Positions 1 through 64,000 of a stretch of DNA of 64,000 nucleotides are shown here, piece after piece (the stretch's first letter is position 1; each line of letters opens with the position of its first letter). This stretch comes from Jaapia argillacea MUCL 33604 (taxonomy: Eukaryota; Basidiomycota; Agaricomycetes; Jaapiales; Jaapiaceae): positions 620,498 to 684,497 of the forward strand of contig KL197723.1 of assembly GCA_000697665.1 (NCBI GenBank). The letters are read 5' to 3'. Both the position numbers and the translations under genes were made by a program. The notes below the pieces were generated by a model, which was not told where the DNA came from, made no database searches, and saw nothing but the letters and a program-made list of their open reading frames with translations.

Positions 1-853
1 CGACAGCCGGGCGAGCGATATCAATGCTTGACCCATCCACGGAGGAGGGTCCAGCTCATTTCGCTGCTGAGGTTTCTCGTCATTAGCGTTTCGATGATGA
101 GAGATTTAGAGAAACCGCTGGTGTGGGAGGCGGAGGTTTATGTAGGTTTGTGAACTCGCACGGACTTGGGAGTCTGATGGGAGACGTTGTAGACCATATC
201 GTAGACTCTGGACTCGTTGGAGCCTCAGGTGCCGCTCCTTTTCATCAACCTTTTATTCCACACCCTCTCGCTGGAATTGTCATGGAAGTCGAATGCTGAA
301 CTGCAAAGAAAAAGTCAGGTGGTATGGGTTGGTATGGTCAGGTCTATACCTCTGCATACCATGTCAAACCACCTCGCGATTCTATGGTGTTGGGTGTCTT
401 GTTTTGCTGGGCGATTAATTGCCAAGTTCTTTCTCGTGGTTTCTTCCTCCTCTCACACGAACCCAAAAACACCCTGCCACGTTCTATCGGTGTATTCTGT
501 GAAAGGAGGGCTGTGGTCAAGCAAGATTTAATATCTTGCGCGACTACCACTCGTTTTCGACTTTCTCGCCTATCGTGAGATCAGGGATCTGGATTGTGAC
601 TGCCAGATTACAATGAATCTTCTCTCGCGTTGCTCTGCCATGACTCGCCTGGACGATGTTTCCTTTTTTCGTTCCTTTCACAGATCGTCGACGGAGAGAA
701 TTTAGCATGCCGTTGATTCATGGGCGCCTCCGGTGTTGCCTTAAGGCTGGCTCATGTAGATTCCTGCGAAATCCCGGAGAGGCGTGTTGAAAAGGTTCGG
801 AGCTTGCTTTTCCCTATCGGTATTTGCATTGCGTCTTTCTCTCAACTACCATC
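1..853. other. gene-poor left edge
   Basis: No convincing complete gene. One frame is open from base 1 to the TGA at 151-153 on the plus strand and could be the 3' end of a gene cut by the window edge, but its 50 residues resemble no family I know. The rest, up to the helicase start, holds only short overlapping frames on both strands and probably includes the helicase promoter and 5' UTR. Confidence 0.4.
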
Positions 854-3800
854 ATGGCACCACCGACGGACGTTCTCATACAGGACTACATCCCAAGTCT
901 ACCTCGTCCCGTTCCTGTTCGTCACTGTGGTTCGAATGAAGCAGGTGATCACGTCGCCTACATCCTAGGCACACAACCTGATGTAGTCGGAGTGGCGATA
1001 TCACTCTCTCCAACGGGCTATATTCAGACCATGTCCTTCGCCAGCCCCCAGCGTGTTCTGTGCGTCGCATTGGACCATCGTAAAAAGGCTCCCTCTGCCT
1101 CCACCAAATTGTTCGAGCACTTCATCTCTGGAGAACTCGTGCCGTTTGCTGGGTTCGGTTTTGCGTATCAGGCGCTGGCACTGGCGTGGGATTTGAAATG
1201 CCCGGTGCAGGGAGTTGATCTTTCGACCTTTCTATCCAAGTCCACTAGGGAGCAGCGGTCACCTGGGGATTTGGTTCGAGAGGAGGTGTATCCGAAAATC
1301 GATCGCTTCAAGGTCGATTCGTTGTGGGATATCCGTGAAGATGAAGAATATGATAGCCTTTGTATTCGCGCCTGGATATCAGCTAGGTTGTTTTCTTTTC
1401 TGAACTCAACGGTTTCCAGTTATTGACGGGTTCAAATCTCGTTTGCGATTCTAGCATATCAGCCCGCCTAGTCGATAAGATCTTGGCGTCGACCAAGGTC
1501 GACACCACCTACCTATCCCCTGAGGTACCCGTTGTACCTTCGATCTCCATATCCTACCGCATCGCTAACATTCGCCAACAGCAACTAGTGTGCCTCGCCA
1601 AAGTGGCAGCCGAAGTTCATCGCCTCCGTTCGCTTAGGCCTACCTCTATCGAGAACGACTTCCTGCACGTCAAGGAAACCAAGGACGGAACCCTCGACGT
1701 GCAGAATGCTAGATACAAGTCTCGAATTCGAAACAGTCGCAAGGTTAGTCGCAAACCACTCTTCCTTCGCTTCTATTCAGAATTGACTCTGAGAGTTCTA
1801 CGAAAACGTTAGACGCAGATAGAGATTCAATATCAAAATGGCCAATCATTTCGGGGGAGGAGTATTCGATCCGAAGGAAGACAGACTCAAATCAGGACCG
1901 CACGGGGGATGCCGCACGGAGGGTCGGCCCAAATCCAGAGCATAACGATTCATGGGAGGCAGGACTTGACTTCTGCCGAAAAGGCTTTCGACGAGTTTTT
2001 GCTGCTCGTCCTTCAAGGCCAACAATATCTAGATGAATCTGATTTCATCGCGGGTGTATGGTTTCCTAGTCCGTCCAGTGCCAATGCGAGAAAGGTTCAT
2101 GTCGCACCGATGAATCTAGGGCAGATTTCGGATTTGAGCCTGAACGCCAGTCAGCAAGAAGTTATTCGGGCAATGATAGACGAGATGAAGCCTATCGTCG
2201 TGACTCATGGTAAGAAGAGCACCTAGTAACTTCGTTAGTGTGTTGCAACTGACTGGTGCGTTGATGGTAGGGCCTCCCGGAACTGGGAAAACAACGACGA
2301 TTTCTGTCGCCGTCAGTCACTGGGCGAGGAATAGGCTCCCTGTTTGGATCATCGCGCAGTCCAATGTCGCTGTCAAGAATATAGCAGAATCCCTCGCAAA
2401 ACGTGACGTTGACTTCACTCTCATTGTCTCAAAGGAATTCTATGTGGAATGGTGAGCCCGGACCGCTCGGCCAGTTCCGCCGCCGCCGATAGCTGATGAA
2501 CTAATGGTATTAGGCACGAACACATCTATGAAAAGATCCAAGAGCGCATTATCCGCTCGGACGAAATGCCAGAGGAGCCTTTGGATGTTCAGCGAAGACT
2601 TGGTGGTTGTTGTGTCATCTTATGTACCCTAAGTATGCTCTCGAATCCAGTTGTCGAAGACCGAGGCATCTTCGAACTTGTCCGACCGGAGCGGCTCGTC
2701 ATCGACGAGGCATCCCAAATCAATATCTCCGATTTTATGGTACGCAGCGATTGTCAACTCACCGGCCTTAAACGGTTGTTGGCTCATACGTTTCGTTTCT
2801 GGTAGCCGATATTCCACAGGTTCAAACGGCTCATCAAGGTCTGTTTCTTCGGTGACCCGAATCAACGTGAGGGCTTTTGAAGGTTTTTTTGCTCCAAATT
2901 TACTAATACGATGAAATCTCGAAGTTCCGCCGTATGGACAGGACAAAGTGCATTTGAGGAGCGTCTTCGAAATCAAGCACCTCCGGGACTCGGCGTTTTT
3001 TCTTAATATTCAATGTGAGTGGCGTGCGAATCTCTTTCATGAATATTGTTTGATCAACAAGGGTAGATCGAATGCCCGAACCGATTGGACATTTCTTATC
3101 AAGGCAAATGTACGAATCAAAACTATATTCGGAGCATCAAGTCAAAGACATGTCCTGTATTCGTTTCATCCACGTATCGAAAGGATGCGAGGAACAAGCT
3201 GGGAAAAGTTGGCGGGTGAGTTACCAGCGGTCATTTCGCAACATTCAAGAATGCGAGCGCTGATATAGTACATTCGTTACGGCGAAAGAATATGGAAGAG
3301 GTTCATACTATAGTCAATCTCGTGCGCGACTACTATCGGCGCGAAAAGTTTGTCATCGTGACGCCGTACGATGCTCAGCGAGCCGAGTTGGAACGACAAC
3401 TCAAGGCCGCACAACTTCCATGGGAGCGAGTCTTCAACGTCGACAGTTTCCAAGGTTTGGAGCCCTCTCCGTCATTCCTCAGGCGACAAATCTGAATCTT
3501 TGTGCATAGGAAACGAAGAGGCATTCGTCATCATCTCTGTAGCGCGGACAGCAAGGCCAGGTTTCCTAATCTCCGACAATCGTACGAACGTCATGCTCTC
3601 CAGGTGCAAGCGGGGGATGGTCATCGTTACGAATCAGGTCTTCCTCAGGACATCTGGGAGGGATACCCTGATTGGACGATTGGCTTCGCATTGGGAAGCA
3701 CATCGTGGGGAGCACGAAACTTGGGCGGATTGGAAGCATGTAGCGGAAGGCAGGGCTCATATGCCCGGTATTCCTCCTCGTACACCACGCGCCCTCCCTG

Positions 3801-4492
3801 TGGGTACATCCATCCCCGCTCAAACGAGCACCGGGACCTCGCAGTACGCTCACGATGGTACTTGGAACCCATTTCCCAACTTTTATTCTTCGAATTGGGA
3901 AAGCTCTTTTGCCGACCATCCACAATGGATGAGTCATGGCTTTGGTCCCAGTCCGAGGGCAGAGATCGTAATCGATGATCAGAGCTTCCCGCCTCTCCCT
4001 CCCCCTGGCGCCCCGATAAGCGTCACGCCATTGCCATCTACTAGAGCGAAGAAGGCAGGGGAGAAAGATTCACGCCCTTCCGGGCGACTGCAAACTCCGA
4101 GCTCTGGCTCATCTGGTCGTCATTCGATCCAGTCGAGTGGTTGGGGGCAGCCACGACCACAACTGCAACTGCCACCGCAGCCTCATGTACAGTCCCCCCC
4201 TCAAGCTCGCCCCCAAGTAGTTCCCGCCCCGGTGAAAGAAGCGGTCTGGCGGATGGTGGACTCGTCCAGCATTCCTACACCTCCGATCCCAGCTCCTACC
4301 CCACTAGTTACCCCTCGAGCCAGACCGGCCAGCGGACAGCCAATCAGGGTTCTCCGAATCGTGAATGGTACAAGCTATGTGCCGCCACCAGCGAAGATAA
4401 AAGCTGATGAAAATCAGCTGAGTAAGGGAGGTAGGGGCGGCGGGAAGGGGGCCCGGATGAAAAGTGGGATCCTTTCGACAAGGAGATGGTAA
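854..4492 (+). CDS. superfamily 1 (UPF1/DNA2-like) helicase with N-terminal extension
   Basis: A ten-exon model, 854-1386, 1455-1743, 1813-2209, 2271-2451, 2514-2739, 2806-2866, 2925-3014, 3067-3215, 3289-3454 and 3510-4492, sums to 3075 nt and encodes 1024 residues. All helicase motifs are present in order: Walker A GPPGTGKT near residue 407, QSNVAVKNI (Ia), DEAS near residue 530 (II), GDPNQLPPYGQ (III), QYRMP (IV), VDSFQGNE (V) and NVMLSRCKRG (VI). This is the AAA_11/AAA_12 arrangement of DNA2/NAM7/UPF1-type helicases, which unwind RNA or DNA 5'-3' using ATP. The first 250 residues lie outside the helicase and faintly recall a 3'-5' exonuclease-like fold; that is inference. The C-terminal 300 residues are Pro/Gln/Ser-rich and end in a GGRGGGKGARMK basic tail, plausibly nucleic-acid binding. 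No UPF1 Cys/His-rich domain is seen, so it is not UPF1 itself. Several splice sites span catalytic motifs, which supports the model. Confidence 0.88.
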
Positions 4493-4943
4493 ACGACGGT
4501 GATACGCACTCGCGTCCATGTATACAATATATACCCTTGTCTTGATTTGAGCAAAGCAAAATATTAAGATATACAGTGGGCCTATGAACACTAGCGACTC
4601 GGAAGCGATGAGAACTAGCACCGAGCGTCTAGCTGAGCACGAGCACATTCAAACGTAAGGAAATTCTCCTCGCACCGCGTCCGAGCCAAACTCATCTGGC
4701 TCTTACCCAAACCTCAAGCTAACATCGCCTGCTGGAGGCTCAGTGCTCAGGGCTCAACGACAGAAAGCGACGAACGCTATAACGGCTTGTGGCGGAGTTT
4801 GAATATGCGACGCTCTAAACCATGTTTCCAACACGAATTATGCCAGCCTGACTACCGTCGTCGTGCACCGTCAGGTTCGGTTACAAGCCTATTTCACCTG
4901 ACCTCCGCTCAGCGGCACTGGCCCCTGGGCAATTTCTGTTCAC
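4493..4943. other. intergenic, helicase 3' side and next promoter
   Basis: About 450 bp between two same-strand genes. Only short frames without coding character are present. The A/T-rich stretch around 4555-4575 may hold the helicase 3' end signal, but no precise site can be assigned. Confidence 0.4.
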
Positions 4944-6843
4944 ATGCAAGGCCTTGATCCCGTCGGTTTGGTTCAAAACTTACGAATTCTCCGCCTTGTC
5001 CAAAGTAAGTCCAGAGGGAAGATGTGGAAAGTTACACTCGGCACCTCACAACCATCTTCATGTACGCCAGTCTCAGCAACCGTCGCCACCATTTACGATC
5101 ACTGTGAGCATTCGCCATGTTTGTGCCTCCCCGAATTACTCGAAGTCCAGCATTCTTTGGGCAGCGATTCTCTTTGACCAAGAGGTCAGCAACGACATCA
5201 ACTTTTCTATGGAACTTAACTGAGAATGATTGATGTCCAATGGGTTAGGTCGAACTTATCTGGGTATTTTGTTCAATTTCATCTTAGTTATCGATGTTTT
5301 GAACCGTAAATTCTGTAGAAACGCCCGGGAATCATTGCAAAGATATTCTTCTTACTGGTACAAGTAATTTCCACCCCGCCGTGAGCCACTTTTGATCCTG
5401 GCGTAGACTAGATACTGTGGCGATTGCCTCATCGTGTAAGTTTTCCATTCGCCTCTGATGGTCGATATCATGCCGATGTTCCCCTCCTCCGTACAGCACC
5501 ATTACGACCCGTATGTTCGTCTTCATGTCCATCCGACCCACCCGATTTATTTACAATTCTCTAGTTCTCTTCACGAAGGCAAACACAGCTATCGTGAGTT
5601 TCTCTTCTTATCCTTCATTTGTCCGCTCATGTTTGGTGTGCTCCCACTCTCAGTCGTGAGTGGAGAATCATTTGTTTATATCATGTAATCTTCTACCTAT
5701 GTTGGTCCCATAGATGTCGGTACACATATCCTCTCCATTGACAAGATCACTTAACCCTCATGTTTCAGGTCATAGCCGTCTTCTGATACTCATGTGGGCT
5801 ACCACAATACCGGCCTGGGTCGTGCAAGGTGTGCATCAAAACCCCCCCCCTTGAGGGCTATCCCCACGAACCTCATCTCGTATTTCAACTTCCACCCTCA
5901 AAGTTATCATGCAGTTTCGAGTCTATGCAATGTACAACCGCGCGAAATGGGTCCTCGCCTTCACCTTCACGTGTTTTATAACTCAAATGGCAGCTGCATC
6001 GGCTTTTTTTGTTTTGTACGAGTATGTCCCAGGTATTGGCTACCTTGCGCACTCCGTCGATTTGATTTATTGATTACGCCGTCCCCATTAGTCATCTCCG
6101 TCAAGTTCGCCACCTTGACGACCTGTGTGACCACCCAGATGCCAGCAGACGCAGTTGGAACGTGGCTCTCAACGATGGCCTTTGAAGGGATCTTGTTTTT
6201 CCTCGCCCTCTACCAGACGGTGTTACATTTGCTGCGGGTGAATCATCCCTGGAGAAGGAGCGGCGCCATTGAGGTTCTACTGAGGGATAATATCCTATAT
6301 TTCTTGGTGTTCGTCTCTCCGATTTCCTTTGTCATCGATCTAGCTCACTCCACAGTTTCAGCATATTCTTGATTTATTGCCTGATGCTGATCGCCTGGTT
6401 CACTTTCTCCGTGCGTTCCCACATATATCTGTCCTCTCACCCTCTTCCAATTCTCTCTGAGTACCGAGGACCTAACGCTCTGTCCATGTCAACAGACAAT
6501 CTGGATCGAGATCTTAAGCTCCTTGAATGTCACAGCAACCTGCACGCTTGGGTGTCGGCTCATTCTCAATATCCGAGAAGTATCATATCGACACGAGGAG
6601 TGTGTAAACACACAGGAGATCGACTTCCAGCTGAGGGAGTTGGAGGATGGACGTCAACGAGGAGTCGTGTCTCCTGAAGCTGACCCTGCCGACACCTTGG
6701 CTCGTGATAGACTCGATGATAGTGGGACTCAGGGTGGTGAGGGAGAATCACGCCAGGAGGTACTGTACCATTTCGATGCATTTGACGCGCCCAGCCATCG
6801 GACGGTTTCAACATTCGGGACAGTAAATACTTATACACCATAG
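4944..6843 (+). CDS. DUF6533-like seven-transmembrane protein
   Basis: A multi-exon gene with many short introns. The diagnostic DUF6533 opening can be assembled from consecutive exons: ATIYDH (about 5087-5102), SILFDQE, then VELIW and KRPGIIAKIFFLL (to about 5357). A later exon from about 5911 gives FRVYAMYNRAKWVLAF, the RxYAxY segment typical of the family. Hydrophobic stretches follow at about 5970-6020, 6170-6240 and 6290-6360, and the C-terminal tail after about 6560 is hydrophilic. DUF6533 proteins are abundant, functionally unknown membrane proteins of mushrooms, probably at the plasma membrane or in endomembranes. The start is uncertain: ATG at 4944 or 5022, both in frame with ATIYDH. 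The exons between 5430 and 5790 are the weakest part of the model; several alternative splice choices exist there. Confidence 0.7.
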
Positions 6844-7110
6844 AAAGGATATGTAGCGTAATGTATAATGATCGTCTCCGTTCAGTCCCTCCTAGGCTAG
6901 GACCAACCTATCTATGAGGACAACAAATCCCGTATCAAACTTGCGCCACATGGCCGTGAAAGATACAGCACCAAACCAGTTGTCTGACCGGTGTCGCTCC
7001 TCCCACCTTGAGCCAGCGCGCGTCCATGTAAGTACATGTCACTAACTTCGGCTACCAGCCTCCTATTGACACCCACCATTACCCCACCCGGTTAGGAAGC
7101 GTACCGCAGA
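6844..7110. other. intergenic
   Basis: No gene seen. The last 15 bases before the F-box remnant at 7111 match the sequence just upstream of the paralog at 10427, so the duplication includes a little 5' sequence. Confidence 0.4.
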
Positions 7111-7800
7111 ATGTTTGACTCATTGCCAATCGAACTTCTCACAGCGTTGCTCGACGGGATAGGTTTTCGCAGCCTGCTCAACTGTCGGCAGGTTAGTGTT
7201 TCTGCCTTTTTCCGGGTTTCTTCCGTCGATGTTCATAACTGTCATTTGGCTAGATATCCCATAGATTCAAAGCAATCATAGATGCTACTCCGCGCTTACA
7301 ATACACGATAGAGCTCGCCGTTGCCGGTATGGTGGATAACCCGAAGAGGTCGATGGCAATCGAGGAACGGAGGCGTCGGCTCATAGTCTATCAAGAATAC
7401 TGGGCCAATACAACCTGGAAAAGAGAAGAAATTCTACCAGGGTTTGACGAAGAAATATGGGAACTGAACGGTGACGTGATGATGTTCATGGTTAGAGGCC
7501 CGGATACTCTTTCCCTGAGGCAACCACCTGGAATCTCGCGTGGTGCACAAGGCAGCATTTGGACTATTGAAGATGTTGGACCTGGGTTGTTGACATCACA
7601 ATCGATGCATCGTAAGACTTGCTTGTAGACTTGTAAATCCTCCACCACCAGTCGGCCTAAGAGCCACTTCTTTCTTTCAACGGACTCCTTCTAAAGGGAG
7701 TCATAGGGACGCTGAAGAGTCACGATTCTTCGATGGATGCTATTGTCGCATTCATACGCGGTCCTTATCTACAGGGGCATCCCACCCCGAGGGACTCCCT
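7111..7800 (+). pseudogene. F-box family copy 1, decayed duplicate of copy 3
   Basis: Begins with an F-box exon (MFDSLPIELLTALL, then SLLNCRQ), an intron and a second exon reading HRFKAIIDATPRLQYTIELAVAGM. This is nearly identical to the gene at 10427, intron included. Relative to that copy it has lost one base near 7583 (the GPG/LLT stretch), which shifts the frame, and the aligned CAA codon near 7612 is TAA. A further in-frame TAG follows near 7626. Similarity to the paralog continues through the RSLSTG region to about 7795 and then stops abruptly, so the C-terminal two thirds of the protein are absent. The high similarity indicates a recent local duplication. A shortened 150-residue product from the F-box half is possible if transcribed. 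Confidence 0.72.
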
Positions 7801-8402
7801 GTCGGTCCAACCTGGATTACAGCGTTAACACCAGAGCCACGGTGAGCCGTCACAATACCATGTTCACCCACAGGCAATTCTCTCCATCTGGATTGTAGGA
7901 CTCCGGAGAAGGTAAGTCCAGCCATACAGGACTCGGTCGTGTCGGGATCATGAACCATCCAACGAAGTTCTTGAGCAGTTCGATAGCAGACCCATCAATG
8001 CATCACGAGCCGAAGTTCGCCATATAAGCTAGCCTGATTTATAGCAGGCGATTATGATGAAAGTGGAGAAGATGGCGAATTGCGGTGCCGTACTAGCTGA
8101 CATATTTCGGAAAACGGTGCGTTCCACATGTATAACTGACGAGATAGGAGGAGTCAACGGAAGTATCAAAGGAATGGGAAGGCGAGGCTACTCGTTTGGC
8201 AGTATTAGTGAACATCTCGCCACAGCGTTCCCTTCCCAGACTACCAGTTATAGTGTTTGTTGGGCTCCCTCAGACGAAACCGTAGATAGGTGGAAACAAT
8301 GCTGTGGGTCGAAAGTCCCTGGGATTGGGCACGGGTGTCTCCGTAGCCGGAAGGATCGTTGTTCTTTAGAACGTCAAGACGTTATAAGTGAAATCACCGT
8401 TT
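7801..8402. other. no gene recognised
   Basis: Sequence between the truncated F-box copy and the 3' end of the minus-strand F-box gene. A 123-codon plus-strand frame at 8054-8425 exists but has no recognisable domain, and it runs into the 3' end of the opposite gene, so I do not call it. Confidence 0.4.
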
Positions 8403-10222
8403 TCAAGAGTCTAGGTAGACGATAATCAGATATGGCGGGACGAATGTGCAGTCAATAGGACGCACGTAAACCAAGATCACACAGTCTTCGCTGATCAGAA
8501 CGTGATGAAGTGCGCCATGCAAGTGCGGTGGAAGGGTGACTACCTTCCGCCGATATGGCATCTTGGAAGGAAACGTACACCTCGCATCTCCGACTTCCAA
8601 ATGGACGCTCCTAAACTCGGAAACTTCGCCTCCTCGTGGGTCACGTCTCAATGCAACAGGATTGAAGTCAAGGACCTCTACTTCCAATTCATCAGGCGCA
8701 AAAAAGTCTACGTTGGCTTCGAAGGGAGGAGGGCATCTTGTCCCGGAGATGACGCAATGCCAGGAAGGAAACCGACAATCGGACACAAGGCAGGTTTGGT
8801 CAGGTGCCCATTTCTCCCATTCAAAACACCCTGGTGTGGTGAGATGAGAGTCTGGAGATTGGGATAGCGCGGAGGTGAAGACGGTAATCGGAATGAAATG
8901 GTGCCACACGCCACCCGTGTCAGCATCATTTGAGACAGCAACTGTTATAGCAACAATCCTTGAGTCGGGGGAGAAGTGGAAAGGGACGTCGACGTGCCGA
9001 GCTCGAGACGATAGAGGAGGGTCTACCACGATGGCGAGACCCGTGTACCAGGATATAGGAATCGCAGGATAGAGCAATTCCAGTCGGACACTGAACGGTC
9101 CCTCGCGCCAAGTGGTTGTGGGCCCCTCGGCGAAGTTGTAAACTTCCAGTTTTGCAACAGGGTAAGTCACGGAGATGAGAATCTGGGATTCGGTCAAAAA
9201 TGCGAACGATGAATAAAAGACGGCGGTAGTGTGGCTGATCGAATTTTCGGGGTAGGGTTTGAAACACTAATTCGTCACGGTAAACCCATGAGATAATATC
9301 TCGCAGCAAGAATGACAGACCTTCAGAAGACAACTTGTTTTCCAGTTCCATACGCAGATTTCCCTTGCCCCAAATTCATCCAGTTTGAACAAAACGCCGA
9401 CATAGTCCCCTGCCACTTTGATGTCGAATCCCATGTCGGTGGGAGCGGCATGGAAAGGGATGCCAGTAATATGTGCAATGTGGTACCCAGTAAATGGGTG
9501 GCTGTCACCAGTAGTCATTGAGCGGAATTGAAGTAGAAACGCAGCGATGTCGTCGGAGGTTTTGTTATCTAGCCTGAGGTGTAACCCCATTAGCAAGAAC
9601 TCAGACGCCATTAACCTGGCAGCCAAAAGCTGACCTTTGTCCATAGGTTTCCACCAGCACTAGGAGGTCTTGAGGAGGATCCAAAGCGAAGGCATCGATT
9701 TCGATGTCGACGAGGTCTAGTTCCCATTCCCTACCTTCCACACCACGAGAGCATCCTTCCAACTTCTTGAAAGATAGGCCTCCCGTGGAAGTCTCCGCCA
9801 CCATAACATTACCAAAAAGGTCCCAGGGCTCTCCTCCAGAAGACACTAACACCTCCTCTTTCTGCCAACATAGATCGGCCCAACCTGCTTGATACGTCTC
9901 CAATCGTGCACGGTGTTCTTCGATACCAAACTTGCTGCAAGGATTATCTTCCATTCCTGCGATGGCTAACTCAATTTTGTATTGCAAGCGTGGCGTGTGG
10001 TCCACAAGATTCTTGACTGACCGACATAGCTGGAGACGAGGTGATTGAGAGAAGGTGAATATACGAAGTGGTCCCAGTGAGGGAGCTGGGGCTGCCTATG
10101 TAGTAATTACTCACCTGCCTGGATCTTAATAATGTACCGACATCGAGCTCATTGAGGGCGGCAACAATTAACTCCTTGGGCAAAATTTCGATGCTGGAGT
10201 CAGGCTTTCTTCCGTGCGACAT
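8403..10222 (-). CDS. F-box protein of the local family, copy 2
   Basis: Chosen start at 10222 (MSHGRKPDSS); an in-frame ATG at 10243 is an alternative. The F-box reads ILPKELIVAALNELDVGTLLRSRQ and ends at an intron donor, as in every other copy. The next exon reads CRSVKNLVDHTPRLQYKIELAIAGM, then the family signature DPPQDLLVLVE. A third exon contains TGDSHPF and ICVWNWKTSCLLK. The long last exon (to 8403) carries a beta-rich region with PFHFSPDSRIVAI, FEWEKWAPDQTCLVS, VISGTRC and LPYRRKVVTLPPHL. F-box proteins recruit substrates to SCF ubiquitin ligases through Skp1; the C-terminal half would be the substrate-recognition part, resembling a degenerate beta-propeller. Frames are open throughout, so this is an intact member. 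It is divergent from copy 3, with about 200 bp between starts. Confidence 0.75.
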
Positions 10223-10426
10223 AGCTTTGATACACTGGCACATCCCCGACGCAAAGGAGGGAGAGCAGGGTGAGAGTCGCGACTGGTCACGAACCTTTGA
10301 GGACGAGTGTGACGTGTGACGTATTGCTCATCCTTCTTCAGTCCATCTTACTCGACAAACACTCCACATCGTTCTACTAGGCAGGCAGCCACCCTTACCC
10401 TGTTTATTTTGGAAGAATATCGCAGA
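10223..10426. promoter_or_regulatory. shared divergent promoter, F-box copies 2 and 3
   Basis: About 200 bp separates the two oppositely directed starts, so transcription of both must be driven from here. An AT-rich run lies about 30 bases before the plus-strand ATG. No specific factor site could be identified. The same divergent arrangement recurs for copies 5 and 6. Confidence 0.4.
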
Positions 10427-12162
10427 ATGTTTGACTCGTTTCCAATCGAACTTCTCACAGCAGTGCTCAGTGGGATAGATTTTCGCAGCCTGCTCGTCTG
10501 TCGACAGGTCAGTGTTTGAATCTGCCTGCTGCCGGTCCGTCATGTTCAAGTCAATCTTTTCACTAGCTATCCCATCGATTCAGAGCAATCATAGATGCTA
10601 CTCCGAGTTTACAATACACGATAGAGCTCGCCATTGCCGGTATGGTCGATAACCCGAAGAGATCGATGCCTATCGAGGAACGGAGGCGTCGGCTCATGGT
10701 CTATCAAGAAAACTGGGCCAATACAAGCTGGAAAAGAGAAGAAATTCTGCCAGGGCTCGAAAAAGATTTATGGGAACTGAACGGTGACGTGATGTTCGTG
10801 ATGGGACACCCAGATACGCTTTCTCTGCATCAACTGCCTGGAATCTCGTGTGGTCTACAAGGTAGCGTTTGGACCATTGAAGGGGTTGGGCCCGAGGTTC
10901 TTGACTTCAAAATCGATGCATCGCAAGACTTGCTTGTGGGCCTGGAAATCCTCCATCACCAGTCGGCGTAAGAGCTACTCCTCTCTTTCAACGGGCTCCT
11001 TCTAAAGAGCGTCACAGGGATGCTGAAGAGGCAAGACTCTTCGATGGATGCTATTGTCGCATTCATACGCGATCGTTATCTACAGGAGCACCCCACCCCA
11101 AAGGACTTGCTGTCGGACATTTTCTCGATGGTCCCTTGATGTGTACCCACGACGATATGTGGTTTGACATTCATATCTCGGGTGATCTACTTGCATTTGG
11201 TTATTGCGATAATCTTGAACTATCTGTGTGGAAGTGGAAGCTCGGAGCCTTCGTCACGGTAGCTATCTCGATTCTTCAAACTACCCCCTGTTTTCTAAGC
11301 CTTCCGCCAGTACTTGGAGCCTCAAGTAAATACCAAGATTGACACCTTCACGTTTCTGGGTGACGACGCTCTCCTCCTTGCATCGGTCTCCGGCGATCGG
11401 GCTGGCCTCCAAGTCTGTTCGCTTAGTGGCCCTCGTGGGAACAAGATCCTAGTCAACCCTCATTATCTCTATCCCCCCTTATCAGACGGCGCGTATGCCA
11501 GCCTCGAAATCAAATATGATTCTTCAGGCTCCCCATCTCCCACCTACCCCAACGAATCCCAAGCTCCCTTCTACAGCTCCCCTGAATCGCGAATCTTGGC
11601 AGTAGGCGTCCAATTGACCAACAATGGGGAGGAAGTACATTGGTTCCATGTCATCCCCGTCTCCGTGTTTCTCCATGCTGCCCGACACCCTCAATCCATC
11701 GAAGACCAGAATGGTTTCGTAGCATGGGACGATTGGGGGCCGGAAAAAACTTGCCTCGTCACCGGCCAGCCGCCATTTCTGTTCGGTTCATCCGTATCAG
11801 GAACTCGTCTTGTTACCTTGGTTCCGGTGCACAACGATGTGGGACAACTCCAACCCGCCATCGAAGTTAGCGTGTACGACTTCAACTCCTTCGCAATTCG
11901 ACGTGATCGCACGAATGGACGGGGGAGTGACATCTTCGAGACAAATGCCGTCTTCCTCAAGTCACCCGAACCTCAGTCAGATGGTGACGACCAGCTCGGG
12001 TACCGCAAAATCATCACCAGGCTTCCCTTTCACAAGAAGACTGTGCCACTACCTTCACGATTGATGGCACCCCATTCGTTCAAGCATGTTATGATCACCA
12101 CAGACAACTTAATCTTTGTAGATGTATGTGCACTTTTTTCACTCCTTTCAGGCAAAGCCTGA
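10427..12162 (+). CDS. F-box protein of the local family, copy 3
   Basis: Start ATG at 10427 (MFDSFPIELLTAVLSGIDF), with the F-box ending CRQ at the donor near 10509. Exon 2 (about 10567-10969) reads HRFRAIIDATPSLQYTIELAIAGM and DASQDLLVGLE. After an intron come RIHTRSLSTGAPHPKGLAV, FDIHISGDLLAFGY and LSVWKWKLG. The last exon (from about 11310) reads NTKIDTFTFLGDDALLLAS, PFYSSPESRILAVGV, FVAWDDWGPEKTCLV, VSGTRLVTL and ITRLPFHKKTVPLPSRL. All blocks of the family are in frame, so it appears functional. The predicted role is an SCF adaptor with an unknown substrate. The extreme C-terminus is uncertain: the family blocks end at LIFVD, and a short terminal exon may follow a donor there. It is the source or sibling of the decayed copy 1. 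Confidence 0.77.
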
Positions 12163-12603
12163 CCTAAATTCAAGGATGAGGATGAGGACAATGTAGTCCT
12201 AGCCATCCTATCATTTTAATATTTTGGAGACCTCAAATTCAAAACATGTTATGGCCGTCATCTGCACCGGCGCCCATATCACCCTCCGCCAACCTGACTG
12301 GGGAGAGCGAATTCTGAAGTACAACCACGCTTAGATCCAATAACGCAGGCAAGACGTAACGCGAACAAGCACGAAGGGGCAAGGAATGAACTTCGGGGCC
12401 TGTGAAGGGCTAGCCTGCATCGTTGGAGTGACGATTATCTCACCCAGGCGATGGCCTTCGTCAGCTCTCTTTGGACCACGGCAAAAAATCCTCCACCTCC
12501 ATTCCAGTATCCATAGTTTCATATAAGAATTACATAAAGAATCCCAGAAATAAGAATTTAACAAAGGCAATACTCGCGCGACGACTCTGAGAGCTCTGAT
12601 CGA
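12163..12603. other. intergenic between convergent genes
   Basis: Lies between the 3' ends of F-box copy 3 and the Arf-like gene. No coding sequence recognised; it presumably holds both 3' UTRs. Confidence 0.4.
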
Positions 12604-13974
12604 TTATCTCCGAATCGTATCACGAACAAGAAGACTGGGTAAAGGCTGTTTATCGGGCAACACCATCTCTTCCTTCGCCTTTGGAGACATCATGACATCC
12701 TTCGAGTAATAGTCGGTCCACAGGTTGCTGTCCACCACATACGGATTGATAAGCAGGAAGCGGAAAAAGTCGTCGGTGGAGGGAGTAGAGGGAGGGACGG
12801 CGCCTGGGGTATCCACCAATGTCGAAGCATCTGACATGCTTGTGAGGGTGGTGGAAGAATCACTATTAGGAGGAGGTTGGTGAGATGAAGTTGCAGCGCT
12901 ACTCCGGATTCCGAAATGGACGAGTTGGATCCAGAAATATGTCATGGTGACATGGAATGCTCGACTTGTTGTCTGTTTGCTGTTGGCGATGTAATGCTGG
13001 AGACCGTCGAAGATCATATTTTTTCCTGCGTACGTGGCTTAGGAAGGGGCCTCGTAGAATATCGAGAGAGGCGTACCTTTCTGGCGACCATAAGTCGTAA
13101 GTATCACATACGCAAGTCGAATATGCGTGTAATGATCCCAAGCGGGGAGGTTCAGTTCCCTGAATTGTTGCAAAAAGACTTCCGGGGAGGAATCGCTTTC
13201 AGCACGAATCAAGAAATCTTCAAGACGCCTGGCGAGCTTGTTCGTAGAGCCCGAATAGGTCGTCATCTCCTTGACATTCTGTTCCTGGGTCTCCGTGGAG
13301 GTCTCTTCTGAGGAGTGCTGCCCGAGGAGCTCTGCGGCTTGAATTTGGCTGTAAAGCCAAGCGAGGACAACGGGGACGCCACTCTCTTTATATGGACGAC
13401 GACAGGTTGTGGGGAATATGGCGAATGGATGGGTTTTACAATGAGGCCAAAACATGCGGCGGAGCTCGTCTAAAGGGATGGGGTTTGTTAGGTCTGACTT
13501 GTGTGCCAAGCTGTATATGGCGTTAGCTGTTTGCTCTGGAGATTGGGCCGGGAAGGAAATGAGTTTGACTCACAGTACAACAGGCATCTCAGATCTTTGA
13601 GACCTCTGAAGAAAATCCATGATATGCTCGAATTCCTCCACACTCTCACTCAGCCGTGTTTTGTCAGAGGAGTCAACCACCCAAATAACTGCCGCTGAAG
13701 TGGGCAAATAAAATCTGGCTAATTGTCCGGCAAAGCGAGGTCCACCACACCCTCCACCGATATCGAATCCTGTAATGGAGACGTTTCCTTTCGCGAAATG
13801 GAGAGGGAGGCTCTCGATGTTCATTCCCATGGTGGGGTATGGGGTGATGACATCGGCTTCAGATTGGATATAATAGAGAAGGGTCGTTTTGCCAGTGAAA
13901 TCGAGACCGAGGAAGGGGACTCTGTAAGAAGTGGACGGCCAGAGACGTTGGGCCAAAGTTTGGAAGGTGAGCAT
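12604..13974 (-). CDS. Arf-like small GTPase with long C-terminal extension
   Basis: Start ATG at 13974 (MLTFQTLAQRLWPSTS). The G1 P-loop is GLDFTGKTTLL near residue 23. The switch I region contains PTMGMNIE, with the Arf-type threonine. G3 is DIGGG where canonical Arf proteins have DVGGQ, so the catalytic glutamine position is glycine. G4 reads LAHKSDL instead of NKQDL. WVVDSSDKTRLSESVEEF is the usual Arf segment after G3. Introns lie near 13511-13571 (giving VVLLAHKSDL) and 13029-13078 (giving GRQKGKNMIFDGL). The Arf fold is followed by roughly 250 extra residues with TYFWIQLVHFG and a Ser/Thr/Pro-rich linker, not found in ordinary 180-residue Arf proteins. Family members act in vesicle traffic on membranes; this one is divergent enough that hydrolysis may be impaired. 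Confidence 0.78.
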
Positions 13975-14030
13975 GGCTGCTAAAGATGAAGGGGTGTCGG
14001 CTTCAATAGAGTCTTGGTCGACGACTGGAC

Positions 14031-14038
14031 TCTTTATA
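14031..14038 (-). promoter_or_regulatory. candidate TATA box of the Arf-like gene
   Basis: Read on the minus strand this is TATAAAGA, within a TATA-rich stretch about 57 bases upstream of the ATG at 13974. The distance is reasonable for a fungal core promoter with a short 5' UTR. It rests only on motif and position. Confidence 0.3.
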
Positions 14039-14501
14039 CATATATGATCTGCTGATGGTCAACTGTCAGTGGAATATAGCCACGTCATGGAGGCGAACTT
14101 GAGACGTGTAGACAAGTCAAACCGCAGCTGTTGTATCTGTAGCCAGCGGGACAGCCTCGACGATAGCTGTGAGTCCGAGGGCGGGGAGTGACTTGGCTCC
14201 CGGAAGGTCGGTTGTATTTGGTCGAGATGTTAGGGCATCGTCGTCAACCCGATACGAGACGCTAATGACAACACTTATTCGCGAGGTAATAGGCAGGAGC
14301 AGGGAGGTCAGTGGACCTCCAGACGGCCCATAGTAGCGCACTGCTGATTTCAAGCGAGCCACGAAACCGACTCAAAATTCTGAAGGCCATACATTGCGAG
14401 TGTCCTGAATAGATGAGGAAGAAAGTCAAATCGTACACTAGTACACGGCTGTGTAGGGAAAACCACGGCGTGAACAGCTTCAGCAGCCCGAGAACACAAC
14501 A

Positions 14502-16197
14502 TCACATCATCAGAACAGTAACATGACCATCACTAGATCCCAAAGCCACGACGCCCAATTCCTCCGCATAATCCATCGAAACCCAATTCCCACCCGACTC
14601 ATTCACCCAAATCGTCCTCGCAACTTCCTTCGACTCCGAGAGATCCAACGGTCCAGGAAAGACCGTCCCCACAAGTAATTCTTCGTTATTCGAGTCTCCA
14701 GGCGATTGAACTTCCGAAGAATGAACGTCAAAGTAGGTTAGGCCGCGACGACTTGATTCTCGTGGTTGGACCCAGAGTGCGGTGCCGCATCTTCCGAGAC
14801 CGATCTCTGAGCAGCTAAGGAGAGATCTTAGGCCTCGGACGGAGGGGACTTGTGATCGGAGAGTTGGGGGGAAGGAATAGGAAGGAGAGGGTGGAAGAGC
14901 GGAGAGAGTGGGTTGTATATGACTTGGAGGTTGGGCTGAACTGGGATCGAGTTCGTGAAGGTTGAGTGTGTGAGTGTTGGGTGATAATGACCACGGATCT
15001 GTGCGTTCACCACGGAGCAGGAAGGCTAGGGTTCCGTGGGACGACGATTTGGCCCGGGAATAGGCCTTTTCCGTGACTGCTACTCCGTCCATCCAACCGA
15101 AAGAGTGCGACGAGGAAGATTGGTATGTGAAAAGCTCCTCGCCAGGGAGAGACATCACAGGTTCGGGGAATATGTTCACCGAGTGAGCGCGAACGACAAC
15201 AATGCATTTACGGGCGAAGACGACTCGGAGACATTTGTTGTACTGGAAATCTCAGTGTTAGTTTGACACTATGGAGATAATGTGAACTAGACTCGCCTGC
15301 CGACCAATGTCGCTTTGGCTTCGACAGTCAAGTAAGGCTGCTTCTGCAGCCGTTTTCCAGTTAACGATTCTTGTTTCGTGTTCAGAGTCGCTCAGAGCAA
15401 TCAACTCCCCATGAAACGCCATGGGTTTCAGACGAGTTGGGATGGTTGAAACCGTTGTGAATGATGCTGAGTCTTGAGCACGTTGCACGGACAGTATTGA
15501 CACTTCCATCTTCCTGGAAGGATATTCGTCAGATGACCAAAGGATAGAATGGATAGACTGTACTCCTTTATGAGAACTGATATGGCAATTGTTGCAGGTG
15601 ACTTTGGATCTGAATTCACGACAAACCCATTGAAGATGGCTCCCTTCAAACTCCATTCTGCCATCTTCTTCGCGTATGCTAGTCCAAGGTACCAACATGA
15701 CAGAACGGACCAGATGCCTTTGGAGATGGCGAACATCCATTGACCATCAGAGCCGGGCAAGAACTTGATGTCCGTTATTGGGTTACTGGCGTTCGCTTTA
15801 AACACCAGATGTGCACGCGGAGCGGGAGAAGGAGATAGCCAGTTCTCGCCCAGCTGGATTGCACGTCTAGTTCTCTTTTCCAGTTCAGGAGTGGCCAGGG
15901 AATCGACATTTTGAGTGACGAAGGGAAATCCTCCATTCAATATGTAAGTCGTGTAGACGTTGTGCCATACGATGCGTAGTTGGGAGATGACCATCATCCG
16001 TCTGCATGTCTTTGGCAAGATGAACATGCAAAGTCCATGACGCTACGGCTAAGATGGGAAATGACGCCCACCTGTCTGAGGACGACGATGTCTGAAACCA
16101 CGAGAAAGCCAAAGAAATAGATCAGTGTGTCGTCGTCGAGATTCTCCAAGTAGCTTCCCACAGCTGTTCTGTTCTCTGTTCGAAGACTCTCTGACAT
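14502..16197 (-). CDS. F-box protein with WD40/propeller-like C-terminus
   Basis: Start ATG at 16197 (MSESLRTENRTAVGS). The F-box reads YLENLDDDTLIYFFGF, then VVSDIVVLRQ, and is interrupted by an intron (about 16006-16071), after which TCRRMMVISQLRIVWHNVY restores the standard F-box ending. The following exons give ITDIKFLPGSDGQWMFAIS and WYLGLAYAKKMAEW, repeated beta-strand patterns expected of a degenerate propeller, and HSILWSSDEYPSRKMEVS. The final exon (14502-15179) includes a Pro/Ser-rich insert (SALPPSPSYSFPP) and ends VSMDYAEELGVVALGSSDGHVTVLMM, a WD-like closing strand. Probable SCF substrate adaptor; substrate unknown. It does not belong to the local six-copy family. It is divergent from QCR6, with 216 bp between starts. 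Confidence 0.72.
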
Positions 16198-16413
16198 CTC
16201 TGCTGCGATAATTCTGGGTGAGATAGAAATAGAACTTGAAGGCAGTTGGGAATATTGACGAGCGTCTGATCAGTAAGTGCAGGCTGCTGCGGCCTCGTTG
16301 CCATTTCCAGACTGTGTCTGAGTCTGAATATTTACCCACGATCGTGAACTTGTGTATTCCGGGCACCTCCGTCTGCAGAAAAACCAAATTATCGCACTTG
16401 AGCTGGAGATTCA
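16198..16413. promoter_or_regulatory. shared divergent promoter, F-box gene and QCR6
   Basis: 216 bp between two oppositely oriented start codons, one for a housekeeping respiratory subunit. It must contain both promoters. Short frames cross it on both strands but none continues a recognised protein. No clear TATA or CCAAT element was identified. Confidence 0.4.
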
Positions 16414-17047
16414 ATGAGCGTCACATCGTTCCTGTCGTCTTTCTTTTCTCCTCTGAACGCGGACGCTCCGGAGAGCAAGGAGGAGGAGGAGAAGCCAGAG
16501 GAGACGAGCGAAGAGGCCGAGCCCGAGGCAGAGGCAGAGGAAGAAGAAGAGGAGCCTGAGGATGTCAGTTCAGTCTTCTACTTCTTGCTTTCGCGTCTGA
16601 CTTGTTTGCAGGCTGCCCCCGCTATCCGGGAGGAATGTGAGGCGACAACCAAATGCGCACCTTTGGTGAAACACTTCCAACATTGCCAGGAGAAGGTCCA
16701 TGCCGGTGAAGGTTTCAAGCATGAGGATTGTGTTGAGGAACTGTGAGTATCGCGTCTACCTCCTGACCTTGTCATTTTCTGACGATATTTCTCCACCAGC
16801 TGTACGTGTCCTTTCTTTTCCCCGTTACTTTGAACTAGTGCTCAAAACTGGCTCGCCCTTTTGTTCTTCAGTCCAGTAAGTCCCATATGCCCGAATTTTT
16901 GCTCGCATTGGTACTGAATCACGCTTCTTGATCACAGTATGATGCACTGCGTGGATGTACGTAGTTTGACTGCTTACTAGTGACGATATCTCAATGACTC
17001 CTCAACAGGCTTGCGCCGCACCCACTCTCTTCTCCAAGCTCAAGTAG
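16414..17047 (+). CDS. QCR6: cytochrome bc1 complex subunit 6 (hinge protein)
   Basis: Six exons, 16414-16563, 16612-16742, 16800-16801, 16872-16875, 16938-16956 and 17009-17047, total 345 nt and encode 114 residues. The protein has a short N-terminus, an extremely acidic stretch (Glu-rich, about residues 20-50), then the hinge-protein core CEATTKCAPLVKHFQHCQEKV, HEDCVEEL and FHMMHCVDACAAPTLFSKLK. The paired cysteines of the disulfide-linked helical hairpin are all present. QCR6 sits on the intermembrane-space face of complex III and eases cytochrome c1-cytochrome c electron transfer. The acidic region is typical of the family, and the length is normal. Exons 3 and 4 are only 2 and 4 nt long; without both, the conserved ELFHMMHC frame cannot be recovered from consensus splice sites. 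Confidence 0.9.
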
Positions 17048-17479
17048 GGAGTCATCAACACCCGACATACCCTAGGTTAGTCTCGTCCTTCTTGCGTCCA
17101 TCACCGCTCAAACTGATTCCACGTGTCAGGTGTTTCAAAAGTCCTAATAGCATATCTAGAGTGTTTCGGAATGACATCGTCTTTTCCTTGCCTGCCCGTC
17201 GCTCGGTGCAATGATTTCTGGGTCGCCGTTGATACACAACTTCTTTACTCCTGACGTTAAATAACGAGTGGGATGGTCTAACACTGCGACACATCTAAAC
17301 AGTACAAGTATACTCTTGCAACACCGCTCCATCCAACGGAAAACAGCATGTACAAAATCAAAGCGTGAAGGGATAGCAACCGGGAGAACAGTGAACCGCA
17401 GCAACAACAACGCCAGCTCGCCACGAAATATACGACGTGTCCATCCACAAACCCCAGACCAACGCAGTGCACCTGGCAC

Positions 17480-19049
17480 CTAGAACGCGCATATATCAGG
17501 CCAGAGAGCGTCTTCACACCCCAACCACTCCAACATCTCAGGCGCGTTGTACTTTGCTCTCCGCCGTGGCCATTCCTCCATATCCTTGAAGGTACCATCC
17601 GGTTTCCGAACCACCGTCCAGTATCCATCCCCAACACGTACGATGCGAACCATTGGGAATCCTCGGTCGACTAGGTCTATCACGTCGCTGACGGCGAATT
17701 TTGGGAATCCGATGAGGCGGAGGGCGGGTGGTACGCCTGGTTTCATTTGCTGGATATCCGATTTCAGATTAGGTGTTCAAACGTTTCGAGCCGAGATAAA
17801 CTTACTGAGAGGAAGGACGGAAGTTCGGAAGGTTCTGGGAACTCTCCTTCGAGGAAGAGGGACGTGACACCTCGAGGTATCAGCCAAGTAGCCAAACCCG
17901 GAGCGACATCTTTCGGAAGTGTGATGTGTATACTCTTCAAATTGATCAAGGAAGGTAGGACACCCCATACGGCCGCGTCGTAACCCAAGCGTTGTCGTGA
18001 TGCAACCACAGGAACGGTAAGGTGCAACGTGACCAAATGTTTCCGATCCCGCAAGAATTCGGATACAGCAGGGAACAAATCTGGATCAGTCGCAAGTCGA
18101 CCCACACTTGTGATGTGTAGAGCGAATCGTTTCAGGTAAGGAACCGAGGTCCTCTGAGACCTAAATTGCGACGATGGACTACAATTGAGTGAACATGAGA
18201 GTCGGAGTGATTCGAGTTGGTGGCCGTTTGCTAGGATTTCGGCGAATACTTGACGGTCTGCTGGGAAATGGCCTGCGAAATCGAGTTGGGTGAGGTGTCG
18301 GATTGCTAGGGAGTCGGTGGAGAGGATGCATTGGGAACCACATAAGGAGAGTTCGCGGATGGAACCGTGGTGACGGGAGACGAAGCTGAAAGCTTGGGAG
18401 GCGTTGTCGCCTAATCCGTGAATGGATAACCGTTTGATGGTCTTGATGGGTGGGATGACGAGGCCTTGGGCGCCATTCGTTGGACTAGTGGTAGAACTAA
18501 GAAATCAACCATCAGAAGGTTGAGAAGAAGAGTGGGGACGTACTTTAGTGATAGACCGCGGAGGCGTGGCTTAGCCGTTTCCATCACCCTGAGAACGGAA
18601 GCTAGCCCTTCGCGGGTCATGGTACAGTGGAAGTTGATGAGGTTCACCATCTTCGGTAGGGCATTGGCCAGCATGCCTAGAGGTAGGCTTCACATCGAGT
18701 CGGGTATGGCGGAAAATAGGGCTCACCTGTCTGGAACGCCATTGACTGGCTTTGTGCCGTGAGGGGCGCGAAGATACGTAATGTCTTGATCAAGCTGGCA
18801 AAACTTGGGTCGGTGATAACGCGCGTCAAGATGTCGGCACTTCGCTGGGCATGCCACTTGTCCAGGACGGGATCGGGTCGGGGAGACCACTCATCCTCCT
18901 CTGCCCACACAACGAAATGTAAATCGATCTTTTGGAATAATAGCTGGCTTGCAACTCGGGAGAGTATGTGGGGAACCAATAGACACGTCTTGAGATCGTG
19001 TCTAGGGAGGAAAGTTGCGATTTGGCGCCATATTTCGATCGAGAACATC
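17480..19049 (-). CDS. F-box/LRR-like protein
   Basis: Start ATG at 19049 (MFSIEIWRQIATFLPRHDL), an F-box-like opening followed by KTCLLVPHILSRVASQLLFQ. This matches the common mushroom pattern of a helical F-box, then a LF..I segment, then DILTRVITDPSFASLIKTLRIF. The central exons contain irregular leucine-rich repeats, for example ALPKMVNLINFHCTM, RLRGLSLKY, HLTQLDFAGHFP, QLESLRLSCSL, HLVTLHLTVP and LINLKSIHITLP. The last exon (17480-17746) ends MLEWLGCEDALWPDICAF. Introns lie near 18680-18740, 18490-18550 and 17750-17805. An SCF substrate receptor role is likely by family; the substrate is unknown. An in-frame upstream ATG at 19108 is possible, but 19049 starts directly at the F-box. Confidence 0.75.
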
Positions 19050-19230
19050 GGACAGCCTCCTGGCTGCTTGAACAACTGAAGGTGTCGATCAGAGATGATG
19101 AGGGTCATGGAGAGGTCCTTACCTTCTCTGTAGTTACGACACGTCTACTTATGAGGGAACTAGCTTCAGGATGATCAGGTTCAAATCTCAAAATCGCCTC
19201 AAGGTCTGCGGAGGCGCGGTCCACGATAAA

Positions 19231-19671
19231 TTACCTCAACGGAGAAATGCTTCTTGAAGACCGACCTTCATGTGCTCCCACTCTTCGCCCAGCAGCCAGC
19301 CTCGCCTTTGCTCGAGTCAGGCGAGCCTTGCTGGCGTTGGCCGGCGAAAGATCCGTAATTTGTAGTATGGATTGCACCGCGTTCTCGATTGTGGTTCTAG
19401 AGCTGATGTATCTTTGTCAGAAGGCGAATACAACGCAGAAGGAGGGGGGAAAAGTGAACCTTTCAGATTTCAGATGCTGCATTGCGTAGAGGAGGACATC
19501 AGCCTTCTGGTCGTCGGAGAGGCCGACAGTGACGTCTCGGATGCTTGCATCTAAGATCTTTGGATTAAAGACCGCCATGCTGGGCTGCCTCGACGTTGAG
19601 GCGTCGGAGACGGCAAATTTCTGAACAGGATATGAATGGGAGTGTAGGATGTTCATGAGAGTGGATTTCAT
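19231..19671 (-). CDS. small conserved-looking hypothetical protein
   Basis: Two exons on the minus strand. Exon 1 starts with ATG at 19671 (MKSTLMNILHSHS); a second in-frame ATG gives MAVFNPKILDASIRDV. Exon 1 ends ALLYAM-like, AMQHLKSE, at a donor near 19459. After an intron ending near 19400, exon 2 reads SSRTTIENAVQSILQITDLSPANASKARLTRAKARLAAGRR and stops at 19231-19233. The product is about 130 residues and largely helical; the alternating small and basic residues in the second exon faintly resemble a TPR helix pair. I do not recognise the family. It is divergent from DIS3, with about 200 bp between the starts, so the two may share a promoter. Confidence 0.55.
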
Positions 19672-19875
19672 TGGAGCATGGCGACGACGTCAAAACTAAA
19701 GGGCGCTATATACTCTGGCCCGACTTTCGCCACCTTCAACCACCGAAAATTGCAATCGACGCACAAGCCTGGATCGACGCGGCCGCTTCCCATGCCCAAA
19801 AGCCGTGTGAGCCATCCAACCTAATCTTGCCTTCGCTACGCAAGCCCTTTCTATCCTACCATTGGTACTACCATC
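19672..19875. promoter_or_regulatory. shared divergent promoter, small gene and DIS3
   Basis: 204 bp between the opposite start codons at 19671 (minus) and 19876 (plus). An unrelated frame runs across it but is not continued by DIS3 homology. A CCATTGG/CCAAT-like sequence occurs at about 19858-19864, in a plausible position for DIS3. Confidence 0.35.
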
Positions 19876-22800
19876 ATGGTAAACATAACAATAAGAAAGA
19901 GACCCCAGACAGACGCGGTCATTACCCAGCGAAAGTTTTTCAAAAAAACAGCAAGGGGAAAGGTAATCAAAGGCAAGTTGAACCCTCTTCTCGTTTAAAT
20001 GTCTCACCACGAACGGTCCGCCTTTCCACAGTCCTGAGAGAGAGGTATCTTCGAGACGACGTGAGCTGTGGAATCCAAGGGTGCACTGCGTGCCCAGACT
20101 CTGCGAGGAATACCCTTCCAGCTGCAGGAGACCTTGCGCACAACCTCTTCCCGAATGGCCACTTTTTGTTACCAGACACGAATGTCTTCCTTTCTCAGGT
20201 AAGCAATCATACTATTTCACATCCATCTCGACATGCAGGGGCACTCGCGGGGGGAGTTTGAGCCCCCCGGCGAGTATTGAGCTTGGAATGGATTAGCAGG
20301 GACGATCCTCATCCGTAATCTCTACAGATGGACCTCATTGAATCAAATCTGTTCACGTCACCTATAATCCTCCTTCAAACTGTCTTGGAAGAAGTCAGGC
20401 ATAGGTCTTTACCCCTGCACAACCGTTTGAAAGCGCTCATAACCGCCGACGACAAACAAGTATGGGTGTTCTACAATGAATTTCGCTCGTCAGTTGCGTC
20501 TTCATCCTGAATCTCCCAACCTCAATGTTCAGAATCCTCTCAGTGAAACCGCAATCGTTCGAGACGAAGATGAGACACCTAATGATCGTAATGACCGAGG
20601 TAAGCTCATACATACCCTTCTATCCCTTGCCCCGTCTTACCCATACCCCTCATAGGCATTCGAAAAGGCACAGCGTGGTACGGCACCCATATAACCCTCT
20701 CCCACCGTCCAATCCGTGGCCAACCCTCCCGTCCATCCCCAAAGGTGGTCCTCCTAACAGACGACGCCGCCAACAGACGTAAAGCAGAACAAGAAGGTCT
20801 CACCTGCCTCTCAGGTACACCCTCCCCCCTTTCTTTCCAAGAAACGGGCTGATTGAAGTTTGTGTGCAGTGAGGAAATATGTGGAGGGTATGAAAGAAGC
20901 TACTCAGTTGTTGGATTTGTTGTCGGCTGCTGGGGGTGATGAGGTGGAGCCTACGAGGAGTGTCGCTGCTCGGTCTGCTCTATATCCCGAGGTCTGTATT
21001 TCAGCTTATCAATTGACTCGAACTATGTTGATGACTTGTGAATAGTATTTACCTTCGTCAACCGTAATGGCTGGAGTGAAAGCAGGTCAGTTACACCAAG
21101 GACACTTTAACGCCAATCAATACAACTACTTGGAGGTGAGTGCGGCAAGACTCGCCCAGATATCACGTTCCTGGATTGACGTGTGGTGATTTTACTAGGG
21201 AAGTGTGTCGGTACCGGCGTTCACCAAACCCATCCTCCTCGTCGGCAGGGAAAACATGAACCGATCGGTACATGGAGATGTAGTTGCCGTAGAAGTTTTC
21301 CCGGAGAGTGAGTGGAAGGCACCTGCTGATGAGGTAGTCGATCAAGAAAGTGCGTGCACCCCTTTTTTCTTTTGGTAGATATGCTTATGTGTGTGTGGGT
21401 TATAGCGACGTTGAAGAATGACGACGCGGAAGATTCTGAGGAGGAAGGTGAGGGTGATGAAGTGATTGATAAGGAGAGAAAAGTGTTAGGTACGGGAGAA
21501 GCGAGTGGCAGAGTGGCTGCCGAGAGACAACCTACTGGACGTGTCGTAGGTATCATCAAGCGTAACTGGCGAGCGTAAGCCCCACCCATACTACCCACCC
21601 CATCCTTAAACTAACCACCTATTTGTTTCCAGTTACGTATGCCACATCGACTCTACCTCCCTCTCCTCAACCCACACAACCTCCCTCTCCCTCCAAACAG
21701 TCTTCGCAACCCCAACCTCCCGTCTCCTCCCCCGAATCCGTCTCCGGACCCGCCAAGCCCCAACCCTCCTCTCCCAAAAAATCCTCGTCACAATCGATAA
21801 ATGGGATATCGCCTCACGTTACCCCGAAGGCCACTTCGTTCGCGCTTTGGGAAAAGTAGAGAGTAAGGAAGCGGAACAGGAGAGTTTGTTGTTGGAGTTT
21901 GATGTTCCGTATAGACCGTTTGGGAAGGCAATATTGGATTGTTTGCCGGTGGAGGGGGATAAGTGGGTTGTGCCTGTTAAGAGTGAGAGTTCTGTGGAGT
22001 GGAGGGGTAGAGAGGATTTTAGGGAGATGATCATTTGTAGTATTGATCCTCCTGGTGAGTAGACCTATCTTTTTGTATGCTGTGATTCCGCTAATCCTTG
22101 AGTTGCTAGGTTGTCAGGATATCGATGATGCACTTCACGCGCGAAGACTACCGAACGGTAACATCGAGGCAGGCGTCCGTAAGTATTTCTCTGGTTGTTT
22201 GCTTGTCCTCGCTGGCGCTAAGCCTATCCATGATACTTTAGACATCGCCGACGTCTCACACTTTGTTCACCCCGACACTCCCATGGATTCCGAAGCCGCA
22301 GCGAGAGGAACGACCGTCTACCTCGTTGACAAGCGTATTGACATGTTGCCTTCCCTCTTGGGAACCAATCTTTGTTCATTACGTCCCCACGTCGAGAGAC
22401 TAGCGTTTTCGGTCATCTGGGTAAGGTCACACCACCCCTTTCATGTGGATTGGTTGACTTACGGTGCCCGTAGGAATTGAGTCCGGATGCCGAGATTGTG
22501 AACGTTAAGTTCACAAAGTCGGTCATTGCCTCAAAAGCTGCTTTCACTTATGAGGAAGCACAAATCCGGAAAGACGATCCGTTAGTTCCTCGTCTTTTTC
22601 AACCCAATATGCCAAGCCTAATGTCACCCCTCATAGAAATCTCCACGATGAACTAACAGAGAGTATTCGCTTGTTAAATTCGCTCGCCATAAAGCTCAAA
22701 GCGGGAAGGATGGCAGCTGGCGCTTTGAATCTTGCTTCACCTGAAGTGAAGATTCAAATGGATAGCGCGGAGTCTTCAGACCCCATTGATGTTGAGCAGA

Positions 22801-23906
22801 AGCAACTTCGAGAGACGAATAGTTTGGTCGAGGAGTTTATGTTACTCGCCAACATCAGCGTTGCAAGAAGGATCCAAGAAACTTTCCCGCAAACAGCAGT
22901 CCTCAGGTACGTGCATATATTCTCCGCTCTTCTGTCGTTGGTGCTTACGATTTATCCTCCAAGGCGTCATATGCCTCCTCCTCGAACCAACTTTGAAAAG
23001 CTCCAAGATATCCTCAAAAAGCGCAAAGGCCTTGCATTGGACGTGTCGAGCTCAGGCGCCTTAGCCGCGTCCCTGGATAAATGCATCGTGAGTTCACCAT
23101 AAAAGGTCATCCTCCCGTTCGAACCTGACTTTGCATGGTGAATCTAGGATGCAAGTGAACCAGCATTCAACACACTCGTGCGTATCATGGCCACAAGATG
23201 TATGTTATCAGCGGAGTACTTCTGCTCGGGAAGTGTCGGACGTGATACTTTCGGACATTATGGGCTTGCTACCCCCATCTACACCCATTTCACCAGTCCG
23301 ATTCGAAGATATGCAGGTAGGTCGCTCCGACACATCTCATGGACCGCCAGACTAAATCTCGTTGTCAGATGTACTTGCTCATCGTCAGCTTTCGGCTTCG
23401 ATTGACTACACTCCCCTTCACGCTACCTTGCACTCCAAACCCCACGTTGAGCGAGTACTGGAGGTCGTAAATCGCCGTCATCGAATGGCCCAGATGGCTG
23501 GTCGGGCGAGTGTCGAGTTTTATGTCGGCTTGGCTCTAAAAGGACGCAAAGAGAAGCAAGGAGGACAGGTGAGGGAAGACGCATTCGTCATCAGGACCTT
23601 TAGGAATGGGCTCGGTGTATTCGTTTCAAAGTGAGCTCATTCCATCTCGCCTCCTCATTTACGGCAGCTCAAAGTCTTGTCCTCAGGCTTGGGATCGAAG
23701 GACTCGTAATGTTCAAACGCGACATCCAATTCGATGCAGAGAACTACACGATCACCATTCCGGCGAGCCTCCCCGGCACGCAGGATGTTACAATCGCCGT
23801 GTTTGACAAGGTGGTTGTGGATATTGAAGTCGAAAAGGACAAAAACACCCAGCGAGGGAGGGTGAAGATGACTCTGGCCAGTCCGATCAATTCTAGCGCT
23901 ATGTGA
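19876..23906 (+). CDS. DIS3: exosome catalytic subunit DIS3/RRP44 (RNase II/RNB)
   Basis: Start ATG at 19876 ([13 protein letters not shown]). Domain order is complete. First comes an N-terminal segment with the CR3 cysteines in [11 protein letters not shown]. The PIN domain ([13 protein letters not shown], catalytic Asp) runs through [11 protein letters not shown]. Then cold-shock regions (from about [21 protein letters not shown]), the RNB exonuclease with the metal-binding aspartates in [12 protein letters not shown] (about 22046-22140), and a C-terminal S1 domain ending NSSAM at 23906. The enzyme degrades and processes nuclear and cytoplasmic RNA 3'-5' within the exosome, and the PIN domain adds endonuclease activity. 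About a dozen introns are inferred. The first (19973-20031) has a GC donor in the context AAAG/GCAAGT; only that choice keeps the frame into [14 protein letters not shown]. An acidic linker ([14 protein letters not shown]) near 21420-21460 is an unusual insertion between the cold-shock regions. Confidence 0.93.
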
Positions 23907-23993
23907 TCGCGTTGACCGGTTGGAGATGTGGCATTGATGTATTTTTCGTTGATGTATTCTTTATATGGTGTCCATACGCGCACAAGTTCTGGG

Positions 23994-24108
23994 CTATACA
24001 GAAGCATCAAAACTCCAGATTTTTACTGACGAGTCCAGTGTGAAGGGGTGAGGACGAATTCTCTTTCGAATGACAGGGCGAGTCTCTTCTTCAGCTTCCG
24101 ACTCGGTA

Positions 24109-24139
<31 letters not shown>

Positions 24140-26001
24140 CATCAGAATCGTCGAACTCTCGATCAGGTCGGTTGGGAGATGATGGTTGTACTGATCCCGC
24201 CAGGTTATCATGAGGAAGTTTTGGCTTTTCGTCATGGTGGAAATGTCTCGACCCTGAAACCGACAGAAGGAGTGATTGCAACGGATGAAACGCGACGGAT
24301 CCAATGCCATCTGGAGGAGTTAGAATTAGGCGGGGGAAGACAATGAGAATGCTGCGATCAAACTGGACCTACCATCATGCGCGTAGAAAGTTGTGTTCGG
24401 TCCACGCTCAGGAACAGTTTCCGCGTCGATCTCCACCTCTTGGCGATCCAGATCAAAGAAAGATATATCTCCCTTCTGCCAAGCCAATGTTCAGCCAAGT
24501 AAATTCATGATGATAAGAAGGGACGGCGAACTTGATCTCCAACAGCTAACCATTTCCCACCAATATCTACGTCGAACCTCATCTTCTGGTTGGTATCTGA
24601 AGTCTCGCGCCGCCCATCGTCGTTCTTGCGGAATTGTTGTATGGGTATCGACATGTTGCCTCGAAGGTCCCAAGCGTATATCAATCCGGTACGGCGGAAC
24701 GAAGCGTACAAGAGCTGGGGTTTCGCTGGATTGAATTGGAGCTAGGGAGGGAGTAAGCACGATGCCTTTCAGGTATGAGCAGAGGATAGGTGATACCTGT
24801 GTTACAGAGGCCCTTACCCCACCACCATTTCCATCTAAGCCAAGATAACCGATCGCCTTTTCGCCAGTCGACTCACTGAACAAGGCGATATTGGAAGAGG
24901 TGGCGGACGAAGGGGATAGACTTCCGGCCGCAAAGTAACCTAATTCATAGGATGGATAGAAAGCCAGGGCCGAGATAATCCCTGGTGTCGCCCGAGTTAA
25001 TAGAGGAAGGGACCATACCAGGTGAGTCTCACCTTTCAGACCATCTTTTGTTTTCTTCGATGGTGTCGTTTGGAGGCGAGTACCTTCACCAGGGGAATGT
25101 AGGTCAAAAACTTCGATGGCATCTTCAAATCCACAGTACAACCTGACATCGTGAAATTAGTGAACGGACGATGGACCGAGGGCCAGATTTCTTACTTTGA
25201 GGCTGAGACGTTGAAAGCAAGACTGTGAGGGGCTATCTGTCGTTCACGATGGTCCACGATCTTGTACGATGCGCGAAGCTATGAGTGAATGAACCGTAGT
25301 TCAATATTCGCCGGAGTGATGGTGGTGATTGAGAAATACCCTGCCGTCCATAGCATCGTATAGTTTGACGGGACATTCCCTTACGGAAGCTACGAAGCAA
25401 TACGACGCGGGGTCGTACGGTGATGCCGTTGGATACCAGAGAAAGTCGAGTATCGGGGCGGCCTGTTCGTAAGTTCGCGAAAACGACGGGGGAGATGAAT
25501 TTGATGTCGAAGCGGATGTGGACGCCTCTTCCCCTGATTCTGTTGTGAGCTGAGTGTCAGGAGAGTGTAAAGCACAATGCTGAAAATTGGGGTGCATACG
25601 TGAAGAGGCGTTTCCAGGAGGAGCGATCTGCTGGGTCCTACACTCATTAGAATATCTCGGCTTTTAGGGACTGAACGGAGAACAGGGACTTACACGTCAA
25701 GAATTCGAAAACTTCGATTCTCGCATTGTGCGAGTACTACGGAACCGTCTGGAGACCTGTAAAGTAGATCAGACACTTGTTCTCCTCCAAGGCTAATTGG
25801 CGAACGAGCTGAGGACCCGTACCATTTCGCAGCTCTGGCAAAGTTGTGGTCGGATTCAGGGGGTGGATCTGAGCTCATCCCGATAGTCGTTGAGAAAACC
25901 CGTCTGGGTAGCTTGGACGGATCGTACACAGGTGGTGACCATGTCTGGGAGGGATCGTATCCCATAGTAGTGTCAACAGGTTGGGCGTTGTCTGCACTCA
26001 T
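23994..26001 (-). CDS. WRAP53: WRAP53/TCAB1-like WD40 protein
   Basis: Chosen start ATG at 26001 (MSADNAQPVDTTMGYDPSQ). The frame is open further upstream to about 26127 but has no ATG there. The protein follows the WRAP53 pattern closely: RSPDGSVVLAQCENRSFRILDV, APILDFLWYPTASPYDPASYCFVAS, CPVKLYDAMDGR, LRASYKIVDHRERQIAPHSLAFN, KLYCGFEDAIEVFD, GIISALAFYPSYELGYFAAGS, ASVTQLQFNPAKPQLLYASFRRTGLIYAWDLRG and WLAVGDQKGDISFFDLD, ending SVKIWSFDASV. In animals this protein binds CAB boxes in Cajal-body and telomerase RNAs; fungal homologs are less studied. Late in the protein a Ser/Glu-rich insert from a hexanucleotide tandem repeat (about 24111-24140) lengthens a propeller loop. It converges on DIS3, with 87 bp between stop codons. 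Confidence 0.85.
24108..24141. repeat. hexanucleotide tandem repeat in coding sequence
   Basis: About five copies of GAGGAC/GAGGACGAG-type units in a row. In the minus-strand WRAP53-like frame they encode a run of serines followed by an acidic stretch. Such repeats vary in copy number by slippage in multiples of two codons, which preserves the frame. Confidence 0.7.
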
Positions 26002-26447
26002 ATACGACGTCGCCGAAGGTGGGGTGGCTGCAGATCGTCCGAGTAGGTATTTAGTCTTGACGGAACCAAGGAAAGAGACGAGTTGTGGCGTGTTAGATAT
26101 CGATTTGGGGTAGTCCGGATTCTGCACTCATGCACATTCGACTCTTACCAGTAGATGGTCACGATCAAAAACAGACCAGGGAAGTTGCGATTCGACTGGC
26201 GACCCCGTCGAATTTCAAATCCCCAAGAACAGGGTGGCACCCTTTTATACATCAACACTAGCTGTTAGTACGAGTAAAAGACGGTGCAAAATCTATCATT
26301 AGTAGGAGTCCTCCCAAGTCCCTCCAGCGTAACCTCAGAGTCTCGAGAACATTGTGATAAATAGATCCAGCATGGTAGCACGGAGACGAGAGTGTCCTGA
26401 CGTGTCCCCCTCTCCGACCATCAAACGAACCGGTGGGGAATCCTCGA

Positions 26448-27160
26448 CTATAACGCAGTCCAAGCTCCACCAAGGAGACAGGCTCCAACTGCGCCAGCGA
26501 TAGCGATGATCTGGGGCATGGATTGCCTCACAAGGAGGAATCCTGGAGCTTCGACTCCATTTGCAATGGCGGGGAATGTCGTCGCAAATGATTGAGTAGG
26601 ATTTGGGCCGCTGGTGACGGTGACGGTTTCACCGGCGACAGGACTTGGTGTGGATGACGCTGATGCGACGATAGCGAATTGGTCGGAAACGACATAACCG
26701 ACGCCGTGTGTGGAGTTTAGGAAGACGAGGAAATAGTCATCTGCCAACGGTACGTTGGAGAGTGCGACGTTTATCGAGGTGCTTGTCGCAGGGACTAAGA
26801 GTGAGCAACATGAGGTCTGTGTCAAGAGTGAGACTAAGCGATGGAGAGAAACTCACCATTTTTCGCAATATAGATCAGTCCATCGGTGGAAAGTCTCGCC
26901 AACTCGATATCGAAGCTAGGGATTCCATCATTGACGCCCTTGACCCATGTAACAGGATTTGTCGCGCCGTTGACCCACTGGGTCCCATTAGTGGGTGAAG
27001 TGATCTCAAAGTAGGCTTCAAATGGAGAGAAAGACGTCAGTCCGCCCGAACTAATGCAAAGGGACGCAAAGCATCAAGGAGATACGCACAATACGACGCG
27101 ACGAAGGGTATCCAACACCAGGCGAGCACTAGGCTCAAAGCGGACAAGGACGTGCGCATC
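26448..27160 (-). CDS. Ser/Thr-rich GPI-anchor-type surface protein (Kre9/Knh1-like domain)
   Basis: Start ATG at 27160. The first 20 residues (MRTSLSALSLVLAWCWIPFV) form a clear signal peptide. After an intron comes EITSPTNGTQWVNGATNPVTWVKG, the opening of the Kre9/Knh1 (Ser-Thr-rich GPI-anchored) domain, then DIELARLSTDGLIYIAKN, a second intron, and INVALSNVPLADDYFLVFLNS, the closing half of this beta-sandwich. A Ser/Thr/Pro linker follows. The C-terminus QIIAIAGAVGACLLGGAWTAL is hydrophobic and fits a GPI-attachment signal. These proteins lie on the outer face of the membrane or in the cell wall and are linked to beta-glucan organisation; the precise role is unknown. At about 190 residues, the size is normal for the family. 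Confidence 0.8.
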
Positions 27161-28641
27161 GTGAGGATGGTTTTGGTTTCTGAGGGGCGTAGATTGGGTG
27201 TAGAGTTGTCGACGATTAGAAAGATAGGATGCAGATGTGCCCCCGCGGTGCAGTCAGCTCAAGCGATGAAATGGTAAGAAGATAACTGTGAGCGAGCTGC
27301 TAGCAAATCGCGGGGGGAATAACCAAGAATAACGTCAAATGAAGGCCCTACTGCCACCAGTAACGGACACGGCTGTACAAAAGGGCTGTGGCAACATGTT
27401 TGGCCAAATTTGGATCGGTGGCGGCTATCTTTGTACATTTTATTCGTGTCCAGCGTTCCCGTATTCTCCAACTCTCTTCGATATTCAGAGCTGGTTCTTA
27501 CCCTGGAGGGACCTGCTATATCTCCTGTGCTCGCATCGCATGAATTGTCCATCCACAAAACAAATCCAATCACTCGCTGAGAGTTCTCGAACAACGACAA
27601 CTTGGTAGCCAGTCGCCGAAATCTGCGCAGTCTTGCCAGTCTCGGGACACATGTTTCAACTCCGAGTTCGCTAGCTTATCCGGCCGAGAACGCCAGACCT
27701 AACTGGTATCGGCCATCAACTTTTCCTATCATGGGCGGGAGAACCTCCTCTTATGACGCACACAGTACTACCAGTGCGCCCAACGAGTTCGGCAGGGTTT
27801 CGAGTGGAAGTCCATCTCCAATCCCGAGACCAGACGATCCGCCCATTCCCAAGATCCTCCGATAGTCTTTCTCTCCGTCAAGCCGGATTGCAACGATTTC
27901 ATCATTGGGATAAGTATAGGTCGGTTGCTTGGATGCTCACCAATGCCGCTCCCCTTGCCGAGGAGACACTCTCATCCCATGTGCTGTCATGATGCTTTCC
28001 TGCATGACCATGGATCGTGCCATTCCCCTTGATTCGTGGTAACGTTGAATTCCGACCCACCAGGATGGTGGGTTCACTCTCCATCTGGTCTACGGAACGT
28101 TATGGTTCACCCCAACAACCAGACAAACCTGGAGTCAATGGTGCAGCTTCGACGGCTCGAGCAACCACTGAACTTACTTGACAACTTGCCCTGCTGGCAA
28201 ATCCTTAGTTTGGCCATTTGCGATAGCCTGAAGGAGGTCTCATGACAATCGAATCGAGTCCCATTGTAAGAAGGGATGTAGAATGGGTGTGTCGTCGATG
28301 ATCCTTCAATCTGCCTTGAAATCCGGTAGAGACACTGACGTCGACAATCAGTTGGTTTATATGGCTGAGACTGGTAACGCTACGACATCTGGCTGCAGAA
28401 ATGTGCGGAAGTAGAGGTTATTGAGGATTATGATGATGATTTCCATGGGCAAAGATTTGAAGTGAGAAACAGGTTCCATGTCCATTGTTGTCTGATGCAT
28501 GGTGGCACCAACATGAAATCCATAATCACAAAAGCGGATCCGGAGTATGACCTAGGGGACGCGGGCCACTTGTATACGTTGTTATCCTCTCTCGTCCTAA
28601 CTTTATAGTGTCACGCACCTTGAACACCCTCTGGATCACGG
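27161..28641. other. gene-poor region with one exon-like patch
   Basis: About 1.5 kb without a recognised gene. The best coding-like patch is at 28282-28610 (+): one frame gives MGVSSMILQSALKSGRDTD and, after a possible very short intron, another gives VIEDYDDDFHGQRFEVRN then FHVHCCLMHGG. Neither matches a family I know, and no splice choice joins them cleanly, so this may be the remains of a gene. Frames at 27602-27865 and 28036-28245 have no domain features. Confidence 0.35.
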
Positions 28642-30478
28642 ATGAAATCTGACAATTTGAATCGGTTCAAATGTCTACCCACCGAACTGATAATATCCGT
28701 CTCGAGTGAACTTGACTTCCGCAATGTGCTTACATGTCGAACGGTGAGCCCCGGTGGCTCCCATCCGAGTTCACAGGTTCACAGAGATTGACCCTCCCTA
28801 CGTTTCCAAAGATATCACGATATATCAAAAGCATCATCGACAATGCACCGCTCCTGCAGTACAAGATCGAGCTTGCGATCGCTAGGATGTCAGATGGTCC
28901 TAATATCACAATGACCATCTCGGAGCGTCGCACCCGATTGCGAAACTATCAGGAGGCTTGGGCCAACCTTCAGTGGAAGGCGGAAGAGTTATTTTCAACA
29001 GCAGAGGGCGACCTTTGGGAGCTTTCAGGAGGTGTTTGGGCTCTTGCAAGCGGGTCGGAGCATCTCCTTTCACCGATTGCCCAGCGTGTCGCGTGGAATA
29101 GACTCGAAAAAGTGGACTGTTCATGATGTTGGGCTCGAAATTCGTGATTTTGTGATGGATCCTGGACAAGACCTCCTCGTGCTCGCTGAGTCTGTTGAAT
29201 ATGGACCCGGGTCTGTGTTCTTCTCGTCCGAAAGCGAGCTGACGCGTGCTGACACGACCGATGGTTCGTTCCCTAGCTGTGTTCCACAACCCAACACCAC
29301 CAGCACTCACCATTGCCGAATTCATACTCGATTGCTCTCTACTGGCGAAAAACATCCCCTCGGTCCCGCACTTGGGTATTTCGATCACGAATTGGAAGAA
29401 TTTAATATTCAGTGGAGTTTCGATATGGAATTGTGCGGATTGTATCTCGGTGCTATCTTCAAATCGCCTGACCTCCAAGAGGTCTGTGTATGGGCGTGGC
29501 AGGGAGGGAGGCTCCTGATGGTAACGTGGTCTTCCCGAGGTTGATTGCCTCCCTCTGACCGTGCTCTTGTTAGTGCTTGCAATCGGCGACCAGATGTGAA
29601 TTTCACTCCTTCACGTTTGTTAGCGAAACGTTGCTGCTGCTCGCTGCCAACTACAAAGAGTGTGCACGCTTAGAAACACATAACTTCTTGGAATATGGAC
29701 ATGGAAGAGTTGAGTGGACGTATGCCTTGGCTGTCACAGTTTATCACTATCCGAATTTGCCCTCGCACCTCTATGGCGAAGTTTTCGTCAGGTCTGATCC
29801 GTCTCCATCTTGGAGACCCTCGAGCAATTCCCAAGTTCCATTCTACACTCGTCCAGAATCCCGACTGATTTTCGCGGCGATCGACACCATGCACAGGGAT
29901 ACATGGGAGGAAGAAACTTGGGACCACTTCATCCCCAGTACCTTGTTCTCCAGCAACAGTAGCTCCTTCGTTCCCGAACTCGAAGGCAGCCCAGAAAGGC
30001 GTCCCCTCCATCTGCTTTGGGACATGTGGGGTCCCGAGCATACGCAAATCACAAGATACAAGCCCAACGAGACGTGGGTCTGCCATGTGTCTGGAACGCG
30101 GCATGTTTCTTTGGACTGCGATGGCGAGAGGATCCGACCTTTTGTGTTGACGACTTTAATCGTATCTCTCTCAACCACTGTTTGGCTGAGGGTACCTGGA
30201 ATGGTGCTCACTATGGCGAGAGAGCTACCGATACGCTATTTGACAGCGACACCACATCATTGAACAACAAGTTTCCATGCCACAGGACAAAATTCAAAAT
30301 TCCGTCACACCTGACAAAAGACTGCCACTTTCGGTGTGCCATGATATACGAAGATGGGGTCATTCTGATTGATGTAAGTGGCCAGGATTACCGCATTCCC
30401 GCAGTTCTCAATATTCAAGTTATCTGCTTGCCAGGATCGGGGTACGACCACGGCTTGCTGTGTCCTGACTGTGAATGA
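28642..30478 (+). pseudogene. F-box protein of the local family, copy 4, with two frameshifts
   Basis: Start ATG at 28642 (MKSDNLNRFKCLPTELIIS). The F-box ends LDFRNVLTCRT at the donor near 28739, and exon 2 resumes ISRYIKSIIDNAPLLQYKIEL near 28808. The family blocks continue (ISERRTRLRNYQEAWANLQW), but near 29073 the frame changes: GSEHL is in one frame and SFHRLPSVSRGIDSKKW in another. The frame then stays open through MDPGQDLLVLAES, CRIHTRLLSTGEKHP and VCVWAWQGGRLLM. After an intron come FTFVSETLLLLA, PFYTRPESRLIFAA, WDMWGPEHTQIT and VSGTRHVSL. A second shift near 30140 separates RIRPF from VDDFNRISLNH. The end contains FKIPSHLTKDCHF and VILIDV. Neither shift lies at a plausible intron. 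Two small indels point to a recent pseudogene, or to sequence errors. Confidence 0.7.
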
Positions 30479-30882
30479 GGGATTTCCCCCAAGTAGATGT
30501 GTAAACAAGCCTTGCCTAGCTCTTGACTGTTTGTTAGCTGCACCTTACCCTGGTTGGACGTGGTTGCTATATCATTCTTCCCTGTTCTTCGGCAACAATT
30601 CCGTTTTGCGGCGGACGATTGCCACCTCTAGGCTCCAATGAACAATGCTCGGTATCGATAAAGCAGCCAATCAGTCCTTGATAATAACACATGACACAAG
30701 TAAGATCAATTTCCACCAAAGTGTAGGATTTCTTAAGAGTCCAAGCTTCTCGAACGGGGCAATCCGTCAGTGAGAGGGATGGCTCAGCGGAAGGGCGCCA
30801 AAGTTGGAAGGGGTTGAACTCAGGGTCGATTCAAAAGGTCAACACGGTAGACTTAGGATTGCCGAGGTGAGACTGTTGGGTG
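30479..30882. other. intergenic between convergent F-box copies 4 and 5
   Basis: Both flanking genes end here. No coding sequence recognised. Confidence 0.4.
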
Positions 30883-32591
30883 TCAGAAGTGTAGAAGTCG
30901 AGACACAGCTGTACGCACTTCGACCAATATTAAGCTATCTTCGCTGAGATTGACGTGGTGGAGTAGTCCTGTGAGGTGCGAGGGGAGTGTAACTTTCTTC
31001 CTTCGATAAGGTAGTTCCGTGACTATAGTGTCGTATCCTTGCCCTGTCCTGACAGTGACAGTGCTGAAATACGCTAGATCATGGTTGCGCCTGGCCAAGG
31101 ACCCATGTCTGAACGCGAACTGATTGAAGTCGTAAACCTCGAATTCCACCTTGTCGAGTGGTTCCTCAACGCATTCAATTGGGGTGATACACCTCGTTCC
31201 AGAGGTGAGACAGGGCCTGGAATTAAATGTGGGACCAGACAGAAGGCAGGTTTCCTTGGATGCCCATGCCTCCCACTCGAAACTGGAGGGCGGCCGATCT
31301 TGGCGTTCCAGATGGTTAATGAGTATGGAGAGTGGAACGATGTGAATCCAAGTGCAGTGATCCTCGTTGTTTTGCACTGTACGAATCGTGATAGCAACAA
31401 TCCTGGAATCATTTGCGATATGGAATGGAGCGCCGGTACATTCGTCATCCTCCGATCCCGAAGAGGAGCTTGACATAATAGCGAGGTCGCGATATGAGGT
31501 TAAGGGAAGGTGCGGATAGTGAAATTCAATCTGGGGGAGTGACAAGCGAACCCAAATGGTGGAGGGAGCTTCGGTGAGCTGATACACAACCAACTTTCCC
31601 TGAGTTTCTGCTACTAAAGCGACAAGGATATGCGAGTTGGTCAAAAGTACGAACGAAACAGGGACAACATCAAAGTGTGGTTTGATGCACTAAAATTCAA
31701 GTTAGACAACCGTTCGATGTTCGGCAATGGCGAACAACCTTGAGGAGATGTCCTGTTTTCCAATTCCATACGCAGATCTCCGTCGTGCTTGAATTAGCAG
31801 ATTCGAAGGAGATGCCGAGGTTGTCACCAAGAAATTGGACGCCGAATCGCCAGTCGCCGTTAATGACGTAGAGCTGGGCAAGATGGTAAATGGAATCCAA
31901 GGACGAAGGATGGTCTTCGCCAGTCGACATTGATCGCAGGTGAATTCGAAAAGGTTGGGTTCCAGAAATCGTGGGAAGACCGCCTAGGCTGTAACTGGCG
32001 ATGAACTCGACGAAACATGAGGCCAGGAAGAGGGACTAACCCTTGACGCGTAGTTTCCACAAGCACCAGCAGATCCTGAGAGGGATCCAATGCGAAGGTC
32101 ATAAATTCAACACCGAGGTTCTCCAAATCCCATGATTTGGCGGCGACACTACGGCTGTGCCCTGCAAGGCGTTTAAAGGATAGACCGCCAGATCTGGTCT
32201 TGACGGCCATAACGTTGCCAAAAAGCTCCCATACGTTTCCTCCGGACAGTGGTAAATTTTCCACTTGCTGCCACTGTAGATCGGTCCAATTTGATTGATA
32301 TTTCATCAACCGTGTTCGGCGCTCCTTGATGCTGATATTGTTACCCCCAGCATCAATCATTCCTGCGACGGCCAACTCGATTTTGTATTTCAAGTGTGGC
32401 GAGTGGTCAATGAGATTCTTGAAGCTTTGAGAGACCTGGATATGATTCAATTATGTCACCAAATGGATGAGTAGTTCCGCAGCTGTACTCACCCCCCTAC
32501 ATTTAAGTAGATCGCGAAAATCAAGCTCATTGAGTACACCGACTATGAGTTCGTTTGGTAGACGTTCTATAGTAGGGGACTTTAGCTCCAT
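30883..32591 (-). CDS. F-box protein of the local family, copy 5
   Basis: Start ATG at 32591 (MELKSPTIERLPNELIVG). The F-box LNELDFRDLLKCRG is followed by the family intron, then VSQSFKNLIDHSPHLKYKIELAVAGM, IKERRTRLMKYQSNWTDLQW, SGGLSFKRLAGHSRSV and DPSQDLLVLVE. The next exon (31697-31930) gives STGEDHPSSLDS, FGVQFLGDNLGISF and ICVWNWKTGHLLK. The last exon (30883-31644) gives FVLLTNSHILVALV, APFHIANDSRIVAI, FEWEAWASKETCLL, TSGTRCITP and LPYRRKKVTLPSHL. All blocks are in frame, so it is an intact member and a predicted SCF adaptor. A serine-rich insert (MSSSSSGSEDDE) lies in a loop. It is closest in arrangement to copy 2 and divergent from copy 6. Confidence 0.77.
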
Positions 32592-32842
32592 TACCGTCAA
32601 TATTTCGAGCAAGAGAGTGGAGCAAACAGCTGTACAGGACTGAGGAAATGGAGGACCACTGCTGAGAGTCTCCTGGGCGCCAAATGGCGATATGGCTCGA
32701 TCACGACCAGTCACGACATTGTGACAGTTGGCTCGCTCGCCGGCAGCGGGCTCCTTTGGGTCTTGACGCAAATGTCGATACTTTACACCTCGTCCTCGTC
32801 AAGTTCGATCTGTTCTCATCGCCCACAAAACACCCAAAAGTT
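32592..32842. promoter_or_regulatory. shared divergent promoter, F-box copies 5 and 6
   Basis: About 250 bp between the ATG of copy 5 (32591, minus) and the presumed original ATG of copy 6 (32843, plus). It mirrors the arrangement between copies 2 and 3. No specific element recognised. Confidence 0.35.
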
Positions 32843-34646
32843 ATGCTGGGGACCCTTCCTATCGATTTTGTATTGGAGGCTCGACGTACTGTCAACTTAT
32901 GAGATCCTTCAAATTGCGACAGACCTGAATAGGCGGCGTGAGGAGCACGTTACGATACAAAATACCGAATGAATCCACTTGTCGACAGATGAACAGCCCA
33001 ACGAGATCAATTTGGGCGAGGACCATGACAATCAACTCGCATATGCTGGGATGGTCGATGGCCCAGCCAATCATCTCACCATTGAAGAGCGCCGTTCGCG
33101 TCTTAGACGATTCCAGACTGCGTGGAGGGAGGTGCATTGGGAGAAAGAAGAGTTGTTCACGGTCACTGGTGTGGCGTTGGAGTATTTCGCAGGAGGCGTA
33201 TTAGGATATGGCAACACTACGGAGGGACTGACTTTCAGAAGACTTGGAGGATACTCGCGCGGATTACCCGGGAAAATATGGCACCTCCCTGACTTTGGTA
33301 TTACTCTGTACGGCTTTGCCCTGGATCCACTGCAAGACCTCTTGGTGTTACTGGAGGTATTCGAGTCAACAGAAAGGTATTTCGCTCATTTCTAAGTTTA
33401 TAGATTTGAGCTAATGGAAAGATTAGTTCCCAGGGAATGCCTGCCCCTGACACGCCATTCCAATTACGAGTCCATCTTCGCTCATTATCGACGGGTGAAG
33501 CGCACCCAGCTGCATTTTCTCCGCGATTTATCGAACACCAACCCTTGCATTTTAACCCCATTAACTGGACTTGCTACACTTTCATCTCCGACAACCACAT
33601 GGCCATATTTTTTGTGCCAGGTGCAGAAGTTGACATTGTTTCTTATCTTCCGGAAGTCAGCGTGTGGCGATGGAAAACTGGAGAACGACGCCTGGTACGA
33701 GTTCTATCTCGACTCTGTAGCATCTCCGCTCATTCCCTTCATTTCATCCATTCAGTGTGTATCTTACCCAGATATCGACGACTTCGCGTTCCTGGACGAA
33801 TCGCGAGTGCTTTTGGCTATCCGAGGATCCCATGAAGCGTGTCTAGGAGTATACGACCTCACCCGCACTTCAGGCGAAAGACATTTCTGGACCGACAACG
33901 CTCGGGAATACGCACTTCTATATCCCCGGTTTCCGCGAACCATCGCCTACAGCAGGCTTCAGATTAGAGCTGACCAGCCGGTCTCACAGCACTCGCCTGA
34001 AGGCCTTCCTTTCCATTTGGACCCTTCTGGCAGAGTCATCACCGTAATGCTATACCTTTACCTTCCCGACACAGACAGCGAGCACACATTCGTGCATTTC
34101 ATACCTCTTGCCTGCTTGTTGACGCCACGGGAGTTTGACTCTGCCCTCACAGGTAAGGCTCCGAACTACGAGTTCGAGATGTGGTCTCAGTATACTCGAC
34201 TACTGGAAGAATCAAAGGGCACGAACTTCGTGTCCAACATGTCGGGAAGCCGCTGCGCATCTTGCTTCGAGTTGGAGGCTGGAGATTCACCTGGACTGAA
34301 CATCACTCTATACGATCTCAACCCACTCGCTGTAAGACAGGACCTCGCGACTGGAGTCGACAATGGTGCGACTTGCTTCACAAGGGAGGGCCTTGTAACC
34401 ATCGTCGTTGGTGACGGTTCGGAAGATTACGACTTGTGTACCGAGCTCCCATATCGAAAACGAGTTGTACCAATGCCGCAGGAGTTGATCACCCAATATC
34501 GGTTTCACGACGCCATGATTAGTGATGATAATATCGTTCTCGTCAGTGTAGGTTCCTTCATCCGATACAATGCATTTGATTCTGACGTTTGTCTTATCAA
34601 GGACCAGGACGATGATCGCAGGGTGTACTGCGCACTATCAATGTGA
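32843..34646 (+). pseudogene. F-box protein of the local family, copy 6, broken by an internal inversion
   Basis: The plus strand begins MLGTLPID at 32843, a normal family opening, but the continuation of the F-box is on the opposite strand. Read minus, 33040 to about 32866 gives ELIVMVLAQIDLVGLFICRQ, the family intron, then VCRNLKDLI and SLQYKI. From 33037 the plus strand resumes LAYAGMVDGPANHLTIEERRSRL in the correct family order. The rest is well preserved: YFAGGVLGYGNT, DPLQDLLVLLE, HLRSLSTGEAHP, VSVWRWKTGERRL, FAFLDESRVLLAI, PFHLDPSGRVITV, FEMWSQYTRLL, MSGSRCAS and LPYRKRVVPMPQEL. Thus only a roughly 170 bp block containing the F-box is flipped. The gene cannot encode a normal F-box as it stands. 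A shortened protein lacking the F-box is conceivable. Confidence 0.75.
32864..33036. other. inverted segment inside F-box copy 6
   Basis: Roughly 170 bp whose coding content (F-box second half, intron, start of exon 2) reads on the minus strand while both flanks read plus. The left junction falls at a palindromic ATCGAT (32861-32866). The right junction falls in ATCAACTCGCATATG. Short inverted identities at such ends could have promoted the flip. Exact breakpoints are uncertain by several bases. Confidence 0.7.
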
Positions 34647-35990
34647 GACTCACTTGTCTTCATGGCGGCTCCACACACGCAGGTCCATGGACCTATCGGC
34701 TCATCTCTGCGAAAGGAATGGGGAAAATACTTTGCATTATTAGGGTAGCACCATGGCAGTATCCTGGGACTACTCTTGCAAACTCGACCCGAGCTGGCTC
34801 ATGATGAGTGATAGCTGGCACTACGTTTGGGTGGATACCACGTATATTCTTCCCTCCGTCGCGCAGAGCATATCCACTGCAACCTCCTCACCTTATCGGA
34901 CCTCCATGTCTTTGAATACTACCCTCGCGGCTAGCGAGCATTAGCCTCACCAGCCCCTTCGAATATACTCTGTGGGTTGAACTCATGTCCCTCGTCCAAA
35001 ACTCCAATTCTCCTGTCGGAGCGGGCCGCGGCGGGCTGCAGCCTATGAGGATAACAGATGCGTCTCAAGAAGGCTTTTTAATTTAGGGGTCTCTCGTCTT
35101 GACCATATCACGCGTTCGCGATTGGTGAGACACGTGCTTCCAGGTCCCTATTATCGCAAGGTCCACAGCCGGTCTGTGAGGTGGGAAAAAGTATGGTGCA
35201 TGGACCTGGGACCTTGTTGACCTCATCTCCTGACTTCCACCATTCACCGTCGCTGCCAGAATCTGAAACCCTCTGTCTGCTGTCCGCCACCATACCTCTG
35301 TTACAGAGCTCTAGCGAAAATCTGCTGGATTGATTTCTCACCTACACAAGGGCTAGCCGCAGATTCCGTGGTCTGCAAGAATTTCCCGATAAGCTGTGTT
35401 TCCTTCTGCCCAGCTGCTCACGTTCAGTCAGGAAAGGCTGTATTCGAACGAAAGCTGTTCCGCGCCCATCTCGGCCATCAGACTGGCTTATTGTTCAAGA
35501 GAGTCCGCAGCTGAGTAATTCAGAACCATTGCGGGCGACAGCGTTGTCCTTTTTCGTGATAGCTTCGAAAAGTGACCTTGACGTTTTGATCTTGCCCGTT
35601 TACACGATGACTTCCTTGAAGGAAACATGAGGCTCTGCTCATCTTGTCGCTGCAATCCCGTTTCCTCGCTTTCTTCACGCTCACATCGACGTCCTCCCGG
35701 TCTTGTCCCTCGTCCTCGATGGTGAGATTCACATGAATCGACCAGGACGCTACCCATTGCCCGGTGAGCTCACTAAGGGGCAACGGAGAGTACGAGGTGA
35801 ACAGATCGGTGTGTAGTAAGTCAGCTTCTCAGCTCAGATATGTCCAGATCGCGGATCGTGTTCTGCTATCCTTCTCACTACTTTATGTGGCACCATCGCT
35901 GACAACGATTCAAGTACCGATCCAGACTCATCTCCCCCACGGAGTCGCTCTCCAAGGCATGCCTCCCGGCTCGGTCCTCTCGATACGCAT
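34647..35990. other. gene-poor region
   Basis: About 1.3 kb between F-box copy 6 and the Kelch-kinase gene. Short frames at 34753-34944 and 35764-36156 (plus) and 35488-35783 (minus, Arg/Ser-rich) show no domain, no plausible splicing partner and no repeat of neighbouring genes. Part of the right end may be 5' UTR or an unrecognised first exon of the Kelch gene. Confidence 0.4.
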
Positions 35991-38900
35991 GTGGTACAAT
36001 CTCCGATTTCCCCTCTGTTGCGCACCCCGTGGCTTCGTTCCTTGCACGACAGACCGCCGTCTTCCCTATCTAATGGACGACAATCCCGACTCAACTCGTA
36101 CCCGCCATCGTCTCCCCTTATCCTACCGCAGCCGTTTGCGCGATGCCCTTGGATGATAACTGCTGCTGTCACGGCGGGAACTAGTCACGATTTCCACGTT
36201 TATGGCTGGTTCCAGAATGGGATGGAAGATCTGCGGGTCACGCCCTTGTGGCACTCTGCATCTGGATCCGAGCTCAGCGGCGACATCCCCAGCGCTCGAT
36301 TTGATTGCGGTGTGGCATACTCGGAGGGCAAGTTTATCTTATGGGGAGGTCACACAGGTACAAACCGAGATTCTCGAATCATCAATGAACTCGATGATCG
36401 TGTATATATCCTGGATACCGGTGAGTTTTCCCTCGAGTACGATGATCTGTTGACCTCAATATGCGTAGTTCGTGGCACGTGGACTTCTTCCCAACACCGT
36501 TCTAAATATCCCAGTCAACCCACTGGTCGCTGGGGCCATTCCGCGACAATGGTCGGCAGGAAGTTCACTGTGTTCGGCGGTCAATTCCTTCACCAACTGC
36601 TGGATCATTTGTGGGTGTTAGATATGGAGTCCGGTATGTTTTGTTGGTGTGATCAGTGTTTGCTCTATTCAAATGTTCCATCAGGATCGTGGGATCTTGT
36701 CAAACCTCGACCTGGGTTTCCGAAGCCTGCGGCACGTCTTGGTCATTCATGTGTAGCTCAGAGCGATGAGATTTTTATGTGCGTTCTTTTCATCGCCTAC
36801 GTGACGGCACTAACGTCGCCTTCCAACCCGTAGATTTGGCGGTACCAATGGAAGGCAGTGTTTTAAAGATTTGTGGAAGTTTAACTTCGATGACCGACAG
36901 TGGTCGGAGCTTTCGCCTTCTGGTGGTTCGCCTCCTCCCAGGCACGGTCATGCCGTCGCCTTATTGAATGGTGTATTGTACATTTTGGGTGGAAGAGACG
37001 GCGATGATAAAGAGTTGGCTGATTTATTTGCTTTGCGTCTTTCTGGTAAGGTCGCCTACTTTCCATCTCAAAGCAGTTCCCTGACTCATTTCGTAGATCT
37101 CACTTGGCATGATCTTTCTTTCATCTTGGAGTCCCCACCCACAGCTGGTTTCGGCCCTCGTTGTGCAATGGTTACGTCTGGAACAGACTTGTTTTTCTTG
37201 TATGGCTTCTCCCGTCCACGTACCGTGGACCCCACCAGGTCGGGAAACGACGCCATGTTGATCTCAGTCTTGAAGACTGGTGAGTTCGCATTCCCTCTTC
37301 TCAATCCCATCCCTGATCAAGTGTGTCTTGTAGAGCTTCTGTGGCATCCCGGTTGGGCGTCCCCTGTAATTCAAGCAGGACGTGAAGTGGGGAAAACGTA
37401 CAGTTTAGAAATTGAGCGTCGTAGCCCGCTGGAAGGGTCGACCTATCCCGTTGTTACCTTGTGTGCCGATTTTCCGCAGCTCGATACTGGTGAGCGTTGG
37501 CACCCTCTTCGAACACGGAAGCATAGATCAATAATATATTCAATTTAGCGTCAACGAGGTGGAGCAGTCTCACATCCAAATGGTTCGGTAGACCTCTACT
37601 GTTCCCCGAGGTTCATCGGGTAGGCCACACACTACTTCTTTATCCCCTCCGTCGCTTATCAAAACTAGACACTATCACTTTTGACTCTGGAAGTCATCGC
37701 TCGGACACCTAGCAACGCAAAGTTGAGGTCAGATCATCCCATTGCCCCAAATCCCTTGATGATACTCAACGTATTCTCGGACCTAGGTTATTAGGAATGC
37801 TGGAATCCAGTTTAGTGGCATTTACCTCTCATGACCTTGTTCGCTCTTTGGGTCAGAGTAAACCATTTTGTAGAGGTCTTTTAGACGTGAGTGCGTATCC
37901 CGTCTTCGAACCACATTTGGTGACCGTCCTTCAGATTTTGAGCATGGCAGGCATATCCAGTGACCACGAAGTCGTCCAATGGGCGATTGATTTGGGCGAC
38001 GCATCCGACGCTTCATCACTCCAAATCATCATTGACTCGCCTACCTTGAAACAATTGGTGCTCTCGTTGCGCGGAGACGATGCCGTGTCCTTTTCTGACT
38101 TTCTATGCAACGTAAGTCATCGGCTGGTTCATGGCGATCGAGTCCATTAACATTTTCTAAACCTCCCAGATTATTGGCAAACGAGCGCTGGCCAGCCACC
38201 GTTCTCGGTCGAAGCTCAACAGGAACCGAATAAACTATCCGTTTCCGGATCACCGATCTTTCCCTCATGTTTTACGTCGTTTGTTAGTCGCACTTGCTGA
38301 GGCGTCCGAGGCGCTTCCGTCTGGGTTGTTCCTCCAGGGGGTTCAAGCACTTCAGAATCGGGACCCTCTATACGGAGGGGGGTCTTCTGACATATTCAAA
38401 GGGAATTACGGCAGCGCCGTCGTTGCGCTGAAGCGCCTAAGATTCTTTGAGCTAGCCCCCGAGGATCGGCCGAAAGTGCACAAGGTGCGTATCTCGAGTT
38501 TTCCCCTCATACCACCCACTGAGCCTCGGGCTACAGCAATTCTGCCGAGAATCGCTCCTTTGGCAAATGCTGGAACATCCCAACATTCTTCCTTTCCTCG
38601 GCATCGACAAGGAGACATCCCAACCCCATTTATGTATGGTCCTGCCCTGGATGGAAAATGGCCATATCCTCCAATACCTCAAGAAGAATGACATTCCGCC
38701 TTCCTCGCGCCTCAGAGCTCAGTTAGTGAGTATTGCTAGAGTCCTACTTGGAAATTCTCGTTTTGACGATATCCCACAGCTCTTGGAAGTTGCCGAAGGA
38801 CTTGCTTATCTCCACTCCGAGAACGTCGTCCATGGCGACATGCGAGCTGTAAGCTATCCGAATTCTCTTTAGGCCCCACTGATTAATGACGCCTTTCGCT

Positions 38901-39413
38901 CAGAATAATATCTTGGTTGACGATCAAGGGCACGCACGAATCACAGATTTCGGTTTGGCCGTTTTCGCAGAGGTTACACGACAGTCGTTGAGTAGCGATT
39001 ATCGTGGTTCTCTCAGATGGTTGGCTCCAGAGCTCGTGCGTTCCACTGGTCAGCAAGGTGCGATGGCAGGACAGAAAGTACATCGAACCCGAGAAAGTGA
39101 TGTGTGGGCGTATGGATGTGTCTTTTTGGAGGTAGGATTCGGTCTCAGCCTTCCCATATTCCCTTTCCCTTACGTCGTCCCTTAGGTGTATACCGGACAC
39201 CCACCTTTTCCTGAGGAAAAGAATGACTATCAGGTCGTTGTACAGATTGCGCTGGGCGCTCGTCCGACATGCCCTCCCTGTAGGACGGCAACTGATCGTC
39301 ATCGGTGGGCGCTTGTCGAAACATGCTGGCATCCTCAACCCTCAGAACGTCCGACAATGCAGGCTGTTATCGAGACTTTGGAGTTGGATGTTGTGGTCTA
39401 CATGGACGAGTAG
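35991..39413 (+). CDS. Kelch-repeat / TKL protein kinase fusion
   Basis: The likely start is ATG at 35991, in frame with the first Kelch blade (PQPFARCPW). Kelch blades carry the usual GG and RxGH signatures: FILWGGHTG, GRWGHSATMVGRKFTVFGG, ARLGHSCVAQSDEIFMFGG, PPRHGHAVALLNGVLYILGG and GFGPRCAMVTSGTDLFFLYG. The frame then passes through three introns (about 37490-37549, 37621-37669 and 37729-37787) via ASTRWSSLTSKWFGRPLLF and TLSLLTLEVIARTP into LLGMLESSLVAFTSHDLVRSL and a helical region. The kinase follows: VVALKRL (VAIK lysine), VVHGDMRANNILV (catalytic loop, HGD for HRD), TDFGLA, APEL, ESDVWAYGCVFLEV and ERPTM near the end. The fold is tyrosine-kinase-like, predicted Ser/Thr specificity. 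There is no stop or promoter-like gap between the halves, so I treat it as one gene of roughly 900 residues. Two adjacent genes remain the alternative. Confidence 0.75.
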
Positions 39414-39612
39414 TGCTGTAGCTTGATTGAGGTGTGGGCTGCTCGGCCGGCCCCATTTCTCGGCTTTTGGCTTGCTTTGTTACTATGTCTGAATCACCAC
39501 ATCAATTATGGTTGAATCCTTTGATTCACAGTGATAGAATGGGCGCCCCTTCAGAATTCATAGTTTCTTCAAGGGACTCAAGATAGAGCAATGGGCACAA
39601 AACAGAACGTCA
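39414..39612. other. intergenic between convergent genes
   Basis: 3' ends of the kinase gene and DBR1 face each other. No coding content. Confidence 0.4.
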
Positions 39613-41681
39613 TTACCGAACAATCTTGTTCTGAATGCCCAGCATAGAACAGAATGCCTCCGTTTGTGGGTTAGGATAAAATGGCGCTGCAGAGGATCGA
39701 GTTAGCAAATCCAGTCAATTATAGTAAGAGGACTCGAGAAGGACACACGTTGTTGGCCCTTCTCCGGACTTTGAGGATCAGGTGGAGGAGCAGTCGCCGA
39801 GAAGACTTGACAATCCGTGATCTCTTTCAACAACTTCTCTAGCCCCACAAAGCTCGTGTCCAACTGCTTCCCTTTACCCTTATCCTCGTGCATGTCATCG
39901 CTACTACCAGCCTTCCCTCCCCCCTCTCCGTCCCACTGCCCTTTAATCCCGTAAACGTGCGTCCTCACCCACTCCATCTCCTCCCTAACCATCTCCCGAG
40001 CACTCTTCTCATCTGGAAAGGGAGGTTGTGTCTTGCCAGTCGATAACCAAGGGTGGAAGGCACGGGTTATAGCTAACCACTCGGGGTCGAAGGTAAATTT
40101 CGGAGATTGCGATGATTGGGGGGAAGAGGATGCGTATTCTGTGGAAATGGGGATGTCAATTACCTAGAATGATCCAAATCAGACATAGAACGGACGATGG
40201 GGATGAAAGGAGAAATCGCCAACCTCGAGGAAATGTCGGTTCGGAAGACATTTATCCAGAGCAAGGAATTTAGTCACTTTCGGCTCTTGCGGGCGCTCCG
40301 GCGCCACGGGAGGAGGTGGAGGTCGGATGACTTCTTCCTCCTCTTCGTCTATGGTGATCTCGTCTGGGTTTATTGGTGGATGGTCCTGTGGCGGCTGCGC
40401 AGCAGGTACAGGTTCAGCGGGTTTAGAAGGCTGGGCGCTCGAAGGAGTGGGGGCTACAGGAGGGTCGGCAAAATCTTCATCGTCGTCGATCACGATCTCA
40501 TCCGGGTTAACTTCCTTCACTATTTCCTTCGCACCCTCTTCCACACCTTCAACCTCCTCTCCTCCCCCATCCTCACCACCTTGTGGCCCATGCCTCACCG
40601 CAGCTTCGTATCTCACATGCAGATGCGCCGCAAACCACCAATCAGGCTTCAACGTCGTTAGTAATCCCCACATTGGTGGGGATCCCAATTTTCCTGAATC
40701 GATGTCTTGCCGGAGGAATTTCTTCATGCGTAAAAGGGAGGGGAGGTTGCCGTAGTGTTCGATACTGGCGGGCCAGTCGTGGGAGAGGAATATAGAGGGC
40801 GTGGAGAGCTAAATAATGTATGAGCGTGATCGGGAGGTAATGGATTAGACTCGAGAAACATACCAGAGATAGTCTGCGAACATTAAATTCGCGTATGTGA
40901 TAGATGCTTCTCATGGAAGAGCGATCATATGGAAGTTTCTCCCAATGACCTATGGATGAAGAAGTCAACGGATGGGGTCAGGCATGCTCATATTTGGTCC
41001 CCTGAAATAACAGGGCTGGAAATGTGAGACAGACCTTGCTTAAAATCGAACCCTTTGAAAATCCCTGATGCGCCAGCGATGCGGACTCCGTTAACCTGGA
41101 CACAGCCAGCGTGCCCGAGGAAATATATATTCGACGCTAACCAGCCTCCGTGATATCTTCAAGAGATGTGAAAGTAACATGAGATGAGCCCAGAAAAGGA
41201 GGGACGAGGGGAGGTCCAGAGGTTAATTGGTCGCGGAGAAAGAGGGAACTGGACATACAGTTCCCAGAAGAAATTCGACGCTTCGTGATTCCCTCCGATC
41301 ACAATCGTGAGGACTGGGGCTGCCTCCTCTCCCGTATAATATCTAGATTCGAAACCGACGAGATATCAGTATTCGGAGACCCTTATATCTGCAATAGATT
41401 CGCGAGAAATACCCCACCTACTTGTAAAACTCCCCCAACTTCCTATACTTGTCTGGAACTGCTAGGCATTGCAGGTCCCTCTCATTCCGAATGGCCTGGA
41501 AATCACCACAAACGAGTAAGAGATCAACTTTGTAATTGTTCTGTCGTTCGAGGTGCTGTATTTCGGAGTAGATTTTGGGAAGCTCTCCGTGGCAGCAACC
41601 CTCGACTGCAATCTGTGACGAGGTTTTGATGTTGAATCAGGGTCAACAGCAGCCAGTTGAGATTGAGGCGCTCACCTTCAT
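39613..41681 (-). CDS. DBR1: RNA lariat debranching enzyme
   Basis: Exon 1 is just ATG AAG (41681-41676). After an intron the frame reads [23 protein letters not shown], then [21 protein letters not shown], the metallophosphoesterase core with the Dbr1 CCHGELD-type and GDFQ metal-binding motifs. Next come [17 protein letters not shown] (GNHE), [13 protein letters not shown]-type residues, [23 protein letters not shown] (the AHLH metal site) and [16 protein letters not shown]. The C-terminal tail matches family members, [19 protein letters not shown], once the last intron (about 39676-39734) is removed. The enzyme cleaves the 2'-5' bond of excised intron lariats in the nucleus. A long Pro/Glu/Asp-rich insert (residues encoded at about 40270-40560) separates the AHLH motif from the LDKCLP block and is longer than in yeast Dbr1. 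Confidence 0.92.
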
Positions 41682-42006
41682 GGAAGGCATAGTAGGAGGA
41701 GATCTCGAACAAGAGCACAAATAGCAAGGTCGAATGGAGCCTGCGAGTTGGGAGGTCGTCCGGTTGACTGAGTATGATCGCAATGCGAGTTGATTGCCAG
41801 TGTTGGAAGCGGATCAGACAACCACGTGGCTTGGTCCGTTGCGTCTAAGCAACCTTTAGAACGCCAAGGCTGCAAGAATCCAACGTGGGCCGCGCAATTG
41901 ATATAACGGAAGGAAGACGAAGACCATAGTACCCTTGTCCAAACCAAAGAGCTAGCCAAGAGAGTGAGCAAGAGTGCGTAATTGATCAAGTTTGTACGAA
42001 GACACC
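41682..42006. other. intergenic, DBR1 promoter
   Basis: Between two minus-strand genes. A 103-codon frame on the minus strand begins with a hydrophobic stretch but overlaps the region that must be DBR1 promoter and 5' UTR, and has no other support. No specific element assigned. Confidence 0.4.
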
Positions 42007-45000
42007 CTAATTACAGAAGAAAGCGTCCAGCTCCGTCACCACCATATCCAATCTCTTCTTCCTGGCCAACATCTCATCTCGCTTGTTGACTATCTCACGG
42101 TCCTCAGCGAGGAGAGATGCACATCGTTCACTTGCACCCGGAGAAACCAGACCGATTTTCGAGATGAGGAAGGGCTGCAGCTCCCGTGCCATTCCTTTGA
42201 CAAACACGAGATCAATGAACATGGGGATGTGGTCGATAATGCGCTGTCAACCGATGTAAGAAGTTGATGGTAAATCGGAGAGGTTACTGAACCGACCTTA
42301 TACGCGACCTGGAAGTACGCACGAACCTCCGCCATCACCTCCATCTCACGCTCATACTCATCATAACTATGGAGCCTACCTAGGTCTTCTACGTGGAGAC
42401 CAGTGTAGCCAATGTCAGCCAATGCCGTTAAAGCTGCTTGAACTTTAGCCATGTCCATGACATTAACCCCAGATGAGGTAGGGGCTGAAAAGCCTGTAGA
42501 GGTGGTAGCAGGGGTAGATCCCATCGGACCACCCCATGCAGGAAGCTTCGATTTTGATGGATGTGGGACGAATGCAGGCAGTGGCTCATACATCCGCATG
42601 AGGAACGACGACATTTGCGAGCGTAGTTCGTCGATAGAGATGCCCTCAGGATGGGATTGGGCGACGGAGAGTAGTTCGTCGAGAGCGCGGTCGGCATCAT
42701 CGAACCTTTCCCGTTCATATTCAATCTACCAATGTCATCATCGCTGTGAGGCAACACAAGTACGGTCGAAAGGCGCTCACATATTCACCAAGCTTTCCGG
42801 CGATCGTGGAGCGGATCGCCCTTACACGCATCTCTTCTGGAGATTCATCAATCCCGAGGATGAGAGTTGTAGACCTGCCGTCTCCATATGCCGATGGCAG
42901 CCAAACCAATCCTCTATCGTCGCTTGTGCCCGGCAACGATGGGCGCTTCAGGTCACCAAATACCCCAGATAATAGTTTGGTATTCCCTGGCGAATAAGTG
43001 AGCGTTTTCCTGGATAACTTCTCCCAGGCGCTCACCATCCTCGTTCCCAAATACGGTGGGCCACGTTGTCATGGCGCCTCCATATCCTGCACCGAATAGG
43101 GTTGCCATACCTGTACTAAGTGGGCTGTTGACTCCCAGGGTTTGAGGAACTGCGAGGCGGCCCTGAGAATATTCGGCAACGAATTCTAAGAACCGACCTA
43201 CCAGTCTTAGCTTTCGTGGCCTTGGCCTCCTTGTAGATCCACAACCACTTCTCCTTGCATGATTGAAGATAATGCGTGTTTTGCGTATAGGGCGTCTGCT
43301 CAACTTCCTGAAGAACTTTCACGTGCCCAAGGCAGGTTTCACTCATATTTTGGACCAGCTCCGAGATTGACGATCTAAAAACATGAGAAAAGGTGACGAA
43401 GCGCCTCGTTGGGTGGAAATCCACGAACCTAAGTAGAGCGTGTAGTTTTTTGTGCTGGCGGACAGAAGATGCGAGACAATCGTAGAGCACATCGACAGTC
43501 CGCTTGCGCACGTTATCGAAGCAAGCCTGGATGGATGCATCCCAGGAGGTCTGAAACGATTTGATGAGAGACGATTTGACAGAAAAAGGTATGTTATTCG
43601 GCAGTTCTCTGGTGATGGACCTGGTGCAATTGTTAATATGAGAGGGTACCGGCGAGATTATCGGTAAGAAGTTTACCTGTCGATTAACCGACGCAGATCC
43701 TTCAAATACAGGGTCTGTTGGCCTGGCATCAATTCCCCTTCCTCGTCTTCTCCCTCGTCGGCCGAGCAAGGTATAGTGGCGTCGGTAGGATGGCTATTGA
43801 CATCTGGGTAGGGCATAAACCTTGGCGCGGTCCCTCGAATGGCCCTTTTGAAAGTTGTGAATGAGTCATTGTTTCCATGGATTAGGCGCTCGTTGCCGGG
43901 ACCGCCATTCACATAACCATGGAAGTCAATATTTAACGAGGTTAGGAGGCCTAATATGTAGGTAGTGGGCTCTTCTTCGATAGGTTTTGGCAGAGCCGCC
44001 AGTGTTGCGAGACACTGAGCCAGACCAGATCGAGCCTCCAGCTTCAGGCGAGGACAACTACGGCGAAATCAACATCCAGTCAGTTCAGCATCAATGGAGA
44101 AGTGTAAAATTTTACGATTCATCAATGATTTGGGTAAGCAAATCGCTCAACGTGGAGACTAGGTTGGTAGTGCCACATCGATCTCGCACAGTTGATGATG
44201 ACCAAGGCGGTGTCCTGGAGAAGAAATCTACCTCCGCGTTCCTCGCTTGCTCGTCATTGAGGGTACGCCCTCGCTCCTTATCATCCGGATGCCGTGTACA
44301 GAAATATCCATGAGATAATGGGTGGCGCCGGCCTTCCATCACGTCGAGCCATATCGACAAAGTGCTCATGCCCGGATGGAGCATATCTGGCTTTGTAAGA
44401 ACACCTGGTAAAACTTCAGCGCGAACCCAATGAGAGGGCGGGTGATGAATTCACCAATCGTCCGGGAACCTGACGGATCTACTTCGCGTGTGAGTCGAAG
44501 CGCCTTCTGGTTTTCGATATCATCTTGGTGATTAGGTCAGGTAGAGATGGAGGGGAAGTGATTTGGTTAGATACCTGTCATAGGGAGTGCCACAAGAATT
44601 AAGCAGTTTCCTCGTATATGGGAAACGACGAGCTCCTCGATCATGGCAACGATGTGAGGCTCGGCGTTCTGGATGATCCCTCCAGTTCGCAATCAATAAA
44701 GGGATCACGATGAAAGAAGAAAGTGAAGCTACCAGGTAGATCAATGAACGAGAGCTCAGGCATATCAGGTCCACTGATCTCAACGCACAACATATTGCGT
44801 GAAAAATCAACCACCCTTTGAGCAGAGGTGAGTTCTGCCTTGCTCATGGAAAGAAACTGGGTCGGGGGTATCTGAGGGTTCAAAACAGCTGATTGCGCAC
44901 GTCGTAGCGCAAGTTCAACAACCCCATGGTCAGATATTTCTTCACCAAATGGAACTTCTCGTATCTCATCCAGACGCCTTCCGCTCCTGTCAAATTCCCA

Positions 45001-45447
45001 TCGAATGGAGATTCGACATGACCAAGGGTTCATGGAAGATGACAGGCGAAACTCCATCGGGCATCGTGTGCAAGTTCCCGCATCTCGAGGCACATTGATC
45101 TACAATCATCAAGGACGACATTAAATTGGCGGCCGAAATATGCAGCAAAACTCACTCCAGATATCGCTTCGATGATGCTGGACTTTCCTATGCCACAAGG
45201 ACATCAAAATTCGTCGATTCGAAAATAATAAATCAAAGGCTCTCTACCGGCGCTTTGATTTCCAATCACGGCGATGCACGGTAGATCCAAGTCCGCCTGC
45301 GCCCTAACAGACTGTCGTCATACAGTCATTGTCTCAGTGACAGAGAGAAGCTGACCCAATAGTTCGCAATTGGTTGACCAGGGACAAAAGAGCCTTGCGA
45401 CGTGTAGTGTAACTTGACCTCGACAGTGCGCTTGGATCGAAAGCCAT
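42007..45447 (-). CDS. dynamin-family large GTPase
   Basis: Chosen start ATG at 45447 (MAFDPSALSRSSYTTRRKALL); an upstream in-frame ATG at 45585 would add a hydrophobic leader and is less usual. The joined exons read [38 protein letters not shown] (G1 GNQSAGKS), PRDAGTCTRCPMEF (G2 threonine), LSFIDLPG (G3) and LTKPDML (G4), the standard dynamin GTPase. A middle and stalk region follows with YLKDLRRLIDR and KSSLIKSFQTSWDASIQ. The C-terminal exon (42007-42222) has IDHIPMFIDLVFVKGMARELQPFLIS, a GTPase effector domain. No PH domain is visible, as in Vps1/Drp1/Mx-like proteins. Such enzymes oligomerise on membranes and drive fission. The Gly/Pro/Ser-rich insert near 42470-42570 sits where an insert B would be. 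Many small introns are assumed. Confidence 0.87.
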
Positions 45448-45929
45448 AACTGGAGCGTGATGCTTGCGAAGAGTGTAGTGATGGTGTTCAACTCGACCAC
45501 GACCGTAACCAGACGGAACAAGACGTCGGACGGCAACAATGGCGACGACTAGGAGGTTGGCCAATACGAGCCACGTGGACGACATCCGAAGTCAGACTCC
45601 GACATACGCTTCACAAATGGGATCAAGATTCAACTTGAAATGTTTACTCCTCCGCCGCTGCAACATCGATATCGTTCAATCATACCCCGGTTCGTGGACA
45701 TGGCGAAAGGTTCCCACTTGATGTGCAGGACTGAGTACAACCAACAAAGTCCGAGTTCATTCGTCACGCCTCCATCTGTTTGTCTCCTGAAACGGTTACT
45801 TTCCTGAAGTCACCAAGCAAGAATCGCTGTTCGAAACCCCCCAGACAATGCACAGATGGCAGAGTATTACTCCCGAAGTACTGTCCACAGAATTCCCTGC
45901 AACGTTTCCTGTGGTAAGCAGAGCCAGAA

Positions 45930-46972
45930 TCAACGAAGATCTGAGCCCTGCCCACCGATCCCATCCTCCAATGTCACATATTGGCCGCTCGGTGGCCGCT
46001 TCTCCCCTCGAGTCCATTCTTTCAACCTATGTACCAGAGAGCAGACCCAACCCCAAATTGCCTTGCAAAAATGGTACATAGCGGCTCCCAGAATCCATAA
46101 AATCATCGCGATGGTAATAAGGCCTTCAATTATCGATGGAAGTGAATCCCACATGGTCGTTAGCGGAAGAGGGTCGACTAGAGGGATGGAAGCTCCAATC
46201 GTGGTATTCAAACACGTGAGTAGGGATATGTTTAGCCCGCTTGGAAGAGGCGAGTCGGCATCGAGTGGAGGTGGAGCTGTGTCATTCGAAATAGGCATAT
46301 TCGATGGTAATGTAGCGGTATTGCTATAAGAGTCCAGGGATAGACCGAAGGTAGATGCGCGATACCATTGGATAACTTGCTGCGGGAGCGGGAATGAGCG
46401 TGCAAGGGGGTCTAAATCGAATATGGTGGTGTTTTCAACCGCACAACTTGTTACGAGGGCATTCAAGGCAACCGAAACCGAAAAGTGGTCGCCGATAATA
46501 CGGTAGACCTCCGTCGCATTGATGCCGCTGTCGCCCTTGATCATGGCAACACTCACAGTCCCCCCTGGCCGTCTTGTGCCATTTTGTGGAGTGTACTGAG
46601 CATGGACACCACGATGTCAACCCAAGAATGACCGGAGCGGGGCGAGAGTAAACTCACCGCATCCCCGCCATAATAGTTCGGGTATATCGGGATTGGATAG
46701 AAGACAAAAGGCAGTGGTCGATTATCGATGTACGTGCCCCACCCGCCATATGGATATCCACTTCCATAACGCTTATTCCCGTAGATGAAGCTCTGCAGCT
46801 GTCTCAAGTCACCGGTGAATCTTGAGAAATGGCAGAACGCGCGCACCCTCGTAGCACCACCAGCCAAACTTCCTGAAAAAGGGGAGGCTTTACACAATTT
46901 GAATGGCTTGCCCCCTCCTGGTGAGTAAGCTGAGGCAGTCCTTATCCCTCCAAGACTGCAACCAGTTGGCAT
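45930..46972 (-). CDS. uncharacterised single-pass membrane protein
   Basis: Exon A (46553-46972) encodes ATRVRAFCHFSRFTGDLRQLQSF, a Gly/Tyr/Pro-rich stretch (KRYGSGYPYGGWGTYI) and NRPLPFVFYPIPIYPNYYGGDA. After an intron near 46560-46660, exon B reads VAMIKGDSGINATEVYRIIGDHFSVSVALNAL, several N-glycosylation sequons (NATE, NTTI, NISL, NTTI), and a transmembrane helix IIEGLITIAMILWILGAAMY. The cytosolic tail is basic (VHRLKEWTRGEKRPPSGQ) and ends at 45930. Layout and sequons suggest an N-terminal lumenal or extracellular part. I do not recognise a named family, though similar proteins with a Gly/Tyr-rich N-part occur in mushrooms. The true N-terminus, probably a signal peptide in a further upstream exon, is unresolved. 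Confidence 0.55.
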
Positions 46973-48259
46973 CTTTGTCGACGCAAACGACGACGAATGT
47001 CGTTTGTCAATCCTTTGAGTATGTTAACCTACGAAGGGTCATTCACAGAGAGTGTACGGACATTGGGGATTTCGGGTGGGTGTCGTTAATCGAGAAACCG
47101 CGGAAACACGAGGAAAGCGCAATACCTACAGGACCGACTGGGATGTATCAGTCCACCATGCAACTGCAGCAAGCCCGTGGTGGAAATGAATGGCTGTGGA
47201 CTCGGGGCAGTGCGTTTTGTCATTGACAGCGGTTTCCTTGGAATAGCTTGGCATCTGATGGTTCAAATGTTTACTTCGAGGATGGCAAGTCGCTTGACGA
47301 GGCCATCCGAAACAAGCCTCCTGTCATGGTGAGCAACGTGATGCACGGGACAGGTACATCTTGTTCCCATGTTCGCGATTCATCTACAACTCCTGTAGAA
47401 ACGGAGTTACACTGCACTGCGTCGGTAACATGGAAGCTTCCAAGACATCGATTGCAGTCTATACGACCCATGCGAATTGTAGTCCAAGACGATCAGGGCT
47501 GTTCAAATCAGGACATAAGGGATAGCCAAGGATCAAGGAATCAACTGAGTAATCCCAATCTAAGGAGCCAAAACATGAGTCCACCCCCAAATGGCGAGGT
47601 GACAAACCATCCAGAAAAGTCATAGCAACCGTCTGGGTGAGCGACTGGAGTTGTGCTCGTAGCCATGACGTATCTAGATGGGGACATTGATGGCACCATA
47701 CAATCAACAGGAACCAACCCATCATGCACGGCGAATGAACCACGAGAACTCACAATGTGGACAATGCTCGAGAAGTCCACTACACACTCCCAACATGGAC
47801 TCCAGGCCGATCCCATTTCGGGCTTTCACATCCGGCTCAGCTTGGGGTCAAATGGAGCTGGTGTGCGGAATCTCGGATGGAGTAGCAACGGTGAGGTGGG
47901 GGGATAGCTCTCGTGCTATCGCAGAGTCGCGAGCATCAATGATATGAAAATTAGCAGCGATGACGCTGCGACGTAGGATCGGCTCGGGTTTGCACCCCAT
48001 CGGACCTGCAACACAATCTTCATTTGCCCTCGCTGGAATTGATTACTATTCGCAGAAAGACCAGGGCGGCTCCTGTGAACACCAAGTTCTCCATCGAGGA
48101 CGCCACTTCCAAACTGTTGTACAAGTTGGGATACCCCCAAGGCCGAAAGGTAATCGCGCGACTCGCAGGTGAGTAGTGGATGGGATGGCGGTGTGGCGAA
48201 TAGACTACTCAAGCCTAGTTGATGGGTGGGATAAGCTGTGCCAGTTTCGGGTGGCGTGT
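46973..48259. other. gene-poor region with an exon-like patch
   Basis: No recognised gene across 1.3 kb. A coding-looking stretch at about 48040-48180 (+) reads RAAPVNTKFSIEDATSKLLYKLG then PQGRKVIARLAGE before a stop, with no identifiable flanking exons; it may be a gene relic. Other frames (47248-47625 plus, 47541-47816 minus) overlap each other and lack domains. Confidence 0.35.
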
Positions 48260-49531
48260 TCAAGAACGGCGAGAGGTGGGTAGGTCGACGGAGTCCGACA
48301 AAGACACGGGGCGGAAACTCTCCTCATCACCACCAACTTCGACCTTTACACCGCTCTGAACCAGTTCAACGAATTTCTGTTGAAAGAACGATGAATTGTC
48401 GGCTTCGGAACCGGGCCAGACGCGTGATGTAAGTCTCCGGAGTCGAGGGAATTGCAATAGACACCTCTCAACAGCTCGGGTGCAGTTCTCGGTACACTGA
48501 CGGGAGTTGGTCATGAAGAATGATCGAATGGAGACCTCTGTCAGGTATTCGGGTCGAACTCGCGAGAGCAACGGGACGATGCAGGATAGTGCCTCGTGCT
48601 CTAGGGCGTCGAATTTGATGGTCTCCAAATGCGTTAAAGGGCTGAGATCCAGCTCATTGCGAAAGAAGTCTGAATTGCGAGTTAGACTGTTTCGACCAAT
48701 TGAACGGAGATTTGACAAACCGAATTCATTTGCATCTTCAGGCAACGCCAGAGATAAGGTCTTCAAAGACGGTCCCACCTGACATAACAGCTGGCGTGCG
48801 ACTCGTACAAAAGGTCGATACCCTTCAGTGTCGATATATAGAGTCCGCAGAGCGCTGGGGTCGAGATAGCCACGGACGAACCAGTCAACGACGCGAGCAC
48901 AGCCAGCGCCAACATCCAAATACTCTATACGATGAGTGGGCTCAGCGGGCAACTCAATTTCATCTGCATTCTCCCAATCCGAGATAGTCACAAATCTGAG
49001 GCGAAGCTGGATCAATCTTGGGCAGCTTTGGAGAATACGCCAGAGGTCGCGTTGTACGAAAGAACAGTCGACCAATGTGAGGTCGTGAAGGTGTACCAAT
49101 GGGCCGAATACCTTGCCCGACAGGTCACCCCAAATGTAATTGGTGCCGCGAAACTCGAGTGATTGGAGCGAGGTGAGCTTCGAGACAGCCTCCAGGAATG
49201 GTCGATCCGCGGTAATATCATCCTGAAGCCCACACTTCACGAACAGTCCACGAACATACATCACAGGACCCCAGGGCTGCGACTCCTCCACTAAATTCTG
49301 GAACTTCGAGCGCATTTGTGGTGTTTTGATGGCGATGTTACCGAATAGATAGTAACGACATCGCGGGAGGCAAGCTTGGCAGGCCACAGCACAGGCGAGA
49401 AGGAACGCGAGCACATCGGACGCGGTTTTATCGTGGTCGTGATATCCCGTGAGGAAGTTGGGTGCGGCGCCTGCTACAATATCAATAATCTGTTCGAGCA
49501 ACTCGTCTGGGACGATTGGTTTTGCAACCAT
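48260..49531 (-). CDS. F-box/LRR-like protein, single exon
   Basis: A 423-residue intronless frame starting at ATG 49531 (MVAKPIVPDELLEQIIDIVAG). The N-terminus fits an F-box-like helix set (PDELLEQIIDIV then LLACAVACQACLPRCRYYLFGNI). The body consists of leucine-rich units: LTSLQSLEFRG, LVHLHDLTLVDCSF, CPRLIQLRLRFVTI, HRIEYLDVG, PSALRTLYIDTEG, PSLKTLSLALP, LTHLETIKFD and YLTEVSIRSFF. This is the common architecture of mushroom F-box/LRR proteins that select targets for SCF ubiquitination; the target is unknown. It is unusual beside its neighbours in lacking introns, which may mean retroposition or simply a single-exon subfamily. Its frame is intact end to end. Confidence 0.75.
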   Translation of the reverse strand: MVAKPIVPDELLEQIIDIVAGAAPNFLTGYHDHDKTASDVLAFLLACAVACQACLPRCRYYLFGNIAIKTPQMRSKFQNLVEESQPWGPVMYVRGLFVKCGLQDDITADRPFLEAVSKLTSLQSLEFRGTNYIWGDLSGKVFGPLVHLHDLTLVDCSFVQRDLWRILQSCPRLIQLRLRFVTISDWENADEIELPAEPTHRIEYLDVGAGCARVVDWFVRGYLDPSALRTLYIDTEGYRPFVRVARQLLCQVGPSLKTLSLALPEDANEFGLSNLRSIGRNSLTRNSDFFRNELDLSPLTHLETIKFDALEHEALSCIVPLLSRVRPEYLTEVSIRSFFMTNSRQCTENCTRAVERCLLQFPRLRRLTSRVWPGSEADNSSFFQQKFVELVQSGVKVEVGGDEESFRPVSLSDSVDLPTSRRS

Positions 49532-49969
49532 TACAAGGGGTATGTGTTGAACGGGCTACGGATGATGACCAAATACTACGCTTGAGCAAAACGTCGGTGA
49601 CTGCAATGAGAGGCTCACTGAATGGGTGTCAACTGACTGGGAGCGACTCCACAGAGAGTGACTGGAGATCGACTTGGGAAGACCGAAGAACCGAACAATA
49701 CGAAACGAAACGACAGTCGCTGTGCTGGCAAGAGTCAGCTCAATCCGGTATATAGTTTATTAGATTTAAAGTTTTCCGAGCATCCACCAGCTTTACCACA
49801 TTAATATTGTTCATCCTTCGTGTGAGGAATTCTTACGGTTATGGTCTCCTCAGTAACCATCTTTTTCAAGCCCTGATGAAGCTCCTTAAATGGTCCAGTG
49901 CGCCGTACTCCCCTCTTCCCAACTCGAGTTCTCGTGTACAATATTCTCAGCTCCAGAAAGACGTGACAA
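49532..49969. other. intergenic between divergent F-box genes
   Basis: Between the minus-strand F-box/LRR start and the plus-strand F-box pseudogene. No further gene seen. Confidence 0.4.
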
Positions 49970-51334
49970 ATGTCGTCGCCTCAGGCCCATCCCCAACGAT
50001 GTGTTCTGGAGATTTTCGACTAGCTTCGCACTTGTGAGGACTTGAACGAGACCGAGCGGAAAGCCACCTTCAGCAACCTGACCGTCGTCTGTCGCCTTTT
50101 CTACGTCACCTGCGCCCCGATGTTGTTCGAGTCAATCACCTTTGCGGGTAATTCGAACACCGACAATTCCCACCAACCCCTGGGAGAATGGTGCCAGAAG
50201 TTGATAGACGAAGAGGCGTCAGTCACTTCTCTCGCCTCCCACGTCTATTCTTGCACGTACTCTGAGTGGTTTCCTCTCAGGATGCTTTCCAATGGGTTTA
50301 CACAGCGTTCCTGGAGACACATATCTGAGCACTTCCCAGACTTTGTAATCTGCGAGCGCTCCACGTCCATGCGACTCCAATTGGGGAACCTTTTGTCCAG
50401 GCCATCTCGTGTCTGGCGAACCTTACAAGTTTGGTCCTGGATGGGTGTGTGTTCCTTGGGGAGGCCCCATCCCACCAACCCCGCCCACTTCCGCGGTTGG
50501 ACGAATTTTCATTAGAAGGGACGACACGGACACACTACCCGTTGAAGAAATCTCCGTCACGCACTCGATCATCTCCCTGCTATTAACTCCAACTCTTCGT
50601 TCGTGGCCGTTTCGAGATGTTTCATTCTCGCTTACCTTCGTGTTTATCGTGGCAAACGCCTCCAGGACAGCCTATCGATTCCACTGGAACGTTCGGAACT
50701 CCCTCGAATCACGGATTTCCTGAATCAAGTACCTTCAATCTCAATCCTAGCACTTCCTTACCTTTATAGCAGGTCGAGCGAATCTGCACCAATCCAGTTA
50801 GATGGCTTAAATCCCTCTTCACTACCGCTTCTTCGATCTCTCACGTGCCCTCTGCCCTTACTTCCTGTTTTCATTCAACCCCAACGATCTCTTGTCCAAA
50901 CCGTCCACGTATACCAACATCACCTCGCGCCCGTTCTCCATGAAATAAATGGACCTCTCCGACTCGAGTCCTGGTTATCTCCCCTGAAGGATCGATCCCT
51001 TGAGACATTGTCATTGCCGACTAGTCTCCCACTTCACTTTCCTATGATGAGCCAATATCTTCCTAGAGTTCAGGAATTGGAGTTCCACTCTGAAGCGGCG
51101 CAAAATTGCTTGCCGGTGAGCCAACTCTCCACTCAACTTCACCACCTGTTCACTTCGCTCACTTGCTTTGTCGCAAAGTTATTCCAGGTACTAGCTACGA
51201 TTCCGGAGGCAGATCAGCGAATAAGACCATTCGATGCAAAATTCGTTGCGATCTCCCCAGGCCTCGAGGACCTTGACCTGCCGGAGCAACACACCATCGC
51301 TCAATGGATGGGTTCCACCTTGTTTCCCAAGTGA
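49970..51334 (+). pseudogene. F-box-like gene remnant with nonsense and frameshift changes
   Basis: ATG at 49970 opens MSSPQAHPQRCVLEIFD, then an in-frame TAG at 50021-50023 interrupts before LRTCEDLNETERKATFSNLTVVCRLFYVTCAPMLFESITF, the typical F-box helix plus LF..I continuation. Aligned relatives usually have a glutamine at the stop position (CAG to TAG). LRR-like sequence follows in a shifted frame (LCNLRALHVHATPIGEPF then LANLTSLVLDGCVFLGEAP), and a further frame change precedes LPRITDFLNQVPSISILALPYL and the final frame to 51334. With one stop and at least two or three shifts it cannot make a full protein. Part of it (about 50680-50760) recurs at 60340-60420 as a shorter remnant, placing this gene inside the segmental duplication. 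Confidence 0.7.
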
Positions 51335-51603
51335 ACGTCCTCCGAATATCATCTTACATCGAATGGCATCGAGAGAGCCCAATCGACGTCGGAGACCAAA
51401 ACAGTTGAACAGTCGCGGTGACATCAAGACGAGAAGTTCGTGAAAAAGTGTTGAAAGAGGCGTCCGGTACAACCTCCTTCTCGACGAAGGACTTTGAGGG
51501 AACACTGGCTGCTTTATTCCAACCCTCCGAGATCACACCTCGTCTTCGCATACTTCTGGGGTTGTAGAGGAACTGCATCAGTTCATCAACTCGTAATAGC
51601 TCG

Positions 51604-53825
51604 TCAATTTTGGACCAAATGATATACAAACTGTCTACTCCCTCCAGAGAGGGACGGCTGATACAGGGTGACACCCAAGGCCGAAATGTGTGACGCGCGG
51701 CCGACCGCTCTCCTTGGGAACCATCCAACCTTTCCACACAACGAAGCAACAAACCGGCAATCGCCGCGGGCTCTGGGGAACACCATAGGGTCTCGATGAT
51801 GACCCAAGCTCAGTAGATAACCCTCCTTGAGCATCACATCTGATGGAGAGGATACTGCCTATGACCATGTGGCAAATGGTTTGTGGTTCCCGCCGGGACG
51901 ATAACCATGTTTCACATTATCGATCCCTGGAGGCAGACGAATTGGGGAAGAAGCCGCTGCTACGACGAGGACATCTGAATCTTCGAATTCATCCTCCGAG
52001 TTTGCTTCCACTTCGTTGTCTTGGTAACCTGAGAAGTTTGTTGAGGATACTGAATTCGACGCGAGACATCTCGTACAGGACATACCTTCGCGATGACCTG
52101 GATGTCCCTCAGCAGCCTTAACGAGTGCTGCCTGAACCTGTCGCATGAATTCATCTCTGAATTCCACGCACTTTCTCGTTAGCGAGTTTAGGTGGGCGTG
52201 GTGTCGAGAGTCGATATGGCCTGAGGATGAAGTCAGTGATATCCTCACAAAGATGAAAGTAGCCAAGGACGTGCCAATTAAGCCCCGGTCGGCGTAGTTG
52301 TGAATGAACTTAACGCATTCCAGTGCGTGTTCGGCCGTACTCTTTGTAACATCCTTCACTAATACCACTCGAATACCGGTCATATCCCTCGACCATTCGA
52401 ACAATTGAGACATCGCGGCCAAGAGCCTTTCGACCTGTTCGTCATGTTGAGCTTGGTTCTCGAGTAACTACAGACACCAATGCCGCACCCATGAGCAACT
52501 CCAACAAAATATGGTGCGGGGAGAGAACCTTACTCTAGATGTTGATACCATGAGGTTACAAGCCATCTTAAGTGGGATATGAACCTGGCGAGCATTCAAC
52601 ATCAGATCCTAGGGAAACGACAGAATGAACTCACATCGCTGATCTTCTCAAAAGCACAAGGGAAGACTTCCATTCGCCGAGAAACGAGACGCACAGGTAC
52701 CAAGATAGACATGGAGTGCGACTGGACGAGACCGTACGCGCCCGGAATATCCTGGGCTGCCGAACCACCGCCACCACCACCAAACTGTGCGCCAACTCTT
52801 ATATCAGAGATGCAGCACTTAACAACTCCTCGACTGCTCAAATGGGTGGATTTCTCCAACGTTCTCGTGATTCCTATCAATAAAACCATGAGTGCTCCGG
52901 CTGGGGAACGAATGAATCATTGGGTACTTACGGCGATTGGCCGATACAGATCCCATAAGCTCGTGATAAGTTATAATCATCCTCCCGATCTCTCTTTCGA
53001 GAGCCCGACCTCGGTTAACGACGAAGACCTTGATACCCTGACCTTCACCGACAATCCTAACCCGATGACATCGTGTCAGAGAAGGCACAAGCAAAAAACC
53101 GAATGAAGGGAATGACTAACAAAGACCAAGACTGTCCGTCCCAAGAGGGGTTCTGACCTTCTCGAAGAGAAGAGCGTTGTTGTTCGTGCCCGTTTACCTC
53201 GAAAACGACAAAGGAGTTGAGGGTCCGACTACCAGTTGGAGCTTTGAGTGTTTCGATTGAGAAATCTAGCACGCTAATTGAGGGCGAGGGTCGAACTTCG
53301 TTGGGTGATGGACAAACCGGTAATGGTAATATTTAGATAATGACTGCTGACGAGGGTCAATATCGGTGACGAGTCGACGCTGGGAAAACGTGATGTACGT
53401 ACTGTGGCATGGTGAAGGAGGGATACTGAAGGAGGGGCTGCAAGTTACGAGGCCTGGCAAGTCCAAGATACGGTCCCAAATTGACGCTGCAGCCTATATG
53501 CGGAGAAGAAATCCCCGAGTCATAGGGCGCTAATCACATCGCGGCAACGAAATGAGTTCGATATCAAATCCGCAAATACCGGCGAGAAGGAAGGTTACAA
53601 TGTTGCATGGGAGGAATGGACGTCGGGGGGTAAAACATGTTTTTTCGCATTCCTGCGTTGGCGGATAGGACTCCGACTCCACCAAATGAGAAAATAATGA
53701 GGGGATGTCATCGCATTTCGGAGATGTCAATCTCGAGAGTGATAGAGTTGCGAACCTTGTTTTTGCGTTTGCCAACCCTGGAGGTTTGATAGGGAGGGAT
53801 CGATGAGATCGATAAATTAGACACA
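51604..53825. repeat. segmental duplication, copy A
   Basis: Sequence from about 51604 to 53825 is repeated, diverged but colinear, at about 60450-63495. Matches include the region around the tail of the C2-like gene, all its exons, the 3' flank, and a 200 bp block (53620-53825) that ends in GATCGATAAATT-like sequence in both copies. The F-box remnant just upstream is also shared in part, but copy B lacks about 800 bp there. Confidence 0.8.
51859..53330 (-). CDS. C2-like domain protein with helical C-terminal part, copy A
   Basis: The C2-like module is at the 5' end on the minus strand: SISVLDFSIETLKAP, LNSFVVFEVNGHEQQRSSLREGQNPSW, then after an intron GQGIKVFVVNRGRALEREIGRMIITYHEL, and later GVVKCCISDIRVGAQ. 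The N-P-x-W motif and hydrophobic strand pattern suit a C2 domain. A helical segment follows (PLKMACNLMAST, then FEWSRDMTGIRVVLVKDVTKS, HALECVKFIHNYADRGLIGTSL), resembling the region between C2 and NACHT in mushroom NLR-like proteins, but no P-loop NACHT is seen here. The tail is acidic (EANSEDEFEDSD) and ends at 51859. Where copy B has its ATG, this copy has ATA, so no start is apparent at the expected place; it may use another exon or be inactive. The NLR comparison is inference from pattern only. Confidence 0.5.
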
Positions 53826-56412
53826 GCATTTGCCATACCAGACCCGGAGATTTTGAAGGCGAAAAGGAGGAGGTTTCTTAGATAACGCATTCCAGCGAGG
53901 CCCGTAACGGGTAAAGGACGATCCCCATCCCAAGTCGCCTGTGAGATGAACTACCAAGACCCATCAACTCGTGCCCTGCACGTTGGGATTCGGGGCGCAA
54001 TGAAACGATCCGAGATGGGTGCCGAAATATCTGCAGGGAACGAACTTCGTGGGCGAGGTGATCACGGGTTTCGTGAAGAAACGCCACTCGACAGGGTTTC
54101 TCATCATTGGGTGGAATCTAAAAATTACTGAGGATACAAGGCCAACACCAAGTGCGTATACCCTAGTCGTCAAACTGAAACCTACCGTAGACTACCACAG
54201 CCTCATATCCTGCATGGAGATTACCAGCGAGAAATTGAGATATGCGCCAGGAGCTTCCATGACTTGGGCTGTAGAAGGTAAGTGCTAACTTGAACAGATA
54301 GGGTGACGGGACGGAAGAGATACTCACGAGGACCTAGGCAAGGATCGATTGGCGTGATTCAAAGGCCTTGCGCGCCTTCTTGGATTCGAGGGGTACACCC
54401 GCCGTATCTAGGGCGCTTAAGGGTGAGCACCGGGCCTTCCATTTGCTCTCTAGTCCAATCGCGGCGGTGAAGTCCAATCTCCCAACTCAATGGTGACAAA
54501 ATGGCGGGATCTTATGATTTTGTGACCGTATTGGATATGAAAATCGATACTTTAAAGCACCTTCGGGATAGAGGATGACCTCCCTCAGAGTCCCAAGCTC
54601 AGCGGTGATGGTCCCGATGCGTCGAGCCTTGGAGACCTGTCTTGGGGGCAATGGCCTGAGATTATCGGATAGTATGCTTTAACTGGGCGATGCATATATT
54701 TAGTGGTCTTGATACATCGGAAGGGTAGGACGGAGTACTCACAGGTATGGATGGTGGGATAGGCATCAATAATCAATGCCCGGCGTCACTATCGTCGTTG
54801 AAAATTCCTTTCGAATCCGATACGATCCAACTGAGTAGGGTTCATTCCCTATAATAGCGGCATCGCTTTTTGTCGTCGGACAGGTATTGGCAGGAGTAGA
54901 AAGAGGTCGAATTTGGACTTACTCTTGGATGACATGAACCTAAACTGGCGGCTGGCAGTGACAACGACATCGTATCCATGCCTCGCAATAGTCCCCGGTT
55001 GCTGTCTGCTCGAGACGAAAGTCCCGGCGCAGCGACCTGGATCGCGGCCTCTGGAATGGATAGCAGTCCGTCAGCATGGGTCGAGCTTCGATGCGAGGTT
55101 TTGTCAGGTGAAATCGTAGGGCTCAGAGCTTGAACCGAGCGATATTGATGGACATAAATCATAGGAGTCAGTGTAATGGGTTGTGAAGTGATGTGAAACA
55201 TCATTTCCATCAATAGCCTCGCCTAGGCGGATTGAAAGCCACTATAGATTCGCAATTAGCACAATGAAGGCCTAGAAAGAGAAGCACTGATCACCCATTG
55301 TCACTAAACCGCTTGTTGAAGAATAAAAGGCCCGCGGAGCATATTCAGTTGAGGTTGGACGCACAAATGGTTGAGAGGACGGATCATTAGCACTGAGAGT
55401 GACGCGTGACGCGCCATGAGGAGTCACGAAGACATGGTCACACGTTCGGCGATGGCTGGTTGAAGCTGTTTGGTTGCAATTGGACAGTTCCCGTTTTCCT
55501 GATGGCCTTGACATCCGCCACTTCCATCCGCCCCATAATCCCTACGCCCAGCTGTTATCCCACCACCAACACGACAGGTTATCAGAGGCACGCCCAGAGG
55601 CACGAATTTCGAAACACGGTCCTCGTCACTGAGCGCTGAACAGCAAGCCCATCTGACTCGGAACATAATTTACCTTGTCACCGTACAGAACTTAGGTCTT
55701 CAAGGCCGTATTCTTACGTCTGAACTCTACGAAATCGGATCTTCCGCCTTTTCGCCACCACCGTAGCCTCAGCGGCTAAAACGACTTCTCGAGCGCTAGC
55801 TGAACTTCCAACCGCCCGCCTTATCTCAAGTTGATCACCACGATGCAGGCCTTTTCCTCGAGTGCCCCATGCACACGATCGAGAGGCTGTATACCTGTAG
55901 CGGATAACGATTTGAAACCGTATGAGTTTGGGATAGGATACGGATGAACGTCGCGTTCTGGCTGCAGACGTGGGTCAATATTGTCTGCGGCTTTTTATTC
56001 CCCTCAAACACCCTCTGGTTCTAGACACATCCCAAGTAGGAACAGCCTTATCAACAGAATCAGACGCCCAATGTCTTCGTAGGTATGGATCACTTTCTCT
56101 TTTCAGCGCTGTTGGCGAGACGATAGGGTGGGGTTACCTCTGTGGGTGCTCCGATTCCAGGAACATTTATATTGACCATTGAACTTACCGATGCTTCGAG
56201 TCCTCCCGGTCTTACGGGTCTTCGAATCGTCCTGTATTTTGCGTGTTCGGTTTAGTTTGCTCTCAGAGAATGCCAGGTGTTCCTTTCCCGAAACGCACAC
56301 GATACCTTTCGTTCCAATCACGCGCCCGGCGCCGTTAAACCCTAACGCATTTGCCACTCTACGGTTCATGACATATATCTAGTGGGCATTCCTCCCTCCT
56401 TCTTACGCGACC
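53331..56412. other. gene-poor region
   Basis: About 3 kb without a recognised gene. Its left 500 bp belong to the segmental duplication. Frames at 54019-54288 (plus), 53964-54173 (minus) and 54842-55213 (minus) have no domain, conserved motif or consistent splice partners. Nothing between 55.2 and 56.4 kb stands out beyond the likely promoter of the membrane protein gene at 56413. Confidence 0.4.
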
Positions 56413-57947
56413 ATGGCCACTAAATTCTTCCTGCTAGTTTTCATCACGAGTGTCCTTGTCGTATCAGTTGCTGCCTTGCCTCTCTCTCCCTACATATCCT
56501 GCCTAGAAAGTGTCTGGCTTGACATTGTCGTCTTCTTCACAGTCAATTACGTGGCTCACGCAGCCACCGTTCCCACAGGCGCAGGCATGCGGTGGTACGA
56601 CACGACGTTTACGACCGTTTCTTGCCTTCTGCTGCCTTTTACTGGGCTTCAGAAGTCGGTGACGATGATGGCGGTGTATCGATGGTCGGGATCTAGTGAT
56701 CTGGAGAAGGCGAGGGCTCGTGGGGCACTCTTGATTGTAGCGCGATCCGCGGATTGGCGCCCTGCAGAGAAGCCCGAAGATATTTATGTCAAGCTTCCCA
56801 AAGGCTTTTCTAACTCTCACGAAATGTATGTTGCTCAATCGTTATTCTCATGGTGTCATCTGTGGCTAATATCCTCAATCGCTGAAACAGACCCGTCGAT
56901 CTTCCGTCAGCCACAATTCGCCTCGTGGATGATCTTCAAATAACCACAGTGTCGAAAGAGCGCTTCTATATCCATGGCCAGGCGGACCTACCGGATGGCT
57001 ACACGCTTGCTCGTGCAGGACCTTATGTCTCCGAGATATTCCCCTTTCGTTCCCTTCCCAACTCGTCTACATCTATTTGTCGATCTCAGAGCTAGCTGAA
57101 GATGGCCATCTCCGTTGGCCAGCTCCTGTACTCCTCCTTCACTCTTTACAAGACGCAAGGAGACCAAGTCGACCACTATGGATACGCCGCCTACGGATTT
57201 TCCGTATTCCCATACGCTTTCATGTCCCTGGTCAACTTGGTATGCATCGGCCTGGTCGGGGAGTACCCCAGCCTATACGTTCTACGAACTGCAATAATGG
57301 AGGAAGCTCGTCGGCGAGGAGGAATGTTGAATGGATATGTCGGGAGTTGCAAGATAGATGAAAGCTCGAACGGCCCTGATGGGGGAATATGGCAAGAGTA
57401 TACTCTTGCCAAGGTTTGGCAAAAGACTGAAGTGAAAGAGGGAGGCAGCGGCGAGGGCCAGAGCATTCTGGTGATTGAGGTGGACGGAATCCCTCGGGAA
57501 TTCAAATATCGCCCCGATGTTGATGGTCAAGCGCATGTCGCGGATGTCCTTGAGTTTGGGATATCCCCTGTGGGTAATCAAAACGCCATTCCTAGCGGTT
57601 CCTATACCACTCGGATCCCGCCGCAGAGGATGTTCCGCGACGCCACGCTCCCAGTTCTAGTATTCCTAGCTCTCCCATATATGGTGATCTATGGTCTCAG
57701 TCGGTTTGAAGCAAGAGGGAGCACCTTGTCCGAGAGGATATGGATGATGCTATGGCTATCTTCCGGTCAGTACTTTTCCGGCGCGTTTTTGGTAATAGTG
57801 CCCATCCATGCTCCGCATACCCTTTTGACCTCGTGGAAGAGGCTAAATGGCCTCCCCCTTCTCACCTGCATTATCCTCCCAATTCCTGCGATCGGCGGTT
57901 TCATCACGGTTGGGAAGATGCTCCTCGCGTCTCATCCAACTTGTTAG
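56413..57947 (+). pseudogene. multi-pass membrane protein gene with an in-frame TAG
   Basis: ATG at 56413 begins MATKFFLLVFITSVLVVSVAAL, a signal peptide or anchor. SVWLDIVVFFTVNYVAHAATVP and a family-like segment RWYDTTFTTVSCLLLPFTGLQKS follow. An intron (about 56825-56891) joins to DLPSATIRLVDDLQI. The frame stays open through ISEIFPF-like YVSEIFPFRSLPNSS to a TAG at 57093-57095. Immediately after it, in the same frame, homologous membrane protein continues: MAISVGQLLYSSFTLYKTQGDQVDHYGYAAYGFSVFPYAFMSLVNL. The end is strongly hydrophobic, with VLVFLALPYMVIYGL, ERIWMMLWLSSGQYFSGAFLVIV and LLTCIILPIPAIGGFITVG. It resembles a mushroom integral membrane protein family of unknown role in which the two parts form one chain. 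The stop could be a real mutation, a sequencing error, a mis-modelled intron, or readthrough. Confidence 0.6.
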
Positions 57948-59713
57948 TTGGCCAAGAGCATGGTAACGTTGTCCACTCGCCCGAGATACGCTTCTGACTG
58001 ATCCCTCTTTCCTTTTGCACTATAGAGTCCAGCCACCGGGACTTATCCTAACGAGCTTTCTTGGATTTCGGTGTTCATTTCTCTCCATGACTTACGAAAG
58101 GGCTGCGCCCTTGTCCATACCCCTGTATTCCCTCATATCTGATACTCCGTGCCATCCACTTTCTAATTTGTATACGTAGTCGCTCTGCTCCCATTCGCCG
58201 CCGGACCTGACTATGCTCGCCTTTGTTTGACACTCCCATGTACATCCTATTGTCTCTGCTATGTGAACTTCACGACGGAGCTTTCTCCCTGGACATATTT
58301 GTCAGTTATCAGGCATCAGTGTGGTTTTCACGAAACGTCGGACAAAAGCGTGTTAGAGAGCAAATCAATCCGACCCGATTACGACCAATATCATTTGGCA
58401 CTGCAAGCTAATCCACCCACAAAAAGATAGGTAAACCCAACGACGACCCATCCATGCTCGATAAAAAAACTTGACCAACAGTCTCGCCGTTCAGAAACTA
58501 GAGGTGCACAAGTAGCATTGAACCTTGTTCGGTTGCCATGTCGACGAAAGGGTAGATTCGCGACAAGAGGCGGTTGGTACGAGCCTTAGCGCTTCCGAGT
58601 ATTTGCAGCAGATTCTGCAAGTCGGGTCATTCACGGCGGGGATAGAGTATCCAAGAAGTGGATGGTATATGCGCACACGCTGAAGTTGAACAGTGACCGT
58701 TGAAAGATATCATACTCACGCTGCAGATGACGATCAAAAAGCCATACTAGATTCACAATCAGCACCGGAAAGACGAGAGGAAGATAATAATAGTCACGAA
58801 CCGTCATAAAAGAGCTTGCTGACGAAAGTAAGGCAGTGCACATTGGGTATCAGCTCCCAGAGCCGTCGATTCCCCTCATGATCATCAACTACCAGCGGAT
58901 GAGAACGGGATAGAACAGACGGTAGCTTGACACGTACATTGAATTATGGTGGAGCCTTACATACGACCTGAAAAGACTCAGCACAGCACGCCCCCGATAA
59001 TGCCCCGTGACAGGACCACAATTCATCTCCGCGATTCTCCACATCTGATCAGCGCGAAGAGCCAAACGGTAACGACCTGAAGTGTCCGTTGAAGTTGGTG
59101 GAGGGCCCAAGCCCATCGCAACACGACGTGTCGAAAGGGGGTCAACTTGTCTTGGCGAAAACTCAGGTGAGACAACGCTTGCAGATAATGACATATTGCG
59201 ACTAAGGAGGCGTAGGATGGCCAAAACGCCTACGGTACAGCCATGTAAGAGCAATATCATGAGCGTTTAGTAAAGGATCTGGAAGTGAGATGCAGCACAC
59301 TGAGAGGGTGGGGCGCCAGTGACAATCGGTTGTCACCTTGTAAAATAAGTAGTGGGTTCAAGGGGTTCGCCAACTCGCTGACAACAAGATGTAGAGTTCT
59401 TGAGGCTGATTTAGTTTGATGTGTCCGTCGATTCGTTTGCTCGCGAGAAACCCTCTAGTGAGAGTCTGATGTACTAAAGCAGAACTGATTCGCTGTTATC
59501 GTCGCGGGATGGTTCTCTGTCAGTCGGGATTACAAGCTTTCAGTCATGATGATATCTACGCACCGAGTGTCGAGAACTTCACCTATCGATGAGCCATTGA
59601 TTGCGCATGGAGGGCTAAAATCGTCACCATAACCTGCTGCACCTTCAAATTCGCAGTAACTTCTTCTCCGAGGCACCTCTCTGCACAGTTTATGTAAGTC
59701 AGATGGTTGACTA
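57948..59713. other. gene-poor region with a weak minus-strand trace
   Basis: No complete gene. On the minus strand, 58800-58900 reads VDDHEGNRRLWELIPNVHCL, and 58631-58843 contains a hydrophobic DYYYLPLVFPVLIVNLVWLF segment; 58889-59260 is open for 123 codons. These could be pieces of one decayed membrane-protein gene, but no coherent splicing was found. Confidence 0.35.
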
Positions 59714-59715
59714 TA

Positions 59716-59873
59716 CAGTAGACTGTCTCATAATGCATAGCGTCGGTTCCCCCGTTTTCTTATGCATTATCATGCATTATGCATTATGAGGTATGCATTT
59801 GGCTGGCAGATGGCATTTGGTTCCTGCTCAGTCCTATGCATTATGACCTCATGCATTATGAGATAGTCTACTG
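59716..59873. mobile_element. Tc1/mariner-type MITE
   Basis: A 158 bp element bounded by inverted repeats that begin CAGTAGACT and match over about 23-24 bases with a single mismatch (CAGTAGACTG... on the left, CAGTAGACTA... on the right). It is flanked by TA on both sides (59714-59715 and 59874-59875), the target duplication of Tc1/mariner transposons. The interior is AT-rich and carries ATGCATTAT several times in both orientations. It contains no gene, so it is a non-autonomous miniature element needing a transposase from elsewhere. Confidence 0.8.
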
Positions 59874-59875
59874 TA

Positions 59876-60329
59876 GCAGCAAGTCGGGCGCCGTTTTGCT
59901 GTCTCAACCCTCACCACGCCAGCGAAGGTTACGGATGTCGACAGTTTGGGTACTTGGATTGGGTCTCCATGCCAGCGAGTCCACTCGATTCTTCACTAAT
60001 GCCCTTGGAGGGAAGCGCCACGAGGCTCCGAAGCGCAAGGCGAAGCAGCTGCCAGTGGCGAAGCAAGCAGGTGATGTAGCCAAGACTTCATTTAGAGTTT
60101 GATCAACCTCCCATTGTGGCTGTGTCCACCCTCGGCAACAACGATGTCGTCAAAGCCCAGTCCAATCCCTCACATTTGCCAAAACCTTCTCCATCCTCCT
60201 CATCCTCTCAACAAACGCCGCCCATATTTCCCTCACACCACCATGACCCTCACACCCACCACCACTACTATCGTTGTCCCCCTTAATGCAAACGTGACCA
60301 TTACTTCGTGCAAGATTCGTTTCTGGGGC
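59876..60329. other. intergenic with proline/serine/histidine-rich frame
   Basis: No recognised gene. One plus-strand frame at 60118-60285 reads KPSPSSSSSQQTPPIFP then HHHDPHTHHHYY before a stop; it is low-complexity and could be the first exon of the gene whose later part survives only as the remnant at 60340-60420. Confidence 0.35.
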
Positions 60330-60711
60330 TTCTGCCAATTCCACTGGAACGTTCGGAAGTCCTCCGAATCACCGAATCCTGAGCCAAGTACCTTCAATCT
60401 CAGTCCTAGCACTTCCTTACTTTTATTCTGCAGCAATCCAGTTCGATGTAGACCAAATGATATACAAACTGCCCTACTCCTCCTAAGGAGAGGGACGACT
60501 GATACGGGGTGACACCCATACTCGCAGCTTGTGACGCGTCGTCGACCGCTCTGCTTGGGACCATCCACCCTCACCAAGCAAAGAACCTTTCCCCCGAACG
60601 AAGCGACCAACCAGCAATCGCCGTCGCTCTTCTAGGCTCCAGAGAACGCCAGGGGGTCTCTATGATGATGACCCAAGCCCGCTAGATGACATCCTCCTTG
60701 AATATCGCATC

Positions 60712-62188
60712 CTAGGACCGCGAGGTAAAGGGTTTGTGGTTCCCGCCAGGACGATATCCATGTTTCACATTATCGATCCCTGGAGGCGGACGAATTGGGG
60801 AAGAAGCCGCTGCTGCGACAAGGACATCTGAATCTTCGAATTCATCCTCCGAGTCCGCTTCCACTTCGTTATCCTGGTAATCTGAGAAGTTTGTTGAGGA
60901 TACTGACTTCCACGTGAGATCTCTTGTATGGGACATACCTTCGCGATGACGTGGATGTCTCTCAGCAGTCTTGACGAGTGCTGTTTGAAGCTGTCGCATA
61001 AATTCATCCCTGAAGTCCACGCACTTTCTCGCCAATGAGTTAAGGTGGGCGTGGTGTCGAGAGTCGATATGGCCTGAAAATGAAATCAGTGACATACTTA
61101 CAAAGATGAAAGTAGCTAAGGACGTGCCAATCAAGCCCCTGTCGGCGTAGTTGTGAACAAACTTGACGCACTCCAGTGCGTGTTCAGCCATACTCTTGGT
61201 AACATCCTTCACCAATACCACTCGAATACCCGTCATATCCCTCGACCATTCAAACAATGGAGACATTGCGTCCAAGAGCCTTTCGACCTGTTCGTCATGT
61301 TGAGCTTGGTTCTCGAGCAACTACATACACCAAGGCCGCACCCGTGAGTTAGTCCAACAAAATATGGTGAGGAGAGAGAGGCTTACTCTAGATGTTGATG
61401 CCATGAGGTTACAAGCCATCTTAAGTGGGATATGAACCTGGCAAAGCCTCAACGTCAAATCCTAGGGAAACGACAGAATGAACTCACGTCGCCGATCTTC
61501 TCAAAAGCGCAAGCGAAGACTTCCATTCGTTGAGAAACGAGACGCACAGGTACCAAAATGGACCTGGAGTGCGACTGGACGAGACCGTATGCGCCGGGAA
61601 TACCCTGGGCTGTCGAACCACCGCCACCACCAAACTGTGCGCCAACTCTTATATCAGAGATGCAGCACTTAACAACTCCTCGACTACTCAAATGTGTGAA
61701 TTTCTCCAACGTTCTCGTGATTCCTATCAATGAAACCACGAGTACTCAGGTTAGGTTACAAATCTATCATTGCCAGTGGGTACTTACGGCGATTGACCGA
61801 GACAGATCCCATAAGCTCGTGATAAGTAATAATCATCCTTCCGATCTCTCTTTCGAGAGCCCGACCTCGGTTAACGACGAAGACCTTGATAACCTGACCT
61901 TCACCGACAATCCTAGTCCGATGACGTCATGTCAACTAAGGTACAATCAGGTAGCCGAACGAAGGAAATGACTAACAAAGACCAAGACTGTCCCTCCCAA
62001 GAGGGGTTCTGCCCTTCTCGAAGAGAAGAGCGTTGTTGTTCGTGCCCGTTAACCTCGAAAACAACAAAGGAGTTGAGAGTCCGACTACCAGTTGGAGCTT
62101 TGAGTGATTCGATTGAGAAGTCTAGCACGCTAATTGAGGTGGATGATCGAACTGCGTTGGGTGATGGACAAACCGCTGATGGTAACAT
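60712..62188 (-). CDS. C2-like domain protein with helical C-terminal part, copy B
   Basis: Start ATG at 62188 (MLPSAVCPSPNAVRSSTS), intact here and lost in copy A. The exons give SISVLDFSIESLKAP, LNSFVVFEVNGHEQQRSSLREGQNPSW, a following intron, GEGQVIKVFVVNRGRALEREIGRMIITYHEL, then after another intron LSSRGVVKCCISDIRVGAQFGGGGG, MEVFACAFEKIGD and LTLRLCQVHIPLKMACNLMASTSR. The helical part starts LLENQAQHDEQVERLLDAMSPLFEWSRDM and includes HALECVKFVHNYADRGLIGTSL. The tail is acidic (EVEADSEDEFEDSD), then RPPPGIDNVKHGYRPGG, ending at 60712. This fits a C2 domain followed by the linker helices that precede NACHT in mushroom NLR-type proteins, but with no nucleotide-binding domain. It is the better preserved copy. 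Function is unknown, and the NLR link is inference. Confidence 0.55.
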
Positions 62189-62615
62189 TTAGATAATGAC
62201 TCCTTGGTTGAGGGCCAGAATCAGCGACGAGTCGACGCTGGTCAAGTGTGATGTACGTACTGTGACATGGCGAAGAAGGGATACTGAAAGACAGCTGCAA
62301 GTTACGAGGCCTGACCAACTCCAAGATATGGTCCCAAAGCGACACTGCAGCCTATATGCGGAGAAGAAATCTCCGAGTCATATGGCGCTGATCACATCGT
62401 GGCAGCGAAATAGATGCTGTGAGTTGCATATCAAATCTGTACATAGCGTTGGGAAGGAAGGTTATACCGTTGCGCGGGAGGAATGGACGTCAAGGGTAGT
62501 CTCGCAAGCCAGGACCTTGTAGGGTGGGTATCTCCCGGTCGCGTGGATGAAGCCCAGCAGAGAATGAAGCGGGAGTGAAAAACCGGGAGATGCCGCACCC
62601 TACAAGGTCTGGTCC

Positions 62616-62645
62616 TTTTCGTCGCGTTTGCCCTGGGTCAGTGAC
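62616..62645 (+). repeat. subterminal inverted repeat, left arm
   Basis: Pairs with 63172-63201 on the opposite strand with about three mismatches over 30 bases; the core CGTCGCGTTTGCCCTGG is perfect. Part of the foldback-like element. Confidence 0.8.
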
Positions 62646-63171
62646 AGCAGGTGATTAGTGACGTCGATGTACCTTGTTGACGAAGGTTTACTCTTTGTTG
62701 ATTGTCCTCACCTCTGGGTTCGAGTTGTCTATTCCGGAAGTCTCCCTGCTTTTATGGCCATGCCTTCCATTTTCTTATCACACGAGGAGGTTCGCAAGCG
62801 CTCGTACAACAACCTCGCAAATGCACGACTGAATGCCGCTGAGGAGCCCAACAAATATAACTCTGTGGCCACCCGCAAGCTGATGTCTGACCTGTGCCAT
62901 CAGCAAACACAGAAGCGGCCATACGACTGGCAACTGTCTTGTTCGGCCGTAGTGTACCTCTCGCTTGCAGTGAAGTTCATCTTCATCACCTTGGTCAGGC
63001 TCAGCAGAGGAGACAGTCCATTCGCTGTCGGAACTATCTGAGGGATCCCAATCGGGGGTGTACTCGTCGTCAGAGTCAAAAAGATTCGTATAATCCACGG
63101 GCTGTAGCATACAGGAATATCGAGGGGGAAATGGGGGAAATTGCGCGTACAGTCACGGAAAGATCACAGTT

Positions 63172-63201
63172 GTGACTGATCCAGGGCAAACGCGACGAAA
63201 C
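63172..63201 (-). repeat. subterminal inverted repeat, right arm
   Basis: Partner of 62616-62645; core CCAGGGCAAACGCGACG. It lies just inside the right terminal hairpin of the element. Confidence 0.8.
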
Positions 63202-63495
63202 TCACCAGACCCTCCACAACTCGGGTTCTCCCGAGTTTTCAACTCCGCTCACGTGGAGGGTCTGGTCCGCGAGACTACGTCAAGGGATGAAACGTGTTTT
63301 TCGCATTTTGGCGTTGGCAAATAGGCGAAGACTCTCACTCCACCAAAAACGATGAGGGGAGGTCATGACATTCACACCTAGGAGACGATGAAATGTCAAT
63401 CTCGAGAGTGATAGAGTTGCGAACCTTGTTTTTGCGTTGCCGGATCCTCGAGGTACGATGGGGCGGGATCGATGGGATCGATAAATTCCCGCTAC

Positions 63496-64000
63496 TTTAG
63501 TAGTGGGTCTTGTACCGTCGTATACTTTACAGGCGCTCTGCCAGATTTTCGCTCGATTACAAAGCTGAGACATGTCTTTTGTCTGAGCTCCAAAACTCAT
63601 GGGTGTTTCCGTGGACATCCTCATCCGTGCTCACCTACTACCATCCCCTCATCTCTGCCCATATCAAATCTAATATCCCTCCGTGGATCCTATCTATCTC
63701 ATGGCGTCGACATCCTCCTCGACATACGGCAGCCCCAATCCTTGTTGTCGTCAGCTTTGCCCACAGCCACAATATTCCCTCGTCCAATCTCCTCGGGTGC
63801 AGTCATTAATTTCCTTTGCCTCGGGTCCCATCGTTGTTTACACACTGGAAGGCATTTATCAGTCAACCTTTCCCCTTTCCGTGACTCAATGACGAGGAGC
63901 CGACATCCTTTTGGGACGTGACTGGTTTGATTCGTGTCAGTCGGGTCTCATACTTCATCGTAGTTCGTGTAGGTCGAACTGCCGTTGTGGTATACTATTT
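63496..64000. other. right edge, possible gene start
   Basis: After the duplication ends, the plus strand has several overlapping frames. One, from ATG 63701, reads MASTSSSTYGSPNPCCRQL and, after a Ser/Gln-rich stretch, SGPIVVYTLEGIYQ, stopping at about 63892. It could be a first exon of a gene continuing beyond the window, but it is not recognised. The remainder shows nothing definite. Confidence 0.3.

Follow-up and report, generated by a model that had tools for sequence, protein, structure and literature searches.

Two consecutive predicted exons of 2 and 4 nt in the QCR6 gene of the basidiomycete Jaapia argillacea

Results

The QCR6 gene and its surroundings

The window analysed in this study is a 64,000-nt stretch of contig KL197723.1 of Jaapia argillacea MUCL 33604, whose genome assembly comprises 43.7 Mb in 95 contigs. 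The Pfam domain UCR_hinge (PF02320) exceeded its cut-off at one place in the window, inside an exon at 16612-16742. This exon belongs to QCR6, the gene of the complex III hinge protein and the only copy detected in this fungus. QCR6 lies on the plus strand at 16414-17047; our model contains six exons that sum to 345 nt including the stop codon, as the initial annotation had counted, and encodes 114 aa. The translation of this model ends with HEDCVEELFHMMHCVDACAAPTLFSKLK followed by the stop.

Exon 1 (16414-16563, 150 nt, plus strand like all parts of the gene) encodes the N-terminus and an acidic stretch. It is followed by a 48-nt intron (16564-16611, GTCAGT..GCAG), which is below every length in the set of 139 ab initio introns described below. 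Exon 2 (16612-16742, 131 nt) encodes the first part of the hinge domain, up to DCVEE and a trailing CT, and carries the PF02320 match over the cut-off. The stretch between 16742 and 16938 is 195 nt long, and in our model it contains three introns and two micro-exons: an intron of 57 nt (16743-16799, GTGAGT..CTGAC..CCAG), micro-exon A of 2 nt (CT, 16800-16801), an intron of 70 nt (16802-16871, GTACGT..TCAG, with a weak branch-site match, CTCAA), micro-exon B of 4 nt (TCCA, 16872-16875) and an intron of 62 nt (16876-16937, GTAAGT..CTGAA..ACAG). Exon 5 (16938-16956, 19 nt) supplies the last base of the His codon and then encodes MMHCVD; after a 52-nt intron (16957-17008, GTACGT..ACAG), the last exon (17009-17047) encodes ACAAPTLFSKLK and the stop. 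The letters around the micro-exons read ..GAGGAACT/GTGAGT..CCACCAG/CT/GTACGT..TTCTTCAG/TCCA/GTAAGT..GATCACAG/TATGATG.., with slashes at the predicted splice junctions, so that both micro-exons and their flanking sites stand in the DNA exactly as first described.

In the translated model, CT provides the third base of a Leu codon and the first base of a Phe codon, and TCCA supplies the remaining two bases of Phe and the first two of His. The two micro-exons, which belong to the part of the gene for the hinge domain's second half, are thus predicted to complete Leu, encode Phe and begin His.

On the minus strand, an Arf-like small GTPase gene (Pfam Arf, 83.4 bits) was found at 12604-13974. A gene finder run with a lax intron penalty merged it with a reading frame that lies upstream on the same strand and extends to 16197, and these are probably two genes. 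If it is separate, the upstream gene would start some 220 bases away from QCR6, the two being divergently oriented. The joined model included a 4-nt exon at 14193-14196, which we rejected as a likely artefact of the merging: an adjoining acceptor is GGGAG, Arf was the only domain recognised, and the exon was missing from stricter runs. Further along the window, two predicted minus-strand genes at 51859-53829 and 60712-62268, about 8.9 kb apart, have near-equal exon lengths and look like a duplication.

A search of the fungus's own genome for a retrocopy carrying the spliced QCR6 junction (up to one mismatch) found none. The 195-nt gap matched only itself in this genome; there is therefore no sign, within the limits of the search tool, that it is a recently copied intron. 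Protein scans of viral and prokaryotic contigs found no relative.

Splice sites and intron lengths

For reference, introns were predicted on 264 kb (200 kb of the same contig plus the window) with a small, self-trained gene finder. Percentiles were calculated against the 139 predicted introns with both flanking exons of at least 25 nt, a set that is itself a prediction. Their median length was 57 nt, with a 5-95% range of 50-76 nt. The three introns of the 195-nt gap fell at the 53rd (57 nt), 91st (70 nt) and 76th (62 nt) length percentiles. In the same order, their donors scored at the 42nd, 28.1st and 75th percentiles and their acceptors at the 27th, 37th and 18.7th. All three donor hexamers are in use among the 139 modelled introns (GTGAGT in 23, GTACGT in 7 and GTAAGT in 13). 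The branch site of the 57-nt intron, CTGAC, is a good match; that of the 70-nt intron, CTCAA, is weak (18th percentile with a relearned matrix, 9th with a cruder one), and that of the 62-nt intron, CTGAA, is moderate (30th and 58th, respectively). Both micro-exons are bounded by a canonical acceptor and a canonical donor, and every site of the chain scored above the 1st percentile of the 139 introns. The splice sites of the chain are thus ordinary, a little below average.

When introns of up to 400 nt were allowed, four of 159 modelled introns were at least 195 nt long. Six of the 159, over the same 264 kb, were longer than 130 nt, and some of these six may hide further micro-exons. A tandem acceptor was also seen at 16869-16876 (CAGTCCAG), where another AG lies 5 nt past the TCCA acceptor, overlaps the donor of the 62-nt intron and scores slightly higher than the first (1.7 vs 1.2).

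The strict gene finder did not call QCR6 at its score cut-off, and none of its internal exons in the 264 kb was 12 nt or shorter; both results were the same when longer introns were allowed. The run with the lax intron penalty picked both micro-exons without protein input. It also over-split genes, produced zero-length exons and gave exons after 16938 that disagree with the protein. We therefore gave little weight to its support for the micro-exons.

Reading frame and protein conservation

Translation of each variant indicated that skipping either CT or TCCA alone shifts the frame, and retention of any one of the three introns of the gap introduces stops. Skipping both micro-exons together keeps the frame and gives ..EELMMHCVDAC.., a 112-aa protein that lacks only Phe-His. 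The initial annotation had stated that loss of the 2-nt exon shifts the frame; this is correct for that exon alone, but the double skip, which it did not mention, stays in frame. The predicted spliced sequences are GAACTCTTCCATATG with both micro-exons included and GAACTTATGATG with both skipped; the two forms lacking one micro-exon would read GAACTTCCATATG and GAACTCTTATGATG.

QCR6 proteins of the UCR_hinge family share a fold and a disulfide pairing. The full form covered positions 1-65 of the 65 positions of PF02320 with 95.4 bits (cut-off, 27.2), and the form without both micro-exons scored 81.5 bits, a loss of 13.9 bits. Scored over the domain only, the variants ranked as follows: Phe-His, 95.5 bits; Cys-Thr in place of Phe-His, 87.3 bits; both micro-exons skipped, 81.6 bits; and a variant with a 24-nt exon, 72.8 bits.

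Searched against the PDB with E values up to 1, the full form matched 34 sequences, 33 of which are hinge proteins; the other, 6okd, named as a transferrin-receptor-binding cystine-dense peptide, is not one. The same 33 hinge sequences matched the form lacking both micro-exons, with a lower score in every case. Five alignments were displayed for the full form, one fungal and four of vertebrate type; since the latter four are near-identical, the set amounts to nearer two independent lines of evidence than five. From EDC to the C-terminus, all five had no gaps, and the cysteine spacing EDC-X13-C of the model was kept in all of them, including the best match, 7rja, which we take to be fungal. In the form without Phe-His, Cys-X13-Cys is shortened to X11, and all three displayed alignments had a two-residue gap, located at the Phe-His position in one and one residue past it in two. 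The Phe itself is not strictly conserved, being Leu in one displayed PDB chain.

Uniqueness of the micro-exon pair

We enumerated the splice chains that could join the ordinary exons on either side of the gap. With all sites above the 1st percentile, there were six chains; three were in frame, and one had the conserved length, namely CT plus TCCA. When every GT and AG was admitted, the number of chains rose to 182, of which 39 were in frame over the full length and nine left both flanking motifs intact; only two had the conserved length, the proposed chain and a poor one with Cys-Thr replacing Phe-His. In a placement test, the bases spelling Leu-Phe-His at the join (NTTYCA) were located in one or two pieces within the 195-nt gap. 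They could be placed in 516 ways, and only one placement was spliceable by GT-AG introns, either simple or once nested with the outer ends fixed. That placement consists of three simple introns; none of the 516 was spliceable by nesting. No single 6-nt exon spelling Phe-His with a GT or GC donor was present in the gap.

The gap was also subjected to 20,000 dinucleotide shuffles in which the first 8 and last 3 bases were kept, with at most two micro-exons and introns of 42-130 nt allowed. Any 6-nt chain arose in 256 of the 20,000 shuffles, a chemically similar pair of residues in 13, Phe-His with credible sites in two, and Phe-His with equally good sites in none. No canonical solution other than CT plus TCCA was found to restore the conserved segment, which supports the initial proposal of two consecutive ultra-short exons.

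Discussion

Alternative explanations

The simplest alternative is a single 195-nt intron (16743-16937), with a 112-aa product (..EELMMHC..) and tiny exons that are there by chance. Such an intron is in frame without a stop, both of its end sites are credible, and introns of this length do occur in the modelled set (4/159). It would, however, cost the 13.9 Pfam bits, lower the score against all 33 solved hinge proteins and reduce the cysteine spacing from X13 to X11. That it contains three typical introns with leftover bases spelling Phe-His would also have to be a coincidence of a kind seen in 2 of 20,000 shuffles, and we consider this reading very unlikely. The same short product might instead accompany the full protein as an in-frame isoform, arising from a regulated or leaky double skip. 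This is compatible with the micro-exon pair and is favoured by the double skip being the only one of the three possible skips that keeps the frame; a microexon-dependent switch is also described for Trichoderma Xlr2 (PMC11121469). Since disruption of the domain is predicted for the short form, and no signal of regulation was seen here, a second isoform is possible but doubtful. The most far-reaching version of this idea, which we regard as improbable, is that the pair acts as one unit, with both micro-exons in (full hinge protein) or both out (in frame, two residues shorter); obligatory stepwise splicing could then determine the ratio between two complex III forms, and single skips would be removed as frameshifts.

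Other ways of dividing the gap fared worse. In one, CTGTAC (16800-16805) would form a 6-nt exon, and the intron after it would span 132 nt (16806-16937). This division would use canonical GT and AG, conserve the length and give EELCTMMHC, with reads carrying GAACTCTGTACTATG; it appears only if GT and AG sites of any score are admitted, with one site below the 1st-percentile cut-off, and lies 8.2 Pfam bits below the Phe-His form, so that we give it hardly any credence. The initial annotation had raised a recursive, intron-within-intron route as an alternative, in which excision of an inner intron comes first and restores a splice site, donor or acceptor, for the outer intron. Such stwintrons are well documented in fungi (PMC5639578), but here no once-nested placement (one nesting level, outer ends fixed) gave the six bases. 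Among the three blocks examined, a nested reading of 16743-16937 with credible sites led to the form without both micro-exons, one of 16802-16937 lost the 4-nt exon and shifted the frame, and 16743-16871 allowed none with credible sites. Nesting fails to give the conserved product because the block it takes out is continuous, with no exon left behind, and its chance of being correct is minimal. Equally negligible is an assembly error that split a normal exon into apparent micro-exons: three introns of ordinary length, with all donors and acceptors above the cut-off, are not expected from an indel.

The best explanation is that the 195-nt stretch very probably consists of three ordinary short introns (57, 70 and 62 nt) with exons of 2 and 4 nt between them. 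This model rests on the reading frame, the conservation of the protein, the quality of the splice sites and the uniqueness of the solution; from these we infer the splicing itself and its order.

A likely mechanism of splicing

Stepwise removal of ordinary short introns is the likeliest mechanism that the arrangement suggests. Each intron would be recognised by pairing of its own donor and acceptor, that is, by intron definition, and no minimum exon size would then apply. An acceptor and the next donor that are 2 or 4 nt apart could not both be bound by splicing factors at once, and the introns would therefore be removed one after another. If an outer intron were removed first, the tiny exon would be fused to a normal exon, and the next site would gain a normal exon context.

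If confirmed, the model would place three introns within seven mRNA bases of a conserved respiratory subunit, and QCR6 would be a compact natural substrate for studying how the spliceosome handles adjacent sites that are too close for joint binding. A second implication would be that genes of this kind are truncated or misjoined when intron-rich fungi are annotated automatically; a useful flag would be an intron two or three times as long as normal, combined with missing conserved residues.

Comparison with known systems

Exons of 2-4 bases are known but rare, and they are usually missed by annotation. The initial annotation placed a 2-nt exon at the accepted size limit or under it, a view that is out of date: RNA-supported 1-nt exons are reported for plants and Fusarium (PMC4674806, PMC8831610 and PMC12940212), and the last of these papers also mentions exons of 2-5 bp in Arabidopsis, Drosophila and humans. 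Our literature search for 2-nt exons returned only a primate HLA-F report, which is no measure of what is in print (cf. PMC12940212); in the accessible sections of PMC4014442 and PMC3990503, the microexon occurs only as an aligner setting.

The closest fungal case is the single-nucleotide exon of Fusarium CYP621A, which its authors claim as the first in a fungal gene (PMC12940212). As in QCR6, an extremely short exon keeps the frame and a conserved motif, and the argument in that text is likewise built on an oversized gap, a conserved motif and consensus sites; the gap is 139 nt, more than twice a normal intron, and nearly all existing gene models were wrong. CYP621A differs in having one 1-nt exon in an ascomycete P450 gene, backed by RNA reads and 20 orthologues, whereas QCR6 is a respiratory-chain gene with two consecutive micro-exons predicted from the genomic sequence. 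The plant 1-nt exons of APC11 (PMC4674806) and VPS55 (PMC8831610) are, like those of QCR6, far below exon-definition size, but they are single and were tested experimentally. For Arabidopsis APC11, the authors suggest intron definition and removal of two introns in turn, much as proposed here for QCR6, and PMC4674806 also quotes two-step splicing of a potato 9-nt exon in which the second intron is removed first.

Stwintrons (PMC5639578) resemble the QCR6 arrangement in that several introns of a fungal gene are spliced out in succession from the same place, but they are nested and have no exon between them. The lipS genes of Dactylellina haptotyla are fungal, intron-rich and contain two tiny exons; these are 3 nt each, with their adjacency unstated in the relevant passage of PMC5639578, vs the adjacent 2 and 4 nt of QCR6. 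P450 genes of Phanerochaete chrysosporium, also a basidiomycete with short introns, have exons down to 6 bp (PMC1184071), and those microexons are longer and lie in other genes. In a rice transcript (PMC8831610), two microexons that are consecutive like the QCR6 pair measure 5 and 12 nt; they total 17 nt vs 6 nt in QCR6 and were verified by RT-PCR sequencing. Exons of 1 nt have already been published, so QCR6 introduces no new principle; its unusual feature is that a 2-nt and a 4-nt exon are neighbours.
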